This document shows positions 1-64,000 of a stretch of 64,000 bases of DNA, one piece after another. A model generated the notes under the pieces. That model saw only the letters and a program-made list of their open reading frames with translations. It did no database searches and was not told where the DNA came from. The stretch's first letter is position 1; each line of letters begins with the position of its first letter. Position numbers and translations under genes: made by a program. Source of the stretch: Desulfocarbo indianensis (GTDB lineage Bacteria > Desulfobacterota > Desulfarculia > Desulfarculales > Desulfarculaceae); assembly GCA_001184205.1 (NCBI GenBank), contig LBMP01000006.1, positions 285,503-349,502 of the forward strand. Direction: 5' to 3'.

Positions 1-40
1 CCCGCCGCCAACAACGAGGCCGAGATCGGAGAGTGTTGCA

Positions 41-1186
41 ATGGATTTCGAATTCAGCGAAGAGCAAAAAGAATTTCGCAACCAGATAGCCAGATTCGTG
101 GATGAACGGGTGGCGCCCCGGGCCGAGGAACTGGACGAAAGCTGCCTCTTTCCCTTGGACCTGATGGAGGAGCTGGGTGAATTGGGCTACCTGGGCATCA
201 AGTACCCGGAAGAGGACGGCGGCGCTGGGCTGGACCAGCCCCACATTTATCACGCCATCTTTTGCGAGGAACTGGCGCGGGGCTCCATGGGGGTGGGGGC
301 GGTGCTGGCCATGCACACCTCCACCGCGACCTTCGGGCTCTACAAATGGGGCAACAAGGAGCTGAAGCGGCGTTACCTGGCGCCGGCCCTGCAAGGCAAG
401 AAGATAGCGGCCTTCGGCCTGACCGAGCCCAACGCGGGATCGGACGCGGCCTCCCTGCGCACCAAGGCGGTGCGCAAGGGCGACGAATACGTTCTGAACG
501 GCACCAAGATATTCATCTCCAACGGCACCATGGCCGACTTCGTCACCATCGCGGCGCGCACCTCCCAGGAGAAAGGCTTCAAGGGCATTTCCCTGTTCCT
601 GGTGGACACCGCCACGCCGGGCTTTTCCGTGGGCAGGCGTCTGAATAAATTCTCCACCCACTGCTCGGACGCGGCGGAGCTGGTGCTGGAAGACGTGCGC
701 GTGCCCGCGGAGTGTCTTTTGGGCGAGGAGAACATGGGGCTGATCAATCTGCAAAAGTCCCTCAATGACGACCGCATGATCACCGCCGCCCTGTCCTTGG
801 GGGTGGCCCGCGCCGCCTATCAGGCGGCCCTGCGCTACTCCCAGGAACGGGAGCAGTTCGGCCGCCCCATCTGTCAGTTCCAGGCGGTGCGTTTCCGGCT
901 GGTGGACATGCTGGCCCGCTTGGAAACGGCGCGTTTGTACACCTACCACGTGGCGGCCAAGGCCGATCAGGGCCTGGACATAACCAGCGAGGCCGCCATG
1001 GCCAAACTGGTGTCCTCCGAGGCGGCCAACTACGTGTGCCGCATGTGCGTTTCGGTTTACGGTGGCTACGGCCTCATGGAGGAATACCCGGCGCAGCGTT
1101 ACCTGCGCGATTCTTTCTTCCCCCTGGTGGCGGGCGGCACCAGCGACATCATGAGGGTCATCATCGCCAAGGGCATGGGAATTTGA
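41..1186 (+). CDS. acyl-CoA dehydrogenase family protein
   Basis: Predicted cytoplasmic FAD enzyme that oxidises an acyl-CoA at the alpha,beta bond, normally passing electrons to an electron-transfer flavoprotein. Its 381 residues match the family length. Visible marks are the N-terminal FSEEQKEFR helix, FGLTEPNAGSD near residue 125, REQFGRPI near 270 and GGYG near 345. The ATG has GGAGAG six bases upstream. The Glu that acts as base in medium-chain enzymes (EGT motif) is Gly365 here, and the alternative position used by isovaleryl-CoA dehydrogenase is Asp244 in LNDDR, so the base is not a standard Glu. The PreA-like gene follows after 171 bp on the same strand, probably in one operon. The substrate cannot be assigned. 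Confidence 0.9.
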   Translation: MDFEFSEEQKEFRNQIARFVDERVAPRAEELDESCLFPLDLMEELGELGYLGIKYPEEDGGAGLDQPHIYHAIFCEELARGSMGVGAVLAMHTSTATFGLYKWGNKELKRRYLAPALQGKKIAAFGLTEPNAGSDAASLRTKAVRKGDEYVLNGTKIFISNGTMADFVTIAARTSQEKGFKGISLFLVDTATPGFSVGRRLNKFSTHCSDAAELVLEDVRVPAECLLGEENMGLINLQKSLNDDRMITAALSLGVARAAYQAALRYSQEREQFGRPICQFQAVRFRLVDMLARLETARLYTYHVAAKADQGLDITSEAAMAKLVSSEAANYVCRMCVSVYGGYGLMEEYPAQRYLRDSFFPLVAGGTSDIMRVIIAKGMGI

Positions 1187-1357
1187 TCCCAGGCCGGGAG
1201 CCGGGCGGCGGCGCGGCTAGCGCTTGCGGCCCGGCTCCCGGCGGGGGTGAAGGCTGCGACAGGCAAGAAACCCGCGCCGCGCCGCTGCCGTCCGGCCAGG
1301 AGACAACCAGGCGAGCCGGACGAATCCGGGCAGGCCATAGTTCAAAGGAGATGGGAT

Positions 1358-2671
1358 ATGTCGGATCTGAGCGTCAAATTCGCCGGGAAAAAACTGAGAA
1401 GCCCCCTGGGCATTGCCTCCCACGCCGTATTCAACGGAGGCCTGGTGGACCCCCTGGCCGAGGCGGAACACCTGCGCAAGTACGTGGACCAGGGCGCGGG
1501 TTTCGTTTACACGCCATTCATTAACAACGAAGATGAACATCCCGCGGACGCTCCGCCCGCCTGGAAGTTCATGAACATCCATTCGCGCTCTCCCTTTGCC
1601 ATGGAGGGCCTATTGGTGGCCACCGAGGCCAGGCGCATAATGTGCCGGCTCAATCCGGGCCTCACCCTTATCGAAACCCTGCGGGAAAACCTGCCCGACG
1701 ACGTGGCGGTGATCGCCAACATGATAGGCCCCGGCGCGGACGCCGAGGCTTGGGCCGAACACTGCCGGCTGGCCCAGGACTCTGGCGCGGACATCATCGA
1801 GATGAACGTATCCTGTCCCATTCCCGCGGCCGAGGCCTCGGCGGTGACCAATTACTGCCGGGGCGAATTGTGCGAGGCCGCGGGCGCGCTTTTGGGCGAT
1901 TCGCCCAATTTGCTCATTCCGGTGGTGGAGGCGGTGGTAAAGGCGGTGGACATACCGGTGGGCGTCAAGTTCACCCCGGAGACCGGCTTCCCCCGCCTGG
2001 TGGCCCTGGCCCAGGGGGTGCGGGACGCGGGCGCGGCCTTTGTCTCCGGCATCAACGCTCCCATCTCGGTGGCGCCGCCTGACATTTACAAAGGCGGGCA
2101 GGGCAAGTGGCCCGGCCTCAAGGACAACCCCATCTGCGCCGCCCTGGGGCCCTGGGATCGCTTCCTGCTCTACCGCAACCTGGGCACCATCTCCGCTTTC
2201 GTGCCCGGCATCGAGCTCACCGGCATCGGCGGCCTGGTGGAGCCGGAGCATGTGGTGGAGGCCATGATGCTGGGCGCCCGCATCTGTCAGCTCTCCTCCG
2301 GGCTGCTGTGGAAGGGCACCGGCCTCATCAAGGAGTGCCTGGATTTCCTGGACAGCTACATGGCGAGCCAGGGCTACAAGTCGGTGGAGGAGTTCATCGG
2401 CCTGGGCGTGCAGTACATCAAGCCGGTGGAGCAGCTTGATTGGCGCTGCGAGGATTTCCTGGCCACGGTGGACGACCGCCTGTGCACCCGCTGCGGCCGC
2501 TGCGCCACGGGCATCTGCACCGCGCGCAAGCTCATGGAAAACCCCTCCCGCATCGTGATCGATTCCCGGCTCTGCGTGGGCTGCGGGCTTTGCCAGGCCA
2601 TCTGCCCGGAAAACGCGGTGAGCATGGTGGAGCAGAGACATCCGGTATTAGGGTTCAGCATGCAGCAGTGA
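1358..2671 (+). CDS. PreA-like dihydropyrimidine/dihydroorotate dehydrogenase-family protein with C-terminal ferredoxin domain
   Basis: The 437-residue protein has a dihydroorotate-dehydrogenase-like FMN barrel followed by two Fe-S cluster motifs, the architecture of the PreA subunit of NAD-dependent dihydropyrimidine dehydrogenase. EMNVSCP near residue 148 is typical of that family. The C-terminus has an unusual C-x2-C-x2-C-x4-C group and a canonical CVGCGLCQAICP group. The ATG at 1358 is chosen because AAAGGAG lies eight bases upstream; the frame is open further upstream but without family sequence. The next gene is PreT-like, which supports a PreA/PreT pair. The loop that carries substrate residues in true dihydropyrimidine dehydrogenases differs here (INAPISVAPP), so pyrimidine reduction is doubtful and another substrate is likely. 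Confidence 0.82.
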   Translation: MSDLSVKFAGKKLRSPLGIASHAVFNGGLVDPLAEAEHLRKYVDQGAGFVYTPFINNEDEHPADAPPAWKFMNIHSRSPFAMEGLLVATEARRIMCRLNPGLTLIETLRENLPDDVAVIANMIGPGADAEAWAEHCRLAQDSGADIIEMNVSCPIPAAEASAVTNYCRGELCEAAGALLGDSPNLLIPVVEAVVKAVDIPVGVKFTPETGFPRLVALAQGVRDAGAAFVSGINAPISVAPPDIYKGGQGKWPGLKDNPICAALGPWDRFLLYRNLGTISAFVPGIELTGIGGLVEPEHVVEAMMLGARICQLSSGLLWKGTGLIKECLDFLDSYMASQGYKSVEEFIGLGVQYIKPVEQLDWRCEDFLATVDDRLCTRCGRCATGICTARKLMENPSRIVIDSRLCVGCGLCQAICPENAVSMVEQRHPVLGFSMQQ

Positions 2672-2682
2672 TTCAACATAAA

Positions 2683-2720
2683 GGGCCCGCCCCCTGGGAG
2701 CGATCCCAGGGGGCGGGCCC
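2683..2720 (+). other. perfect 17-bp GC-rich hairpin with GCGA tetraloop between the PreA-like and PreT-like genes
   Basis: Bases 2683-2699 and 2704-2720 are perfect reverse complements, separated by GCGA, a GNRA-type tetraloop. The hairpin lies between the stop at 2671 and the next start at 2746. No T-run follows, so it is a poor intrinsic terminator. It more likely stabilises or partitions the mRNA between the two cistrons. Confidence 0.7.
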
Positions 2721-2745
2721 GCCAACATCAGTTGGGAGGTCAGGC

Positions 2746-4914
2746 TTGGCGCGGCTGGTCATAACCGTGGACGGACGCCGGTTGGAGGTGGAGGAAGGTT
2801 CAACCATTCTGGAGGCGGCGCGCGAGCAGGGCCTCGTCATTCCCGCCCTTTGCTCGCATCCGGCCTTGCCGCCGGGCAAACCGTCGCCCGAGGAAGTGAT
2901 CTACCAGAACGGCGTGGCCCGCCGCCATCAGGGAGGGGCGGCGGATATGGATTGCGGGCTCTGCCTGGTGGAGGTGGCGGGGAGCCCGGAAGCCGTGCGC
3001 GCCTGCGCCACCCTGGTCGCCGGCGGCATGGAGGTGCGCACCCAAAGCCCCCTGATTCAGGAAAGGCGGCGGCAAGCCCTGACCCGCATCCTGCGACGCC
3101 ACCCCAGCATCTGTCTGACCTGCGACCGCGATCCCCGCTGCCCGCCCTTCAGCGTTTGCGTGCGCAGCGCCAACGTGCCGGACCGCTGCGTGGCCTGTCC
3201 CGGCTATTTCGGCTGCGAGCTCTTGGCGGTGTGCGACCTGGTGGACATGCGGAACCTCGGCATCGAGCGGGAGCCGCCAGAAGAAACCCCGCCCACCGAC
3301 GATCCCCTGATCAGCTTTGATCCCGGCTTGTGCATCGGTTGCGGCCGCTGCGTGCGCGTGTGCCAGTCAATGGCCGGCGTGGGGGCCCTGGGCTGCGTGA
3401 TGGGCGAGGGGCGGCTGCAGGTGGGAACCAAGGCACCCACCTATGAGCAGTCCGGCTGCCGCCATTGCTTGCTCTGCGTGGAGGTCTGTCCCACCGGCGC
3501 GCTCACGGAAAAAGGGGTCAGGCTGGAATCTCCCCCCGACCAGGCAACGCGCCGGGAGATGCTGGTCCCCTGCCAGGCCGCCTGTCCCCTGGATTTGGAC
3601 ATACCCCTGTTCGTGTATCTCATCGCCCAGAAGCGCTATGAAGAGTCCCTGGCCGTGATTGAGGAGAAGCTTCCCTTTCCCTTGTTATGCGGCCTGATCT
3701 GTCACCATCCCTGCCAGCCCGCCTGCCGCCGGGGACGCCTGGACCGGGAGGTGCCCATCAAGGCATTGAAGCGGTTCGTGAGCGAAAACGCCGCCAGCCG
3801 GCCACCGCTCACCGCGGCGGAGTCGGGCAAGAAAGTGGCCGTGGTGGGGGCCGGTCCGGCCGGCTTGGCCGCGGCCCATTGGTTGCGCGCCCAGGGCGGG
3901 CACGCGGTCACCATCTTCGAGCAGGCAGAGGAGGCGGGAGGCATGCTCTGGTCCTGCATCCCGGATTTCAGGCTGCCCAGGGAGGCGGTGGCCCAGGCGG
4001 CGGCCAAGGTCAGGGATTTGGGAGTGGAGATTCGCACCGGCCAGCGGGTCGAGTCGCTGGAGGCACTTGGCCGGGCGGGCTTCGACGCCATCCTGTTGGC
4101 CACGGGTACCCAGCAAGAGCTGGGCTTGGGGATAGCGGGCGAGGACAGCCCCGGCGTCATGGGAGCCCTGGATATGTTGCGGCGGGTAAAGCATGGGCCC
4201 CCGCCCCGGTTGGGCGCGAAAGTGGCGGTGATCGGGGGAGGCAACGTGGCCCTGGATGCGGCCCGCACCGCCCTGCGCTGCGGAAGCAAAGAGGTGACGC
4301 TGGTGTACCGCCGTTCGGAAGAGGAGATGCCGGCCAGCCGCGAAGAACTTGGCCAGGCCCAAGCCGAGGGCGTGGCTTTTCATTGGCAGGCCGCCCCGGT
4401 ATCAATCGCGCCGGCAGGGCAAGGGCTGCAACTCAACCTGGTGAAAACCCGCCTGTCCGGCAAGGACCGCAGCGGCCGGGCGCGGGTGTTTTTAGTAAAA
4501 GGCTCGGACTACGGCATGGCCTTCGACAGCATCGTGACCGCGGTGGGGCAGCGTCCGCGGCCGGAAGACTGTCTCGGCCTGGAAACCGACAGGGCCAACC
4601 GGATCAAGATTAGCCAAGGAGAGTCACAGACCCGGCTGGCGGGAGTATTCGCCGCGGGAGACGTGGTATCCGGGCCCAGCAACCTGGCCAGCGCCATAGC
4701 CTCTGGTTTAAAGGCGGCAAGGGAGGTGGAGGCTTACCTTGGCGGGGCCAGGCCGGCGATGGAAAAGCAGGCTCGGATGGAAATTCCATATTGCCTTGGC
4801 GAAAGCTTACCGGCGGAGCCCGAGGGGCTGCATCCCCAGGAGGCGGAGGCCCTGCGCCAGGCCGGCCGATGCCTGCGTTGCAGCCTGCGTCTGGGACTTA
4901 AATGCGGCGCATAG
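2746..4914 (+). CDS. PreT/GltD-like FAD-NAD(P) oxidoreductase with NuoG-like Fe-S N-terminus
   Basis: A 722-residue iron-sulfur flavoprotein. The first ~100 residues resemble the NuoG [2Fe-2S] domain (PALC, then CGLC). HPSICLTCDRDPRC matches the His-Cys3 ligand pattern of NuoG cluster N5. Next comes a ferredoxin pair (CIGCGRCVRVC and CRHCLLCVEVCP), then a GltD/PreT-type Fe-S linker (PCQAACPLDLD), an FAD site (VVGAGPAGLAAA) and an NAD(P) site (VIGGGNVALDAARTA). The start is TTG at 2746, with GGGAGGT five bases upstream; the upstream open frame lies inside the previous gene. Together with the PreA-like protein it probably forms an NAD(P)-linked multi-cluster complex. Electron transfer to or from the acyl-CoA dehydrogenase is inference. 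Confidence 0.82.
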   Translation: MARLVITVDGRRLEVEEGSTILEAAREQGLVIPALCSHPALPPGKPSPEEVIYQNGVARRHQGGAADMDCGLCLVEVAGSPEAVRACATLVAGGMEVRTQSPLIQERRRQALTRILRRHPSICLTCDRDPRCPPFSVCVRSANVPDRCVACPGYFGCELLAVCDLVDMRNLGIEREPPEETPPTDDPLISFDPGLCIGCGRCVRVCQSMAGVGALGCVMGEGRLQVGTKAPTYEQSGCRHCLLCVEVCPTGALTEKGVRLESPPDQATRREMLVPCQAACPLDLDIPLFVYLIAQKRYEESLAVIEEKLPFPLLCGLICHHPCQPACRRGRLDREVPIKALKRFVSENAASRPPLTAAESGKKVAVVGAGPAGLAAAHWLRAQGGHAVTIFEQAEEAGGMLWSCIPDFRLPREAVAQAAAKVRDLGVEIRTGQRVESLEALGRAGFDAILLATGTQQELGLGIAGEDSPGVMGALDMLRRVKHGPPPRLGAKVAVIGGGNVALDAARTALRCGSKEVTLVYRRSEEEMPASREELGQAQAEGVAFHWQAAPVSIAPAGQGLQLNLVKTRLSGKDRSGRARVFLVKGSDYGMAFDSIVTAVGQRPRPEDCLGLETDRANRIKISQGESQTRLAGVFAAGDVVSGPSNLASAIASGLKAAREVEAYLGGARPAMEKQARMEIPYCLGESLPAEPEGLHPQEAEALRQAGRCLRCSLRLGLKCGA

Positions 4915-4918
4915 AAAA

Positions 4919-4941
4919 ACCGCCGGCGAGTAAAAGGCGGT
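4919..4941 (+). terminator. weak hairpin after the PreT-like gene
   Basis: ACCGCC and GGCGGT form a 6-bp stem around an 11-base loop just after the stop codon. There is no T-run, so this is at best a weak or Rho-assisted end of the operon. Confidence 0.3.
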
Positions 4942-5270
4942 AGAGCATACAGCCAAGGCGGCAACGATTCTCATAACCTATAGTTTAGATAGATCAATAC
5001 GCTTGAAGCCCTGGCCAGGGCCTCTTGGGTTGCGGCTGGCGGGGCGCATTGGGATTTCACAATCTGCCAATCAGCGGGCCGCCTGTGCCAAAAGCGGTGA
5101 AACGCCCCGCTGGGCGCGCTCGCTCAGCCTTTGGCGGCAAGGCTGGAATAATATTTAATCACAGTGTGAAAAAATGCTAATATGCCATGAATCGCCAGCG
5201 CTTATAAGTTTTTTTCGCAGTCCGCTTGGGTGGCCGGATTGGCGATCCGGCTAGCAACTGGGAGACGATA
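4942..5270 (+). promoter_or_regulatory. intergenic region upstream of the sigma-54 activator gene
   Basis: No gene is visible here. The stretch 5145-5220 is much more AT-rich than its surroundings. It contains TAATAT at 5178-5183, which could be a -10 element, but no convincing -35 accompanies it. It presumably holds the promoter of the activator gene starting at 5271. Confidence 0.35.
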
Positions 5271-7136
5271 ATGTCCAAGAGCAATTTGCCCGTCTGTCTG
5301 GACAAAGACGATGACAAAGAAATAATCAAGGAGCTTTTCAGTTCGCTTGATTACGCATCATTTGAAATGATGTCGAAGAACCTTCATCTCCTGATTATCT
5401 TGCTGGACACCGATTTGGTTTTGCGTTTCGCCAATAAGAATTTTTATGAATTGGTGGGTTGGAGCAAAAACGATATCTTGAACAAAGATTACGTCAAACA
5501 GTTCATTCCGCCCAGATTGAGACTCTTCGTGCACAGCACGGTCACGGCCATCCTTGCTAAAAAATCGACCAGTTACAGCGGGTCCAACGAAGTTATCACC
5601 AGGGATCGGGGGGTGCGCTATATAAACTGGAACGCGGTTCATCTCTGCCGCGAAAACGGCGACACCTACGGGATTCTCTGTCTGGGCCTGGACATCACCA
5701 ACCATCACAACCTGGACGACATCCTGAACCGGGTCGATCTGGAAAAAAACCTGCTGCTCCACGCCATCAGCGAGCCGGTGATTTACCATGATCCCGACGG
5801 GCGCATCACCTGGGCCAACCGCGCCTTTCTGGAGGCGACCAACCTCAACCTGGACGGGGTGCTCGGCTCTCACTTAAGGCAAGTGCTCGAATATCCAGGA
5901 GAAGGCAGCCTGAAATTCGCTCCGCTCAAACTCCCCGGCGAGCCGGGGCATGAGGAAGTGGTCAAGCTGCCGGACGGCCATTACTGGCTGAGCAAAAGTT
6001 ATCCCCTGCGGGCCCAGGACGTAAACCCCTATCAACTCATGATGATTCTGCATCCCACCGACCGCTTCGATGAAAAAAAGGCGCAGCTCAGGCAAGGCGC
6101 GGGTCTGGCGGGGGAAGGCGACGCCAGCCGCTACGCGGCCTGCAAGCTCGGCGCTGGTTGCGACCGGATATTGTTTCATTCCAAGACCATGTTGGAAGTG
6201 CAAAAGCTGGCGCAGGTCATCCATCAGGACAGAACCATACCGGTCTTGATCGAGGGGGAAACCGGAGTCGGCAAGGAGGTCATAGCCCGCTATATACATT
6301 ACGGCGAGACGGGCAATGACATTCCCTTCGTGGATATCAACTGCGCGGCCATAACCCCCACCATATTCGAAAGCGAGCTGTTCGGCTATGAAGGCGGCGC
6401 CTTCACCGGCGGCAGGGCGGGCGGGCAAAAGGGGAAAATCGCCCTGGCCGACGGCGGCACCTTGTTCTTGGATGAGATATCGGAAATACCCACCAGCATC
6501 CAGGCCAAGCTGCTCAGGGTGATACAGGAAAGGGATTATTATCCGGTGGGCGGGCTGGGTAAAAGAAAAGCCGATTTGCGCCTCATCTGCGCCACCAACG
6601 CCAATCTGGCCGAATGCGTTGAAAAGGGATCGTTTCGCAAGGACCTTTTCTACCGCTTGGAAGCCATCAGGATATACATCCCACCCCTAAGGGACAGGGC
6701 GGAAGACATCATGCCCCTGGCCGAGATGTTCCTCCGCAACATAGCCAAACAAAAAAATAAAAAGTTCACCAGCATTTCCCCGGAGGCCGCCAATATCCTC
6801 CTCAACTATCCCTGGCCGGGCAATGTCAGGCAATTGCGCAACGCCATGGAAAGAGTGGTGGTGATGTGGGACGAAAAGGAGCTTAAGCCCGAGCGTTTGA
6901 ACTTCCTGGAAATGAATAAGGGGGGAAAGATTTCGCAGCCCGAGGCGCCGGTAGACACCTTCAACAGCCGGCTGGCGCTGCCCAGCGGGGGGTTGGATTT
7001 GAAGGTATTGAACGACAAGATAATTAAACAGGCCCTGGCGCGGCACGGCGGTAACATCACCCAAACGGCGGCCTATCTGAAACTCTCCCGCAGGTCATTG
7101 AGTTACCGCTTGAAGCAGATGGACGGCGAAGAATAA
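5271..7136 (+). CDS. sigma-54-dependent transcriptional activator with PAS domains
   Basis: A 621-residue enhancer-binding protein. Two PAS-like segments lie at about residues 30-145 and 160-255, a central AAA+ domain at about 310-540, and a Fis-type helix-turn-helix at the C-terminus (GNITQTAAYLKLSRRSLSYRL). The Walker A motif is GETGVGKE, and LFLDEISEIP marks the Walker B region. The sigma-54 contact loop reads GAFTGG instead of GAFTGA. There is no receiver domain, so signal input is probably a ligand or redox change sensed by PAS. The ATG at 5271 has GGGAGA five bases upstream. Its likely targets are the neighbouring oxidoreductase genes, by position only. Confidence 0.88.
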   Translation: MSKSNLPVCLDKDDDKEIIKELFSSLDYASFEMMSKNLHLLIILLDTDLVLRFANKNFYELVGWSKNDILNKDYVKQFIPPRLRLFVHSTVTAILAKKSTSYSGSNEVITRDRGVRYINWNAVHLCRENGDTYGILCLGLDITNHHNLDDILNRVDLEKNLLLHAISEPVIYHDPDGRITWANRAFLEATNLNLDGVLGSHLRQVLEYPGEGSLKFAPLKLPGEPGHEEVVKLPDGHYWLSKSYPLRAQDVNPYQLMMILHPTDRFDEKKAQLRQGAGLAGEGDASRYAACKLGAGCDRILFHSKTMLEVQKLAQVIHQDRTIPVLIEGETGVGKEVIARYIHYGETGNDIPFVDINCAAITPTIFESELFGYEGGAFTGGRAGGQKGKIALADGGTLFLDEISEIPTSIQAKLLRVIQERDYYPVGGLGKRKADLRLICATNANLAECVEKGSFRKDLFYRLEAIRIYIPPLRDRAEDIMPLAEMFLRNIAKQKNKKFTSISPEAANILLNYPWPGNVRQLRNAMERVVVMWDEKELKPERLNFLEMNKGGKISQPEAPVDTFNSRLALPSGGLDLKVLNDKIIKQALARHGGNITQTAAYLKLSRRSLSYRLKQMDGEE

Positions 7137-7290
7137 GAGGGAAAGGTTTTCACGGGTTCCGCCTGGCCCTGGTTAACGGGCTGGCGCGGCTTTCCCGGCG
7201 CTGACCAAGGCGATTGCGAAACCTGATCCATTATTGAAACCGCGCTGAAGCCATGCCTTGCCGCGGCCTCCTTGGGGGCTGGCGGGAATG

Positions 7291-9438
7291 CTATTCCAGG
7301 CCCAAGCGCTTCACCGAGATCACCCCTTTTATCTTGTGCAGCTCCTTTAACAGATCCTGCATCTGCTTAGCGTCTTTTACCTCGATGAGGAAATTGGCGA
7401 TGCCGTGCTGCTCCTCGGTGGTGCGCACGTCCGCCTCCAGGATGTTTATGTCGTTCTTCTTCAATACGCCCGCCAGATCGGCCAGCGCGCCGGAGCGGTC
7501 GCTGTTGACCACCTGGATGCGGGCCGGCCGCACCTGGTCGCCGGGCACGTCCCACTCCAGATCCACCCGCCGTTCAGGGTCCACTTTCTCCAGGTGGGGG
7601 CAGCGGGCGTCGTGCACGGTCACCCCCCGGCCCCTGGTGATGTAGCCGGCGATGGGATCGCCCGGCAGGGGGTTGCAGCACTTGGCGAAGCGCACCAGGA
7701 TGTCCTCCACCCCGCGCACCTTGACGCCGTCTTTGGGCCGCTTGCGCCGGCGCAGGGCCCGCTCGAAAAAGCCGGGCTTGTCCTTCTGCTCCTCTTCCTT
7801 GGCCGGCGGGAACACCCGGTTCACCACCAGCTTGGGGCTGACCTTGCCGTAGGCCACCGCGGCCAGCAGGTGATCGGAGTCCTTGAAGGAGAAATCCTGC
7901 ACCACCTTGTCCAGCTTGCCGTCCTTCATCACCGCGTTCAAGGTGGAGCTGCGCTTGCGGAACTCCCTTTCCAACAGGTCCCGACCCAGGCTCACCGCCC
8001 GGCTGCGCTCCGATTCGCGGATATAGGCCCGTATCTTGGAGCGGGCCCGGCTGGAGACCACGAACTTGAGCCAATCCTTGGAGGGATTGTGGTTGGACTG
8101 GGTGATGATCTCCACCTGATCGCCGGTGGAAAGCTCGTGGCGCAGGGGCACCATGCGGCCGTTCACCTTGGAGCCCACGCATTGGTTCCCCACCTCGGTG
8201 TGAATGGCGTAGGCGAAATCCACCGGCGTGGCGCCCCGGGGCAGTTCCTTGACGTCGCCGCCGGGGGTGAAGACGAATATCTCCTCCGGGTAAAGATCCA
8301 TGCGCAGGGATTGCAGGAACTCGGAGGGGTCGTCCATCTCCCGCTGCCAATCCATCAGCCTTCTGAGCCAGGCGAAGCGCTGCTGCTCGGAAACGTCGGA
8401 AGCGCCGTCTTCCTTGTAGCGCCAATGGGCGGCGATGCCCACCTCGGCCACCCGGTGCATCTCCTCGGTGCGTATCTGCACCTCCATGCGCTGGCCCATG
8501 GGGCCCACCACCGCGGTATGCAGCGACTGGTAGCCGTTGGGCTTGGGCATGCCGATGTAATCCCGGAAACGGCCGGGGATGGGCTTCCACATGGTGTGGA
8601 TGATGCCCAGGGCCTCGTAGCAATCGCGCAGGTTTTTCACGATGACCCGGAAGGCGGTTATATCGTAGAGCCCGTCGATGTCCACGTTGCGGCGGATCAT
8701 TTTTTGGTAGATGCTGGCGAAATGCTTGGAGCGCCCGGACACGGCGCACTTGATGCCGTGCTCGGCCATGGCCTGCACGATCTTGTCCATGACCTCGGCG
8801 GTGAATTGATCGCGGTCGGCCTTGCGGGTGGCCACGCCGTCTTGAATGCGGCGGTAAACCTGGGGCTCCAGATAATACAGGGCCAAGTCTTCCAGCTCGG
8901 CCTGCCAGCGCCTTATGCCCAGGCGGTGGGCCATGGGCGCGTAGATTTCCCGCGTCTCCAGGGCGATGCGGCGCTGCTTCTGCTCCGGCAGATAGCCCAG
9001 GGTGCGCATGTTGTGCAGGCGGTCGGCCAGCTTGATGAGCAGCACCCGGATGTCGCCGGCCATGGCCAGGATCATCTTGCGCAGGCTTTCGGCCTGGCGG
9101 GCGATGGGGGTGCCGGCGGTCAGCTCGGTGATCTTGGTCACCCCGTCCACCAACACCGACACCTCCACGCCCAGGAGCTTGGAGATATCGTCCAGGGTGG
9201 CGCTGGTGTCTTCCACCGCGTCGTGCAAAAGCCCCGCGCAGATGCTGGCCACGTCCAGATGCATGTCGGTGAGAAGCGAGGCCACGGCCAGGGGGTGGCT
9301 GAGGTAGGGCTCGCCGGATTTGCGGATCTGGCCGGCGTGCACCTTGGCCGAATACACGTAGGCCTTCATGATGACGGTCACGTCGGCCGCGGGATGGTAT
9401 TCCTTTACCGCGTCTATGATTTCGTTGATGCGCACCAT
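7291..9438 (-). CDS. rel: bifunctional (p)ppGpp synthetase/hydrolase, RelA/SpoT family
   Basis: This 715-residue protein makes and degrades (p)ppGpp, the stringent-response alarmone. The domains are in the usual order: an HD hydrolase domain with an intact HDAVED core (GLLHDAVEDT near residue 73), a synthetase domain with RFRDYIGMPKPNGYQSLHT, TGS (EEIFVFTPGGDV), the helical/zinc-finger region (RFAKCCNPLPGD) and a C-terminal ACT domain. Both catalytic halves look intact, so it is probably bifunctional. It lies 133 bp downstream of proS on the same strand. Confidence 0.95.
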   Translation of the reverse strand: MVRINEIIDAVKEYHPAADVTVIMKAYVYSAKVHAGQIRKSGEPYLSHPLAVASLLTDMHLDVASICAGLLHDAVEDTSATLDDISKLLGVEVSVLVDGVTKITELTAGTPIARQAESLRKMILAMAGDIRVLLIKLADRLHNMRTLGYLPEQKQRRIALETREIYAPMAHRLGIRRWQAELEDLALYYLEPQVYRRIQDGVATRKADRDQFTAEVMDKIVQAMAEHGIKCAVSGRSKHFASIYQKMIRRNVDIDGLYDITAFRVIVKNLRDCYEALGIIHTMWKPIPGRFRDYIGMPKPNGYQSLHTAVVGPMGQRMEVQIRTEEMHRVAEVGIAAHWRYKEDGASDVSEQQRFAWLRRLMDWQREMDDPSEFLQSLRMDLYPEEIFVFTPGGDVKELPRGATPVDFAYAIHTEVGNQCVGSKVNGRMVPLRHELSTGDQVEIITQSNHNPSKDWLKFVVSSRARSKIRAYIRESERSRAVSLGRDLLEREFRKRSSTLNAVMKDGKLDKVVQDFSFKDSDHLLAAVAYGKVSPKLVVNRVFPPAKEEEQKDKPGFFERALRRRKRPKDGVKVRGVEDILVRFAKCCNPLPGDPIAGYITRGRGVTVHDARCPHLEKVDPERRVDLEWDVPGDQVRPARIQVVNSDRSGALADLAGVLKKNDINILEADVRTTEEQHGIANFLIEVKDAKQMQDLLKELHKIKGVISVKRLGLE

Positions 9439-9526
9439 GGCGAATCGTTACAGCTCATCCCGCCAGCGAAACAGATTTTTATGCCGGGCGCTCATGCCGT
9501 TCTCCGGCCGGCGCGTTGTAAAGGCG

Positions 9527-9544
9527 GACCGCCTTCAGGCGGTC
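9527..9544 (-). other. hairpin between proS and rel
   Basis: GACCGCC and GGCGGTC form a perfect 7-bp stem around a four-base loop in the 133-bp gap between proS and rel. No T-run follows on the minus strand, so its role (partial terminator or processing site) is uncertain. Confidence 0.3.
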
Positions 9545-9571
9545 AGCCGCAAAATCCGGGGGCGAGGCCTT

Positions 9572-11287
9572 TCACAAGGATTGAGCGCCTGCCTCTTTGG
9601 CCATCTTAGCCACCAGCGCCGCCGCCTCTTTCAAGTCTAACATCTCCGTCTGCCCGCCGGCACGGCGCTTGAACTCGGCCTTGCCTTCCTTGAGGCCCTT
9701 TTTGCCGATCACCACCTTGAAGGGTACGCCCAGGAGGTCGGAGTCCTTGAACTTGACGCCGGGGCGCAGGTCGCGGTCGTCCAGGAGCGCGTCCACGCCG
9801 GCGGCCCAAAGGTCCTCGTATATGGCCTGGGCGGTCTCCATGGCCTGGCCTTCCACGTCCAGGGGCAGCACCGCCACCGAAACCGGCGCGATGGGCATGG
9901 GGAAGATGATGCCGTCGGCGTCGTTGCCCTGCTCGATGGCCGCGGCCACGATGCGGCTGACGCCGATGCCGTAGCAGCCCATGACGATGGGCTTGCTCTG
10001 GCCTTCCGCGTCCAGATAGGCGGCGCCCAGGGCCTGGCTGTATTTGGTGCCCAGGCGGAAGGTGTGGCCCACCTCGATGCCCCTGGCGAAAGCCAGCCCG
10101 CCGCCGCAGCGGGGGCAGGGGTCGCCGGGCGCCGCCTGGCGGAGATCGGCCCGCTTTGCCTGGGGCACGTCGCGCTCCAGGTGCACCCCGCTGAGATGGG
10201 CGTCGGCCTGGTTGGCGCCCACCACCAGGGCCCCGGAATAATAAAGCTCCTGGTCGGCGTAGATGGGGATAGCAAGCCCCACCGGCCCGGAAAAGCCCAC
10301 CGGCCCGCCGGTTATCTCCTGGATGGCCGAGGGCGCGGCCAGGACCAGCTCGGCGGCCCCGGTCAGGTTCTTGAGCTTTATCTCGTTGGCCTCGCGGTCA
10401 CCGCGCACCATGGCCGCCACCGGCTGGCCATCGGCCAGATAGATCAAGGTCTTGGCCACCGCCGCCGGCGCGACCTTCAGGAACCTGGCCACCTCCTCCA
10501 CGGTGTGGGCCCCCGGCGTGGCCACCTGGGCTTTTTCCTGGGCCGGGCCAGGCGTCTGCCCTTGGGGAGCGGGAACCTCGGCCTTTTCCAGGTTGGCCGC
10601 GTAATCGCAGGATTCGCAACTGGCGATGGCGTCCTCGCCGGTTTCGGCCAGCACCATGAATTCATGGCTGAAGGAGCCGCCGATGGAGCCGCTGTCAGCC
10701 TCCACCACCGAGAACTTCAAGGCCAGGCGCTGGAAGGCGGCGCGGTAGGCCTTCTGCATAATGCGGTAGCTTTCCGCCGAGGTCTCCTCGTCCACGTCAA
10801 AGGAGTAGGCGTCCTTCATGAGGAATTCCCGCGCCCGCATGACGCCGAAGCGGGGCCGTATCTCGTCGCGGAACTTGGTCTGTATCTGGTAGAGATTGAG
10901 GGGCAGGTCCCGGTAGGAGCGCACCTCGCGCCGCACCAGGTCGGTTATGACCTCCTCGTGGGTGGGGGCCAGACAGTAGTCATGGTCGTGGCGGTCCTTG
11001 AAGCGCAGCAGCTCGCGCCCGTAGTGCTCCCAGCGGCCGGACTCCCGCCACAGATCGCCCGGCTGCACGGCGGGCATGAGCAGTTCCTGGGCCCCGGCCC
11101 TGTCCATCTCCTGGCGCACGATGCGTTCCACCTTGCGCAGCACCCTTAGGCCCAGGGGCAGCCAGTTGTAAATGCCGGAGGACAGCTTGCGGATCAAGCC
11201 GGCCCTGAGCATGAGCTTGTGGGAGATGACCTCCGCCTCGGCGGGGGTTTCCTTTAGGGTGGGGATGAGCACTTGACTGAACCGCAT
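9572..11287 (-). CDS. proS: prolyl-tRNA synthetase
   Basis: Charges tRNA-Pro with proline. The 571 residues fit the bacterial-type enzyme with an inserted editing domain. Class II motifs are visible: [17 protein letters not shown] (motif 1 region), a motif 2 region ending [17 protein letters not shown], and motif 3 within GCYGIGVSR. The editing insert spans roughly residues 220-390. The ATG at 11287 is preceded by AAAGG and starts the family-typical [13 protein letters not shown]; the frame is open upstream without family sequence. rel follows on the same strand. Confidence 0.96.
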
Positions 11288-11792
11288 GACTACCTTTTCC
11301 CGTGTGGCTCTGTTGATCCGTGGGGGCCCGCAGCCGCCCGCGGAGCTGGTCTGCCTGGCGGAGATGCAAGGCAAACTCCGCAATAAATGCGCTCCGGCCG
11401 CGCTTTCAAGGGGCTTCAGCGGCCCCGGCGCGGGCCGGCGCCGCTAATGAGCCGTTATTATTAACTAACCGCAATTATGGCTTATCACAGGCGCGGGCCG
11501 GCGTCCAGCTTCTTGTGTGGCGTTCGGCTGGCCTTTAGCCCGGCGAGAGCCCGCCTGTGAAAACTACCACACCTTTTATACGGCGTCCTCCCCCCCGTGC
11601 ACAAAGGAATAATTCTTGGCGGCCGGCGCTGTTTTCCGCCTTTAGCCCGGTTTTTTATTGCCAAAGGCGAGCGGCTTGGGGGAGCATGAAAGTGCCGGCC
11701 CGTGCCGCGCCCGGCGCGCTGGTTCGGGCGCCCCGCTTTGCTTTGAACCACGGCGCTTGCCGTCTTGTATCACCCGCACAAGGAGAGAGAGG
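11288..11792. other. 505-bp divergent intergenic region between proS and the EF-hand gene
   Basis: No supported gene is seen. The region must hold the minus-strand proS promoter and the plus-strand promoter of the EF-hand gene. An AT-rich stretch at 11446-11480 is the best place for the proS promoter. I saw neither a T-box leader for proS nor a convincing sigma-54 or sigma-70 pair. Confidence 0.3.
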
Positions 11793-12242
11793 ATGAAGCG
11801 TTTTCTGTTTTGCGCGTTGTTGATTTTGGCCATGGCCTTGCCTTGCCTGGCCGCCGACCAACCCGCCAAAGACCCCTTTACCTTGACTTTCACCGAGATC
11901 GACCAGAACAGCGACGGGGCCATAATCATCGCCGAGTTCGTGGCCGTGTTCCCCCAGGGCGGCAAGGAATTGATGGAGCTGGCCGACAAGGACAAGGACG
12001 GCAAGCTCACCAAGGAGGAGTTCGAGGCCTGGCAGAAGAAATACGGCGACCAGGAGCCCGAGGCGTTTGCCGTGCGCTACGTGGTCTTGGACAAGGACAA
12101 GAACGGCGAGGTGGTGGCTGATGAGTTCGTGGCGTTTTTCGGCCCCAAGGGCAAGGAAGCCTTCGCCAAGGCCGACAAGAATCACGACGGCAAGCTGAGC
12201 AAGGAGGAGTGGGAGGCCTGGAGCAAGAAAAAGTGCAAGTAG
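11793..12242 (+). CDS. exported four-EF-hand calcium-binding protein
   Basis: A 149-residue protein with an N-terminal signal peptide (hydrophobic residues 4-17, probable cleavage after LPCLA). Four EF-hand loops follow: DQNSDGAIIIAE, DKDKDGKLTKEE, DKDKNGEVVADE and DKNHDGKLSKEE, each with Asp at position 1 and Glu at 12. Periplasmic or secreted calcium binding is therefore well supported, but the partner or purpose is unknown. The ATG at 11793 is embedded in a strong purine-rich AGGAGAGAGAGG sequence. Lys and Asp/Glu dominate the mature part. Confidence 0.85.
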   Translation: MKRFLFCALLILAMALPCLAADQPAKDPFTLTFTEIDQNSDGAIIIAEFVAVFPQGGKELMELADKDKDGKLTKEEFEAWQKKYGDQEPEAFAVRYVVLDKDKNGEVVADEFVAFFGPKGKEAFAKADKNHDGKLSKEEWEAWSKKKCK

Positions 12243-12293
12243 GCTTTTCCCACGCCGTGTGAACAGCGCCGGGCGCGGGGGGGGCCGTCCTCC

Positions 12294-12320
12294 CCCATTG
12301 CGCCGCGGCGTTGCAATGGG
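12294..12320 (+). terminator. hairpin after the EF-hand gene
   Basis: CCCATTGC and GCAATGGG are perfect 8-bp inverted repeats around an 11-base GC-rich loop, 52 bp after the EF-hand stop and 27 bp before the next start. There is no T-run, so termination is only a possibility. Confidence 0.3.
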
Positions 12321-12346
12321 CCGGGATCTAAACGGGCGGGGCGCGA

Positions 12347-13612
12347 ATGAACAGGTCAACGGGCTGGGCCAAGGGCATGGCCCTGGCGATGGCGGCTGTG
12401 GGGCTGCTGACGCTCTGGAGGCCGGGCCAGGCGGCCGCGCCCCACGAGGAAAACTCCGTATTGGAGGCGGCCCAGGTTTTAGCGCCGGCTTTACGTTCCG
12501 GGCCCGGCTTCAGGGTGGAAGCCAAGGTCGCCAATGACGGCTGGCTCAATTTTTACCGGGTCGAATCCGATTACGGCCATTTCACCGCCATGGGCGGCCT
12601 GGCCCTGCAAAAGCTGGCGGGGGAGATCAAGGCCATCGCCGCCATGGCCAAGGTGGAGCAGGGCGATACCTTCGGCAAGTCCCTGGGCGAAAGCGCCAAG
12701 CGCGCCGGCAAGGGTATAAAGAACCTGTTCACCGATCCCGGCGGCACCATGGAAGGGGCGGCCACCGGCCTGGGGCGGCTCTTCGACAGGGTCAACGAGA
12801 GCCTTTCCGGCAGCGGGCCCGGCCAGAGCGAGGACAGCCGCGCCAAGCAGTTCATCGGATTCTCCAAGGCCAAACGGGAGACAGCCGCCAAGTTCGGGGT
12901 GGACGTTTATTCGGCCAATCGGGTTTTGCAGGAGCAGCTGGACAGGCTGGCCTGGGCGGACTACGCCGGCGGCATAACCGTGGGCGCGGCCTCCGCCGTG
13001 GTTCCGGCGGGAGCCGGCTTGGTAGTGAGCACCGCGGGCGGGGCCAGGCTCCTCAACGACGTCATACGCACCACCCCGCCCAGCGAGCTGCGCATGATGA
13101 ACCGCCAGAAGCTCAACGCCATGGCCATGCCGGCGGATTTAAGCGAAGTGTTCGTGGAAAACCAGGTTTATTCGCTCCGCGAACAGACCATCGTGGTGGC
13201 CGCCTTGGAGGCCATGCCCAAGCTCAAGAACCGGCGGCTGATGATAAAGGCGGCCTTGCAGGCCCAGCGACGCGAAATGAGCTTTTTGCTCTCCACCATG
13301 GCCGCCATGTACGCCGGCTTTTACCGGCAGGTGCGCCCCCTGGCCGAACTCAAGCCCATCGGCCGGCTGCTCTACGCCGTGGATGGCCAGGGCGCGCCCG
13401 TGGTGACGCTGCCCGCGGACCATGTGCTGTGGTCCAGCCGCTTGGCGCGGGCCGTGGACGAGATCAAGCGCCAGACCGGGGGCAAGGCGGGCGAGTTGTG
13501 GGTAACGGGTGATTTGAGCCCGCGCGCGGCCGCCGAACTGAAAATAGCCGGCTGGAAGATAAGAACCAACTGCGCGGAAAAGTTGCTGGGCAAATCACAG
13601 CCGCCGGCTTGA
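12347..13612 (+). CDS. exported protein of unknown function
   Basis: I do not recognise this 421-residue protein. It starts with a signal-peptide-like segment (charged start, hydrophobic core about residues 10-23, probable cleavage near GQAAA). A Gly/Ala-rich hydrophobic stretch at about residues 205-227 could be a membrane hairpin. The rest is mixed helical with many Lys and Arg. The C-terminus ends with a compact segment (GELWVTGDLSPRAAAELKIA) that resembles a small alpha/beta unit. It follows the EF-hand gene by 104 bp and faces ispG tail to tail. No good ribosome-binding site is visible at this ATG, so the start is less certain than the frame. Confidence 0.6.
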   Translation: MNRSTGWAKGMALAMAAVGLLTLWRPGQAAAPHEENSVLEAAQVLAPALRSGPGFRVEAKVANDGWLNFYRVESDYGHFTAMGGLALQKLAGEIKAIAAMAKVEQGDTFGKSLGESAKRAGKGIKNLFTDPGGTMEGAATGLGRLFDRVNESLSGSGPGQSEDSRAKQFIGFSKAKRETAAKFGVDVYSANRVLQEQLDRLAWADYAGGITVGAASAVVPAGAGLVVSTAGGARLLNDVIRTTPPSELRMMNRQKLNAMAMPADLSEVFVENQVYSLREQTIVVAALEAMPKLKNRRLMIKAALQAQRREMSFLLSTMAAMYAGFYRQVRPLAELKPIGRLLYAVDGQGAPVVTLPADHVLWSSRLARAVDEIKRQTGGKAGELWVTGDLSPRAAAELKIAGWKIRTNCAEKLLGKSQPPA

Positions 13613-13659
13613 GCCAATCAGCCGGGGCGGGAAGGGCGGAGGTTTGAAGCGGCGCGGCG

Positions 13660-14733
13660 CTAGCCGGGGAATCGCTCCGCCGCCCGCCGCACCTCCGCCA
13701 TGAAGGCGCTGAGCAGGTCCGCTTCCGGTACTTTCCTGATCACCCGGCCCTTGGCGAAAAGCACCCCCTGGCCCCGGCCGCCGGCCACGCCCACGTCGGC
13801 GTGGGAGGCCTCGCCCGGACCGTTGACCACGCAGCCCATGATGGCCACGGTGAGCGGGGCCTGGATAAAGGCCAGCTCTTTTTCCGCCGCCTCCACCAGG
13901 CCGATCAAGTCTATCTCGGTGCGGCCGCAGGTGGGGCAGGAGATGATCTCCACGCCGCGCTTCCTGAGGCCGCAGGCGCGCAGCAAATGCCAGGCCACCT
14001 CCACCTCCCGCACGGGATCGGCGGTGAGGCTGACCCGGAAGGTGTCGCCGATGCCGTCCAAGAGCAGCGCGCCGATGCCCAGGGCGCTTTTTACCGTGCC
14101 GGCCAGCAGGCCGCCCGCCTCGGTCACCCCCAGATGGGTGGGCAGGTCGTGGTCCTGGGCAAAGAGCCGGTAGGCCGCGATGGTGTCCAGCACCGAGGAT
14201 GATTTCAGGCTGACCTTGATGTCGTAAAAGCCGCGCCTTTCCAAAAGCCGCACATGGCGCAAGGCCGCTTCCACCAGGGCGGCCGGGCAGGGCCCGCCGT
14301 GCTTGGCCAGGAGGTCCTTGGGCAGGCTGCCCGAGTTGGCGCCCACCCTGATGGGCACGCGGTGGGCCTTGGCCGCCTCCACCACCCGCTGCACCGCGGC
14401 TTCGCCGCCGATGTTGCCGGGGTTGATGCGCAGGCCGGCCGCGCCGTTTTCCACCGCGGCCACGGCCAAGGCGGCGTCGAAATGGATGTCCGCCACCACC
14501 GGCAGGGGGCTTTGCCGGCAGATGGGCGCGAAGGCTTGGGCCGCCGCCATGTCCGGCACGGCGCAACGCGCCACCTCGCAGCCCGCCTGGGCCAGGCGCT
14601 GGATTTGGGCCAGGGTGGCCGCGGGGTCGCGGGTGTCGGTGCTGGTCATGGATTGCACCGCCACCGGCGCGCCGCCGCCCACGGGCACCTTGCCCAATTT
14701 GATTTGGCGGGTGGTCTGGCGGGTGAAAGGCAT
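13660..14733 (-). CDS. ispG: 4-hydroxy-3-methylbut-2-en-1-yl diphosphate synthase (flavodoxin/ferredoxin)
   Basis: Penultimate step of the MEP isoprenoid pathway: reductive ring-opening of MEcPP to HMBPP by a [4Fe-4S] enzyme. The 357 residues match the short bacterial GcpE form. RQTTRQIKLGKVPVGGGAPV starts the TIM-barrel domain. The cluster-binding region shows CPTCGRTEIDL and CVVNGPGEA, supplying the expected three Cys and following Glu. It sits 11 bp downstream of the DUF523 gene, probably co-transcribed. Confidence 0.95.
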   Translation of the reverse strand: MPFTRQTTRQIKLGKVPVGGGAPVAVQSMTSTDTRDPAATLAQIQRLAQAGCEVARCAVPDMAAAQAFAPICRQSPLPVVADIHFDAALAVAAVENGAAGLRINPGNIGGEAAVQRVVEAAKAHRVPIRVGANSGSLPKDLLAKHGGPCPAALVEAALRHVRLLERRGFYDIKVSLKSSSVLDTIAAYRLFAQDHDLPTHLGVTEAGGLLAGTVKSALGIGALLLDGIGDTFRVSLTADPVREVEVAWHLLRACGLRKRGVEIISCPTCGRTEIDLIGLVEAAEKELAFIQAPLTVAIMGCVVNGPGEASHADVGVAGGRGQGVLFAKGRVIRKVPEADLLSAFMAEVRRAAERFPG

Positions 14734-14744
14734 GGGGGCTCCGT

Positions 14745-15236
14745 TCAGGCGCGGGCCTGGGCGTTCTCGGACGGTTTGGAAAGGCCCGCCGCCTCGGCCC
14801 GCACTTCAACCACCTCGATGCCTTCAGAAAGCAAGAGCGCCGCCAGGACTCCCTGCCGCGGGCCGCCTTGGGGATTCTCCGCCAAGGGGTCCCAGGCGCA
14901 GGAGGGCGAACGGTCCTTGAGCAGGGCCCGGGTGACGCCCGCCGACTTGGCCACCGACAAGACGCGGCGCGCGCCCTGGATGAACTGGCGGCTGATGTCG
15001 TTACCGTCCTGGGTTACTATTTTCGCGACGCCTTCCAAGACTTGCAGCCCTTCGCGGCCGGGAGTGGCCCCCACGATGCGGGCCGGAGGCCGGGGGACCG
15101 GAAGCCCGCCCAGCACTTCTGGGCATAAGGCCATATGCGGCCTTCCCTGCAAACGAACCCACAGCTCCGGGGCCAGGCAGTGGCCGCCGTCGTAGCGGGT
15201 GCTCTGACCCAAAAGGCAGGCGGAAACCAGAATCAT
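14745..15236 (-). CDS. DUF523 family protein
   Basis: A 163-residue member of the DUF523 family, recognised from the N-terminal VSACLLGQSTRYDGG and CPEVLGGLPVPRPP segments with their conserved Cys residues. The family has no established function; the paired Cys suggest metal or cluster binding. It is followed closely by ispG and preceded by purM on the same strand. Confidence 0.85.
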   Translation of the reverse strand: MILVSACLLGQSTRYDGGHCLAPELWVRLQGRPHMALCPEVLGGLPVPRPPARIVGATPGREGLQVLEGVAKIVTQDGNDISRQFIQGARRVLSVAKSAGVTRALLKDRSPSCAWDPLAENPQGGPRQGVLAALLLSEGIEVVEVRAEAAGLSKPSENAQARA

Positions 15237-15270
15237 AACAACCCCCAGTTCTGGTTGAAGGCCCTTCAGG

Positions 15271-16314
15271 TTAATCTATTTCCACCGCTGATTGACCAGC
15301 TTTGCGCTCCTTGACCTCCCCCACGATCCAGGCCGGCTGATGAAGCGCCAAGAGCCGTTCGCGCACGCCGTCGGCCTGATGGGCCGGCACCACCAGGATC
15401 ATGCCCAGGCCGGAATTGAAGGTGCGCAGCATTTCCCTTTCACCCAATTTGCCGGCGTTTTTGAGGAAATGGAAAATGGGCGGTATGTCCCAGGAGCCGC
15501 GTTTCAGCACCGCCCGGCAAGAGCCGGGCAGCACCCGGGGCAGGTTTTCCAGGATGCCGCCGCCGGTGATGTGGGCCATGGCGTCCAGGTAGAAGTCGCG
15601 GCGCAGGTTGAGCAATGATTCCACGTAGATTTTGGTGGGCTCCAGAAGCTCCTCCCCCACGCTGCGCGGCAGGTCGGGCACCCTGGAATCGATGGAGAGC
15701 TTTTGTTCCTCGAAAACGATGCGCCGCACCAGGGAGTAGCCATTGGAATGCAGGCCATTGGAAGCCAGGCCGATCAGGGCGCTGCCCACGGCCACCCGCG
15801 AGCCGTCCACGATATCGTCCCGGTCCACCACGCCTACCGCGAAACCGGCCAGGTCATATTCGCCCGGCGGATAAAAACCGGGCATCTCGGCGGTTTCGCC
15901 GCCGATGAGCGCGCAGCCCGCCTGGCGGCAGCCCTCGGCCACCCCCTTCACGATATCGGCCGCCGTTTCCACCCTCAGCACGCCGGTGGCCAGGTAATCC
16001 AGCATGAACAGCGGCTTGGCCCCGGTGACCACGATGTCGTTGACGCACATGGCCACCAGGTCGATGCCCACGGTGTCGTGCTTTTCCATGAGAAAGGCGA
16101 TTTTCAGCTTGGTGCCCACGCCATCGGTGGAGGAAACCAGCACCGGCTGGGAATAATGGGAGGTATTCAGGGACATCATGCCGGAAAAACCGCCGATGTT
16201 GCCTAAAACCGAGGAGTTGTGGGTGGATTTCACCAGGGACTTGATCCGCTCCACAAAAAGATTGCCCTTTTCAATATCCACTCCCGCCTCGCGATAGCGG
16301 TCACCTTCTGACAT
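15271..16314 (-). CDS. purM: phosphoribosylformylglycinamidine cyclo-ligase
   Basis: AIR synthetase, which closes the imidazole ring in de novo purine synthesis using ATP. The 347 residues match the family. DSRYREAGVDIEKGN-like N-terminal sequence, GGFSGM, LVSSTDGVGTKLKIA, VAMCVNDIVVTGAKPLFMLDY and IGGETAEMPGFY are the signature segments. It is divergent from recG, with 163 bp between the two starts. Confidence 0.96.
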   Translation of the reverse strand: MSEGDRYREAGVDIEKGNLFVERIKSLVKSTHNSSVLGNIGGFSGMMSLNTSHYSQPVLVSSTDGVGTKLKIAFLMEKHDTVGIDLVAMCVNDIVVTGAKPLFMLDYLATGVLRVETAADIVKGVAEGCRQAGCALIGGETAEMPGFYPPGEYDLAGFAVGVVDRDDIVDGSRVAVGSALIGLASNGLHSNGYSLVRRIVFEEQKLSIDSRVPDLPRSVGEELLEPTKIYVESLLNLRRDFYLDAMAHITGGGILENLPRVLPGSCRAVLKRGSWDIPPIFHFLKNAGKLGEREMLRTFNSGLGMILVVPAHQADGVRERLLALHQPAWIVGEVKERKAGQSAVEID

Positions 16315-16477
16315 CTGGTTACTCCCTCCTGGCTTGGCAACGGACTAGGCATACTCTAGCAGAAAAGCCATTCCCCGGAAAGTTCCCGAATTGCAATACA
16401 GTCACGGGTTTTCCAGCGGGCGGCCGATCGTGGTAAGCTCTAGCCATGGCGCAACATCGCAACCTGGGAGCAGACAA

Positions 16478-18592
16478 TTGCTGCGCACGCCTCCGCCGTT
16501 CAACCTGCCGGATTTGGCCAGTTCCCTGAGCAAGCTGCCGGGAGTGGGGCCGGCCACCGCCGCCGCCCTGGCGGCCAAGGGCCTGCGCACCTGGGGCGAT
16601 GCCCTTTTTTTTCTGCCCCTGCGCTATGAGGACCGGCGCGAGCCCACCCCCATCGCCGCCCTGCAGGCTGGCCGGTTGGCGGTGGTGGAGGGAAGGCTTT
16701 TTTCCTCGGGCGCTTACGGCAGGCAGGGAAAGGTCTGGCGCATGGTGGTGGAGGACGGCTCGGGGCGCTTGACCTGTTTGTGGTTTCGCTTCAGCAAGCC
16801 GCGGCTGGAGGCCTTTGCCAAGGGCCAGGAAGTTTTCGTGGTGGGCGAGCCGGCCGAGGCCAAGGACGGCGGCTGGCAAATGGCCCACCCCGAGGTTTAC
16901 CCGGCCGAACAAATCCAGGCGGGGCAGGGGGCGGTGGGGAGCATCGCGCCGGTATATCCCGGCTTGGACGGTGTGCGGCCGGGCAGCGCGCGCAAGTTCA
17001 TGGCCGCCCTGATTAAAAAGGTGGCCCCCGCCATAGAGGACCCCTTGCTGGGCGTCCTGCCCAGGGAGATTTATCCCTTTTCGGCGGGGGAGGCCCTGGG
17101 CCGGGCTCATCTGCCGCCCCTGGAAAGCAGGCCGGAAGATTTGGACCCGCTGGAGGCCGGCTGGCGGCGGGTTTTGGCAATCAACGAGCTGTTTTATTTC
17201 GAGCTGGGGCTGGCCCTCAAACGCCGCCGCCGCGAAAGCCTGGGCGGCCGGGGGCTTTCCGGCGGAGAGGAGATGTTGCGGCGTTTCCTGGCCAGCCTGC
17301 CCTTTGCCCTGACCCCCGGTCAGAAGCAAGCCCTGCGAGACATCCAGGCGGATTTGGCCGCCCAACGGCCCATGGGCAGGCTGCTCATGGGCGACGTGGG
17401 CACCGGCAAGACCGTGGTGGCCGCCGCCGCCGCCGTGCTGGCCGCCGGGGCCGGGGCGCAGGCCGCGATCATGGCCCCCACCGAGGTGCTGGCCAGGCAG
17501 CATCAGGCCACCCTGCAAGGCATGCTGCAACCCCTGGGCCTGGAAGTGGCGCTGGCCACGGGCAGCCAGAACGGCCAGGCCAGGGAAGCGGCCCGGCAAG
17601 CCATGGCCGGCGGGACCGCGCTTTTAGTGGGCACCCACGCGCTCATAGCCGGCGGCGCGGAATTCCGCGACCTGGGTTTGGTGATAATAGACGAGCAGCA
17701 CCGCTTCGGCGTGCATCAAAGGCTGAAGCTGGTCTCCAAGGGGGGCGAGCCGCACCTTTTGGTGCTCTCGGCCACTCCCATCCCCCGCACCTTGGCCCTG
17801 GCCCTGGCCGGCCATCTGGAGATAAGCGATTTGCCCGAACGGCCGGGAAACCGGGACCCGGTGGCCACCCGGCTGGTGGCTTACGAACAGAGGCGGGAGG
17901 CGGTGGAGGCCATGGCCGGGGCCTTGCGGCGCGGCGAGCAGGTTTACGTGATCTGCCCCCTGGTGGAGGCCTCCCAGTCGCTGGACGCCCAGGACGTGAT
18001 CACCACCCAGCGCAATCTGGCGGCCTATTTCCCGGATTACCAGGTCGGGCTGTTGCACGGCCGCTTGAGCGCGGACGAGCAGGAGGCGGCGCTGGAGGCT
18101 TTTAAGCAGGGCCGCGTCAGGGTGCTCTGCGCCACCACCGTGGTGGAGGTGGGGGTGGACGTGCCCGAGGCCACTCTCATGGTGGTGCTGGCCGCCGAGC
18201 GCTTCGGACTGAGCCAACTGCACCAGCTGCGGGGCAGGGTGGGGCGGGGGGCCAAGCCCGGCCAGTGCCTTTTGGTGGCCGGACCCAATCCCGGCGATTT
18301 GGGCCTGGAGCGTTTGCGCGCCCTGCAGGCCACCGATGACGGCCGCCAGGTGGCCGAGGCCGACCTGATGCTGCGCGGTCCGGGAGAGGCGCTGGGGGCC
18401 AGGCAGAGCGGCCTGCCGCCTTTCAAGGTGGCGCGCTGGTCGCTAGACGCCGGCCTGGTGCCTGCCCTGCGGGAGGCCATCGCGGCGCTAATGGCCGAGG
18501 ACCCCCCACTGGCCGGGCCGGCCCACGCGGCTTTGCGGGAGGAAGCGGTGCGCCGTTGGGGCCGCCGCCTGGGCCTGGTGGAGGCCGGCTGA
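16478..18592 (+). CDS. recG: ATP-dependent DNA helicase RecG
   Basis: Branch-migrating helicase that remodels stalled forks and Holliday junctions. It has an N-terminal wedge/OB domain, then the helicase core: GDVGTGKT (motif I), DEQHRFG (motif II), LSATPIPRTL (motif III) and QLRGRVGRG (motif VI). I chose TTG at 16478, preceded at seven bases by TGGGAG, giving 704 residues. An earlier TTG at 16391 is in frame but has no ribosome-binding site and adds residues unlike RecG. The K+ channel gene follows after 40 bp. Confidence 0.94.
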   Translation: MLRTPPPFNLPDLASSLSKLPGVGPATAAALAAKGLRTWGDALFFLPLRYEDRREPTPIAALQAGRLAVVEGRLFSSGAYGRQGKVWRMVVEDGSGRLTCLWFRFSKPRLEAFAKGQEVFVVGEPAEAKDGGWQMAHPEVYPAEQIQAGQGAVGSIAPVYPGLDGVRPGSARKFMAALIKKVAPAIEDPLLGVLPREIYPFSAGEALGRAHLPPLESRPEDLDPLEAGWRRVLAINELFYFELGLALKRRRRESLGGRGLSGGEEMLRRFLASLPFALTPGQKQALRDIQADLAAQRPMGRLLMGDVGTGKTVVAAAAAVLAAGAGAQAAIMAPTEVLARQHQATLQGMLQPLGLEVALATGSQNGQAREAARQAMAGGTALLVGTHALIAGGAEFRDLGLVIIDEQHRFGVHQRLKLVSKGGEPHLLVLSATPIPRTLALALAGHLEISDLPERPGNRDPVATRLVAYEQRREAVEAMAGALRRGEQVYVICPLVEASQSLDAQDVITTQRNLAAYFPDYQVGLLHGRLSADEQEAALEAFKQGRVRVLCATTVVEVGVDVPEATLMVVLAAERFGLSQLHQLRGRVGRGAKPGQCLLVAGPNPGDLGLERLRALQATDDGRQVAEADLMLRGPGEALGARQSGLPPFKVARWSLDAGLVPALREAIAALMAEDPPLAGPAHAALREEAVRRWGRRLGLVEAG

Positions 18593-18632
18593 GCCAGGGC
18601 CAACGCCAGGGAAACGAGAAAGGTGGGCGGTA

Positions 18633-19385
18633 ATGGATGAGTCCAAGCAACCTAGGCAGGGCCCCTTGCGCCGCTGGGCCAAGGAGCGCCCGTTTCTTTT
18701 TCTCACGGCGGCCATTCTGGCGATTCTTCTGTTGATGCCGCTGGTCAGCAGCAGGATTTTGAAACTGATCCTGGTGGAGATCAATTTCGTGGTGGTGCTG
18801 GGAGTGGCCATATCGGCGGCCGGCTACCGCAAGCTGTTCCTGCGCTTGATCATATGCTTCTGGGTCATCACCTCCGCCTTGGACGCGGCCGCCTATTTAT
18901 GGGGAGAGGGACGGGCCCAGGGATTGCTGGCCTTCATAAACGACACCTCGTCCGTGCTCTTCATCCTGGGCTGCACCATTATTCTGCTGCGCCATATCTT
19001 CCAGACCAAGGAGGTGAGCATAAACTCGGTTTTCGCGGCCACCAGCTCCTATCTGCTCCTGGCCCTGATCTGGTCGTATATCTACAGCCTGATCTACACC
19101 CTTGATCCCCAATCCTTCAGCATGGCCCATCAGGCCGGGCCGGCCACCCGCATCGACATGATCTATTTTTCCATGGTGACCATCAGCACCCTGGGCTACG
19201 GCGACATGACGCCGGTGGCGCCTTTCGCCCGCATGGCCGCCTCGGTGGAGGCGGTGGGCGGCCAGCTCTATCTGGCGGTGCTGATGGCCTGGCTGGTGGG
19301 CCTCAGCTTGGCGCGGCGCCTGGAGCGGCAAAGGAAAAAGGCGGCGAGAATATTGGCGAGCGGGCGCTGCCGCGAGCGGCAATAG
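18633..19385 (+). CDS. potassium channel-like membrane protein
   Basis: A 250-residue integral membrane protein with about six hydrophobic segments and a pore loop containing TLGYGD, the K+ selectivity filter, near residue 190. The last membrane segment ends in a basic tail (RRLERQRKK). The fold resembles the two-helix ion-channel family with extra N-terminal helices; there is no visible nucleotide- or NAD-binding domain, so gating is unclear. Its last codons lie inside the first copy of a 37-bp direct repeat. Confidence 0.82.
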   Translation: MDESKQPRQGPLRRWAKERPFLFLTAAILAILLLMPLVSSRILKLILVEINFVVVLGVAISAAGYRKLFLRLIICFWVITSALDAAAYLWGEGRAQGLLAFINDTSSVLFILGCTIILLRHIFQTKEVSINSVFAATSSYLLLALIWSYIYSLIYTLDPQSFSMAHQAGPATRIDMIYFSMVTISTLGYGDMTPVAPFARMAASVEAVGGQLYLAVLMAWLVGLSLARRLERQRKKAARILASGRCRERQ

Positions 19386-19395
19386 CCGTTGAGCG
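19359..19395. repeat. 37-bp direct repeat, copy 1
   Basis: Identical over 37 bases to 19430-19466. It overlaps the last codons and the TAG of the channel gene. It contains TGCCGC-GA-GCGGCA, a short inverted repeat, and begins and ends with AGCG-type sequence. Confidence 0.9.
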
Positions 19396-19429
19396 TCAGT
19401 ACGAGCCCTTTAACGCCCAAACTCCCACC

Positions 19430-19466
19430 AGCGGGCGCTGCCGCGAGCGGCAATAGCCGTTGAGCG
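19430..19466. repeat. 37-bp direct repeat, copy 2
   Basis: Second perfect copy, 71 bases downstream of the first and 24 bp before the convergent KptA-like gene ends. A local duplication of the 3' end of the channel gene is the simplest origin. Confidence 0.9.
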
Positions 19467-19490
19467 GGCCTTAAAACCTGGCCCCGGTTT

Positions 19491-20240
19491 TCATTTGCTC
19501 CGGCGGCCCTTGCGGCGCTCGTCTTTCCACTTGACCCGCTTTTCAATGCCTTTGCGCTTGTAGGGCTTGTCCAGGTCCTGCTGTTGCACGATGAAGGAGC
19601 CCGGCATGGAATCGGGCGAAGGCATGACCGGCCCGGACGGCTTGTCCGGCTTGGGCTTGGCCGGCTTTTTGGCGGGCAGGTTTTCCGGCAGCGGCGGTCC
19701 CATGAGGCATTCGGCCGGTATCCAGTCGGCCAGGTAGAGCTCCTCGCCCAGGCCGCTGAACATCACGCCCAAATCCATGGCTCGCTGGGCCTGCACCGTG
19801 ACCAGCACCGGCTCGGCGTCGCGGCGGCGGCCCAGGCGCAGGGCCAGCTCCCGGCTGGCCGCCAGCAGCAGGGGCGACTCCTCCCTGGCCTCCAGGCCCC
19901 GGTCCCTGAGCGCGGGCCAGGCCCGGCGGCGCAGGCCTATGTACACGTGGGCCGGCGGCTCCGCGCCGGGGCGGGGCCGGGGCGGCCGCCGGGCGCGGGA
20001 ACGGATGCGCTTGCCGTCCAGTTCCAGCTCGTTGGGGGCCAGGCGGGTGGCCGCGTCCGCGATCATGGTCTCCCGCACGCCGCGCCAACCGTCCTCGTCG
20101 TGCAGGGCCTTGAGCAGCTCCTTGACCGAGACCCAGCCCTCGGCGTCTGCCACCAGACCGAACTCATGGGGAGCCACCCCCAGCGCGTATACCAGGATTT
20201 TCACCAGGCCGGTTTCCTTGTGGTCTTGTCGGCTGGACAT
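19491..20240 (-). CDS. KptA/Tpt1-like RNA 2'-phosphotransferase homologue, active site degenerate
   Basis: The N-terminal segment LVYALGVAPHEFGLVADAEG and the following WVSVKELLKAL match the winged N-terminal lobe of KptA/Tpt1, which removes a 2'-phosphate from RNA using NAD+. VYIGLRRRAWPALRDRGLEA aligns with the ADP-ribosyltransferase lobe. However, the family Arg-His pair after the first helix is replaced by GV, and the HGT motif reads IGL. The C-terminal ~60 residues are Lys/Pro-rich and basic (KKPAKPKPDKPSG, ending KDERRKGRRSK). It may bind RNA or ADP-ribose-like ligands without classical activity. It is 81 bp downstream of the pseudopilin-like gene. Confidence 0.65.
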   Translation of the reverse strand: MSSRQDHKETGLVKILVYALGVAPHEFGLVADAEGWVSVKELLKALHDEDGWRGVRETMIADAATRLAPNELELDGKRIRSRARRPPRPRPGAEPPAHVYIGLRRRAWPALRDRGLEAREESPLLLAASRELALRLGRRRDAEPVLVTVQAQRAMDLGVMFSGLGEELYLADWIPAECLMGPPLPENLPAKKPAKPKPDKPSGPVMPSPDSMPGSFIVQQQDLDKPYKRKGIEKRVKWKDERRKGRRSK

Positions 20241-20321
20241 GAGAGGCGCTCAATCCATTTTGCGGCGTAAGGGTGGGCGGCGCGGCCTCGATCCGGGCGG
20301 GTGAAACCCGGCCCGCCGCGC

Positions 20322-20684
20322 TTAGCGGTAATCCTTTTGCAGGCCCTGGGCGCTTAAGCTGTAGATCAGGCGGCCCTCGGGATGCCATACCCGCACCTGC
20401 CAGTTGTCCGCCCGGCGGTGGTCCAGGGGCACGTCCACTTGCAGGGGCGCGGGCACCTCCACGCCGGCGCTTTTGAGCGCCTGGGGAGAGAGCTCGGCCT
20501 CGGGCTGGGCCTGGAAAAGGGCCGCGATCTTGGGCGGCAGCTCCTGGGCGAAGCGCCGGGCCTGGGCGTCCTGGGAGTCGGCCTCCCGTTGGAAATGGGA
20601 AAACACGAAGATGGCGGCGATGCACAATATGGCCACCAGGGCCAGGGCTTCCATGGTATATGAGCCGCTGCGGCGATCCAGCAT
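20322..20684 (-). CDS. type IV pilin-like (pseudopilin-like) protein
   Basis: A 120-residue protein with a very short leader, MLDRRSG, followed by SYTMEALALVAILCIAAIFV. A Gly at the cleavage site, Glu at mature position 5 and a long hydrophobic helix are the marks of type IV prepilins and pseudopilins. The C-terminal part is small and soluble. The start at 20684 is chosen because it gives the short leader; GGAG lies about 11 bases upstream, inside the end of pyrC. The position directly behind pyrC, with no other pilin genes nearby, is odd. Confidence 0.62.
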   Translation of the reverse strand: MLDRRSGSYTMEALALVAILCIAAIFVFSHFQREADSQDAQARRFAQELPPKIAALFQAQPEAELSPQALKSAGVEVPAPLQVDVPLDHRRADNWQVRVWHPEGRLIYSLSAQGLQKDYR

Positions 20685-20689
20685 GGGGC

Positions 20690-21966
20690 TTACTTCTCCA
20701 GGAGGTGAGTGATCCGGCCCCCGCAGATGGTGGCCAGAGCCCGGCCGGGCAACTCCCAACCGGCGAAAGGCGTGTTGCGAGAAAGGGAGCGGAACGCTTC
20801 CGGCTCCACCTTCCAGGCCAGCTCGGGCGCCAGCACCGTGACGTCCGCCGGTCCGCCTGGGTTGAGCTTGCCTCCCGCCAGGCCCAGGATTTGGGCCGGT
20901 ATGGCGCTCATGCGCCGGATCAGGCCGGCCAGGTCCAACTCGCCTTGCTCTACTAACTGTAGCATCACTCCCAGGGCGGTCTCCAGCCCCACCACGCCGA
21001 AAGCGGCCTGGTCGAATTCAACTTGCTTTTCCAGGATCGAGTGTGGCGCGTGATCGGTGGCCACCACGTCGATCACCCCCTGGATCAGGCCCTGGCGCAC
21101 GGCCTGGCGGTCGGCCGCCGAGCGCAGGGGGGGATTCATCTTGAAATGGGTGTCGTAGTCGCCCACGTCCTGGTCGCACAGGGTCAGATAATGGGGCGCG
21201 GTCTCGGCGGTGCAGCGCACGCCTTGCGACTTGGCCCTTTTGACCGCCTCCACGCTGCCGGCGCAGGAGACGTGGGCTATGTGCACCTGGGCTCCGCTGA
21301 GCCCGGCCAGGGCCAGGTCGCGCTCGATGGCCAGCACCTCGGCCTGGGCCGGGATGCCGCCTAGGCCCAGGCGGGTGGCGGTGGGGCCTTCGTGCATGTG
21401 GCCGCCGGCCGCCAGCTTCAAATCCTCGCTGTGGCAGATCACCGGCAGATCGAAACTGGCCGCGTATTCCAGGGCCCGCCGCATGAGGCGGGAATCGGCC
21501 ACCGGCCGGCCGTCGTCGCTCACCGCCACGCAGCCCGCCTCGCGCAGCTCGGCCATCTCGGTGAGGGCCTCGCCCTTGAGCCCCATGGTGATGGCCCCCA
21601 CGGGATACACCCTGGCCGCAGCCTCCTTGGCCGCGGTCTCCAGGATGAAATCGGTCACCGCGCGGCTGTCGTTCACCGGGTCGGTGTTGGGCATGCAGCA
21701 CACGGCGGTGAAGCCGCCGGCGGCCGCCGCGGCGCTGCCGCTGGCGATGGTTTCTTTATATTCGTGACCGGGCTGGCGCAGGTGCACGTGCAGGTCGATC
21801 AAGCCGGGCGCCACCACCAGGCCGGCGCAGGGGATCACCCGCGCGTCCTCGGCCTGGATCTCGCCGCCCAGTTGGGCGATGGACTGGTCTTGGATGAGAA
21901 GGTCGCCGGTTTCGTCCAGGCCGCTGGCCGGGCAAAGCAGACGGCCGCCCTTGAGAAGTATGCGGC

Positions 21967-21970
<4 letters not shown>
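20690..21970 (-). CDS. pyrC: dihydroorotase
   Basis: Third step of pyrimidine synthesis: cyclisation of carbamoyl aspartate to dihydroorotate. A zinc amidohydrolase of 426 residues. [13 protein letters not shown] holds the HxH metal ligands, and VATDHAPHS supplies the catalytic Asp region. The length and long N-terminal beta-sandwich fit the class I (PyrC/PyrX-type) bacterial form. It overlaps the end of pyrB by four bases (ATGA), so the two are translationally coupled. Confidence 0.94.
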
Positions 21971-22896
<926 letters not shown>

Positions 22897-22900
22897 GGCC

Positions 22901-23008
22901 TCAAGACTCCAAGCCCAAAAAAAACCTCCGCTTACCAGGGTTGGTACGGAGGTCGTCAACCGTCGGGGCCTGGGGTTTGGCCCCTCGGCCGTGGTTTCGG
23001 CCAGCCAT
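22901..23008 (-). CDS. pyrB leader peptide (putative attenuation leader)
   Basis: A 35-codon frame starting at ATG 23008, with GGGAGG eight bases upstream, and ending TGA at 22903-22901, four bases before the pyrB start. Its codons run straight through an intrinsic terminator (22953-22917), the arrangement seen in the Escherichia coli pyrBI leader, where coupled translation blocks termination when UTP is low. The peptide is Arg/Gly/Pro-rich in its first half. That it is translated is inference. Confidence 0.6.
22917..22953 (-). terminator. intrinsic terminator/attenuator upstream of pyrB
   Basis: On the minus strand ACCTCCG (22953-22947) pairs with CGGAGGT (22930-22924), and inside it TACCA pairs with TGGTA around the loop ACCC, with a two-base bulge. 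Eight T follow (22924-22917). It lies 20 bases before pyrB and inside the leader frame, so it is probably an attenuator. Confidence 0.85.
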
Positions 23009-23016
23009 CTAATTGT

Positions 23017-23028
23017 CCTCCCGGGACT
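23017..23028 (-). promoter_or_regulatory. PyrR-binding-loop-like sequence in the pyrB leader
   Basis: AGTCCCGGGAGG on the minus strand matches the core AGUCCNGNGAGG of PyrR RNA-binding loops. It includes the GGGAGG ribosome-binding site of the leader peptide, so chance similarity is quite possible. No pyrR gene is in the window. Confidence 0.3.
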
Positions 23029-23267
23029 GTGATATTCAGCTTCCCTAACTTTCGATCAATAGCAAAACCAAAGCCGCATGTCAAGAAAACTGGCATGGTG
23101 AATTAAACCTAAGACTGAATTATTTATTAAAGGCTTAGGCATTGCGCGTGAGGGCGGACCCGGCCTTGGCCAAGGGCCGAGACCAGCCGGTTTTTCCGCC
23201 GGGCGCCGCCCGCCAGGGGGCCTCGCGAGCGGTGGACACCGGGCAGGGGCCATGGTACAAGCCTGGC

Positions 23268-26204
23268 ATGAACCCACCTTTGCAAGAGTTCCTGGCGAGG
23301 CTGGAACGCGGCCTCAAAATAGCCGGCAAGATAACCCATATCCAGCGCCTGCCGGCCAGGGATTCCCGGCTGGCGGAACTGGATAACCCCCTGCCGGAGC
23401 AACTGAACCGCGCCCTGGCCGCCTCCGGCGTGGAGCGCCTCTATTCCCACCAGGCCCTGGCCCTGGCCCTGGCCAGAAGCGGCCGCGACGTGGTGGTGGC
23501 CACCCCCACCGCCTCGGGCAAGACCCTGGTCTACGCCCTGCCGGTCCTGGAGCGCCTATACCGGGACCCGCAAGCCAAGGCCTTGTTTTTATTTCCCTTG
23601 AAGGCCCTGGAGCAGGACCAGCTAAGCGCCTTGAACGATCTGGCTCTCACCGCCGGCCTGGGTCCGGCGGCCGCGGTTTATGACGGCGACACCCCGCCCG
23701 GCAAGCGCAAGCGCCTGCGCGAGAGCCCGCCGCCGGTGATCATCTCCAATCCGGACATGGTGCACGCCGGGGTCTGCGCCTATCCCGACGCCTGGCAGGA
23801 GTTTTTGGCCAATCTGGCCTACGTGGTCATCGACGAGGTGCACACCTACCGGGGGGTGTTCGGCTCCCACGTGGCCCAGGTGCTGCGCCGGCTCATGCGC
23901 CTGGCCGCCAAGCACGGGGCCAATCCCTCGTTCATACTTAGCTCGGCCACCATCGCCAACCCCGGCCAGCACGCCAGCGCTCTCACCGGCCGGCCGTTTT
24001 CCCCGGAGCAGATCATAGACCAGAGCGGCGCGCCGGCCGCGGGCCGGGTCTTCGCCCTCGTCAACCCGGAGGGCGCGGCCAGCACCACCGCCGCCCACTT
24101 GCTCACCCAGGCGGTGCGCGCCGGCCTGGCCACCATCTGCTTCACCAAAAGCCGCATCCACACCGAGCTGATTCATTCCTGGGTGGTGAAGGCCAATCCC
24201 GAACTAAAGGGGCTCTTGGCCGGCTACCGGGCCGGGTTTCTGCCCGAGGAGCGCCGCAAGATAGAGCACGCCCTGGCCAGCGGCCGCCTGGCCGGGGTGG
24301 TGACCACCAGCGCCCTGGAGATGGGCATAGACATCGGCGGGCTGGACGTGTGCATCCTGGTGGGCTATCCCGGCAGCCAGATCAACACCTGGCAGCGGGG
24401 CGGCCGGGTGGGCCGGGCCGGGCGGGAGAGCGCCATTTTTCTGGTGGCCAGCCCGGACGCCCTGGACCAGTATTTCATCAACCATCCCCGGGAGTTCTTC
24501 GACCGGCCCGTGGAAGCGGCGGTCTTGGACCCGGACAACCCCCACATCGTGGCCCAGCATCTGGTCTGCGCCGCCTCCGAGGAGCCCCTGGGGCCGGAGG
24601 AGGCCTTTTTCGACCTGGCCGCCCACGCGGACCTGATCAACGATCTGGTGGCCGCGGGTGAGCTGTTGCGCGACGCCGGGGGCGAGCGCCTTTTCAGCGC
24701 GCGCAAGAGGCCCCAGCGCCTGGTGGATCTGCGGGGAGCCGGGGATTCCTACGCGCTGACCACCGGCGACGGCCGGGTGGTGGGCTCCCTGGACGGGGTG
24801 CGGGTGAACAAGGAGGGCTATCCCGGCGCGGTTTACCTGCACCAGACCCGCACCTATCTGGTGAACGACCTGGACCGGGAAAACCGGCGGGTGCGGGTCA
24901 ATCCGGTGCAGGTGGATTTTTACACCCGGGCCCGCTCGCAAAAGGAAACCGAGATACTGGAGGAGACCGGCCGCCGGCCCTGCGCCAATTTCCTGGTGCG
25001 CCAGGGCAGGCTCAAGGTCACCGAGCTGGTCACCGGCTTCGAGCGGCGGCGCATGAGCGGCGGCGATCTCTTGGGCGTATTCCCCCTGGACATGGAGCCC
25101 CAGACCTTTGAAACCCACGGCCTGTGGATCGACATCGAGGACGCGGTGCGCCGCCTGGTGGAACGGTCCGGCCTCCATTTCATGGGCTCCATTCACGCCC
25201 TGGAGCACGCGGCCATCAGCATGTTCCCCTTGTTTGCGCTTTGCGACCGGGGAGACATAGGCGGCATCTCCATCCCCTTGCATCCCCAGACCCAAAAGGC
25301 GGCGGTGTTCATCTACGACGGCGTGGCCGGCGGGGTGGGTCTGGCCCAGAAAGCCTTCGAGGTCATCGAGGAGCTTTTAGGCAAGGTGGAGGAGCTGTTG
25401 GCCGGCTGCCCCTGCGAGGAGGGCTGCCCGGCCTGCGTGCACTCCCCCAAGTGCGGCTCGGGCAACAAGCCGCTTGATAAGGAAGGCGCGCTGCTCCTGA
25501 CCCGGGCGCTTTTGGGCAAGGAGGAGCTTTCCGCCGGGTATGAGCAGGCCGAGCCCATCATCATCAGCCAGCCCCGGCCCGAGCCGCCGGCCTCCGGCGA
25601 GATGCGCTACGGGGTGTTCGACCTGGAGACCCAGCGCCTGGCCAACGAGGTGGGCGGCTGGCAAAACAGCCATCTCATGCGGGTGAGCGTGGCGGTGCTC
25701 TATGACGGCCCGGCCCGGGATTACCGCGCCTTTGAGGAGCGGGAGGTGGCTGGGCTCATCCAGCGCCTGGCCCAAATGGAGATGGTCGTCGGCTTCAACA
25801 TACGGCGGTTCGATTACGCGGTGCTGAGCGCCTACACCTCCCAGGACTTGACCCGCCTGCCCACCCTGGACCTCTTGGAAGACGTTTTTCAGCACCTTAA
25901 TTTTCGTTTGAGCCTGCAAGCCCTGGGAGAGGCCACCCTGAACGCCGGCAAGAGCGCCGACGGGTTGCAGGCCGTGGAATGGTGGCGGGCGGGGGAGATG
26001 ACAAAGCTCACCGCCTATTGCCAAAAGGACGTGGAACTGACCCACGAGCTTTTCATCTATGGCCAGACCCACGGCTATCTGCTCTATCGCCGCAAGGGGA
26101 GCGGCAAGGGTGGCGGCGGGGGCGGCGGCGGCGGGGGCCAGGGGGAACTGCTGCGCATCCCGGTGGATTGGTCTTGGGAGAGCCTGCGCAAGAGGTTTGC
26201 TTGA
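23268..26204 (+). CDS. MrfA/YprA-type DEAD-box helicase fused to a YprB-like DEDDy exonuclease
   Basis: A 978-residue fusion. Helicase motifs are ATPTASGKT (78-86), DEVH (189-192), SSAT (225-228) and QRGGRVGRAGR (376-386). A DUF1998-type region ends with a four-Cys-type group, C714/C716/C720/C723/C729, as in MrfA/Hrq1. Residues ~779-935 form an RNase H-like exonuclease with DLET (D785, E787), D849 and Y917-x3-D921. In Bacillus subtilis the helicase MrfA and the exonuclease MrfB are separate proteins acting in mitomycin-lesion repair; here both sit in one chain. A run of ten Gly near residues 948-957 links to a C-terminal tail. The ATG at 23268 lacks a clear ribosome-binding site; GTG at 23232 is an alternative. 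Confidence 0.88.
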   Translation: MNPPLQEFLARLERGLKIAGKITHIQRLPARDSRLAELDNPLPEQLNRALAASGVERLYSHQALALALARSGRDVVVATPTASGKTLVYALPVLERLYRDPQAKALFLFPLKALEQDQLSALNDLALTAGLGPAAAVYDGDTPPGKRKRLRESPPPVIISNPDMVHAGVCAYPDAWQEFLANLAYVVIDEVHTYRGVFGSHVAQVLRRLMRLAAKHGANPSFILSSATIANPGQHASALTGRPFSPEQIIDQSGAPAAGRVFALVNPEGAASTTAAHLLTQAVRAGLATICFTKSRIHTELIHSWVVKANPELKGLLAGYRAGFLPEERRKIEHALASGRLAGVVTTSALEMGIDIGGLDVCILVGYPGSQINTWQRGGRVGRAGRESAIFLVASPDALDQYFINHPREFFDRPVEAAVLDPDNPHIVAQHLVCAASEEPLGPEEAFFDLAAHADLINDLVAAGELLRDAGGERLFSARKRPQRLVDLRGAGDSYALTTGDGRVVGSLDGVRVNKEGYPGAVYLHQTRTYLVNDLDRENRRVRVNPVQVDFYTRARSQKETEILEETGRRPCANFLVRQGRLKVTELVTGFERRRMSGGDLLGVFPLDMEPQTFETHGLWIDIEDAVRRLVERSGLHFMGSIHALEHAAISMFPLFALCDRGDIGGISIPLHPQTQKAAVFIYDGVAGGVGLAQKAFEVIEELLGKVEELLAGCPCEEGCPACVHSPKCGSGNKPLDKEGALLLTRALLGKEELSAGYEQAEPIIISQPRPEPPASGEMRYGVFDLETQRLANEVGGWQNSHLMRVSVAVLYDGPARDYRAFEEREVAGLIQRLAQMEMVVGFNIRRFDYAVLSAYTSQDLTRLPTLDLLEDVFQHLNFRLSLQALGEATLNAGKSADGLQAVEWWRAGEMTKLTAYCQKDVELTHELFIYGQTHGYLLYRRKGSGKGGGGGGGGGGQGELLRIPVDWSWESLRKRFA

Positions 26205-26250
26205 GGCGCTGTTATTTATCCGCTTTTAAACTTGATATAAGAGGTAAGCC

Positions 26251-27291
26251 ATGCCAGGCGTCAATTTGATGCGTAGCTTCACCAAAGCGGCTAGTGCTTT
26301 ATTATTTATTGCTATTTTGCTATTGGTTCCGGCTTGGGCGGTCAAGGCCGCCGATGATCCCCTGCCTTCCTGGCGGGGACCGGTCAAGGCCCGGATATTG
26401 GATTATGTCCGGGAGGTAACCACGCCCGGCCGCCAGGATTTCATCCCGGTCCAGGAACGCATCGCCTCCTTTGACTTGGACGGCACCTTGATGGCCGAAA
26501 GGCCTCTGCCTTTTGTGATGGAGGTGTCAACGGTATGGCTGGGCAGGAATTGCCCGGCCTTCGCGGCCAAAGGCCCTAAGCAGGCGCTGTTGTGCCGGGC
26601 GGCGGCCCAAGGCGACGTCAAGACCTTGCGGGATAACATAGAAGACGTGCTAAGCCTGCCTTTCCTGGGCATGGAACTGGACGATTACCGGGCCCTGGCC
26701 CTGGAGGTTTTCGAGACTTTTCGTCATCCCCAGAAAAAGCTGCTGCTCAAGGAGATGATCTATCAGCCCCAGCTCGAACTCATGGAGTTGCTGCGTAAAA
26801 AGGGATTCGCCGTATGGCTGTGCTCCGGCTCGTCCATCAGCGCCATGCAGGCCATCAGCGCCAAGTATTTCAATATCCCGCCGGAGCGCTGCATCGGCAC
26901 CCGCTATGGGGCGGAAGCCAGGGAAGAGGGCGGCAGGCTGGTTTTCAAGCGCGGGGCGCTGATGCCCGGCCTGCTGAACCTGAGCCAGGTGAAGGCCGAG
27001 AATTTAAAGCTGGCCACCATGACCGGTCCGGTGTTGGCTTTTGGCAATTCCAGCGGCGACGCCTGGATGCTTAAATACGCCGCCGGTTCCCAGCGCCGGG
27101 GCCTGGCCCTGGTGCTGAACCACGACGACCCCCGCGAGTTTGTCTACGCCAAGCCCCAGTTGCTGGAATTGGCCAGGCAGCGCGGCTGGTCGGTGGTGAG
27201 CATGAAACAGGCCTGGAGCAGGGTTTTCAGCGGCAACGGAAGCGCCCAATTGCCCGCCTCGGCGGGGACCCAGGCGGGATCTGCGCGCTAA
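26251..27291 (+). CDS. exported HAD-superfamily phosphatase
   Basis: A 346-residue protein with a signal peptide (hydrophobic core about residues 14-27, AAD after it). The HAD nucleophile motif is FDLDGTLMAE near residue 74, a Ser motif lies in WLCSGSS, and the acidic motif is FGNSSGDAWML. It resembles secreted phosphoserine-phosphatase-like HADs; the substrate is unknown. The ATG has GAGG seven bases upstream; a second ATG at 26269 is possible. Its stop overlaps the convergent diguanylate cyclase gene by four bases. Confidence 0.82.
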   Translation: MPGVNLMRSFTKAASALLFIAILLLVPAWAVKAADDPLPSWRGPVKARILDYVREVTTPGRQDFIPVQERIASFDLDGTLMAERPLPFVMEVSTVWLGRNCPAFAAKGPKQALLCRAAAQGDVKTLRDNIEDVLSLPFLGMELDDYRALALEVFETFRHPQKKLLLKEMIYQPQLELMELLRKKGFAVWLCSGSSISAMQAISAKYFNIPPERCIGTRYGAEAREEGGRLVFKRGALMPGLLNLSQVKAENLKLATMTGPVLAFGNSSGDAWMLKYAAGSQRRGLALVLNHDDPREFVYAKPQLLELARQRGWSVVSMKQAWSRVFSGNGSAQLPASAGTQAGSAR

Positions 27292-28289
27292 TCAGCTATA
27301 ATTACTTGATTTTTGCCTTGGCGCTTGGCCTTAAAAAGGGCTTGGTCCGCCCGTTCCAGGAGTTCTTCCAGGCTTTCGCCAGGCTGGAACCCGGCCACGC
27401 CAAGGCTCACCGTGATCCGTTCCTGGCCCCCGTTCAGGTGCAGGGGCTCCTGCGCCACCTTGCGGCGCAGGCGCTGGCCCACCTGCCAGGCTCGTATGAC
27501 ATCGCATTCGCCCAGCATTATGGCGAACTCCTCGCCGCCCATGCGCCCCATCAGGTCCAGGTCGCGCAGTTCGGAACGGCACACGCGGCTGAAGGTTTTC
27601 AAGACCGCGTCGCCGCCGGCGTGGCCGTGTTTTTCATTGAAGAGCTTGAAGTCGTCCAAGTCCATCATGAGCAGGCTGAGCGGCCGTCCGTAGCGCCGGG
27701 CCCGCTCCAACTCCTTGGTGCCCTGTTCGAGAAAATGACGCCGGTTCATGAGGCCGGTCAGGCCGTCGGTGGTGGCCAGATGCCGGAGTTGCTCTTCAAG
27801 CCTTTTGCGCTCGGTTATGTCATCGGCGGTGCCCACCATGGAGATAATCTGGTTTTGCTTGCAGAGCGGCACCACCGCCAGGGAAAGCATGCGCTGAACT
27901 CCATCCTTGCGGATTATCTTCAATTCCAGGTTTTCAAAGCGCGAGCCTTGGCCAGCGGCCCGTTTGAAATAGGAACTCACCAGAGGGCGGTCGCCGGGCT
28001 CCAGAAGCTTGGTGAAGGGTTTGCCCAGAAGCTCCTCCTTGGCGTAGCCGGAGATCTCCTGGCCGCGCCGGTTTATGCGCATAAAGCGGCCCGCCAAATC
28101 CAGGGTGTATATGGCGTTGGAGGTACAGTCCATGACTTTCTCAACAAATTCATGGGCTTCCCTGAGGTTTTCCTGGGAAAGGTGGCAAAGGCTCTCCGAG
28201 TTTTTCAACTCGGCCACCCGCAGGCGGAGGCGGGTCAGTTCTTCCTGAAGCCTCGTGGGGATGGATTTGGAATCGGGGCTCGGGGGCAT
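27288..28289 (-). CDS. PAS-GGDEF diguanylate cyclase
   Basis: A 333-residue soluble protein: a short coiled segment (1-40), a PAS domain (about 45-165, with a DDITERKRLEEQL linker) and a GGDEF domain (about 175-333). The active site is GGEEF, and an RxxD inhibitory site (RDLD) lies five residues before it, so c-di-GMP synthesis with product inhibition is expected. c-di-GMP commonly controls attachment and pilus functions, but no direct link to the Tad locus is shown here. Confidence 0.92.
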   Translation of the reverse strand: MPPSPDSKSIPTRLQEELTRLRLRVAELKNSESLCHLSQENLREAHEFVEKVMDCTSNAIYTLDLAGRFMRINRRGQEISGYAKEELLGKPFTKLLEPGDRPLVSSYFKRAAGQGSRFENLELKIIRKDGVQRMLSLAVVPLCKQNQIISMVGTADDITERKRLEEQLRHLATTDGLTGLMNRRHFLEQGTKELERARRYGRPLSLLMMDLDDFKLFNEKHGHAGGDAVLKTFSRVCRSELRDLDLMGRMGGEEFAIMLGECDVIRAWQVGQRLRRKVAQEPLHLNGGQERITVSLGVAGFQPGESLEELLERADQALFKAKRQGKNQVIIAD

Positions 28290-28377
28290 GGGAGGACGTC
28301 GCTCCAGGTTCGGTTCAATCTGTCGCCATTGGTTCTTTTTAGATAAACACTATCAGAAAGGTTGCTGATAAGCCAAC

Positions 28378-28410
28378 AAAAAGCGGGCCGGCGCCTCAAC
28401 GCCGGCCCGC
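28378..28410 (-). terminator. intrinsic terminator of the double-cubane-like gene
   Basis: On the minus strand an 11-bp perfect stem (28410-28400 with 28393-28383) and a six-base loop are followed by a run of five T (28382-28378). It lies 21 bp after the stop codon at 28432. Confidence 0.88.
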
Positions 28411-28431
28411 CCTTGCAAGCTGTCGGTCCGA

Positions 28432-29709
28432 TCAGCTAAGCATCTCCAGGAAAGCCTCCACCCTGGTTTGCAGCTGGCCGGCGTCCTCGGCCGAATAGTC
28501 GGTTTCCAGGCGCAAGGTGGGCAGGCCCTTTGCTTTGAGCCGGTTCTCCACGGGGATCGCCTCCATTTGGTAAGGCTGGCAGAACTGGAGGCAATAGTGA
28601 ATCACGCCTTGTGCGTTGTAATCGCGGAACATTTCTTCCACGTGCGCCGGACGGTCGGGGTTGGGCGTGAAAATAGCGCAGTCTATCTTGTAGTAGCGCT
28701 CCACTATGGCGGCCATGAGTTGTTCCACGCTGGCGCCGGAGTCATCCACCAGGTTGCGCACCCCGCGCTCGCCCACGCAGGATTCCTCGCCCACGATCAC
28801 TGCGCCGGCGCTTTCAATGATCCAGGGCACCTTCCAGTTGGGCACCGCCATGGGGCAGCCGGACATCAGCACCCGGGGCGCGCCCTTGGGACGCGCGCCC
28901 TGGCCGGCTTTCACTTTCTCCTCCAACTCGTCGCACAGGGCGTTGACCGCGTTGGTGAAGCGCACCGGGTCGTCATAAAATGAAACCTGGGTGATCAGAA
29001 GCGCGTCCAGGCCGCTTATGGGGGCGGGGTCGTGCTTTCTCAACTCGTAGAGCCGCTTGAGGGCCTTGCGTTTGGCGTTGACCAGATCAATGCCTTTTTT
29101 AAGGCGCTCGGCGTCGATGACCACGCCGGACAGCTCCTCCATGGCTTTTTTGAAACGCTCGTATTCCGAGGCCAGGAGTTCTTTGCCCTGCTCTGATTTG
29201 ACCTGGGGCAGGTCCATCACATACAGGCTGGGGACCAGGGTGTCCAGGGTCTCGTAGGCTTTTTTCTTGCCGTCGCAGGTGTTCTCCCCCACGATGAGGT
29301 CGGCCGATTCCAGGTAGGGACAGACCTTGCCCAATTTGAAGCCGAAAGCGCTTTTGATCAGGGCGCAGGTGTTGCGCGGCAGCACTTTTTCCACTTCTTC
29401 CATGGCGAAATCCGCCCCGGAGCAGAGTCCCACCAGAACGCCGTCGGCGGCCAGCACGATCTCCTCCGGTACGAACACGCAGAAGGAGCCAATGATTTTA
29501 CGGCCGGCCTGCTTGGCGTCCTGCAATTCCTTGATGCGCAGGCCGTGCACCTGGCTCACCACGAAATTGAAGTATTCCATACCCTTGGGGCGGTCTTCCT
29601 GGGCGAGGAATATCTGCTTGTAACCCGCGCCCAGGACAGCCAAAAGCTGATCATGCGCCGCCAAATCCAGGCCCAGATCTTGCCACATGGCCCGGTAGTC
29701 TTCGCTCAT
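28432..29709 (-). CDS. 2-hydroxyacyl-CoA dehydratase/benzoyl-CoA reductase subunit-like (double-cubane-type) Fe-S protein
   Basis: A 425-residue member of the HgdB/BcrB/YjiM superfamily. Cys residues are placed as in these proteins: GSFCVF, GLCSGAD, ENTCDGKKKAYE, MSGCPM, GEESCVGERG and YCLQFCQ. The ENTCDGKKK and ESCVGERG segments are characteristic. The family includes dehydratase subunits and double-cubane [8Fe-9S] proteins, all normally energised by an ATP-dependent activator. No activator or partner subunit gene adjoins. The ATG at 29709 is chosen for its AGGAGG at seven bases; an ATG six bases earlier is too close to it. A single-protein double-cubane reductase of unknown substrate is the best guess. 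Confidence 0.8.
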   Translation of the reverse strand: MSEDYRAMWQDLGLDLAAHDQLLAVLGAGYKQIFLAQEDRPKGMEYFNFVVSQVHGLRIKELQDAKQAGRKIIGSFCVFVPEEIVLAADGVLVGLCSGADFAMEEVEKVLPRNTCALIKSAFGFKLGKVCPYLESADLIVGENTCDGKKKAYETLDTLVPSLYVMDLPQVKSEQGKELLASEYERFKKAMEELSGVVIDAERLKKGIDLVNAKRKALKRLYELRKHDPAPISGLDALLITQVSFYDDPVRFTNAVNALCDELEEKVKAGQGARPKGAPRVLMSGCPMAVPNWKVPWIIESAGAVIVGEESCVGERGVRNLVDDSGASVEQLMAAIVERYYKIDCAIFTPNPDRPAHVEEMFRDYNAQGVIHYCLQFCQPYQMEAIPVENRLKAKGLPTLRLETDYSAEDAGQLQTRVEAFLEMLS

Positions 29710-30257
29710 CGCCATGCCTCCTAGTTTTATTAAGGGTGTTGCGAACCAAGGGTATATTAAGAGTGGCAATAGTAAAAATAGGAAATAACAATAGGTTATG
29801 CTCCAAGCCATAGCCGAACCCGCTACTTGTCGGCCGCGCAGAGCTTGGCGGCTGGCTTGCCGCGCTTTTATGCTTGCAAAAGCAGTTGGTTGGCACATAA
29901 AGCCCTGCCGAGGCCCAGTCAGGCCCTTTGTTTCAGGCGATTGACCCCGCGCCTTGCCATGTATTAACATGTTGCCGGTAAGTCGGGGTTGCGCGCTTCA
30001 ATGGCTGGCTCATGCCGCCATTGGCGGTGGATAACCTTGGCTTATTTCCGTGCGGTGGCATCCGGTTCCGCCGCACGGATCGCCTGCCCCGGCGGGCGAC
30101 CCCAGCCTCGTTCCTTCCACGGGCTCATGCCCCCAGCCCCGATTCATCAGGCCATTGCAGAAAGCCCTCGGGTTCAGCCCGGGCGACTCCCGCTCTTGGC
30201 GGCGGTGCGGGTGATGGCAATGGTTGGCATGGCTCATCTACAAAAAGGAGGCGCCCA
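29710..30257. other. 548-bp divergent intergenic region
   Basis: Holds the promoters of the minus-strand double-cubane-like gene and the plus-strand Tat flavoprotein gene. The part near 29730-29800 is AT-rich. I saw no supported small gene and no convincing promoter pair. The plus-strand frame is open from 30012, but only the part after 30258 looks like protein. Confidence 0.35.
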
Positions 30258-31976
30258 GTGGAAACCAAAAAATCCAAGTTCAGCAGACGAGGCTTTCTGA
30301 TCGGAGCGGGCATCCTGGGCGCGGGGGCGGGAGCCCTTGGCATCACCAGCGCCACCAGGAAAAAGGGCGTCGACAACGCCGCCGGTTCCAGCAGCGACGC
30401 GGACTTCGTCATCATCGGGGCGGGGCACAACTCTCTGGCCTGCGCCATGCAGCTCACGCGGGCGGGCTACAAGGTCCTGATCCTGGAGGGCTCGCAGCGG
30501 ATCGGCGGCGCGGCCAAGACCCTGGAGCTGACCTTGCCGGGCTTCAAGCATGACGTCTACGCCACCAACATCGGCATGTTTTTGGGGGCTCTCACCTTTG
30601 CCGAATTCAAGGACGATCTTTTCAAGCACGGCTTCAAGCCGGTGGTGAGCGAGCAGCCCATGGCCAGCGTCTTTCCCGACGGCACCGGCATGGGAATCTA
30701 CAAGGACGCCGCCAAGACCCAGGCCAGCCTGGAAAAGGCCTCCCCGGCCGACGCCGCCGCCTGGGGCGAGCTGCTTAAATATTTTCAGCAAACCGCTCCC
30801 CATTTCCTGCCCATGCTCCAGGTGCCCATGCCTTCCTTCGCCGCCCTGCGCAAGGCCTACGGCCTGGTCAGCGCCCTGGGCGTGAAGGGCGCCTACCAAT
30901 TCGTCCGCCTGCTGTTGCAGTCGCCCCGTCAATACGTGGATTATTGGTTCGAGAACCCCAAGACCAAGGCCCTGTTCATTCCCTGGGCCATGCACCTGGA
31001 TTTCGGGCCGGACGTTTCCGGCGGGGCCATGTTCCCCTTTGTGGAGCCGCCCATCTATCACAGCTTTGGCATGCCCATTTCCCAGGGCGGCGTGGGCAAC
31101 CTGATCGAGGCCATGGCGGCTGTCGTCAAGCAGAACGGCGGCGAAATAATCACCGGCCAGAAGGTGGCCAAGGTGCTTACCAAGAACGGCCAGGCCGTGG
31201 GGGTCCAGACCGAGGACGGCAAGAAGATATTCACCCGCAAGTCGGTGATCGCCAACGTCACCCCCACCCAGCTCGTCCGCAATCTTTTGGACGACGGCTC
31301 CCTGCCCTCGGACTATGCCGTCAGATGCCGGAAATACCGTTTCGGGCCCGGCACCATGATGATTCACCTGGCCCTGGACGGTCCGGCGCCATGGGCGGCC
31401 GGGCCGGAGTTCGGCAAGTTCAACTACGTGCATATCGGCCCCTACGTGGAGGATTTGGCCCGCACCTACACCAGCGCCATGAACGGCTGTCTGCCGGCCA
31501 GCCCCCTGCTCATCGTGGGCCAGCAATCGGTGACCGATCCCACCCGGGCCCCCCAGGGCAAGCAGACGCTGTGGGTGCAGGTGCGGCTGTTGCCGGCGAA
31601 ACCAATGGGCGACGAGCTGAGCGGCAACGGGGCCATCGCTCCGGCGGCCTGGCCGCAAATCAAGGAGGCCTATGCCGACCGGGCGTTGAAAAAGCTGGAG
31701 CAATACGCGCCGGGCATCTCGCAAAAAATCTTGAAGAGGGTGGTGCTTTCCCCGGCGGATTTGCAAGGGGAGAACCCCAATCTGGTGGGCGGCGACAGCC
31801 TGGCCGGCAGCCACCATTTGGACCAATTCTACATGTTCCGCCCCCTGCCCAATTGGTCGCGCTATGAAACGCCGGTCAAGGGCCTGTATATGGTGGGGGC
31901 CTCCACCTGGCCGGGGGCCGGCCTGCACGGCACCTCGGGCCACCTGCTGGGCAAGGAATTGCTGGAGATATACTGA
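30258..31976 (+). CDS. Tat-exported phytoene-desaturase-like FAD oxidoreductase
   Basis: A 572-residue flavoprotein that begins with a twin-arginine signal, FSRRGFLIGAG, followed by a Gly/Ala-rich hydrophobic stretch, so export through Tat is expected. The FAD site is VIIGAGHNSLACAMQLTRAG, and a C-terminal GLYMVGASTWPGAGLHGTSG matches the FAD-end motif of phytoene-dehydrogenase-like amine oxidase-fold proteins. The substrate is unknown. The GTG at 30258 is chosen because AAGGAGG lies six bases upstream and the signal starts there. A terminator follows. Confidence 0.85.
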   Translation: METKKSKFSRRGFLIGAGILGAGAGALGITSATRKKGVDNAAGSSSDADFVIIGAGHNSLACAMQLTRAGYKVLILEGSQRIGGAAKTLELTLPGFKHDVYATNIGMFLGALTFAEFKDDLFKHGFKPVVSEQPMASVFPDGTGMGIYKDAAKTQASLEKASPADAAAWGELLKYFQQTAPHFLPMLQVPMPSFAALRKAYGLVSALGVKGAYQFVRLLLQSPRQYVDYWFENPKTKALFIPWAMHLDFGPDVSGGAMFPFVEPPIYHSFGMPISQGGVGNLIEAMAAVVKQNGGEIITGQKVAKVLTKNGQAVGVQTEDGKKIFTRKSVIANVTPTQLVRNLLDDGSLPSDYAVRCRKYRFGPGTMMIHLALDGPAPWAAGPEFGKFNYVHIGPYVEDLARTYTSAMNGCLPASPLLIVGQQSVTDPTRAPQGKQTLWVQVRLLPAKPMGDELSGNGAIAPAAWPQIKEAYADRALKKLEQYAPGISQKILKRVVLSPADLQGENPNLVGGDSLAGSHHLDQFYMFRPLPNWSRYETPVKGLYMVGASTWPGAGLHGTSGHLLGKELLEIY

Positions 31977-31998
31977 TAAACGGCCGCTCGTCTGCTGG

Positions 31999-32032
31999 GC
32001 CCAGGGCTTTAAAACGCCCTGGGCTTTGTTTT
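31999..32032 (+). terminator. intrinsic terminator of the Tat flavoprotein gene
   Basis: GCCCAGGGC (31999-32007) and GCCCTGGGC (32016-32024) form a perfect 9-bp stem, followed by TTTGTTTT. Confidence 0.9.
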
Positions 32033-32151
32033 GGCCGGGCCGGCCCGGGCCCCAGGCAAAGGCCATTGTGACAAGGGGCTGATCCGGATATGCTAAGCCA
32101 TAGTTATGGAATCCCGGCCTGCAACCTTTTCCCGTCAGTCAGGGTGAAATC

Positions 32152-33366
32152 ATGTCTTATGCAAACGCGCGCCCCCTGAGAGCCCTGATCGCCGGAGCCT
32201 TTTTGCTGGCGATCGCCTTGGCCCTGACCGCCTGCGGCCCGGAGCCCCGGCCCCAAGTGGCCGCCAAGGACGCCCTGCAAAAGGTGCCGGAGCATCAATG
32301 GCCCTTGCTCTACGACGACCTGGACGCCCAGAGCTTTTACGACGCCTGCCAGCAATCCCTGGCCTACTTGCGGCGGGTGCCGCCGGACAGGACCTTCTTC
32401 TTCGGGGATTACGGGGTGACCGCCTCGGAGATGGCGGCGGGCATAGTAAAACTGCAAGACATCCTGCTGCGCTATCCCGACGCGGCGGCGCGCACCGAGG
32501 CGCTGAAAAAGGAGTTCATCCTCTTCGCTTCGGTGGGAAGCGACGGCCAGGGCAGGGTCTTGTTCACGGGCTACTACGAGCCCATCTTGAAGGCCAGGCG
32601 CGATCTAGGGGGGAGCTTTGACAATCCCCTGTATGCCCTGCCCGACGATTTGGTGTGGATCGACCTCAGCCGTTTCGGCGCGGAGCTGCCCAAGAAACGT
32701 TTGGTGGGCCAGGTGCGTTCGCATCAAGTCACGCCCTATCCCGACCGCGAAGCCATCGATTTCCAAGGAGCCATCAAGGATTCGGCCAAGGTTTTGGCCT
32801 ATGTGGAAGATCCGGTGGACGCCTTTTTTCTGCACATCCAGGGTTCCGGCCAGGTGGTGTTTCCCGACGGCGGCCGCCTGCGGCTGGGCTACGCGGCCAC
32901 CAACGGCCATCCCTATCGCTCCATTGGCAAGCTTCTTTTGAAAGACGGCCTCATGGAGCCGGACAGCATGTCAATGCAGGCCATTAAGAACTTTTTGGCC
33001 CAGAATCCCGAACAACTGCGCCGGGTTTTGAGTCACAATCCCAGCTATGTTTTCTTCCGCCCCCTGGAGGCCGTGGGAGGACCTTTGGGCTGCTATGAGG
33101 TTCCGCTTACCGCTGGCCGCAGCATCGCCACCGACCGCCGCATGTTCCCCGGCCTGGCGGTCTGTTTCATCCAGGGACAGACTCCCGCGCCAAACGGGGG
33201 AGTGGCTCCCTTCATGCGCCTGGCGCTCAACCAGGACACCGGCGGGGCCATTCGCGGGCCCGGCCGGCTGGACCTTTTCTACGGCTCCGGCGACCTGGCC
33301 GGAGATCTGGCCGGCCGCATGAAGTACGAGGGAAGGCTTTTCTTCCTGGCTCCGCGCCGGCCTTGA
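32152..33366 (+). CDS. mltA: membrane-bound lytic murein transglycosylase A
   Basis: Outer-membrane lipoprotein that cleaves peptidoglycan to 1,6-anhydromuropeptides. A signal peptide ends in the lipobox LTAC (Cys near residue 25). The MltA domain and the C-terminal 3D domain are present; DTGGAIRGPGRLDLFYG contains the presumed catalytic Asp in LDLF. The 404 residues fit the family. The start has AGGGTGA upstream. The macro-domain gene follows after 15 bp. The last 396 bases lie opposite the open frame that extends from tadD. Confidence 0.93.
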   Translation: MSYANARPLRALIAGAFLLAIALALTACGPEPRPQVAAKDALQKVPEHQWPLLYDDLDAQSFYDACQQSLAYLRRVPPDRTFFFGDYGVTASEMAAGIVKLQDILLRYPDAAARTEALKKEFILFASVGSDGQGRVLFTGYYEPILKARRDLGGSFDNPLYALPDDLVWIDLSRFGAELPKKRLVGQVRSHQVTPYPDREAIDFQGAIKDSAKVLAYVEDPVDAFFLHIQGSGQVVFPDGGRLRLGYAATNGHPYRSIGKLLLKDGLMEPDSMSMQAIKNFLAQNPEQLRRVLSHNPSYVFFRPLEAVGGPLGCYEVPLTAGRSIATDRRMFPGLAVCFIQGQTPAPNGGVAPFMRLALNQDTGGAIRGPGRLDLFYGSGDLAGDLAGRMKYEGRLFFLAPRRP

Positions 33367-35019
33367 GAAGGAGGCGAAAGCATGCCGGAGCTTCTTGTCA
33401 GCTATACCAGGCTCAGCCTGACCCAGGGCGACATCACCACCGTGGCGCTGGACGCCATCGTCAACGCGGCCAACAGCCGCCTGGCCGGCGGCGGGGGGGT
33501 GGACGGCGCCATCCACCGCGCCGGCGGGCCGGAAATCATGGCCGAGTGCCGCCAGTTGGGAGGCTGCCCCACGGGACAGGCGGTGATCACCACCGCCGGC
33601 CGCCTGCCGGCCAAAAACGTCATTCATACCGTGGGCCCCATCTACCGGGGCCGTCCGGAGGACGCCCGGCTCCTGGCCGCGGCCTACCGGAGTTCCCTGG
33701 AGCTGGCCTCCCGCCACGGCCTGCGCGGGGTGGCTTTCCCCAGCCTGTCCACCGGAGCCTACGGCTATCCCCTGGCCCTGGCCGCCGGCGTGGCCCTGGC
33801 CGCTGTAAAGGAAGGCATTCTGGCCCACGCCGGAGCTTTTGACGAGGTGCGTTTCGTTTTGTTTGGGGCCGACGCCCTGGAGGCCTACCGCCGGGCCCTG
33901 GACGGGCTGGCCTGAGGCGGCTCCCGGCTGGGGGGTCTCGTTGGGGGCTTGCCGCGGGCGGCCGGGCAGGGGTTCGCTCTCCCCCGGGGCCTCGCCGTTT
34001 ATGGGCAGGATCATGTCGCTGATGTCCAGCGCCTGGGGGGCGCGCACTTCCGGGGACGAGCGCCGCAGCTGCTCCAAATGCCGGTTGGCCTTGGGATAGT
34101 AGCGCGGCATGGAGTCGATGGCCGCGCGGAACTGGCTGGCCGCCTGTTGGGTTCGGCCCTGCCAGGCCAACAGCACTCCCAGATTGTTGTGGGCCCGGCT
34201 CTGGTCGGTGGCCGCCTCGAAATGCTCCTGGGCCTCGCGCAGCCTTCCCTGCTTCATGAGGACCACGCCCAGATTGTTGTGGGCCAGCTTGAATTCAGGA
34301 TTCAGGCGCAGCGCCCTGGAGAACGCCTCCGCGGCCTTTGAGAGGTCGCCGGCCAGGAAATAAGCCATGCCCAGGTTGTTGTACAGGGAGGGCGCCCCAG
34401 GCTCCAAGGCCACGGCGCGCTGAAAGCTGGCCACGGCCTTTTGGGGCTGGCGGCCGTTGTTATAGAGGATGCCCAAAGCGCTGTGGGCCCGCCACAGGTT
34501 GGCGTCTTTTTGCACGGCCTGCGAGAGGGCTTCCCGGGCCTCCCGCTCCCGGCCTTGGGCCAGATAGGCCAGGCCCAGACCTTGTTGGGGCGTCGCGTCC
34601 TGGGGGTTCTTCCGGGCCAGTTCCCGGAACAAGGCCTCGGCCTGTATGAACTGCCTGTCCCGCAGGCTGGCCTCGGCCATTTTGGTCTTGAGGCGGTATT
34701 GGTTCTTTTCTGGGGCCAGGGCCAGGGCGCGGCTGTATTGGGCCAGGCAGGCCAGCCACTCGCCGGCCATGGCCAGGCGGTCGCCGTGGGCCTCCAGATC
34801 TTGGGGGTCGGGCGCCTCCAGGTTTTTCTTTTCTTCCTCTTCCCTGGCGGCCTGCTGCTTGGCGAGTAGCTCCTGGGCCTCGTTTTTGTTCAGCCCGCGC
34901 ATCTGGCTCACGCCCGCCGGGGCGTTTCCCGAAGCGCAGCCCGAGGCCACTAACAGGCCCAGGGCCAACAGGCAGCAGGGCAGGATCAGGCGTGGAAGGG
35001 AGGGACGCTTCGGGGACAT
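32971..35019 (-). CDS. tadD: Tad pilus assembly TPR lipoprotein TadD, with an unusually extended reading frame
   Basis: TadD is the TPR lipoprotein of Tad pilus machines. From ATG 35019 (AGGAG six bases upstream, 15 bp after tadC) the protein has a signal peptide with lipobox ASGC (Cys28), a Lys/Glu-rich segment and about six TPR units (roughly residues 55-320, for example SLYNNLGMAYFLAGDLSKAA). Recognisable sequence ends near 33950. No in-frame stop occurs until 32971, so the frame continues antisense through the whole macro-domain gene and into mltA. The extension is low-complexity and looks like a shadow frame, so the true 3' end (about 33916) or a lost stop is uncertain. Confidence 0.7.
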   Translation of the reverse strand: MSPKRPSLPRLILPCCLLALGLLVASGCASGNAPAGVSQMRGLNKNEAQELLAKQQAAREEEEKKNLEAPDPQDLEAHGDRLAMAGEWLACLAQYSRALALAPEKNQYRLKTKMAEASLRDRQFIQAEALFRELARKNPQDATPQQGLGLAYLAQGREREAREALSQAVQKDANLWRAHSALGILYNNGRQPQKAVASFQRAVALEPGAPSLYNNLGMAYFLAGDLSKAAEAFSRALRLNPEFKLAHNNLGVVLMKQGRLREAQEHFEAATDQSRAHNNLGVLLAWQGRTQQAASQFRAAIDSMPRYYPKANRHLEQLRRSSPEVRAPQALDISDMILPINGEAPGESEPLPGRPRQAPNETPQPGAASGQPVQGPAVGLQGVGPKQNETHLVKSSGVGQNAFLYSGQGHAGGQGQGIAVGSGGQAGESHPAQAVAGGQLQGTPVGRGQEPGVLRTAPVDGAHGMNDVFGRQAAGGGDHRLSRGAASQLAALGHDFRPAGAVDGAVHPPAAGQAAVGRVDDGVQRHGGDVALGQAEPGIADKKLRHAFASFSRPARSQEEKPSLVLHAAGQISGQVAGAVEKVQPAGPANGPAGVLVERQAHEGSHSPVWRGSLSLDETDRQAGEHAAVGGDAAASGKRNLIAAQRSSHGLQGAEENIAGIVTQNPAQLFGILGQKVLNGLH
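33382..33915 (+). CDS. macro-domain protein, O-acetyl-ADP-ribose deacetylase-like
   Basis: A 177-residue single macro domain of the YmdB/MacroD type, which hydrolyses O-acetyl-ADP-ribose or removes ADP-ribose from proteins. ALDAIVNAANSRLAGGGGVD carries the ligand-binding Asn-Ala-Ala-Asn loop; GPIYRG and the substrate loop SLSTGAYGYPL are also typical. The ATG is preceded by AGAAGGAGG. It is probably co-transcribed with mltA and runs opposite the extended tadD reading frame. Confidence 0.92.
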   Translation: MPELLVSYTRLSLTQGDITTVALDAIVNAANSRLAGGGGVDGAIHRAGGPEIMAECRQLGGCPTGQAVITTAGRLPAKNVIHTVGPIYRGRPEDARLLAAAYRSSLELASRHGLRGVAFPSLSTGAYGYPLALAAGVALAAVKEGILAHAGAFDEVRFVLFGADALEAYRRALDGLA

Positions 35020-35033
35020 GGTAATCTCCTGCC

Positions 35034-35981
35034 TCACTTGAGGATGGATTCGCTCACCTTGATGAGGGCCGGGCCGGCCATGACCGCCATGATGGCGGGA
35101 AAGATCAAGAAGAGAACCGGGAACAAAAGCTTCAGGGGCACCTTGGCCGCGGCCTCTTCCAGCTTCTGCCGCCGTTTGGTGCGCACGGTGTCGGAGTGCA
35201 CCCGCAGCGAGCGCCCCACGCTGACGCCGAAGCGGTCCGCCTGGATAAGCATGGTCACCAGGCTGGACACGTCATCCACCCCGCTGCGGTTGGCCAGGTT
35301 TTTAAGAGCCATTTGCCGGGGGATGCCGGCTTTCAGCTCCAGGGAGACCATGTTCAGTTCGCTGGCCATGATGGGGCAGCTCAGCTTTACTTCCCGCGCC
35401 ACCCGGCGAATGGCCGCGTCCAGGCCCAGACCCGCCTCCACCGCGATGACCAGCAGGTCCAGCACGTCGGGCAGCTCGCGGATGATGCGGTTGCGCCTTT
35501 TGCGGATGACCGAATCCAGCCAAAGGCCCGGCAGCATGAATCCCAGGCAAGCGCCGCCCACCAGGGCCAGCACGTACATGGGGCCCTGCAGGCGCGCACT
35601 CAGGGGAGTGAGCATCATGACGGGCGGCACGGACAGGCAAAGGGCGACCCTGATGCCCAGGTAGATGCTGACCGCATGCGGGGAGCGGAACCCGGCGAAA
35701 AGCATGTTGTTCTTGAGCTGGGTGAGCTGCCAGCTGCGGCGCGGCAGGGCCGGCTTGGCCAGGCGCCTCAGAAAGCTGACCAGCCCCCGCTTGACCGCCT
35801 CGCCGATCTCGCTGGCGGGCAGTGAGCTGCGCCCGGCGGCCAGGGCGTCCACCCGGCGCTTTACGGGATCGCGCCCCAGGGAAACCGCCCAGGCCAGGGC
35901 TCCCAAGCTGAGAACGGACAAGGCGATGAGGAGCGCCGCCGCCAGGGGCCCGGAATCCAAACTTAGACTTAACGAAGGCAT
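35034..35981 (-). CDS. tadC: Tad inner-membrane platform protein TadC
   Basis: A 315-residue GspF-domain membrane protein, the second of the paired inner-membrane platform proteins of Tad machines. It has an N-terminal helix (residues 10-35), a cytoplasmic GspF helical region (EAGLGLDAAIRRVAREV, LANRSGVDDVSSLVTMLIQ) and C-terminal membrane segments (LLFPVLFLIFPAIMAVMAG). It lies between tadB (7 bp) and tadD. Confidence 0.92.
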   Translation of the reverse strand: MPSLSLSLDSGPLAAALLIALSVLSLGALAWAVSLGRDPVKRRVDALAAGRSSLPASEIGEAVKRGLVSFLRRLAKPALPRRSWQLTQLKNNMLFAGFRSPHAVSIYLGIRVALCLSVPPVMMLTPLSARLQGPMYVLALVGGACLGFMLPGLWLDSVIRKRRNRIIRELPDVLDLLVIAVEAGLGLDAAIRRVAREVKLSCPIMASELNMVSLELKAGIPRQMALKNLANRSGVDDVSSLVTMLIQADRFGVSVGRSLRVHSDTVRTKRRQKLEEAAAKVPLKLLFPVLFLIFPAIMAVMAGPALIKVSESILK

Positions 35982-35988
35982 GCTTTCC

Positions 35989-36957
35989 TCACGCGTCCGT
36001 TTTGACCAGGCGTTTGATGACCACGATGCCCAAAAGCTGGAAAACGGCGCCTACGATGAGCATCATGTTGCCCATGGGATGGGTGAACAAAAGATCAACG
36101 TATTTGGGGCTGATGAACCAAAGCAGGCCCAACAGCACCGGCGTGGTGATGGACAGCACGGTGCCGGACAGGCGGCCCTCGGCCGAAAGCGCCTTCAGCT
36201 GCCTGATCAGGCGGAAGCGCTCGCGGATGATGTAGCTGATGTTGTCCAGAATTTCGGTGAGATTGCCGCCGGTCTCCCTTTGCAGGGTCACCGCGGTGGC
36301 GAAAAACTTGAGGTCCTGCAAACCCACTCTTTCCACCAGGTCGTTTAAGGCGTGCTCCATGGTTTTGCCGTAGGAATAATCAGCGAAAGTCTTGCCGAAC
36401 TCCTCGGCCACCGGGTCTTCCATTTCCTCGGCCACCATTTTCAAGGCCGAGCCGAAGCTGTGCCCGGCGCGCAGGGCGCGGCCCACCAGGTCCACCGCCT
36501 CGGGGAACTGCTCGTCAAAGGCGGCCAGGCGGCGCTTCCTTAGCGCCTTGAGCCAGATCACCGGCCCCAGGGCCCCCAGGAAAGCCAGGCCGCCGGCCAA
36601 GAGGCCGCTTCCCTGCACTATGCCGGCCAGGATTCCCATCAGGGCGAAAGTGCAGATCATGAGCGCCAGGGTGCCAAGGTTGCAGGGGTTGCCCGCCTGC
36701 AACAGGAGCAATCTCAAGTCCGAGAGCCGGGGCAGCTTCGCCAGTATCCGGTCCAGCAGGGGAATGGTGGAGAGCGAGGTGTCGCGCATGAGACCGCGCA
36801 GGGCTTCCCCGGCCGCGTCCGGGCCGGGGCTGAAGGTTTTCACCCGGCGGCGGCGGTTCTCCTCGCGCCTGATATCGCGGCGGAAGGCCACCATGCCCAG
36901 CGCCAGGGCCAGGCAGATCAGGCAGAGGAACACCAGGGCGATGAAGAGGTAGAACAT
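35989..36957 (-). CDS. tadB: Tad inner-membrane platform protein TadB
   Basis: A 322-residue GspF-domain protein with an N-terminal membrane helix (residues 2-24), a basic stretch, two central helices and a C-terminal pair. The GspF core reads FPEAVDLVGRALRAGHSFGSAL and TGGNLTEILDNISYIIRERF. The ATG at 36957 overlaps the tadA stop (TGATG), with GGAGG six bases upstream; the frame is open further upstream inside tadA. Confidence 0.93.
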   Translation of the reverse strand: MFYLFIALVFLCLICLALALGMVAFRRDIRREENRRRRVKTFSPGPDAAGEALRGLMRDTSLSTIPLLDRILAKLPRLSDLRLLLLQAGNPCNLGTLALMICTFALMGILAGIVQGSGLLAGGLAFLGALGPVIWLKALRKRRLAAFDEQFPEAVDLVGRALRAGHSFGSALKMVAEEMEDPVAEEFGKTFADYSYGKTMEHALNDLVERVGLQDLKFFATAVTLQRETGGNLTEILDNISYIIRERFRLIRQLKALSAEGRLSGTVLSITTPVLLGLLWFISPKYVDLLFTHPMGNMMLIVGAVFQLLGIVVIKRLVKTDA

Positions 36958-38315
36958 CAGAGGCCTCCTCCCTGACGGTGTTCCGAGAACAGTCCGCTGT
37001 CCAGCTCGATACCGAAGCTCCTGATGCGGTCGGCGCAGCGGGGCCGGATGCCGGTGGGGCCGAAATGGCCCGTCACCTTGCCGCGCTCGTCCAACCCGGT
37101 CTGGGTGAATTTGAAAATCTCCTGCATGGTGATGGTGTCGCCCTCCATGCCGGTGATTTCCTGGAAGCTGACCAGGCGGCGCGAGCCGTCGGACAGGCGC
37201 ACCAACTGAATGATAACGTGCACCGCGCTGGCCACCTGCTGGCGCAGGGCCTTGTCCGGGATGTCCATGCCGGCCATGGACATGAGGGTTTCCAAGCGGG
37301 AGAGCGCGTCGCGGGGGGTGTTGGCGTGCACCGTGGTCAGCGAGCCGTCGTGGCCGGTGTTCATGGCCTGCATCATGTCCAGGGCCTCGCCGCCGCGCAC
37401 CTCGCCCACCACGATGCGGTCGGGCCGCATGCGCAGGGAGTTGCGCACCAGGTCGCGCAGGGTGACCTCGCCGTGGCCTTCGATGTTGGGGGGGCGGGTC
37501 TCCATGCGCACCACGTGCTCCTGCTGCAATTGCAGCTCGGCCGAGTCCTCGATGGTCACGATGCGCTCGCGCCTGGGGATGAAGGAACTGAGCACGTTGA
37601 GCATGGTGGTCTTGCCGGTGCCGGTGCCGCCGGAGATGAGCACGTTTAGCCGCGACTTGACCACCGCCTCCAAAAGCTTGGCCGCGGCCTGGCTGATGGT
37701 GCCCAGCTTGACCAGGTCGTCCACCTTGAGGGGGTCCACCGCGAACTTGCGGATGGAGAGCGACGGCCCGTCCAGGGTGAGCGGCGGTATGATGGCGTTG
37801 ACGCGGCTGCCGTCGGCCAGGCGGGCATCCACCATGGGCGAGGATTCGTCTATGCGGCGGCCCACCGCCGAGGCGATCTTGTCGATGATTTTCAGCAGAT
37901 GCTGATCGTTGCGGAAGCGGATGCTCACTTTTTCCAACCGGCCCTTGCGCTCCACGAACACCCGGTTGTAGGAATTGACCAGGATGTCGCTCACCGTGGG
38001 GTCGGCCAGGAGCGGCTCCAGGGGGCCCAGGCCCAGCACCTCGTTCTTGATCTCGCGGACCAGGTTTTCCCGCTCGCCCTGGCTCAAGGGGTCGGGCTCG
38101 GAATCCACCACCGAGCGGATGACCGTTTCCAGCTCCTTTTCGCTTTCCGCGGTGGGGCTTTCGCCCAAAAGCGAGAGGTCCGTTTGATCGATGACCTTGT
38201 AATGGACCCTGCCCTTCAGGTCCTGCAGGGCGCACTCCCTGGCCTCGTCCACCCGGATTTCGGTGGATACCAATTTCAAGGGGCCCTTTTGCCCCAGGCG
38301 TTCGCGCAGGCTCAT
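36957..38315 (-). CDS. tadA: Tad secretion ATPase TadA/CpaF
   Basis: The hexameric ATPase that drives Flp pilus assembly. 452 residues. Visible motifs are the N-terminal three-helix region, the Walker [12 protein letters not shown] near residue 229, [14 protein letters not shown] (Asp box), [19 protein letters not shown] (Walker B) and a His box near [13 protein letters not shown]. It overlaps tadZ by four bases and tadB by one, so the genes are translationally coupled. Confidence 0.96.
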
Positions 38316-39463
38316 GCCGCGGCCTCTTCGCCGGGCTGGTCAAGGAGGGGCAGCTCCTGGGCCAGGCGGCTCACCGCCTGGGACCATTTGGCCTTGGGCC
38401 AGTCGCGCAGGGCGGGGCAGCCGGAATTGATGGCCTCCAGGATCAGGCGGCTGTCGTTGGGCAGAAAGGCCAGGGGCTTGACCCCCAAGGCCCGCAGCAC
38501 GTCGGCCTGGCTCAGGCAACCCTTGGCCCCGTCGCGGTTCACCACCATGTGCATCTTTTCCGGGGCGTGGCCCAGGCGGGAGGAAAGGCTTAGAAAGCGG
38601 CTGGCTCCGGCCAGGCCCACCACCGTGGGCTCCACCACCACCAAAACCGCGTCGGCCCGGTCCAGGGCCAAAAGGCTCACCTCGTCCAGGCGCGAGGGCA
38701 GATCCAGCACCACCAGGCTGTTGGAATCCAGGAGATGATCCAGGGCGCGGGACACGTGCTCCGGCTTCACCTCCTCGGCGGCCACCGGATCGGAAGGCGC
38801 GGCCAGGAGCCGCAAGCCCGGCGCGGCCTCGGTCAAAAGGCTGTCTATGAGCACCGCGTCCAGGTGATCGTAGTTTACGGCCACGTCGGAGATGTCCCGC
38901 TTGTGGTCCTGATCCATGAGCACGGCCAGGTCGCCCGAGTAAAGATCCAAATCCACCAGGGCCACGTTGCCCGCCTCGGGGTCGCGGCTGTAGGACCAGG
39001 CCAGGTTCAGGGCCAGATGGCTGGTGCCCACGCCGCCCTTGACGCCGATCACCGCCAGCAGGCGGCCGGCCGGCTGGCCCGCGAAATGGCTCTGCCGGGC
39101 CAGGCGCAGCACCGCGTCGCTGAAGGAACTGGCGGGCGCGGGCTCCACCAGGTATTCGCGCACGCCCAGGCGCATGGCGGCCATGATGTCGTCGGGCTCC
39201 CTGGAACTGGCCAGGGCCACCACCGCCCCGCGGGGCACGGCGCGCCGCAGCCGCTCCAGAAGATCGCCGAAGCCGTTGACCCCATGGGCCAACTCCACCA
39301 GCATGATCTGGGGCTGCAGCTTGAGCGCCTTTTTCTCGAACTCCTCGGGCGAGCCTTCCAGGCCGGCCAGCTTGGCCACCGGCGAGGCGGACACCAGCTC
39401 GCGCAGGCGCTCGGCCCCTTGGCGGGTCTGGTGCAGGGCCAGGACTTGGGACTCGCTGTTCAT
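38312..39463 (-). CDS. tadZ: Tad localisation ATPase TadZ/CpaE
   Basis: A 383-residue MinD/ParA-like protein that places the Tad machine at its site in the cell. The N-terminal ~130 residues look like an atypical receiver domain (ending VREYLVEP). The ATPase domain has a deviant Walker [18 protein letters not shown], and [14 protein letters not shown] as the Walker B region. It lies between tadG (10 bp) and tadA (4-bp overlap). Confidence 0.93.
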
Positions 39464-39473
39464 CGCATCTCTC

Positions 39474-40544
39474 CTAATTGGCGGCGACCAGCTTGGGATT
39501 GCTGGCCCGCGCCCCGAAATTCGGGCCGCCCGTATCGGCGGTGGGGATTATGGTGCCGCATCTGATGGTTCCCCGCACGTCCTTGTGAGGCGAGGTGCGC
39601 ACCTCGTTGATGGTGAAGGTGGCGAATCCCCTCACCTCGGCCCTCCCGGAGTTGGCTTCGTCGGGTATCACCGGCAGGATGACGGTCCACTCGTCGGCGT
39701 CGCCGTCGCCGTCGGTGTCAATGCCTTCGCGCTCGAAGCGGTCTTGCAGATGGGCGAAGACGAAGTTGCTTAGGTTGCCGTTAACGATGTTGATCGTGTC
39801 GCCGATTTCCAAAAAGGGAACCGTGTAGCAATCGCAAATGAAATTATCCACGGTGTTGCTGTTGGCCGGCCAGCGGTTGAAGCTGGTCCAGGACCCGTTC
39901 TCGTCGTTTTCATTGTGGAATTCCACGGAGCTTCCGCAATAGGGGCTGTCTCCGTTGCTGATGGCGCTTTCCTTGATGGCGATGGGGATGCCCACGCCGC
40001 CGCCCCTGGGCACCGCCTGGGGATAGCCCACGAAGGCCAGCGATTTGGCCTGCACGTCAACCTGGCTCACTCCCACGATGCCCGCGAACATGGTGGTGAC
40101 CGGGGAGTTGGCCAGATCATCCTTGCGCAGGGTGACCTCCACCGCGTTCAGATCGTCCGGGTTGGCGCTCTCGCCGATGCGCGTGAAGGCCTGGGCGTCC
40201 AGGTCCCACAAGCCGATGGTGTAGTCGGGGTCCAGCAGGATCAGGCTGTTTCCCAGGGCCTTGTTAGACAGGGAGAGCTGGTGGGCCGTGGCCCGGGCCT
40301 CTTGCGGGGTGGTGGTTATGGTGTAGGTTTGCGCATCGTAGGTGAACATGCTCTTGGCCGCGGCCAGGGCGGCCGAATCGGCCGCGTTTTGCAGCTGACC
40401 CCTGGCGCTGTAGATCACGCCGAGGTCGGTGGCGGCGCCGGTCAGGCCCACCAGGCCGGTCAGCATGACGGCCATCGCCACGGCCACCGCGCCGCGCTCC
40501 TCTCGCCAAAGCCTCGCTAAAACCGTTTTAAAACGGAAGCTCAT
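39474..40544 (-). CDS. tadG: TadG-like pilus assembly protein
   Basis: A 356-residue protein starting with the TadG-like N-terminal segment: REERGAVAVAMAVMLTGLVG is a membrane helix after a short basic stretch, and QLQNAADSAALAAAKS follows, as in this family. The rest is a large exported domain with paired Cys (YCGSS, FICDCY) and a calcium-like DTDGDGDADE loop near residue 288. ATG 40544 overlaps the secretin gene by 17 bp and has GGGAGG seven bases upstream. Confidence 0.87.
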   Translation of the reverse strand: MSFRFKTVLARLWREERGAVAVAMAVMLTGLVGLTGAATDLGVIYSARGQLQNAADSAALAAAKSMFTYDAQTYTITTTPQEARATAHQLSLSNKALGNSLILLDPDYTIGLWDLDAQAFTRIGESANPDDLNAVEVTLRKDDLANSPVTTMFAGIVGVSQVDVQAKSLAFVGYPQAVPRGGGVGIPIAIKESAISNGDSPYCGSSVEFHNENDENGSWTSFNRWPANSNTVDNFICDCYTVPFLEIGDTINIVNGNLSNFVFAHLQDRFEREGIDTDGDGDADEWTVILPVIPDEANSGRAEVRGFATFTINEVRTSPHKDVRGTIRCGTIIPTADTGGPNFGARASNPKLVAAN

Positions 40545-42024
40545 GTCCGAACCTCCCTTCAAGTTCCTTGGGTGAGCGCGGGACGCCGGCTCCCTTGGCT
40601 CCCGCATCGCTGCCCATCTCCACCATTTTCCCCATGTAGATGTCCCACTCGCTGGGCATCTTAAGGTTGTCGGTGGGCAGGCTGGGGGCGCCCTGGCCGG
40701 GAGTGACTATTTCGGGGGTGACTACGATCACCAATTCAGTCTTCTTGTGCTGGAACTCGGTGCTCCTGAACAAGGCCCCCAGGATGGGGATGTCGCCCAG
40801 GATGGGTATCTTGGAAACCACTTGGGTCAGATCGTCGCGGAACAGGCCGGCCATGCCGAAGCTCTGGTGGTTGTCCAGCTCCAGTTGGGTCTTGGCCCGG
40901 CGGGTGGTCAGGCCCGGCACCGCGTAGCCCTGAATCACCACCGCGGTGCTGAAATCCAGATCGCTGACCTCCGGCTCCACCTCCAGGCGTATCTTGCCGG
41001 TGGAGAGCACCGTGGGCTTGAATTTCAGCTTGACGCCGAACTTCTTGAAGATGATGGTGATGTTCTCTTTTTGGGGAACCGGGATGGGGAACTCGCCGCC
41101 GGCCAGGAAGTCGGCCTCCTGGCCGCTGGCCGCCACCAGGTTGGGCTCGGCCAGCACCTTGGCCAGGCCGTTTTCCTTGAGCACATCCAAAAAGCCCATG
41201 ATGCGGTGGTCCTTGTTCCAGGTGAAGCCGCCGGCTATGTTCATCTTGCTGGACATGTTCAGGTCGTAGGGCGGGCGGCTGAAGGGGTTGATGCCGCGTT
41301 CAGAGTACTCGGTGCCGGGCAGGTCCCATTTTTCCGAGGGCAGCAAGGGGCCGGTGAGGCCGCCCAGGAAGGTGTTGAAGAAGTTGCCGGTGAGGTCGCG
41401 ATAGCCCAGGTTGACCTTGAGCTTTTTCAGGGCGTCGCGCCGCACCTCGGCGAAACGCACCTTCAAGGTGACCTGCTTCACCGCGCCGACCTCCAGGAGG
41501 TCGATCACGTAGCCCGGCAGTTTGAGCTCCTTGTGCATGGCGTCGGCCATATCCTGCCGGGGCACCAGAGCCATGGCCAGGGAATTGGCCCGCTTCTTGG
41601 CGTCCTCGCTGGAGACCCGGCCCGAAAGCACCACCGTGCCCTGCAATTCCCGAATCTCCACCGGCTCGTCGGGTAAAACTTGGTGCATGCGCTCCTTGAG
41701 CAGGCTCAAATCCCGCTGCACCTCCACCAGGAACATGCCGATGAGCTTGTCGCCTGGAGCCCAAAGGGTGATGTTGGTGGAGCCGGGGCTCTTGCCGTTG
41801 AGGTAGAGCTGATGGGTGTTTATCACCACCACGTCGCAGATGGCCGGCGCCCCCACGCTCACCCGCTGGATCTTCCTGGGAAGCTTGATCAAGCGGGTGT
41901 GGCCTATCTTCAGCTCCACCTGGGGAAGGGTCGCCTGCTCCGCACCGCCGCCGGCCAGGGCGCAGCGCCCGAAAGCCAGCAACATAAGGCAGGCAAGGCT
42001 TACTTTAAGCGCTTGAGATAACAC
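40528..42024 (-). CDS. rcpA: Tad outer-membrane secretin RcpA/CpaC
   Basis: The outer-membrane channel of the Tad machine. 498 residues with a signal peptide (hydrophobic core residues 8-22), a pilus-biogenesis N-terminal domain (IKLPRKIQRVSVGAPAICDV), a BON-like segment (VVLSGRVSSEDAKKRA) and a secretin C-domain (VKLKFKPTVLSTGKIRLEVE, VPGLTTRRAKTQLELD, VSKIPILGDIPILGALFRS). It overlaps rcpC by 25 bp. Confidence 0.95.
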   Translation of the reverse strand: MLSQALKVSLACLMLLAFGRCALAGGGAEQATLPQVELKIGHTRLIKLPRKIQRVSVGAPAICDVVVINTHQLYLNGKSPGSTNITLWAPGDKLIGMFLVEVQRDLSLLKERMHQVLPDEPVEIRELQGTVVLSGRVSSEDAKKRANSLAMALVPRQDMADAMHKELKLPGYVIDLLEVGAVKQVTLKVRFAEVRRDALKKLKVNLGYRDLTGNFFNTFLGGLTGPLLPSEKWDLPGTEYSERGINPFSRPPYDLNMSSKMNIAGGFTWNKDHRIMGFLDVLKENGLAKVLAEPNLVAASGQEADFLAGGEFPIPVPQKENITIIFKKFGVKLKFKPTVLSTGKIRLEVEPEVSDLDFSTAVVIQGYAVPGLTTRRAKTQLELDNHQSFGMAGLFRDDLTQVVSKIPILGDIPILGALFRSTEFQHKKTELVIVVTPEIVTPGQGAPSLPTDNLKMPSEWDIYMGKMVEMGSDAGAKGAGVPRSPKELEGRFGHELPF

Positions 42025-42938
42025 GGGACGTCTACTCCACCTGATTCAGCAGCCGAGCCGCCGGAGGCTGCTTGGGCTACTTGGGCGCTTGGACGCTTGT
42101 TAGAGGAACTGACCACCCCCAGCCCTTCCTGTTGCACGCGAACCACGCCTTTGATGATCTCCACCGTCGGCCGTTTTTCCGCCTGCGCCACCTTGTCTCC
42201 GCCCTTGCCCGTGGTAATGGGCAGGAGGGTGGTCAGGCGCACGCCCTTGGAGTTAAGCTCCCGGTCGTCGGCGTGGTTGCGCAGAGACAAAATCAATTTG
42301 CCCTCGTTGCCCGCCAGGGCCAGGGTTTCGCCCTGCAAGGGGGTGACCTGCAGCGTCACCACCTTGGACCGGTCCTGCCGGGGCTTCTTGGCGTCATTGC
42401 TGTGGGAGGTGTTTTCCCCCACCGTGAGAACGGTCACCCCCTGCAGCACGGTTCTGGCGATGGGGTCTTGCTGATAAGGCCCCTTGGCTATGGTGGCCAA
42501 GACGTCCACCTGGTCGCCGGGCTGCACAAAGCCGCCCACTCCGATCACCTCGTCGATCCTCACGGTCATGGCGCGGTAGCCCTCGGGCACCACGGCGCTC
42601 AGGCCGCCGGCCATGCCCTTGGGGGCCAATTTGCCGTTCAGAATGGGCTCGCCCTTGCTGGCGGCGGTCCGCAGAACCCGGCCGGACAGGGTTTTGACGG
42701 AACTGAAAGCGCCCTGGGGCAGGCCGGCCTGGGGCCAACGGGTGACGCTCAGATCCCCCTGGTCCAGAACCTGTCCGGCGGGCAGGTCCCGGGAGGCCAC
42801 GATGACCGGCGTCAAGGCGATGCGGCTGGCCGCGGCCACGGCGCCCTGCCGCTGAATCCACTTATGGGCGGCGAAAGCGGCGGCGGCGGCCAAGACGATG
42901 GCCATGACCAAAAAGATGAGGCTTCCCTTGCGCAGCAT
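42000..42938 (-). CDS. rcpC: Tad pilus assembly protein RcpC/CpaB
   Basis: A 312-residue periplasmic protein anchored by an N-terminal helix (residues 6-24). A SAF domain (VIVASRDLPAGQVLDQGDL) is followed by the RcpC/CpaB region (DEVIGVGGFVQPGDQVDVLA). In other Tad systems it supports the secretin channel. It lies 11 bp downstream of tadE. Confidence 0.92.
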   Translation of the reverse strand: MLRKGSLIFLVMAIVLAAAAAFAAHKWIQRQGAVAAASRIALTPVIVASRDLPAGQVLDQGDLSVTRWPQAGLPQGAFSSVKTLSGRVLRTAASKGEPILNGKLAPKGMAGGLSAVVPEGYRAMTVRIDEVIGVGGFVQPGDQVDVLATIAKGPYQQDPIARTVLQGVTVLTVGENTSHSNDAKKPRQDRSKVVTLQVTPLQGETLALAGNEGKLILSLRNHADDRELNSKGVRLTTLLPITTGKGGDKVAQAEKRPTVEIIKGVVRVQQEGLGVVSSSNKRPSAQVAQAASGGSAAESGGVDVPCYLKRLK

Positions 42939-42949
42939 TGCCCAACCTC

Positions 42950-43360
42950 CTACTCGTGCCGCATTACCGTGGTGGCGTTTAAGATGAGGCTGGAGGGCAC
43001 TCCGGGCACCAGGTTCCCCAGGACGGACAGTTGATGATTGCCGGCGATGGCCACCGTGACCAAGTTGCCCGTGGAGCCGGACGCGCCGGTGCTGGTAACC
43101 TGCACCTGGCCGGGGAAGCCGGCGCGGTTAAGCAGATTGGCCACGAAAGCTTCCACTTCCGAGTCGTCGCCGCCTTCGAAAAGCGCGCCCAGGCGGGCGC
43201 CTTCCCGGCTGGCGCTGACCAGCATTTGCTTGGAGTACCAGGCCGAGCCCAACTCGACGATGGCGAAGACAAAGGTGAGGAACAAGGGCAAAAGCAGGGT
43301 GAACTCCACCACCACCGAGCCCCGCTCGCCTTTGGCCAGGCGCGCCAAAAACCTCAGCAT
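42950..43360 (-). CDS. tadE: TadE-like pseudopilin
   Basis: A 136-residue minor pilin of the Tad system. After a short basic leader, GSVVVEFTLLLPLFLTFVFA shows the Gly cleavage site with Glu at mature position 5 and a hydrophobic helix, as in TadE. The start at 43360 has GGAGG six bases upstream and overlaps the prepilin peptidase gene by seven bases. No separate TadF is visible. Confidence 0.88.
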   Translation of the reverse strand: MLRFLARLAKGERGSVVVEFTLLLPLFLTFVFAIVELGSAWYSKQMLVSASREGARLGALFEGGDDSEVEAFVANLLNRAGFPGQVQVTSTGASGSTGNLVTVAIAGNHQLSVLGNLVPGVPSSLILNATTVMRHE

Positions 43361-43935
43361 GGCATGCCTCCCTGCAGCACCAGAAGGAAAGCTCCGCTGG
43401 CCACGGCCAGGCCGTAGGGCATGGTGAGGCCCGGCGCCGGGCGCAGGCCTTGGCGCGCGGCGATCATGCGGCCGGCGGCCAGGACGCCGCCCGCCAGGGC
43501 GGTAAGCACGAAAAGCATGAGGGCCGGCCAGGGAGCCAAAAAGCAGCCCAATGCCCCCAGGGCCTTCACGTCGCCCGCGCCCACCGCGCCGAAGATGTGG
43601 AAAACCAGCATGAGGCCGAAGCCGATGGCGCCCCCCAAAAGCGCCTGGGACAAGCCGGTCCAGCCCCCGGCCAAAAGGCCCCAGCCCAGCCCGCCGATCG
43701 CGGCGAGGGCGGTGAGTTGATTGGGGATGCGGCGGGTGGCCAAGTCGGAGCTGGCCATGAGGGCGGCCAGCAAAAGAAAAGTCGCGCTCTTTAGGCCGGC
43801 GGGGTCGCCGGCCTGGCCGAGCAGCCAGGGCAAGCTGGCCAGAGCGGGGAGGAGGCCCCATTGGGCCCCTCCCAGCTCCGCCAAGGCGTTGTCTTGCCGG
43901 GGGGTAGGCATACCCATACCCCGTCCACGCACCAA
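43354..43935 (-). CDS. tadV: Flp prepilin peptidase TadV/CpaA
   Basis: A membrane aspartic peptidase that matures the Flp prepilin and pseudopilins. It has about six hydrophobic segments. The two catalytic Asp lie in SSDLATRRIPN and GAGDVKALGALG (GxGD motif). It lacks the N-terminal methylase part, as usual for TadV/CpaA. The start is uncertain: GTG at 43935 or ATG a few codons later. It starts close behind flp. Confidence 0.9.
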   Translation of the reverse strand: MVRGRGMGMPTPRQDNALAELGGAQWGLLPALASLPWLLGQAGDPAGLKSATFLLLAALMASSDLATRRIPNQLTALAAIGGLGWGLLAGGWTGLSQALLGGAIGFGLMLVFHIFGAVGAGDVKALGALGCFLAPWPALMLFVLTALAGGVLAAGRMIAARQGLRPAPGLTMPYGLAVASGAFLLVLQGGMPC

Positions 43936-43942
43936 TTCCCTG

Positions 43943-44116
43943 CTAACCTTGCAGGGCCGTGGTGGCGTCGGTGATGTTGGTGGTGACCCGCTCGCCCAGG
44001 GCGAAGGCCGCGGCGGCGATGCCGGCGCCGATCAGGGCCAAAAGCAGGGCGTACTCAACGGCGCTGATGCCAGAGTCGTCGGCCACAAATTTCTTGATGC
44101 TCTTCATGATCTTCAT
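43943..44116 (-). CDS. flp: Flp-type pilin
   Basis: A 57-residue gene, first in the Tad operon, encoding the major pilus subunit. The leader MKIMKSIKKFVADDSG is followed by ISAVEYALLLALIGAGI. The Gly cleavage site and the Glu5-Tyr6 pair define Flp pilins. The start at 44116 has GGAGGG six bases upstream. A sigma-54 promoter match lies 76 bases upstream. Confidence 0.95.
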   Translation of the reverse strand: MKIMKSIKKFVADDSGISAVEYALLLALIGAGIAAAAFALGERVTTNITDATTALQG

Positions 44117-44191
44117 TTCGTTCCCTCCACTAGCTGGGGTTTTATTGGAAACTTTGATACTCGCTGTTCTTGTTCGTTTTGCCCTTGTGCT

Positions 44192-44208
44192 GGCAAGAAA
44201 GATGCCAA
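44192..44208 (-). promoter_or_regulatory. sigma-54 (-24/-12) promoter of the tad operon
   Basis: On the minus strand TTGGCATCTTTCTTGCC has GG (44206-44205) and GC (44194-44193) separated by exactly ten bases, matching TTGGCA-N6-TTGC. Transcription would start near 44182, giving a ~66-base leader before flp. The neighbouring NtrC-type activator gene supports it. Confidence 0.8.
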
Positions 44209-44270
44209 TCGCTTCTGTTACGATATCGAAACAAAGAGCGACGGCAGGGCTAAATCTAAAAAACTAGTTA

Positions 44271-44283
44271 TATCAGCATAATA
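44271..44283. promoter_or_regulatory. possible IHF site between promoter and enhancer
   Basis: TATCAGCATAATA matches the IHF consensus WATCARNNNNTTR at all but one position and sits in an AT-rich stretch between the sigma-54 promoter and the palindromic cluster, where a bend is often needed. Weak by itself. Confidence 0.3.
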
Positions 44284-44373
44284 AAATACAAGGCATCTAT
44301 TTGGGAAATGGTTTTTTACGCTTCAGCCAGTGACGGCGCGGGATTTTAGCGCTATTCACCTGCTGATGGGCTT

Positions 44374-44401
44374 GTTACGTATTACGTAATAGTAATTACG
44401 A
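44374..44401. promoter_or_regulatory. overlapping palindromes, candidate enhancer for the tad promoter
   Basis: ATTACGTAAT (44381-44390) is a perfect 10-bp palindrome, and CGTAAT/ATTACG repeats flank it (44385-44400). It lies about 170-190 bases upstream of the -24 element, a usual distance for activator sites. The rest of the gap to 44707 (about 306 bp) holds nothing I can support. Confidence 0.45.
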
Positions 44402-44707
44402 AATGGGAAAAAGGATGGCCTTCAAATAAGAAAAATGACTAGCCCGCATATGTCATGAGGGTTGGGTGGTCATTGTGGATGAGCCGACCATTGTAAGCTG
44501 CTTAAAGAACGAGCCTCATGTTCAAAGGCCGCGATTCGTCAGCCGGACCGGCACAGCCAGTTGGCCGCCGGCTGCGCCAAGTCGTCGAGGTAGTTACAGC
44601 TACACCTGCCTCCTTGGCTTGCCGGTCGCCTTGGCGGCGGGCATCTGGCAGCCGGACCCCGACCCTCCTGAAATACGCGGGCTAAGCTCAGGCAGGAAAA
44701 ACCGCGA

Positions 44708-46099
44708 TCAATGCTTGCGGCGGCGGCGGGCTTGCAGCAGGGGATGGTCCAGGTCTATTTTGTCCAGCTTGTAGGAAAGCGCTCGGGGGGTGATGCCCAA
44801 GAGCTCCGCCGCCCGGCTTTGCACCCAGTCGGTCCTTTCCAGGGCGGTCTTGATGGCCCAGCGTTCCAGCTCTTCCAGGTCCAGGGTGGGCGGGGAGGGC
44901 TCTTCGGCCTGTCCTTTGAGGCTGCCTTCGCCCAGTCCCAGGTCGGCCAGGCTCAGTTCGTTGCCGCCCGAGAACAGCATGGCCCGCTCCACGGCGTTGC
45001 GCAGCTCGCGGATGTTGCCCGGCCAAGTGTGTGCGGTGAGCTTTTCCATGGCCGCCTGGGAAAGCGGTTTCATCTGCTGGCGGGATTCCGCGCAGATGGA
45101 GCGCAGGAATTTATCGGCCAGGGGGATTATGTCCGCCCGCCGCTCGCGCAGGGGCGGAATGAAAATGGGCGTTACGTTGAGCCGGTAGAACAGGTCCCTG
45201 CGGAAGCTGCCTTCGCGCACCGCCTGCTCCAGGTCCACGTTGGTGGCCGCCACGATGCGGACGTCCACCTGAATGGAGCGGGAGCCGCCCACCCGCTGGA
45301 TAACCTTGTCCTCTATGGCCCTCAGCACCTTGGCCTGAATGGCGGGGCTCATGTCGCCCACTTCGTCCAGGAACAGGGTGCCGCCGTGGGCCTGTTGAAA
45401 GCGTCCGGCCCGGGCCTTGTGGGCCCCGGTGAAAGCGCCTTTTTCGTGGCCGAACAGCTCGCTTTCCAAAAGCGTTTCCGTGAGCGCCGCGCAGTTCACC
45501 GTCACCAGGGCGCCCTTGTGGCGCGGGCTGTTGGCGTGGATGGCGCCGGCGACAAGGCTCTTGCCCACCCCGGTCTCGCCGGTGAGCAGCACGGTCACGT
45601 CGGTGGGCGAAACCCTGGCCACCTGGCGCAGCACCTCTTTCATGGCGTCGGATTCGGCCAGGATGTTGTCCAGCCGGTAGATATAGGGCTGCTCGTGGCG
45701 CAGGTAGTCATAGGCGTGGTGCAGGGCGGCCTTTTCCAGGGCCCTGTCCACCGTGAGCAGCATGTGCTCCAGGTTCAGCGGTTTCTCATGGAAGTCAAAG
45801 GCCCCGGCCCGCATGGCCTCCACCGCCGAATCCACGCTGCCGAAACCGGTCATGATTATCACTTCGGTGTGCTGGGAATACTCTTGCACGTGGGCCAGGA
45901 TCTCCAGCCCCTCGCCGTTCTCGGGTATGCGCAGATCGCTTATCACCAACTGAAAAACATGGTTCTTCAGCGATTCAAGGGCGCTGGTCACGTCGGCCGC
46001 CTCAGCCACCCGGTGGCCCTCCAGGATGAGGGCCTCGCTGAGAATAGCGCGCAGATGATCGTCGTCGTCAACTATCAGGATGTGACTGGCCGGGGCCAT
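44708..46099 (-). CDS. NtrC-type sigma-54 response regulator
   Basis: A 463-residue enhancer-binding protein: a receiver domain (residues 1-120, phospho-acceptor Asp in VISDLRI), AAA+ (about 140-370, Walker A GETGVGKS, intact GAFTGA loop) and a Fis-type helix-turn-helix (ERTDWVQSRAAELLGITPRA). It is the last of four signalling genes and lies 591 bp upstream of flp in the same direction. It is the obvious candidate activator of the tad promoter and perhaps of the tandem RNAs near 49 kb; this is inference. Confidence 0.94.
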   Translation of the reverse strand: MAPASHILIVDDDDHLRAILSEALILEGHRVAEAADVTSALESLKNHVFQLVISDLRIPENGEGLEILAHVQEYSQHTEVIIMTGFGSVDSAVEAMRAGAFDFHEKPLNLEHMLLTVDRALEKAALHHAYDYLRHEQPYIYRLDNILAESDAMKEVLRQVARVSPTDVTVLLTGETGVGKSLVAGAIHANSPRHKGALVTVNCAALTETLLESELFGHEKGAFTGAHKARAGRFQQAHGGTLFLDEVGDMSPAIQAKVLRAIEDKVIQRVGGSRSIQVDVRIVAATNVDLEQAVREGSFRRDLFYRLNVTPIFIPPLRERRADIIPLADKFLRSICAESRQQMKPLSQAAMEKLTAHTWPGNIRELRNAVERAMLFSGGNELSLADLGLGEGSLKGQAEEPSPPTLDLEELERWAIKTALERTDWVQSRAAELLGITPRALSYKLDKIDLDHPLLQARRRRKH

Positions 46100-46104
46100 T
46101 TAGC

Positions 46105-46482
46105 CTATGGCTCCTTTTTCGCAATGAAGCGCTTCAAAAATGGCAGAACCTGCTGGTGGAACTTCAAGGGCTTCTCAAAATACGGCTGTCCCCGCTTGGC
46201 CAACTGACGTCTGGTTTCTTCCTCCCAAAAAAAAGCGGTTACAAATATAACACGATCGAAACCATGATCGGAGGCCAGAATATCCGCCAATGCAAATCCA
46301 TTGCCATCGGGCAGCTTAATGTCGATCAAGGCGGCGTCCGGCGGCCGCCCGGCCGCGGCGAACCAGGCCTCGGCCTCGGCCACGCTGCCGGCCAGGGCCA
46401 CCTCATAGTTTTCGCTGGCCAGCCAGTCGCCCATGGTCTGGCGCACGGCCGGTTCGTCTTCCACTATCAATATCAAACTCAT
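46105..46482 (-). CDS. single-domain response regulator
   Basis: A 125-residue receiver domain alone. Acidic residues in VEDEP, phospho-acceptor Asp in LIDIKLPDG, and the conserved Lys in FEKPLKF. It has no output domain, so it may act as a phosphate relay or sink. It overlaps the membrane sensor gene by four bases and lies 5 bp before the NtrC-type gene. Confidence 0.92.
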   Translation of the reverse strand: MSLILIVEDEPAVRQTMGDWLASENYEVALAGSVAEAEAWFAAAGRPPDAALIDIKLPDGNGFALADILASDHGFDRVIFVTAFFWEEETRRQLAKRGQPYFEKPLKFHQQVLPFLKRFIAKKEP

Positions 46483-47810
46483 TGCTTAGCGCCCCCCGCG
46501 CCGCTAGCGGCGATATCATACATGGTGCCGCTGCCCAACTGGCCGTCCCTGGCCAATTCCACCTCGCCCCTGCTCAAGCGTTCCAGTTCCTCCACGGTGG
46601 CCTGAACATCGGCGAGGGCTTCGGCAACGGTTCCATCAAGGTTTTGTTTTATAGCTTCAAGATCGGTCAGGCGTCCCCGGCTGATCAATTCCAGATTGCC
46701 AAGAACCGTGGCCAGGTCGTTGCGCACGCGATGGCTGACGGTGCCCGCGTAGCGCTGCAAGGTCCTCTTTTCCACGGTGCGCGCCTCGTCGCGCAAGGCG
46801 GCCATGGTGTAGATGGCGCCGGCCGCGGCCAGCATGAACAGGGACCAAAGGCTTATGACGCCCAAATAGCCCAAGGCCGAGGCGCCCTGGGCGCCCAAGT
46901 CGGATTCGCGGCTGGCCACGCCCAACACCATGTCGCCGTTCTGGCTGCGGTAGTTGAGGATCAGTTTTTCTCCGTCCAAGGTTTGGCCAAGTCGGCCGGC
47001 CGCACCCAGTTGACCCTTATCGGCGGCTTGGGAGCCGCCAGCCAGGACCTTGGCCAATAACCCGGCGTTTACAAATCGCTTCAGACTGGCGCCGGCCAGT
47101 TGGCTGGTGGCCAGGGCTTGGGTGCCCTGGCCGTCCACCAGCCAGAGATCAAGCCCCCGGCTGGCCGGGGCCAGTTGGTCGCGCCATAGCCTGTCCACCG
47201 AATGCTGCAATATCACGGCGGCGCTGAGATTGCCCCGGCTGTCCCGCTTGGCGCTGGCCACCACGAAAACCAGGCGGCCGGGCGCCTCGATCAGCGGCGA
47301 TTGCCAATTTTCCAGCTTGGGGTCGTCGCTAAAGGCCTTTGCCACGAAAGCATAGGAAGGCAGCCAGGGGTCCTCCAGCCAGGGCGTCCGCTTTTTCAAC
47401 TCGGCCAGGCGCTCCGCTGGCAGAGGCCGGCCGTCATCGCCGATCACCGCCGCCAGGCGGCTGGGCCGAAGCCCGCCGTCGGGATTCACCACGGCGATGC
47501 CTTCCACGAAACTGCGTCCGTCCGGATAGGCGTACCACCTGAGGGTGTCGCGCAGGAGTTTGGCCTCTTCGCAGCGGCCCAGGTGCAGGGTGTCGTCATA
47601 GGTATCGGCCAGGGCGTCCCACTTGGCGTCGTACAACTGCGCCTGCATGATGTTGAGCCGCGCGTTTATCTGCCCTTGGTGCCGCTGGCATTCGCGCTGG
47701 GTCAGAAGGTCGCCCAGATAGAAATAAGCCACGGCCAGGGGAAGGGTCAGCGCCAGGGTGACGCCCAGAAAGAACAGCCAGCGTTTGGTAAGGGGATGGT
47801 TAAACGTCAA
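46479..47810 (-). CDS. membrane sensor with histidine dimerisation domain but no ATPase domain
   Basis: A 443-residue protein with a membrane helix at about residues 10-30, a ~280-residue periplasmic domain (Cache-like by size and position), a second helix near 335-358 (LGYLGVISLWSLFMLAAAG) and a cytoplasmic histidine segment, YAGTVSHRVRNDLATVLGNL. The chain ends about 70 residues later without N, G or F boxes of a kinase ATPase domain. I chose TTG at 47810, inside the end of the previous gene, with GGGAGG upstream; the longer frame has no membrane or domain features. It may work with the adjacent soluble kinase. Confidence 0.75.
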   Translation of the reverse strand: MTFNHPLTKRWLFFLGVTLALTLPLAVAYFYLGDLLTQRECQRHQGQINARLNIMQAQLYDAKWDALADTYDDTLHLGRCEEAKLLRDTLRWYAYPDGRSFVEGIAVVNPDGGLRPSRLAAVIGDDGRPLPAERLAELKKRTPWLEDPWLPSYAFVAKAFSDDPKLENWQSPLIEAPGRLVFVVASAKRDSRGNLSAAVILQHSVDRLWRDQLAPASRGLDLWLVDGQGTQALATSQLAGASLKRFVNAGLLAKVLAGGSQAADKGQLGAAGRLGQTLDGEKLILNYRSQNGDMVLGVASRESDLGAQGASALGYLGVISLWSLFMLAAAGAIYTMAALRDEARTVEKRTLQRYAGTVSHRVRNDLATVLGNLELISRGRLTDLEAIKQNLDGTVAEALADVQATVEELERLSRGEVELARDGQLGSGTMYDIAASGAGGAKQ

Positions 47811-48849
47811 CCGCCTCTGCCTCCCACGGCACCCTGAGGGTGAATACGGTGCATCCCGGCTCGCTCGCAACCTCGAAAGCAACCTCGTACGGTTTCAATA
47901 GCTGCTGAACCGAATACAGGCCCAGCCCCGAGGCCTGGCTCTCTTGCGAATGGGTGGTGAAAAACGGCTCGAAAACCCGCTTCAGGTCCGCCTTTGGTAT
48001 GCCTCTCCCGGAATCCTGGATGCGGATCGTGATATGGCTCTCATCCCAAGCGGTGGAAATCTTGAGCGATTTTTCGGGAGAATCCTTCATGGCCTGCATG
48101 GCGTTGCGCAATATGTTGCGGAAGCTTTGCGAGAAATCCGAATAAAGCCCCTTGACCATGGGCAAGTTCTCGGCCAGGTCCAGCTCCTGGCGCACGCTCT
48201 GCTTGAGGCCCAGGTTGTTGTCGGCGAAGCGCAGTTCGCGGGTGAGGATGTCGTTCAAATCCAGGGGGCCCTGGCGGCGGGCCGCCTCGCCCCGCACCTT
48301 GGCCAAAAGGTCTCGAGTGGCTTCGGTGATTTGATCGACGTGCTCCACTATGACGCGGTAGGCGTTTTTCACGGATGGGGGCCAGGCCTGGACTTGGGCG
48401 GCTATTTGCGGAGAATTTTCCAGGGCCTTGCCCTGAAAGCGCTCCAGCAATTCCGACGAGGAGCGGATCACGCTCAAGGGACCGGCCAGGTTGTGGATCA
48501 ATCCCGCGGTCAAGGCGCCCAAATCCACCATGGAGACGCCGCCTTGCAGAATCCACACCTGCAAGCCCCCGTCCAGGCCCACTGACAAGCCCCGGATAAG
48601 CGGGCCTTGGCCGGAGGGCGTGACCACCCGGCCCAGGATATCGCAGGATTGCATTTTCTGGGCGGGCGCGGGCGCGGGCTGCAGCAATTGCTCGGGCTGC
48701 AAACCGGTCAAGGCCTTTTGCGCGGTTTTAAACAAGTCGGCGGCGGGCAGATTCGCGTGCTCCACCCCTTGAGGGCCCAAGATCACAATGCGCTCGCTCA
48801 AGGCGTCAACCAGGTAAACCAGAAATTTCAAAATTTGGTTTTGGATCAT
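47800..48849 (-). CDS. soluble sensor histidine kinase
   Basis: A 349-residue kinase without membrane segments. A small N-terminal PAS-like region (1-110) is followed by the phospho-His helix (TAGLIHNLAGPLSVIRSSSE) and an ATPase domain with N box (RNILRNAMQAM), DSGRGI and GLGLYSVQQ. It is the first gene of the four-gene signalling group; the next gene overlaps by 11 bp. Its start lies 108 bases from the first tandem RNA promoter, which points the other way. Confidence 0.9.
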   Translation of the reverse strand: MIQNQILKFLVYLVDALSERIVILGPQGVEHANLPAADLFKTAQKALTGLQPEQLLQPAPAPAQKMQSCDILGRVVTPSGQGPLIRGLSVGLDGGLQVWILQGGVSMVDLGALTAGLIHNLAGPLSVIRSSSELLERFQGKALENSPQIAAQVQAWPPSVKNAYRVIVEHVDQITEATRDLLAKVRGEAARRQGPLDLNDILTRELRFADNNLGLKQSVRQELDLAENLPMVKGLYSDFSQSFRNILRNAMQAMKDSPEKSLKISTAWDESHITIRIQDSGRGIPKADLKRVFEPFFTTHSQESQASGLGLYSVQQLLKPYEVAFEVASEPGCTVFTLRVPWEAEAVDV

Positions 48850-48956
48850 GGGACAAACTCACAGGTTCTCGGTCAGCAGGCGGGGACGGGCTAAGCCATT
48901 GGGGTAAGCGTTGAGCCTGATCTTAGCACGCCCGTCAGAAGTGGTCTAAACTAATA

Positions 48957-48973
48957 TTTGGCAAGCCTATTGC
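48957..48973 (+). promoter_or_regulatory. sigma-54 promoter of tandem RNA 1
   Basis: TTTGGCAAGCCTATTGC has GG (48960-48961) and GC (48972-48973) separated by ten bases, a strong -24/-12 match. Start of transcription predicted near 48985. Confidence 0.7.
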
Positions 48974-49060
48974 ATTACAAAAAAGCGATTGCGCCTCACG
49001 CCGAGGCACTCTCCCAACAGGGGCAGGCAGGGAGGGTGGTAAGGCTGGGGCGCAACGCTT
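48957..49060 (+). repeat. 104-bp tandem repeat unit, copy 1 (promoter plus RNA)
   Basis: 97 of 104 bases match 49139-49242. The repeat begins exactly at the -24 element and ends at the closing helix of the predicted RNA. Confidence 0.9.
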
Positions 49061-49062
49061 TT
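48985..49062 (+). ncRNA. predicted sigma-54-dependent small RNA, copy 1
   Basis: Predicted ~78-nt RNA. Its 5' end pairs with its 3' end: 48984-48987 and 48989-48998 with 49059-49046 around one bulged A, and the helix continues with 49000-49002 and 49043-49045. An inner 9-bp hairpin joins 49007-49015 to 49030-49038 around the 14-base loop AACAGGGGCAGGCA. TTTT follows the closing helix, as in an intrinsic terminator. Transcription runs away from the kinase gene at 48849. No protein-coding potential is seen. Confidence 0.6.
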
Positions 49063-49138
49063 GGCGCCGTGAAGAGGGATTCGTTCATATCTTGGTAAAT
49101 TGACAGCTATTTTCGCGTTTAATCATAGCGCCGGGCCT

Positions 49139-49155
49139 TTTGGCAAGCCTATTGC
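49139..49155 (+). promoter_or_regulatory. sigma-54 promoter of tandem RNA 2
   Basis: Identical to the copy 1 promoter: TTTGGCAAGCCTATTGC, with -24 GG at 49142-49143 and -12 GC at 49154-49155. Start predicted near 49167. Confidence 0.7.
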
Positions 49156-49242
49156 ATTACAAGAAAGCGATTGCGCCTCACGCTGAGGCACTCTCCCAAC
49201 AGGGGCAGGCAGGGAGGGTGATAAAGCTGAGGCGCAATCCTT
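49139..49242 (+). repeat. 104-bp tandem repeat unit, copy 2 (promoter plus RNA)
   Basis: Differs from copy 1 at the positions matching 48981, 49002, 49039, 49043, 49048, 49056 and 49057. The 78-base spacer between copies is unrelated to the rest. Confidence 0.9.
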
Positions 49243-49246
49243 ATTT
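49167..49246 (+). ncRNA. predicted sigma-54-dependent small RNA, copy 2
   Basis: Predicted ~80-nt RNA, 182 bases downstream of copy 1. The closing helix GATTGCGCCTCA (49169-49180) with TGAGGCGCAATC (49228-49239) is a perfect 12-bp match, then CTTATTT follows. The inner hairpin is identical to copy 1. Compared with copy 1, a C-G pair has become U-A (49184 with 49225) and a G-U has become A-U (49230), so substitutions keep the fold. Confidence 0.6.
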
Positions 49247-49288
49247 GCAACTCCTGAAAACGCCGAGCGGCCCATCCATCGTTATGTG

Positions 49289-49372
49289 CGATATATACTG
49301 TTTATTCGGATAGATAATACGAATATCGGCAGCCATCCACGGTAAATACGGCTGTATAGGATAATGTTTATC
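49289..49372. promoter_or_regulatory. AT-rich region with nested inverted repeats
   Basis: TATTCG (49303-49308) with CGAATA (49320-49325), CGATAT (49289-49294) with ATATCG (49323-49328), and GATAATGTTTATC (49360-49372) are dyads in an AT-rich stretch after RNA copy 2 and before the convergent receiver gene. They could be regulator sites, but no start lies downstream on either strand. Confidence 0.25.
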
Positions 49373-49455
49373 AGGTGGAGTTAAAAATAACTGGGTTATT
49401 CAGTTTGTCCTGAAAATAAGGCGAAATGACCCTAATAGAATCGGCAATAAATTAC

Positions 49456-49899
49456 CTAATCGGGCATTTCGGTAAGGTTTACGTGGTAGAATCGGCTATT
49501 ATTCAAGGAAGCCTGTTCTTCCAAAAGTAACTTCGCGGTATCAACGAAACGATCAAGGTCGCGGAGCTTATCGAGAAAGGCTCTCGCTCCAGCCTCGCGG
49601 CAACGGCTGGGCATGCGGGGGTCGCCATGGGCCGACAGCATGAGCACCGCCGGGCGATATTCGCCGGGAAGGGCATTGATCAGCTCCTGACAGAGTTCCA
49701 CCCCGCTGGTATCCGGCAGGCGGACGTCCAGCACCATGAGCTGGGGAGGTTCTTGGGTGTTGAAACACCAATCCCGGGCTGTCTGGCCGTTTTCACAGCT
49801 CACCACCAGCCATCCTTCGGCCGAAAGCATGGCCATATACAACGTTGCGGTGTCCGCATCGTCTTCCACTAAAAGTACCAGGGGCGGTTTGGCGTTCAA
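49456..49899 (-). CDS. single-domain response regulator
   Basis: A 147-residue receiver domain: acidic LVEDDADTATLY, phospho-acceptor Asp in MVLDVRLPDTSG, Ser in VLMLSAHG, and Lys in FLDKLRDLD. The ~20-residue C-terminal tail is not a known output domain. It overlaps the upstream PAS kinase gene by four bases, which makes a cognate pair likely. Confidence 0.9.
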   Translation of the reverse strand: MNAKPPLVLLVEDDADTATLYMAMLSAEGWLVVSCENGQTARDWCFNTQEPPQLMVLDVRLPDTSGVELCQELINALPGEYRPAVLMLSAHGDPRMPSRCREAGARAFLDKLRDLDRFVDTAKLLLEEQASLNNSRFYHVNLTEMPD

Positions 49900-51338
49900 T
49901 AGACGGCCTCCAAAAGCACGGTGAAGCAGGTGCCCACGCCAGGTTCGCTTTCCACGCTGATATGACCGCCATGCAGGCGCACAATCTCCTGCACCAGGCT
50001 GAGGCCGATGCCCAGGCCCTCCAGCCGCCCGGTGCCCGAAAGGTCGGCGCGGTAGAACCGGTTGAAAATTTTCGCCATGTGTTCTCTAGCCATTCCCACG
50101 CCGGAATCGGTCACCTTGAACTCGACCCGGTTATCCAGCTTCTCAAGACCGACGGTCACCTGACCGCCTTCCTTATTATATTTGACCGCATTCAGAAGCA
50201 GGTTGTCCACTAATTGAATTAGTTTTTCCGCATTACCCATGACCATGACCGGCGCGGGGGTCACCTGCGTCAGGTCCAGGCTCACGTCCCTTTCCGCGGC
50301 CATGGCGCGCAGATTGTCCGCCTCGGTCCTGATGAGCTTGCCAAGCTCCACCTGGCCCATTTCGTACTGATCCTTGGCGTGGGCCAATCTGGCCAGATCC
50401 AAAAGATTGTTTATCTGGGTCTCCAGCTTGCTGAGGTTGCGCCAGCATATTTCAAGATAATTCTGCTTGTCCTCGGGCTTCATGCGGCCGGAAAGCATGA
50501 GTTGCAAGAACCCCTTAAGGGAAACCAGCGGAGTCTTGAGTTCGTGGCTCAAGGTCGTGAGGAATTGATCCTTTAGCTCTTCCACGTTTTTTATCTCCTC
50601 CAACGCCTTTTCCAACGCCGTGGATTTGGATAATAGCTCCCGGTGCAACAGTTCCCGTTGGGTGACGTCTCGCAAAATGGCCCCCAGCACCCAGGGCTGC
50701 CCCTCGGGGCCGCGCTCCAGGGAAATGCTGGCCTCCACCTGCAGCCAGTCCTGGCCGGTTTTCACGCGGCCCTTTTGCAAGCCTTCCTTGCCGCTGACGG
50801 CCGCATCCCAGCCCTCGTCCAGGGATACGAAGCGTTCCACCGATTGGCCCAGGACCTCGTTGCGCAAAAGGCCCACGGTCCGGCAAAAGGCTTGATTGGC
50901 GTCCAGGATGTGTCCTCCCGCCGGGCTGAGGGAAAGAAACATGTCAGGAGCGGCCTCGAAGAAGCGGCGGTAAAGGCTTAAGTAATCCACCAGGGCTTCC
51001 CGTAGCACCTGGATGGCGATGCCCAGGCGGCCCAGTTCGGCCAGGTAGGAAGGCCAGTCGTCCAGGGTTTCGGGCTCGCCCAGGGCCAGAGAGTGGCAAT
51101 GCTCGATCAAAAGGTCCACTTGCCGGGTCAGGCGGCGGTTCCACAGCCAACCCGCCAGCATGGCGACGGCTGCGGCGCAGGCCATGACGGTAAGGCTCAG
51201 GCCCCACAAGGTAAAGGAATACGGTTCCGGCAGATACCATATGGCCAGCAGGCATAGCGCCAGGAGAGGCGTTAAAGTCAGCGTCACCAAGACGCCCGCG
51301 GTCTTGACCAGGGACCAGTTCAGCATCTGCTGCACCAT
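49896..51338 (-). CDS. membrane PAS-domain histidine kinase
   Basis: A 480-residue kinase with two N-terminal membrane helices (about residues 14-33 and 40-65), a HAMP-length linker, a PAS domain (about 110-235), a phospho-His helix (FLTTLSHELKTPLVSLKGFL) and an ATPase domain with NLLLNAVKYN, DSGVGMA and GLGIGLSLVQEI. There is almost no periplasmic loop, so the signal is probably membrane-borne or cytoplasmic through PAS. Start uncertain: MVQQ or MLNW. Confidence 0.9.
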   Translation of the reverse strand: MVQQMLNWSLVKTAGVLVTLTLTPLLALCLLAIWYLPEPYSFTLWGLSLTVMACAAAVAMLAGWLWNRRLTRQVDLLIEHCHSLALGEPETLDDWPSYLAELGRLGIAIQVLREALVDYLSLYRRFFEAAPDMFLSLSPAGGHILDANQAFCRTVGLLRNEVLGQSVERFVSLDEGWDAAVSGKEGLQKGRVKTGQDWLQVEASISLERGPEGQPWVLGAILRDVTQRELLHRELLSKSTALEKALEEIKNVEELKDQFLTTLSHELKTPLVSLKGFLQLMLSGRMKPEDKQNYLEICWRNLSKLETQINNLLDLARLAHAKDQYEMGQVELGKLIRTEADNLRAMAAERDVSLDLTQVTPAPVMVMGNAEKLIQLVDNLLLNAVKYNKEGGQVTVGLEKLDNRVEFKVTDSGVGMAREHMAKIFNRFYRADLSGTGRLEGLGIGLSLVQEIVRLHGGHISVESEPGVGTCFTVLLEAVY

Positions 51339-51406
51339 ATAATAAGGAGTGGCGGCCGCTTGATCGTGTTCCCAGCCTAAAGCCAGGCGGCGAGCCTGTC
51401 AATGCC

Positions 51407-51424
51407 GGGAAGCGGCCGCTTCCC
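51407..51424. other. 18-bp perfect palindrome
   Basis: GGGAAGCGGCCGCTTCCC lies in the divergent gap between the PAS kinase and glgA. No T-run follows on the plus strand. It may be an operator; a related GCGGCCGCTT stands at 51351-51361. Confidence 0.4.
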
Positions 51425-51555
51425 GCCCGATAAAAAAGAACTCAAAGTAGGCAATTAGGGGCGCGGATGCTTTTGTGCTGCAACCTTGAGCGTGATATCA
51501 TCAAATTAATATCAACGGTACCTGGCTCCCGTGCCAACGGGAAGGGAAGTGGGCT

Positions 51556-53022
51556 ATGCACATATTGTTCCTGTCCCCAGAGATTTGCCCCTTTATTAGA
51601 GTGGGAGGCCTGGCCGAGGTGGCCCATGATCTGCCGCTTGCCTTGGGCGCACGGGGACACCAAGTGGAAGTAGTGGCTCCCAAGTGCAAGATGCCGCCCG
51701 AGTTGGAGGCCGGTCTGGAGCCTCTTGATATAGCCCTGGAGGTGCCGGTGAGCTGGCGGCGCCACAAGGCCGCCGTGTACAAGTACGCCCTGGGCCCTTC
51801 GGTTACCGTTTATTTCATAAGCCACGAGCACCTGTTCGACCGCGACGGACTTTACGGCAATGCCTATGGCGACTACGAGGACAACGCCGAGCGCTTCATA
51901 TTCTACAGCCGGGCTTCGGTGGAGCTGGCTTCGGCCATGGGTTGGCGCTTGGACGCGGTGCACGCCAATGACTGGACCACCGGCTTGGTGCCCCTCTACC
52001 TTAAATCGCTCTACGCCGATCGACCGGAATTCGCCGAGGCGGGAACCGTGATGACCATCCACAACCTGGGAGCCCAGGGCATGTTCTGGCATTACGACAT
52101 GCCGCTTACCGGCTTGGGCTGGGAATATTTCACGCCGCAGGGGCTCGAGTTCTACGGCAAGATCAATTTCCTCAAGGCGGGCCTGGTGTTCGCCGATGTG
52201 ATCACCACGGTCAGCGAGACCTATGCCAAGGAGATACTGACGGCCGAACAGGGCTGCGGCTTGGAGGGCGTCATAAACTCCCGCAAGGAGCGCTTGCACG
52301 CGGTGGTGAACGGCCTGGATTATCAGACCTGGAATCCCGAAACCGACTCTCTTATTCCGGCTAATTTCAGCGCCCGCGATCTGGCGCCCAAGAAGCAATG
52401 CCAGGCGGCGCTGAGGAGGCGCATGGGCTTGCCCGAGGATTCCATCCGTCCGCTCGCGGCGGTGGTGGGCCGGCTGCTGGACCGCAAGGGCCTCGATATC
52501 CTGGCCCCCTCCCTTGAGCGCGTCATGGACATGGGTTTGGAAGTGGCGGTCATGGGCCACGGCGAGGATCATTACCATGTGCTGCTGAAGAGCCTGGCGC
52601 GCAAGCGCCCCGAGCAGTTGGCCGTGCATATCGGCTATAATTCCGAGCTGGCCCACCAGATCATGGCGGGCTCGGATATGCTTTTGATGCCCAGCCGCTA
52701 TGAGCCGTGCGGGCTACATCAGATGCAGGCCATGCGTTATGGCGCGGTGCCGGTGGCCAGGGCCACGGGGGGCTTGGAAGACACCATCGCCGATCATGGG
52801 CCGGAATCGCCGGGAACGGGATTCAAATTCGCCGAGTTCAGCTCGGACGCCTTTATCGGCGCCCTGGGGCGGGCCCTGCAGGCCTTTGCCCGTCCCTCGG
52901 AATGGCAGGAGATCATGAAGCGCGGCATGGCGCAGGACTTTTCCTGGGACAGCGCGGCGCCCCGCTACGAAAAAATCTACGACCTTGCCCGCAAGGAGCG
53001 CCTTGAACAACAGGGGGCCTAG
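51556..53022 (+). CDS. glgA: glycogen/starch synthase
   Basis: A GT5-family ADP-glucose:glucan transferase of 488 residues. HILFLSPEICPFIRVGGLAE carries the nucleotide-sugar loop, and VHANDWTTGLVPLYLK and SRYEPCGLHQMQAM are family signatures. The usual KxGGL motif reads RVGGL, a conservative change at the Lys that contacts ADP-glucose. GTGF, the acceptor-end motif, is present. A 6-bp hairpin (51527-51542) precedes the start. The GAF kinase follows after 5 bp. Confidence 0.92.
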   Translation: MHILFLSPEICPFIRVGGLAEVAHDLPLALGARGHQVEVVAPKCKMPPELEAGLEPLDIALEVPVSWRRHKAAVYKYALGPSVTVYFISHEHLFDRDGLYGNAYGDYEDNAERFIFYSRASVELASAMGWRLDAVHANDWTTGLVPLYLKSLYADRPEFAEAGTVMTIHNLGAQGMFWHYDMPLTGLGWEYFTPQGLEFYGKINFLKAGLVFADVITTVSETYAKEILTAEQGCGLEGVINSRKERLHAVVNGLDYQTWNPETDSLIPANFSARDLAPKKQCQAALRRRMGLPEDSIRPLAAVVGRLLDRKGLDILAPSLERVMDMGLEVAVMGHGEDHYHVLLKSLARKRPEQLAVHIGYNSELAHQIMAGSDMLLMPSRYEPCGLHQMQAMRYGAVPVARATGGLEDTIADHGPESPGTGFKFAEFSSDAFIGALGRALQAFARPSEWQEIMKRGMAQDFSWDSAAPRYEKIYDLARKERLEQQGA

Positions 53023-53027
53023 TCCAG

Positions 53028-55391
53028 ATGAGCCAAAATTTGCATTTCGACATCTTGTCTCATGTGGTGGAGATCGCCAATTCCTCGGTGGATATCGGCG
53101 AACGCCTGGACAGCATCCTCGGCGTGGTCAGCACCCACCTGGGGGCCCGCTTGACCGCGCTTTTCATGCAGGAACACCGCAAAAGCCAACTGAACCGGGC
53201 CAATACCTGGCCGCCCCAGGCCAAGGCCCAGGCCGCCGTGGTGCAGTTCGGCGATGGCGCGGTGGGCGAGGCGGCCCTGAAACGGGAGCCGCAGTTCATA
53301 GAAGACTTCAAGCCCGGCCAGGATAAGGCGCTGGACGCCCTGTGCCAACCGGGCGAGCGGGCGGCGCTCTTTCCGGTGATGGACGACAACCGCCTGTACG
53401 CGGTTTTGGCGTTGGTCTTTGCCGAAGGCGGCAAGCTGGCCACGGACGATCTCATACTGTTGCAGATGGTCTGCCGGGAGATGGCCGGCGCCATCCGCAA
53501 TTTCCGCCTTTATTTCGAGGCCAAGAAACGCATCGCCGAGCTGAACGTGCTTTCCGATTTGGGCCGGGCCGCCATCTCCACCATCGAGGTGGACCAGCTC
53601 CTGGACACGGTGGCCGGCATCTGCGCCAAGCTGTTGGGCGCCCGGGGAGGCTTGATCCAGATCGCCTCCGCCAATGGGGAGAGCGTGAACCATCAGGCCA
53701 TTTACGGTCTGGTGCCCCAATCATGCCTGGGCATGAACAGCTGCTCGGAGATATGCCAGGAACCGGTGCAAAAGGTGGGCGGGGTCAAGGTTCAGGTTTG
53801 TCAGCCCGAGCTCCAGGACACCAAGTTCGAGCACGGCCTATGCGTGCAGCTTTCCTTCAAGGGCCAGTATCGGGGAAGGCTCTGCGTCTTTGACAAGGCC
53901 ATGCACACGGAGGGCATGGGGCCGGGTTTCACCGCCGACGACCAGGACCTGCTGGCCTCCATGTCCAGCATGGTTTCCGCCGCCCTGGAAAACGCGCTCA
54001 CCTTCCAGCGCATAGAGGATTTGGCCCAGCGCAACGAGGAGATGGTGGGCGCCTTGGCCACCATGTTCGAGATCAGCACCGTCCTCATGACCACGGTGGA
54101 TTTCGAGGAGACCGTTCAGATCATCCTGCACGCCATGGTGCATCCCTCCGGCTTGGACCATGACCGGGTGGTTTTGTTCATCCTGGGCGAGGACGATAAA
54201 AGCGGAGGCGGCAGCCTGCGGGCGGTGGCGGATTTGGCCAAGCCCAAGGAGGGTTCGCAACTGCGGGAATTGCTGCAAACCCTTTACCAGGCCAAGGAGC
54301 AGCGCCCCCGGAGCAGCGAGGTGGAGGACGAGCGCCTGGCCAGGCTGGTGATTGACTTGCAGCCGCAGGTCAGCGTGCTGGCCCAGACCGTCGCCGAAAA
54401 AAAGCCCATCCAGGTGCAAGACCCCGGCCATGACCCCTCGGTGGACAAGGAGCTGGCGGAAGCCCTGGGGCCGCACCCCTTGGTCACGGTGCCCATGTTC
54501 GCCAAGGGAAAGGTGGTGGGGGTTCTGGTCACCAACAACGCCCGCAGCAACAGGGGCTTCAGCGACCGGGACATCAAGCTTATGACCATGCTGGCCAACC
54601 TGGGCGGCTTGGCGGTGGAAAACAGCCGGCTGTACCAGCATTTGGAAAACGCCAACCGGGAACTGGCTCAAATGCGCAACCGCCTGCTGGAGGCGGATAA
54701 GCTGGCCGCCCTGGGCGAGGTGGCCGCCGGCGTGGCTCATGAAATCCGCAATCCCCTGGTTTCCATCGGCGGCTTCACCCGGCGCATACGCAAAAAGGTG
54801 GGGGACGAATCGGCGATCACGCCTTATCTGGACGTGATCATCGAGGAGGTCACCAGGCTGGAGCGCACGCTCAACGAGATGCTGGATTTCTCCACCGACG
54901 CCAGGGATCACTACGAGGAGCGTTCGCTGAGCGTGATCATGGACCAGGCCCTGGAGCTTTTGACGCGCGAAATGCAGGACGGCAAGGTGGAGGTGACGCG
55001 GGAATACGGCCACGAGCTGCCCCAGGTCTATTGCGACGAGCGCCAGATCAAGCACGTTTTCCTCAACCTCTACCTCAACGCCATCCAGGCCATGGGCAGC
55101 CAGGGCGGCCGCATCACCCTGCGCACCTTCGCCATAACCCGCGAAGGCAAGCAGTTCGTGGCCGGCGAGGTGAGCGATTCCGGGGGCGGCATCCCCATGG
55201 AAGTGATCCACAAGATATTCAACCCGTTTTTCACCACGAAGGACACGGGCAGCGGTCTGGGCCTGTCCATAGTGCACAAGATCATCACCCGCCATTTCGG
55301 CCAGGTGGAGGTGCATAACCGGGAAGGGGAGGGCACCAGTTTCCTGGTCACCCTGCCCGCCGCCGAGGAAGGCCGCGCCTATTTGAAGTAA
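53028..55391 (+). CDS. GAF-domain sensor histidine kinase
   Basis: A 787-residue soluble kinase. Three GAF-like modules at about residues 10-165, 175-325 and 345-545, a coiled linker, then the phospho-His helix GEVAAGVAHEIRNPLVSIGG and an NtrB-type ATPase domain ending FNPFFTTKDTGSGLGLSIV. There are no membrane segments. It follows glgA by 5 bp, so the two are probably one operon; what links glycogen synthesis to the signal is unknown. No cognate regulator gene is adjacent. Confidence 0.92.
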   Translation: MSQNLHFDILSHVVEIANSSVDIGERLDSILGVVSTHLGARLTALFMQEHRKSQLNRANTWPPQAKAQAAVVQFGDGAVGEAALKREPQFIEDFKPGQDKALDALCQPGERAALFPVMDDNRLYAVLALVFAEGGKLATDDLILLQMVCREMAGAIRNFRLYFEAKKRIAELNVLSDLGRAAISTIEVDQLLDTVAGICAKLLGARGGLIQIASANGESVNHQAIYGLVPQSCLGMNSCSEICQEPVQKVGGVKVQVCQPELQDTKFEHGLCVQLSFKGQYRGRLCVFDKAMHTEGMGPGFTADDQDLLASMSSMVSAALENALTFQRIEDLAQRNEEMVGALATMFEISTVLMTTVDFEETVQIILHAMVHPSGLDHDRVVLFILGEDDKSGGGSLRAVADLAKPKEGSQLRELLQTLYQAKEQRPRSSEVEDERLARLVIDLQPQVSVLAQTVAEKKPIQVQDPGHDPSVDKELAEALGPHPLVTVPMFAKGKVVGVLVTNNARSNRGFSDRDIKLMTMLANLGGLAVENSRLYQHLENANRELAQMRNRLLEADKLAALGEVAAGVAHEIRNPLVSIGGFTRRIRKKVGDESAITPYLDVIIEEVTRLERTLNEMLDFSTDARDHYEERSLSVIMDQALELLTREMQDGKVEVTREYGHELPQVYCDERQIKHVFLNLYLNAIQAMGSQGGRITLRTFAITREGKQFVAGEVSDSGGGIPMEVIHKIFNPFFTTKDTGSGLGLSIVHKIITRHFGQVEVHNREGEGTSFLVTLPAAEEGRAYLK

Positions 55392-55607
55392 GCGGCCCGG
55401 CCCGCGTCGCCTGGGTGACGCTTGCCGGAGAGTTCAGCCAGGGCGGGGAACTTGGGGAGCAAGGTGGGGGCGGTTTTGCCGGTGGGGGCGGTTGGTTTAT
55501 AAGTCTTTGTGGCGTTTTGAGCCGCTTTGGCATACTGTAGATAGGAAACTCCAAGGGATGCTTTGAACGAGGGCGCCTAAGGCAAGCATGCCGGAAGAGG
55601 ATGCCAG

Positions 55608-56150
55608 GTGGGAGAACTAATTGACCTAGAAGCCCAGCGCCGCCGGAGGGCCGCTGACCAGGCGTTCGCCCGCTGGACGAGGCGGGTGGGTTATCAGCCG
55701 GGGCCGGACACCAAGCTCAGCGAACTGCCCGGCCGGGTGCTGGGCGATCTGGCCGAACTGGGCTCCGAGGCGACCCTGGCTCTTTACGACCTGGTGTTGG
55801 GCGTCAGGGGCTGGGGCGCGGGAGAGCGCTTCCACTATCTGGAGGCCAAGCCCAAGGTCGAGGCCCTGGATTCCTTTCTTTTCGTGGCCGACCAGGTTCG
55901 CTTCGAGCTGATGCGCCGCCTGGGCTGGGTGGAAGGCGTGGCCGCCGAACACTACCCCCTCGTTGATCTGGCGCTTTATTTCGAGCGCATTCAAAAAGAG
56001 TTCGAGCCCGTCACTCCCTATCTGACCACGGCCTATCCCCGCTACGTGGAGGTCAGCGACCGCTTGCGGGTGGAGCCGGCGGCCGTGGTGCGCTCCTTGA
56101 TTCCCCAGGCCTTGAAGGCTTTCCGCCAACGCCTTAGCCAAGGCATGTAA
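55608..56150 (+). CDS. conserved-looking protein of unknown function
   Basis: I do not recognise this 180-residue protein. It is mostly helical and charged, without signal peptide or membrane segments. It starts with GTG at 55608, preceded at seven bases by GAAGAGG. Codon use and GC pattern match real genes here. It is convergent with the amidase gene and 216 bp after the GAF kinase; that gap holds nothing I can name. Confidence 0.65.
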   Translation: MGELIDLEAQRRRRAADQAFARWTRRVGYQPGPDTKLSELPGRVLGDLAELGSEATLALYDLVLGVRGWGAGERFHYLEAKPKVEALDSFLFVADQVRFELMRRLGWVEGVAAEHYPLVDLALYFERIQKEFEPVTPYLTTAYPRYVEVSDRLRVEPAAVVRSLIPQALKAFRQRLSQGM

Positions 56151-56255
56151 ACCAGCAGGGCGGCCAGTCTCCGGCGGCCCGGTCTTATCCACGCACGAGA
56201 CAAGTCTCTCACCCTGGCCGAGACCGGCCCAGGCTGGCTTGCGGAAAAATGCGGG

Positions 56256-57971
56256 CTAGCGTTGCGCCGTGCGGAGTTCCTTTACATAGGCGGCCACGCC
56301 CTTGGCCAAGGCGTCGGCCAGAAACTCGCGGTAGCGGCTGGAGCTCAAGAGCTGATGCTCCTCCGGGTTGGTAATGAAGCCCAGCTCGCAGAGGATGGCC
56401 GGCATGCGCGCGCCGATGAGCACGTAAAACGGCGCTTGCTTGACCCTTAGATCCCGCACCCGGTGTTTCTTGCTGATCTCCTCGATCACGGTTTTATGCA
56501 GGGCGCGGGCCAGGCGGTTGGATTCGTTGATTTTGGAATTGAGCATCAGGTCGTTCAGAATCACCTGCAGGTCGCTGATGGAACGCTTGGTGGTGGCGTT
56601 CTCCCGGGCGGCCACCCGCATGGATTCCTCGTCCGAGGCCAGGTTGAGGAAATAGGTTTCAATGCCGTTCAGGCGGTGGCTGGCCGCGGCGTTCAAGTGG
56701 ACGGAAACGAAGATGTCCGCGTCGTGCGTGTTGGCAAAGGCGGTGCGGTCTTCCAGGGGCAGGAAAGTGTCCGAGGTGCGGGTCAGCAGCACCTTGGCCC
56801 CCAACAGTTCGCGCAGCTTGGGCGCCGCCCGCTTGCAGATATCCAGCACCAGATGCTTTTCATACAGGCCCTTCCACACGGCGCCCGGGTCCTTGCCGCC
56901 GTGGCCCGGATCCAGCACCACCGTTTTCACGCCCAAGCCCAAGGCCGCGGCCAGGCCCACGTCCGGGGGCAATTCCTTGGCCCGGCCCCGGGCCACCTTG
57001 CGGGCTTGGGTGCCGCCTTTGCGGGAGGAGGCCTGCTCCTTGTCCAGGGGCCCGAAACAATCGATCACCACGCGAAAAGGATTGTCCAGGGTGAAGACCT
57101 TGTAGGAGGCCAGCTTTTGGATGTCCAGCACCAGGCGGACCGTGTCCGAGGTGTATTGCCCGGCCCTGGCCCGGCGCAGAAGTCCGTCGCCGATGGGCAC
57201 GGTGTCCTCGATGCCGGGGTTGAGCCTGGAGCCCTTGAAATTGAGGTAAAGCCGCCGAGGCTTGTGGTGCGAAGGGTCTTTCTTGAGGAGGTTGGTGGTG
57301 TAGGGCACCGGCCGTTCCAGGCTGACCACCACCCTGGTGTAGGTGGGAGTGGACCAGTGCCTTATTTCGGTTACCATGGCCAGGGAAGGATCGCTGGCGG
57401 CCTCCGGCGAGGAAGCGGCCGAGGGGCTGTCGTCCTTTTGCGGACCCAGGGCGATGATTTTTTCCAGGGCGTCCAATTTCTTCTTGGCCGCCTTGACCTG
57501 GTCGCCGCGTGGATGGTTGACCGTCACCCGCAGGTATTCCAGGTAGGCCTGCTTCTTGTCGCCGCTGTCCTCGTAAAGGGTGCCGATCAGGAATTGAGCG
57601 TCATCGGCCAGCCGGGAATTGGGAAAGTGCATGATGAGGCGCTTGAGCGCGTCCACCGCTTCGTTGAATTCGGTATCCCTTTTGAACTGCCGCCAGGCTC
57701 CGGCGTGAATGCGGCCCATCCAATACAGCGAGCCCGCCGCGTAGGGTCCCTGGGGATCGGTGGTGTAGATGCGGGCGAAACGGTCGGCCAGGGTCTGCCA
57801 ATTCTGGAATACGCGTTTGGCTTCCTTGTTTTTGATCAGCCAGTAGTAGTCGCTTTTGGCGCGCTTGTACACGGATCCCTCGTCCTGGCCCCAGGCCGGC
57901 AGGGCCAGGGACAAGACCAGGGCGAAAGCGGTCAAGATATGAAGCGCCTTTGAGCGATCAATCCAGGGCAT
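56256..57971 (-). CDS. AmiC-type N-acetylmuramoyl-L-alanine amidase
   Basis: A 571-residue exported zinc amidase that splits peptide stems from peptidoglycan. A signal peptide (hydrophobic core residues 10-24, WGQ cut) is followed by a TPR-like region (40-190), an AMIN targeting domain (TRVVVSLERPVPY to VVIDCFG) and Amidase_3: DPGHGGKDPGA, the zinc Glu in GLYEKHLVL, VSVHLNA, and the catalytic Glu in LCELGFI. It overlaps the end of mutS by 14 bp. Confidence 0.93.
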   Translation of the reverse strand: MPWIDRSKALHILTAFALVLSLALPAWGQDEGSVYKRAKSDYYWLIKNKEAKRVFQNWQTLADRFARIYTTDPQGPYAAGSLYWMGRIHAGAWRQFKRDTEFNEAVDALKRLIMHFPNSRLADDAQFLIGTLYEDSGDKKQAYLEYLRVTVNHPRGDQVKAAKKKLDALEKIIALGPQKDDSPSAASSPEAASDPSLAMVTEIRHWSTPTYTRVVVSLERPVPYTTNLLKKDPSHHKPRRLYLNFKGSRLNPGIEDTVPIGDGLLRRARAGQYTSDTVRLVLDIQKLASYKVFTLDNPFRVVIDCFGPLDKEQASSRKGGTQARKVARGRAKELPPDVGLAAALGLGVKTVVLDPGHGGKDPGAVWKGLYEKHLVLDICKRAAPKLRELLGAKVLLTRTSDTFLPLEDRTAFANTHDADIFVSVHLNAAASHRLNGIETYFLNLASDEESMRVAARENATTKRSISDLQVILNDLMLNSKINESNRLARALHKTVIEEISKKHRVRDLRVKQAPFYVLIGARMPAILCELGFITNPEEHQLLSSSRYREFLADALAKGVAAYVKELRTAQR

Positions 57972-60603
57972 GCTTTAGCTCATCCAAGACATTCAGGGCC
58001 TCCAAGGGGGTAAGTCCGTTGACTTCCAATTCGGCCAAACGCTTGAGCGCCGGATGGGACTCCGGCTGAAAGAGGCTCAGTTGGGCCAGGGCCTCGGCCT
58101 CTCCCGCGGCCTGGGGATCGGGCAGCCGGGGCGCCGTCCTGGAGCCGTCTTCCAGGCGGTTCAGGATTTCCCGGGCCCGGCTCAACACGCTTTCCGGCAG
58201 GCCGGCCAGGCGCGCCACGGCTATGCCGTAGGAGCGGCTCACCCCGCCGGGGGTGAGCTTGCGCAGGAACACGACGCTGCCTTTGTATTCCTTCACCGCC
58301 ACGTTGAAGTTCTTCACCCTGGCCAGTTGCGAGGCCAGTTCGGTCAGCTCGTGGTAATGGGTGGCGAAAAGGGTTTTCACCCCCTCGCCCGCCAGGCCGT
58401 GCAGATGCTCCACCACGGCCCAGGCGATGGAGAGCCCGTCAAAGGTGCTGGTGCCGCGGCCCACCTCGTCCAGGATGACCAGGGAGCGCGGCGTGGCGTT
58501 TTTCAGGATATGGCTGGTTTCGGTCATCTCCACCATGAAGGTGGAACGGCCGCCGGCCAGGTCGTCCATGGCGCCCACCCTGGTGAAGATGCGGTCCACC
58601 AGGGGCAGGTCGGCCTCCTCCGCCGGCACGAAGGAGCCGGCCTGGGCCAACAGCGCGATGAGGGCGGCCTGGCGCAGGATGGTGGATTTGCCCGCCATGT
58701 TGGGGCCGGTGATCAGCATGATCTGCTGTTCGCGCATATCCAGCAAAAGGTCGTTGGGCACGAACTCGCCTTCGGCCAGCATCTGCTCCACCACGGGATG
58801 GCGGCCGCCAACGATGCGCAAGGCGCCGTTTTCGCTCATGCGCGGGCGCACGTAGCGCCGGTTGAGAGCCAGGCGGGCCAGGGCGTTGAGCGCGTCCACC
58901 GTGGCCAGGGCCCGCGAGGCGGCCATGAGGGGGCGGCTGGCCAGGGCCACCCGCCGCCGCAGATTCTCGAAAGCCTGGCGCTCCAGGGCCAGGGCCCGCT
59001 CCTCGGCCCCCAGCACCTCGGCTTCGCGCTCTTTGAGTTCCGGGGTGATGTAGCGCTCGCCGGCGGCCAGGGTCTGCTTGCGGATGAAATCCTCGGGCAC
59101 CTTGTCCAGGTGGGTCTTGGTCACCTCGATGTAATAGCCGAATACCTTGTTGTAGCCCACCTTCAGGGAAGGGATGCCGGTGTGGGCGCGCAGCTTGAGT
59201 TGCAGCGCCGCGATCCAGTCCTTGCCGCTGGTCATGAGTTCGCGCTGCCGGTCCAGTTCCTGGTCCACCCCGGCCGCGATGATGCCGCCCTCGGCCAGGC
59301 TGGAGGGCGGATTGGGCGCCAGGGTGGCGGCCAGGTCGGCGGCAAGTTCTTCCAGGCCGGCGAGCAGGCCGCGCTGCTGGGCCAGGATGGGCGAGGAGGT
59401 GCCGGCCAGTTCCTGGCGCAGCTTGGGCAACAGGCCCAGGGCGTCGCGCAGGGCGGCCAGGTCGCGGGGGCTGGCCTGGCCCAGGCTGGCCCGGCCCACC
59501 AGGCGGGGCACGTCGGGCAGGGCGTCCAGGGTTTCGGCCAGAGAGCGGGTTAAAAGCGGGTCGGCCGCCAGCTCGTCCACCGCCTGGTGGCGGGCCTCGA
59601 TGGCCTCCAAATCCAGGAGGGGAAAGCCCAGCCATTCCCTGAGCAGGCGGCCGCCCATGGGGGAGTTGGTCTGGTCCACCGCGTTGAAAAGCGAGCCCTG
59701 GCGGCTCCCGCCGGCGATGGATCTGAATATCTCCAGGTTGCGGCGGGCGGCGGCGTCCAGCACCAAATGACCCTCCACCCGGTAGAGCGACAGGCGCTCC
59801 ACGTGCTCCGGCTCGCAGCGCTGGGCGCCCACCACCACGGACCAGGCCATGGCGGCGGCCAGGAGGGCGGCGGCGGGGGGATCTGCGTCAGCGGGCAGGC
59901 GTGCGGCCAGCAGTTCCTCGGCCTGGCGAAGGCTGGGCGGGCGTCCGTTATAAAGAGTGCGCGGCGGGTCCGCGGCCAGGCCCAGGTCGGCCAATATCGG
60001 GTTGGGCGCCTGGCTTTCGGCGATGATCAACTCGGCCGGCTCCAGGCGGGCCAGCTCGTCCAGGAGCGGAGGGCCCACCTCCACGGCGGTGGCCTGAAAC
60101 TCGCCGGAGGCCAGGTCCAGGCAGGCCAGGCCGGCCTCGGCGCCGGTCAGGCAGAGTGCGGTGAGGAAGCGGTGATCCCGGGCCGGCAGATGCTGGGGAT
60201 CGATGAACATGCCCGGCGTGACCACCCGGGTGATCTCGCGGCGCACCAGGCCCTTGGCCTGGCGGGGGTCTTCCACCTGATCGCACACCGCCACCTTGAA
60301 GCCGGCCTCGATCATCTTGGCCAGGTAGGAATCCACCGCCCGGAAGGGCACCCCGCACATGGGCACCGGATCGGGGTCGTTCTTGTCGCGGCTGGTCAGC
60401 TGGATGGCCAGTATCTTGGAAGCCACCACCGCGTCCTCGAAAAACATCTCGTAGAAATCACCCATGCGGAAAAACAGGATGCAGTCGGACACCTGTTTTT
60501 TCAGCTCCAGGAACTGGCGGAACATGGGGGTGTCGCGATTGGCAACAATGGATTCGGTTTTCTGGGCGGCGCTGTTTTTGGCGGGCTCTGGCATGGGCAT
60601 CAT
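57958..60603 (-). CDS. mutS: DNA mismatch repair protein MutS
   Basis: Recognises base mismatches and starts mismatch repair. 881 residues. The mismatch-binding motif lies in RMGDFYEMF, the connector and lever domains follow, and the ATPase has GPNMAGKST, LDEVGRGTSTFDG and FATHYHELTEL. Three ATG codons lie in the first ten residues, so the exact start is uncertain. mutL is not in the window. Confidence 0.97.
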   Translation of the reverse strand: MMPMPEPAKNSAAQKTESIVANRDTPMFRQFLELKKQVSDCILFFRMGDFYEMFFEDAVVASKILAIQLTSRDKNDPDPVPMCGVPFRAVDSYLAKMIEAGFKVAVCDQVEDPRQAKGLVRREITRVVTPGMFIDPQHLPARDHRFLTALCLTGAEAGLACLDLASGEFQATAVEVGPPLLDELARLEPAELIIAESQAPNPILADLGLAADPPRTLYNGRPPSLRQAEELLAARLPADADPPAAALLAAAMAWSVVVGAQRCEPEHVERLSLYRVEGHLVLDAAARRNLEIFRSIAGGSRQGSLFNAVDQTNSPMGGRLLREWLGFPLLDLEAIEARHQAVDELAADPLLTRSLAETLDALPDVPRLVGRASLGQASPRDLAALRDALGLLPKLRQELAGTSSPILAQQRGLLAGLEELAADLAATLAPNPPSSLAEGGIIAAGVDQELDRQRELMTSGKDWIAALQLKLRAHTGIPSLKVGYNKVFGYYIEVTKTHLDKVPEDFIRKQTLAAGERYITPELKEREAEVLGAEERALALERQAFENLRRRVALASRPLMAASRALATVDALNALARLALNRRYVRPRMSENGALRIVGGRHPVVEQMLAEGEFVPNDLLLDMREQQIMLITGPNMAGKSTILRQAALIALLAQAGSFVPAEEADLPLVDRIFTRVGAMDDLAGGRSTFMVEMTETSHILKNATPRSLVILDEVGRGTSTFDGLSIAWAVVEHLHGLAGEGVKTLFATHYHELTELASQLARVKNFNVAVKEYKGSVVFLRKLTPGGVSRSYGIAVARLAGLPESVLSRAREILNRLEDGSRTAPRLPDPQAAGEAEALAQLSLFQPESHPALKRLAELEVNGLTPLEALNVLDELKHALD

Positions 60604-61042
60604 ACGACCAGGTTGGACAATGCGATTTTCTGGACAAAGGATAGCAGGAAACTAAGTTATTTGCCAGGGCGGGAGCCTTGAAAAAGGGTTGTCAAGCGAG
60701 GCCGGGTAAACGACATTAAGCCCGCAATGCCGGCGTCTGGCTGAAGCGGCGACAAGAAACTTAATGCCCGCGATTAAGAGGTTTTGCCTACCGTTTTTAA
60801 GCAACATGAGCGCGGCGGCTTGACCGGACAAGATCAACCTTGCCGGCCACTTGCCCCAGGCGGCCGGGGCGGGGTTTTGCAATGAGACGTTAGGAGGATA
60901 AAAGCGCGGCGCCATACCATGCGCCAGCGGGTTTTGCCGAATAAAACATATCGGCGCGGCGAGAGGTTTTTCTCGCGGCCTAACTGAAAACAGGCGAGCC
61001 GATTGCTTGTGATGGCTGGGCCAAGGATTATTCCATGTGGAA
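60604..61042. other. 439-bp gap between lapB and mutS
   Basis: Both flanking genes are on the minus strand, so this should hold the end of the lap operon and the mutS promoter. GCGAG/CTCGC at about 60958-60980 is a small hairpin without a T-run. No gene or clear promoter is seen. Confidence 0.35.
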
Positions 61043-62263
61043 TTAAGACCTGCGCGGGCTCATGGTGTCCCAGCCGTGGCAGCGCGGGCATTTCCAGGTC
61101 AGATGGGCGGAAACGAATCCGCAATGCTCGCATTGATAGGAAGCCCAATCCCCGTTGATCTGCTTGAGCAGATCGGCGTAGGCATTAAGCGCGGCATCGC
61201 GCTCTCCCTTGGCCAACAGGGTTTCGCCCAAAAGACGGTGCGCGTCCAGCATGCGGGGGTTTTTGGCCACGGCCAGGCTCATGAGCTCCTGCGCCCGGTC
61301 GTCCTGATCGTTGCGGTGGTAATACTCCGCCAGGGCCAAGAGGGTGGTCACCGAGGAGTGTTCCGGGTCTATCTCCTGCAGGAAGCCCTTGACCGCCTTG
61401 TCGCCCAGAGCGGTTTCCGCCTCCGCCACCCGGCGGATGACCAGATGGGCGTGCTCCGGGGCCAGGCGCGCGGCCTTGCGCCAGATGTTCAGGGCTTTGC
61501 GCCGCCGGTCGCGGGCCAGCTCCAAATCGCCCAAATGCAGATAGGCGTCCAGGCAGCCCTTGTCGATGCTTATGGCCTGGTTGAAGCTCTCCTCGGCCCG
61601 GTCCAACTGGCCGGCGGACATGAGTTCCTTGCCGCGTTCGGTCTTGTAATGCGCCAGGATGCGGCGCGAGTCCGCGCGGGTGAGCCGGTCCAGGCGCTTG
61701 AGCGCGTCGAAGGCGTTTTCCCAATCGCGGGTTTCCTCGTAAAGGCTCACCAATTGCTGCAACGCCTCCTCTTGGGAGGCGTCCATGCCCAGCACTTCCT
61801 GAAAGGCCTCGGTGGCGCGGTTATATAGCCCGCCCTTGCGGTAATCCAGGCCCAGGTCGTACAGGGCCTGCAAGCGCACGGTTGGCTCCAGTTGGGGGCG
61901 GGCGATTATGCTCTGCCGGATGCGCACCGCCCGCTCTATCTCGCCCTTTTGCCGGAACAGGTTGCCAAGGATCACGTAGGTTTCCACGGTTTCGGAATTC
62001 AGGGTGACCGCGCGGGTGAATTCCTCGATGGCCTGATCGGTGTGGTCGGCCATGAGGTGGGTGAGGCCCTTCATGAAAGCGTCGTCCGAGGGGCTGCGTC
62101 CCACGACCCGGTCGCGCCGGCCCAGGGCCGCCGCCGGCTTTTCGCGGCCGGCCCGGCCCAGGAGAAAGCCCACCACCAGGGCCGCCGCGATCAAAAGCAG
62201 GGCGGCCAAGGCCTGACCAAGGCTGACGGCCTGGCCCCAGACGACGAACAGCACCGCGTCCAT
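61043..62263 (-). CDS. lapB: LapB-like TPR protein with rubredoxin-type metal site
   Basis: LapB (YciM) is a membrane-anchored TPR protein that in E. coli controls LpxC turnover and lipopolysaccharide levels. Here: an N-terminal helix (residues 15-37), about nine TPR units, and a C-terminal rubredoxin-like site (YQCEHCGF and WKCPRCHGW). 406 residues fit the family. It starts one base after lapA stops, the conserved lapAB order. Confidence 0.92.
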   Translation of the reverse strand: MDAVLFVVWGQAVSLGQALAALLLIAAALVVGFLLGRAGREKPAAALGRRDRVVGRSPSDDAFMKGLTHLMADHTDQAIEEFTRAVTLNSETVETYVILGNLFRQKGEIERAVRIRQSIIARPQLEPTVRLQALYDLGLDYRKGGLYNRATEAFQEVLGMDASQEEALQQLVSLYEETRDWENAFDALKRLDRLTRADSRRILAHYKTERGKELMSAGQLDRAEESFNQAISIDKGCLDAYLHLGDLELARDRRRKALNIWRKAARLAPEHAHLVIRRVAEAETALGDKAVKGFLQEIDPEHSSVTTLLALAEYYHRNDQDDRAQELMSLAVAKNPRMLDAHRLLGETLLAKGERDAALNAYADLLKQINGDWASYQCEHCGFVSAHLTWKCPRCHGWDTMSPRRS

Positions 62264-62264
62264 A

Positions 62265-62633
62265 CTAGGAGGCCTCCCCCTCCCCCGGCATATCTTCGGA
62301 GACCTCGGGAGCGGGCATGGTTTCGCTGGTGAGCGGCATGTTGCGCAGGGAGCTTAGTTCACGGTTAAGACGTTCTATTTCCTTGCGCTGCTCGCGGATG
62401 CGCCGGCGCAGGCGGAAGCGCTCCATGAGTCCCAGAACGCTGGCGGCCAGCAAACCTATGAAAAAGGCCAACAGGATGACCATGTAAGTGGCGTAAGGGG
62501 TGGTTTCGAACTGGACCAGAAACAGATTCAAGCGGATGGACAGGGGGTGGCTCAGCGGTTCGATGTTTTGAACCATGAAAACGATGGCCAAGGCCACCAC
62601 CAACGAGATGACGATCGCCTTAAGATAGCTCAT
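62265..62633 (-). CDS. lapA: LapA-domain membrane protein
   Basis: A 122-residue DUF1049/LapA protein: two membrane helices (residues 6-23 and 49-70) followed by a charged coiled segment (RLRRRIREQRKEIERLNREL). It partners LapB in lipopolysaccharide control in E. coli. The acidic tail ends the protein. Confidence 0.9.
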   Translation of the reverse strand: MSYLKAIVISLVVALAIVFMVQNIEPLSHPLSIRLNLFLVQFETTPYATYMVILLAFFIGLLAASVLGLMERFRLRRRIREQRKEIERLNRELSSLRNMPLTSETMPAPEVSEDMPGEGEAS

Positions 62634-62749
62634 GGGTCTCCTTGCCTGCGGGACCCGCCGGCCGTTCCGCGGGGCTCGTTCCGGGGCCGCATGTGTTGAT
62701 TATGAGCCGACCGAGTGCGGTTTGTAAACCTATGCCGCCGCGCCCGCCC

Positions 62750-63235
62750 TCAAATTATGTCCGCGAAATACGGCCTGAGCTTCTGGCAGGTGGCCTCGAT
62801 ATGCTCCGGAATGGAGCGCACATCCGCGAACACGGTCATGAAATTGGTGTCGCCCGACCAGCGGGGCACCACGTGAAAATGCACATGCTCTTCTATGCCG
62901 GCGCCCGCCACCTTGCCCAGATTGAGCCCCACGTTGAACCCGTCGGGATGCATGAGGTCTTTCAGGGCTTCTATAGCTTTGTTAACATTGAACAAAAGGT
63001 CGTGACGCTCTTTTTCGGAGAGATCGTGTAAGCCGGAAACGTGGCGTTTGGGCGCCACCAGCAGATGTCCGTTGTTGTAGGGGAACTTGTTCATCATCAC
63101 CAGGCAGGTGGCTCCCACCCCCAACACCAAATCATCCATGCCCTTGCCGTCGGTGGCCAGACAGAATATGCAACCGGCCGGTTTTCCCTCGTCCAGAATG
63201 TATTTCATGCGCCAAGGGGCCCAAAGCGTTTCCAT
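62750..63235 (-). CDS. HIT-family nucleotide hydrolase/phosphorylase-like protein
   Basis: A 161-residue HIT protein. The active site is HVHFHVVPRW (His-x-His-x-His). The N-terminal METLWAPWRMKYI and CIFC with a distal His resemble AP4A phosphorylase-like HIT proteins of bacteria and archaea. Its nucleotide substrate cannot be told from sequence. Confidence 0.93.
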   Translation of the reverse strand: METLWAPWRMKYILDEGKPAGCIFCLATDGKGMDDLVLGVGATCLVMMNKFPYNNGHLLVAPKRHVSGLHDLSEKERHDLLFNVNKAIEALKDLMHPDGFNVGLNLGKVAGAGIEEHVHFHVVPRWSGDTNFMTVFADVRSIPEHIEATCQKLRPYFADII

Positions 63236-63278
63236 ATGTTGATGCCGCTCCAGTGTGATGACAGCTTGATTGTCTTGT

Positions 63279-63755
63279 TTAGAGATTTATGATTTCGCCT
63301 CTGATTTTTTTATCCACCTTTAAAAGACCCACGGTTCCGCTTCCCAGGATGCCCCGCCCATAGGAGCCGGGGTTGAACAGCAGAACCTTGTTCTTATAGG
63401 CGTTGAAGGGACGGTGGGAGTGGCCGAACACGATGGCGTCCACGTCTTCGAATTCCTTTAACACCCTTCCGGCCAAACCCATGGGCGGCCCCCAGCCATG
63501 AATCAGGCCGATGCGCTTGTTTTCCACCTGGATCACGCGCTTGGCGGGCAGGCTCTGGCCAGCCGCGTAGTCGTCCATGTTGCCGGCCACCGCGATGACT
63601 TGATGATGGGCCAGGGCGTCCAGCACGGAGAGGCTCACCAAGTCCCCGGCGTGCAGCACCATGTCCACCGGCCCCCAGGCCTGGTCCAATATCTGGGCCA
63701 GGTCCGGGGCGGGCCCCCGCAAATGGGTGTCGGAAACCACGCCTATGCGGGTCAT
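63279..63755 (-). CDS. YfcE/MJ0936-family metallophosphoesterase
   Basis: A 158-residue phosphodiesterase of the YfcE type. Metal-ligand segments: GVVSDTHLRG, VLHAGDLVS, VAGNMDDY, LIHGWGPP and VFGHSHRPF. It lies 4 bp after the UPF0280 stop, on the same strand. Confidence 0.93.
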   Translation of the reverse strand: MTRIGVVSDTHLRGPAPDLAQILDQAWGPVDMVLHAGDLVSLSVLDALAHHQVIAVAGNMDDYAAGQSLPAKRVIQVENKRIGLIHGWGPPMGLAGRVLKEFEDVDAIVFGHSHRPFNAYKNKVLLFNPGSYGRGILGSGTVGLLKVDKKIRGEIINL

Positions 63756-63759
63756 GCCA

Positions 63760-64000
63760 TCAATCCTCGCGCAGGTCCGCCAAAGTGAGCTGCCCCCAGG
63801 CGGCCAGCTTGTCCCCCAGGATGATCAGGGCCCCTTTGAGTCCGGGCACCGCGGCCGCCCACTCCAAGGCCCCGGCCAGGTCCCCCTTGCCGCGCACCCG
63901 GTTGCCCAGGGCGGTGGCCGCGGCGTCGGCCAGGGCCCCGTCGCCGGCCAGCACCGTGGCGGCGTCGGCCCGGCCCAGGCTCAAGGAATGACCCACCGTG
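63760..64000 (-). CDS. UPF0280 family protein (ApbE-like fold), 3' part only
   Basis: The C-terminal ~80 residues of a gene that continues beyond the window. GHSLSLGRADAATVLAGDGA and ALADAAATALGNRV match the C-terminal region of UPF0280 proteins, which resemble ApbE. Its function is not established. Confidence 0.75.
   Translation of the reverse strand, partial: TVGHSLSLGRADAATVLAGDGALADAAATALGNRVRGKGDLAGALEWAAAVPGLKGALIILGDKLAAWGQLTLADLRED

Follow-up and report, generated by a model that had tools for sequence, protein, structure and literature searches.

In the window, by which we mean the whole stretch of 64,000 nucleotides from Desulfocarbo indianensis that was analysed, a 104-bp unit occurs twice in tandem (48957-49060 and 49139-49242). 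The units are followed by a spacer with an array of palindromes and, on the opposite strand, by genes for a stand-alone receiver and a histidine kinase, and on the other side lie a gene for an NtrC-type sigma-54 activator and a Tad pilus cluster (Table 1). A repeat search found the two units to be 93% identical and 182 bp apart, as originally claimed, and the seven positions at which copy A differs from copy B (48981, 49002, 49039, 49043, 49048, 49056, and 49057) matched the earlier list. Position 48981 is located between promoter and start and position 49039 is unpaired; at the five differences within helices, pairing is kept in all cases. Specifically, the pair C49002-G49043 of copy A is U-A in copy B, U48996-G49048 likewise becomes U-A, and the changes at 49056 and 49057 in copy B re-pair with 48987 and 48988. 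Each unit features a perfect -24/-12 element, and counting 12 nucleotides from the C of the -12 element placed the predicted transcription starts at 48985 and 49167, in agreement with the original prediction. The motif TTGGC-N7-TTGCW occurs only twice in the 64-kb window, once per copy, with 0.6 occurrences expected by chance. The predicted RNAs have folding energies of -46.6 and -43.2 kcal/mol (z scores of -5.7 and -5.5), and none of 200 shuffled sequences folded as well. The minus strand of both units folds nearly as stably as the plus strand, so that the strand call rests on promoter, terminator, and covariation. No further copies besides the two tandem ones were found in the 5.1-Mb genome.

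Table 1. Features of the RNA locus in the window
Feature	Position	Strand	Basis
Sigma-54 -24/-12 promoter element, copy A, TTGGCAAGCCTATTGCA	48958..48974	+	Exact match to a motif with two occurrences in the window
Predicted sRNA, copy A	48985..49063	+	Fold z -5.7, covariance model, comparative alignment; end at T-tract 49059-49062
14-nt apical loop, copy A, AACAGGGGCAGGCA	49016..49029	+	22-copy alignment
Sigma-54 -24/-12 promoter element, copy B	49140..49156	+	Exact motif match
Predicted sRNA, copy B, +1 at 49167	49167..49246	+	Fold, covariance model, copy comparison
Apical loop, copy B, identical to copy A loop	49198..49211	+	Repeat and alignment
Palindrome site 1, TAAGGCGAAATGACCCTA	49417..49434	.	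PWM score 12.9
Palindrome site 2, TCGGCAATAAATTACCTA, 24 bp from site 1	49441..49458	.	PWM score 16.5, best in window
Palindrome site 3, degenerate in the window	about 49479-49496		
Stand-alone receiver (Response_reg) gene, convergent with the RNA	49456..49899	-	Pfam PF00072 3.9e-18; synteny cluster c1
PAS-HisKA-HATPase histidine kinase, at every RNA locus	49896..51338	-	Pfam; synteny
NtrC-type sigma-54 activator beside Tad cluster; possible regulator	44708..46099	-	Pfam

The Desulfarculaceae are relatives of sulfate reducers. A plain DNA search detected relatives of the RNA in 12 of 20 genomes of this family, and with a covariance model derived from 15 copies the number rose to 17, including one closed genome of 3.66 Mb, in which the locus lies near 2,934,100. 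Another genome (G015) has the kinase and the palindrome array, but its contig breaks off shortly beyond the array and does not reach the expected RNA site. The alignment of 22 homologous copies (alignment A2) displayed changes on both sides for 16 of the 19 helix pairs. Two-sided pair changes occupied 47 cells, compared with a mean of 17 after shuffling, and the covariation value was 0.44 for the proposed pairing and at most 0.19 for slid pairings, i.e., sliding the partners abolishes the signal. Covarying homologues were thus found when related genomes were checked with the covariance model, and covariation was far above both controls. The outer helix is highly variable among the copies, its pairing being maintained by paired changes; in copy G016b, almost the entire helix is replaced. 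Of the 14 positions of the apical loop, A-S-AGGGGCAGGCA-G (S is C or G), 13 do not vary among the 22 homologues. A -24/-12 element scoring 9 to 10 of 10 and located 57 to 62 nt before the loop was present in 18 of 19 syntenic copies, the single copy lacking a clear promoter (G012) being situated at a contig end. With the predicted starts in place, these covarying homologues bear out the proposal of two tandem, putatively sigma-54-driven structured RNAs. The window copies end in a short T-tract (CTTTTGG, CCTTATTTG), and in most homologues T5 to T7 directly follows the outer, closing helix. Consequently, the predicted RNA appears to serve as its own intrinsic terminator by means of this helix. 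Taken together, the genome comparison showed that structure, promoter, and locus of the predicted RNA are conserved across the Desulfarculaceae.

Tandem pairs are found in genomes G000 and G017. Within each of these genomes, the copies resemble each other more closely than the copies of other genomes, which indicates that the duplication (or conversion) arose separately. The RNA model also matched a third site in G017 (C61:7737-7825), beside the two intact copies; this match is degenerate and lacks the conserved loop. The same loop also sits on three extra hairpins (G016 C153, G010 C62, and G012 C9), all devoid of a -24/-12 element; apart from these, a hairpin-only model run across the genomes yielded no convincing sites beyond the family loci. 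The loop is identical at the three sites (L191, about 5040, minus strand; L194, about 5034, plus strand; L193, about 5034, minus strand). One of these hairpins is positioned 3′ of a TadE/G-like gene and another 3′ of a gene for a PAS-LuxR regulator, and T5 follows both. The extra hairpins may reflect spreading of the loop on terminators.

Outside the Desulfarculaceae, covariance models found nothing convincing in 63 genomes of the class and 395 sampled genomes of the phylum. Weak matches in G043, G031, G049, G030, G203, G230, G311, and G346 were rejected, as loop or promoter was absent where these matches were read. Scanning 84,980 species for a 17-nt core gave true copies only in Desulfarculus sp., in Desulfarculaceae bacterium JdFR-95, and in deltaproteobacterial metagenome-assembled genomes (MAGs); the other core matches had neither structure nor promoter. 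Viral and plasmid collections contained no match to the RNA. The RNA is not represented in Rfam 15, which gave no family at the gathering cut-off for the window, and for 13 homologous loci returned only two unrelated tRNAs. A search of the open-access literature retrieved no description of the family. These elements therefore constitute a real and apparently undescribed RNA family, located at one shared chromosomal site in nearly all sequenced Desulfarculaceae.

At this site, the RNA gene is always convergent to the same PAS-HisKA-HATPase kinase gene. Orthologs of the kinase, 55 to 68% identical to the window protein, are encoded in 18 of the 20 genomes, which are exactly those with the RNA or, in the case of G015, with the cut contig; the two genomes without the kinase (G018 and G019) also lack the RNA. 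Between RNA and kinase, most loci have the receiver gene; none was identified at G011. The gene upstream of the RNA varies by genus, encoding a divergent kinase, a SurA-like protein, or a macrodomain protein. Neither in the window nor at the homologous loci is there a same-strand gene downstream of the RNA, so that it is not a leader. The NtrC-type activator gene had been proposed as the neighbouring regulator of the RNA. This proposal is partly supported: the adjacency holds in genus g1 and in some genomes of g5, but elsewhere the ortholog is unlinked, and no palindrome array was found at the unlinked activator loci of the relatives. The suggested membership in a Tad pilus regulon was not supported: Tad cluster and RNA are neighbours in the window, but this is not the case in genera g2, g3, and g4, and, with the activator beside the RNA in no more than g1 and part of g5, such a regulon offers no general explanation. 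In the window, the Tad pilus cluster spans 35034-43861 on the minus strand, with a likely Flp pilin gene upstream at about 44117-43943, also on the minus strand.

The spacer between the RNA and the receiver gene features three 18-bp palindromes with the consensus TCGGGCAATATTGCCCGA, spaced by about 24 bp and then by 37 to 40 bp and positioned some 200 to 280 bp downstream of the predicted RNA start. This three-palindrome array is a previously unreported element. A matrix trained without genus g3 detected 21 sites in eight g3 spacers, compared with 0.17 in shuffled sequences, and a matrix trained on g3 detected 18 sites in the remaining genomes, compared with 0.1 in shuffled sequences; no sites were present in the 300 bp upstream of the RNA. 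Near-perfect motifs and strong array matches occur at the RNA locus and are very rare elsewhere in the genomes, and the array is weak or incomplete in G002, in G011, and in the window. Of the spacer, only the palindromes are conserved. In genus g3, the DNA upstream of the RNA is not conserved, and in G001 some 20 bp separate the end of a gene from the promoter that follows it; the array is therefore the best candidate for the activator sites, and its palindromes probably represent enhancer sites for the activator of the RNA. Downstream sigma-54 enhancers are known from Caulobacter (works cited in PMC3096577).

A search for Hfq (PF17209) was negative in all 20 Desulfarculaceae genomes, and a control search was positive in known hosts; Hfq is the usual protein helper of such RNAs. 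CsrA is absent from all eight genomes of genus g3, all of which bear the RNA, and is present in relatives of this genus. Unlike the repeated GGA loops of CsrA/RsmA sponges, the RNA has a single loop with no GGA within it. With no Hfq in 20 genomes and no CsrA in g3, dependence on Hfq is excluded for the RNA, and so is a role as CsrA sponge. Searching for complements of the loop revealed no conserved mRNA target: the complements are located mostly in coding DNA, their recurrence is explained by the protein sequence, and scanning the window disclosed no notable complement near gene starts. The 12-mer AGGGGCAGGCAG occurs one to eight times per genome in the 20 genomes, and almost none of the additional copies is part of such a hairpin, most of them falling in what appears to be coding DNA. 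In six genomes (L263-L268), the sequence CCTGCCCC, with a ribosome site and an ATG behind it, is found a short distance before the gene of an orthologous sigma-54 regulator; the regulator proteins are 68 to 94% identical, and their operon with a kinase is strongly conserved. A feedback on this regulator resembling that of Qrr on luxO was considered and rejected: the letters of CCTGCCCC are codons for Leu-Pro-Leu, with which the upstream kinase ends, and hence their recurrence is no evidence of targeting.

We consider it likely that each unit is a complete, enhancer-activated sigma-54 sRNA gene whose loop acts in trans without Hfq. According to this reading, RNA polymerase with sigma-54 would start at 48985 or 49167 and yield an RNA of approximately 80 nt consisting essentially of one long hairpin. 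Its variable but covarying outer helix would function as intrinsic terminator, and its apical helix would present the nearly invariant G-rich loop of 14 nt (N-A-S-AGGGGCAGGCA). An enhancer-binding protein would switch on transcription, most likely from the array 3′ of the RNA, and activation would be tied to the pathway of the adjacent histidine kinase. Less certain than this activation step is the mode of action: the RNA would work in trans and independently of Hfq, making contact through its invariant loop. For this contact we favour, with moderate confidence, base pairing between the G-rich loop and C-rich stretches of mRNA. Tandem duplication, separate in two lineages, would raise the dosage of the RNA. 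More tentatively, and with rather less than even probability, kinase, receiver, downstream three-palindrome enhancer, and single-hairpin RNA may form a dedicated signalling module of the Desulfarculaceae that operates as a unit and in which a protein or RNA partner of the invariant loop takes over from Hfq and CsrA.

The near-complete invariance of 14 nucleotides atop freely changing helices would also suit contact with a protein, as would the recurrence of this loop at three further loci, where two of the hairpins that carry it resemble terminators and lie 3′ of genes. The RNA might accordingly be a decoy that sequesters an RNA-binding protein in the way CrcZ and CsrB sequester theirs. We regard this as unlikely, though well worth weighing: both known proteins are excluded (Hfq in 0 of 20 genomes, CsrA in 0 of 8 g3 genomes), and the hairpin-only model leaves no same-shaped mRNA sites to compete. 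Since the loop was found with confidence at just three other places, the RNA is unlikely to stand in as decoy for a large set of mRNA hairpins with this shape; a protein with other binding sites is a possible loop partner. Strict convergence with the kinase gene, and the joint absence of kinase and RNA, would fit a cis-acting element, with the RNA or its transcription controlling the convergent kinase-receiver operon by antisense pairing or collision. This possibility has a low probability, given that each RNA is followed by a terminator some 200 to 400 nt before the end of the receiver gene, that the spacer is unconserved apart from the palindromes, and that the invariance of the loop would be left unexplained.

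The U-run at the end of the hairpin and the orphan copies 3′ of genes could suggest that the hairpin terminates transcripts of neighbouring genes or protects them from decay and is not an RNA in its own right, but the upstream gene differs among genera and yet the -24/-12 element right before the helix is kept, which renders this explanation highly improbable. Least probable of all, with hardly any weight, is a mobile repeat of the MITE or REP type merely resembling a small RNA. It would account for two near-identical copies with inverted-repeat structure, but the window genome has two adjacent copies only, the promoter is conserved outside the repeat structure, and the helices evolve by compensatory change. 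Homologues scattered through genomes, as would be anticipated for a MITE, were looked for; instead, each relative has one syntenic locus and, a few orphans aside, no scattered copies, and the MITE alternative was rejected on these grounds.

The proposed trans-acting, sigma-54-dependent RNA shares features with several known systems. The Vibrio RNAs Qrr1-5 (LuxO/sigma-54) have a sigma-54 start at the RNA 5′ end, multiple near-identical copies, and a conserved core, all of which recall the Desulfarculaceae RNA; Qrr RNAs need Hfq, whereas the Desulfarculaceae hosts are devoid of it, and there is no Rfam match. CrcZ and CrcY of Pseudomonas (CbrB/sigma-54) are likewise sigma-54-driven RNAs with NtrC-type activation, and CrcZ is a long decoy for Hfq/Crc. 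The parallel drawn with CrcZ in the original prediction fails mechanistically, because Hfq is absent from these genomes. The system with the most similar organisation is that of Pxr, a sigma-54-dependent sRNA of Myxococcus xanthus and its relatives whose gene lies next to those for an NtrC-type response regulator and a histidine kinase; Pxr is lineage-restricted, has paralogous copies in some species, and occurs in a host without hfq (PMC5568312, PMC5684412). Shared traits are the sigma-54 promoter, a regulator and a kinase nearby, paralogues, and the lack of hfq. Pxr is predicted to have three stem-loops (PMC5684412) and an enhancer region upstream (PMC5568312, PMC5684412); compared with this description, the Desulfarculaceae RNA is one long hairpin with an invariant G-rich loop and conserved palindromes only downstream. 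In Desulfovibrio vulgaris, Dv_sRNA2 is a target of the response regulator DVU0679 and is located downstream of the regulator gene (PMC3333781). Similarity consists in a sulfate-reducer sRNA being targeted by a single response regulator; differing from Dv_sRNA2 as described, the Desulfarculaceae RNA is convergent to a kinase-receiver pair, is a single hairpin, and has a downstream array.

For bacteria of this branch, the question arises of how small RNAs work without Hfq, as it does for Pxr of Myxococcus. In the Desulfarculaceae, which lack Hfq and in part also CsrA, the locus provides an RNA family that is backed by covariation and whose promoter is defined, whose genomic partner is fixed, and for which there is a candidate enhancer.
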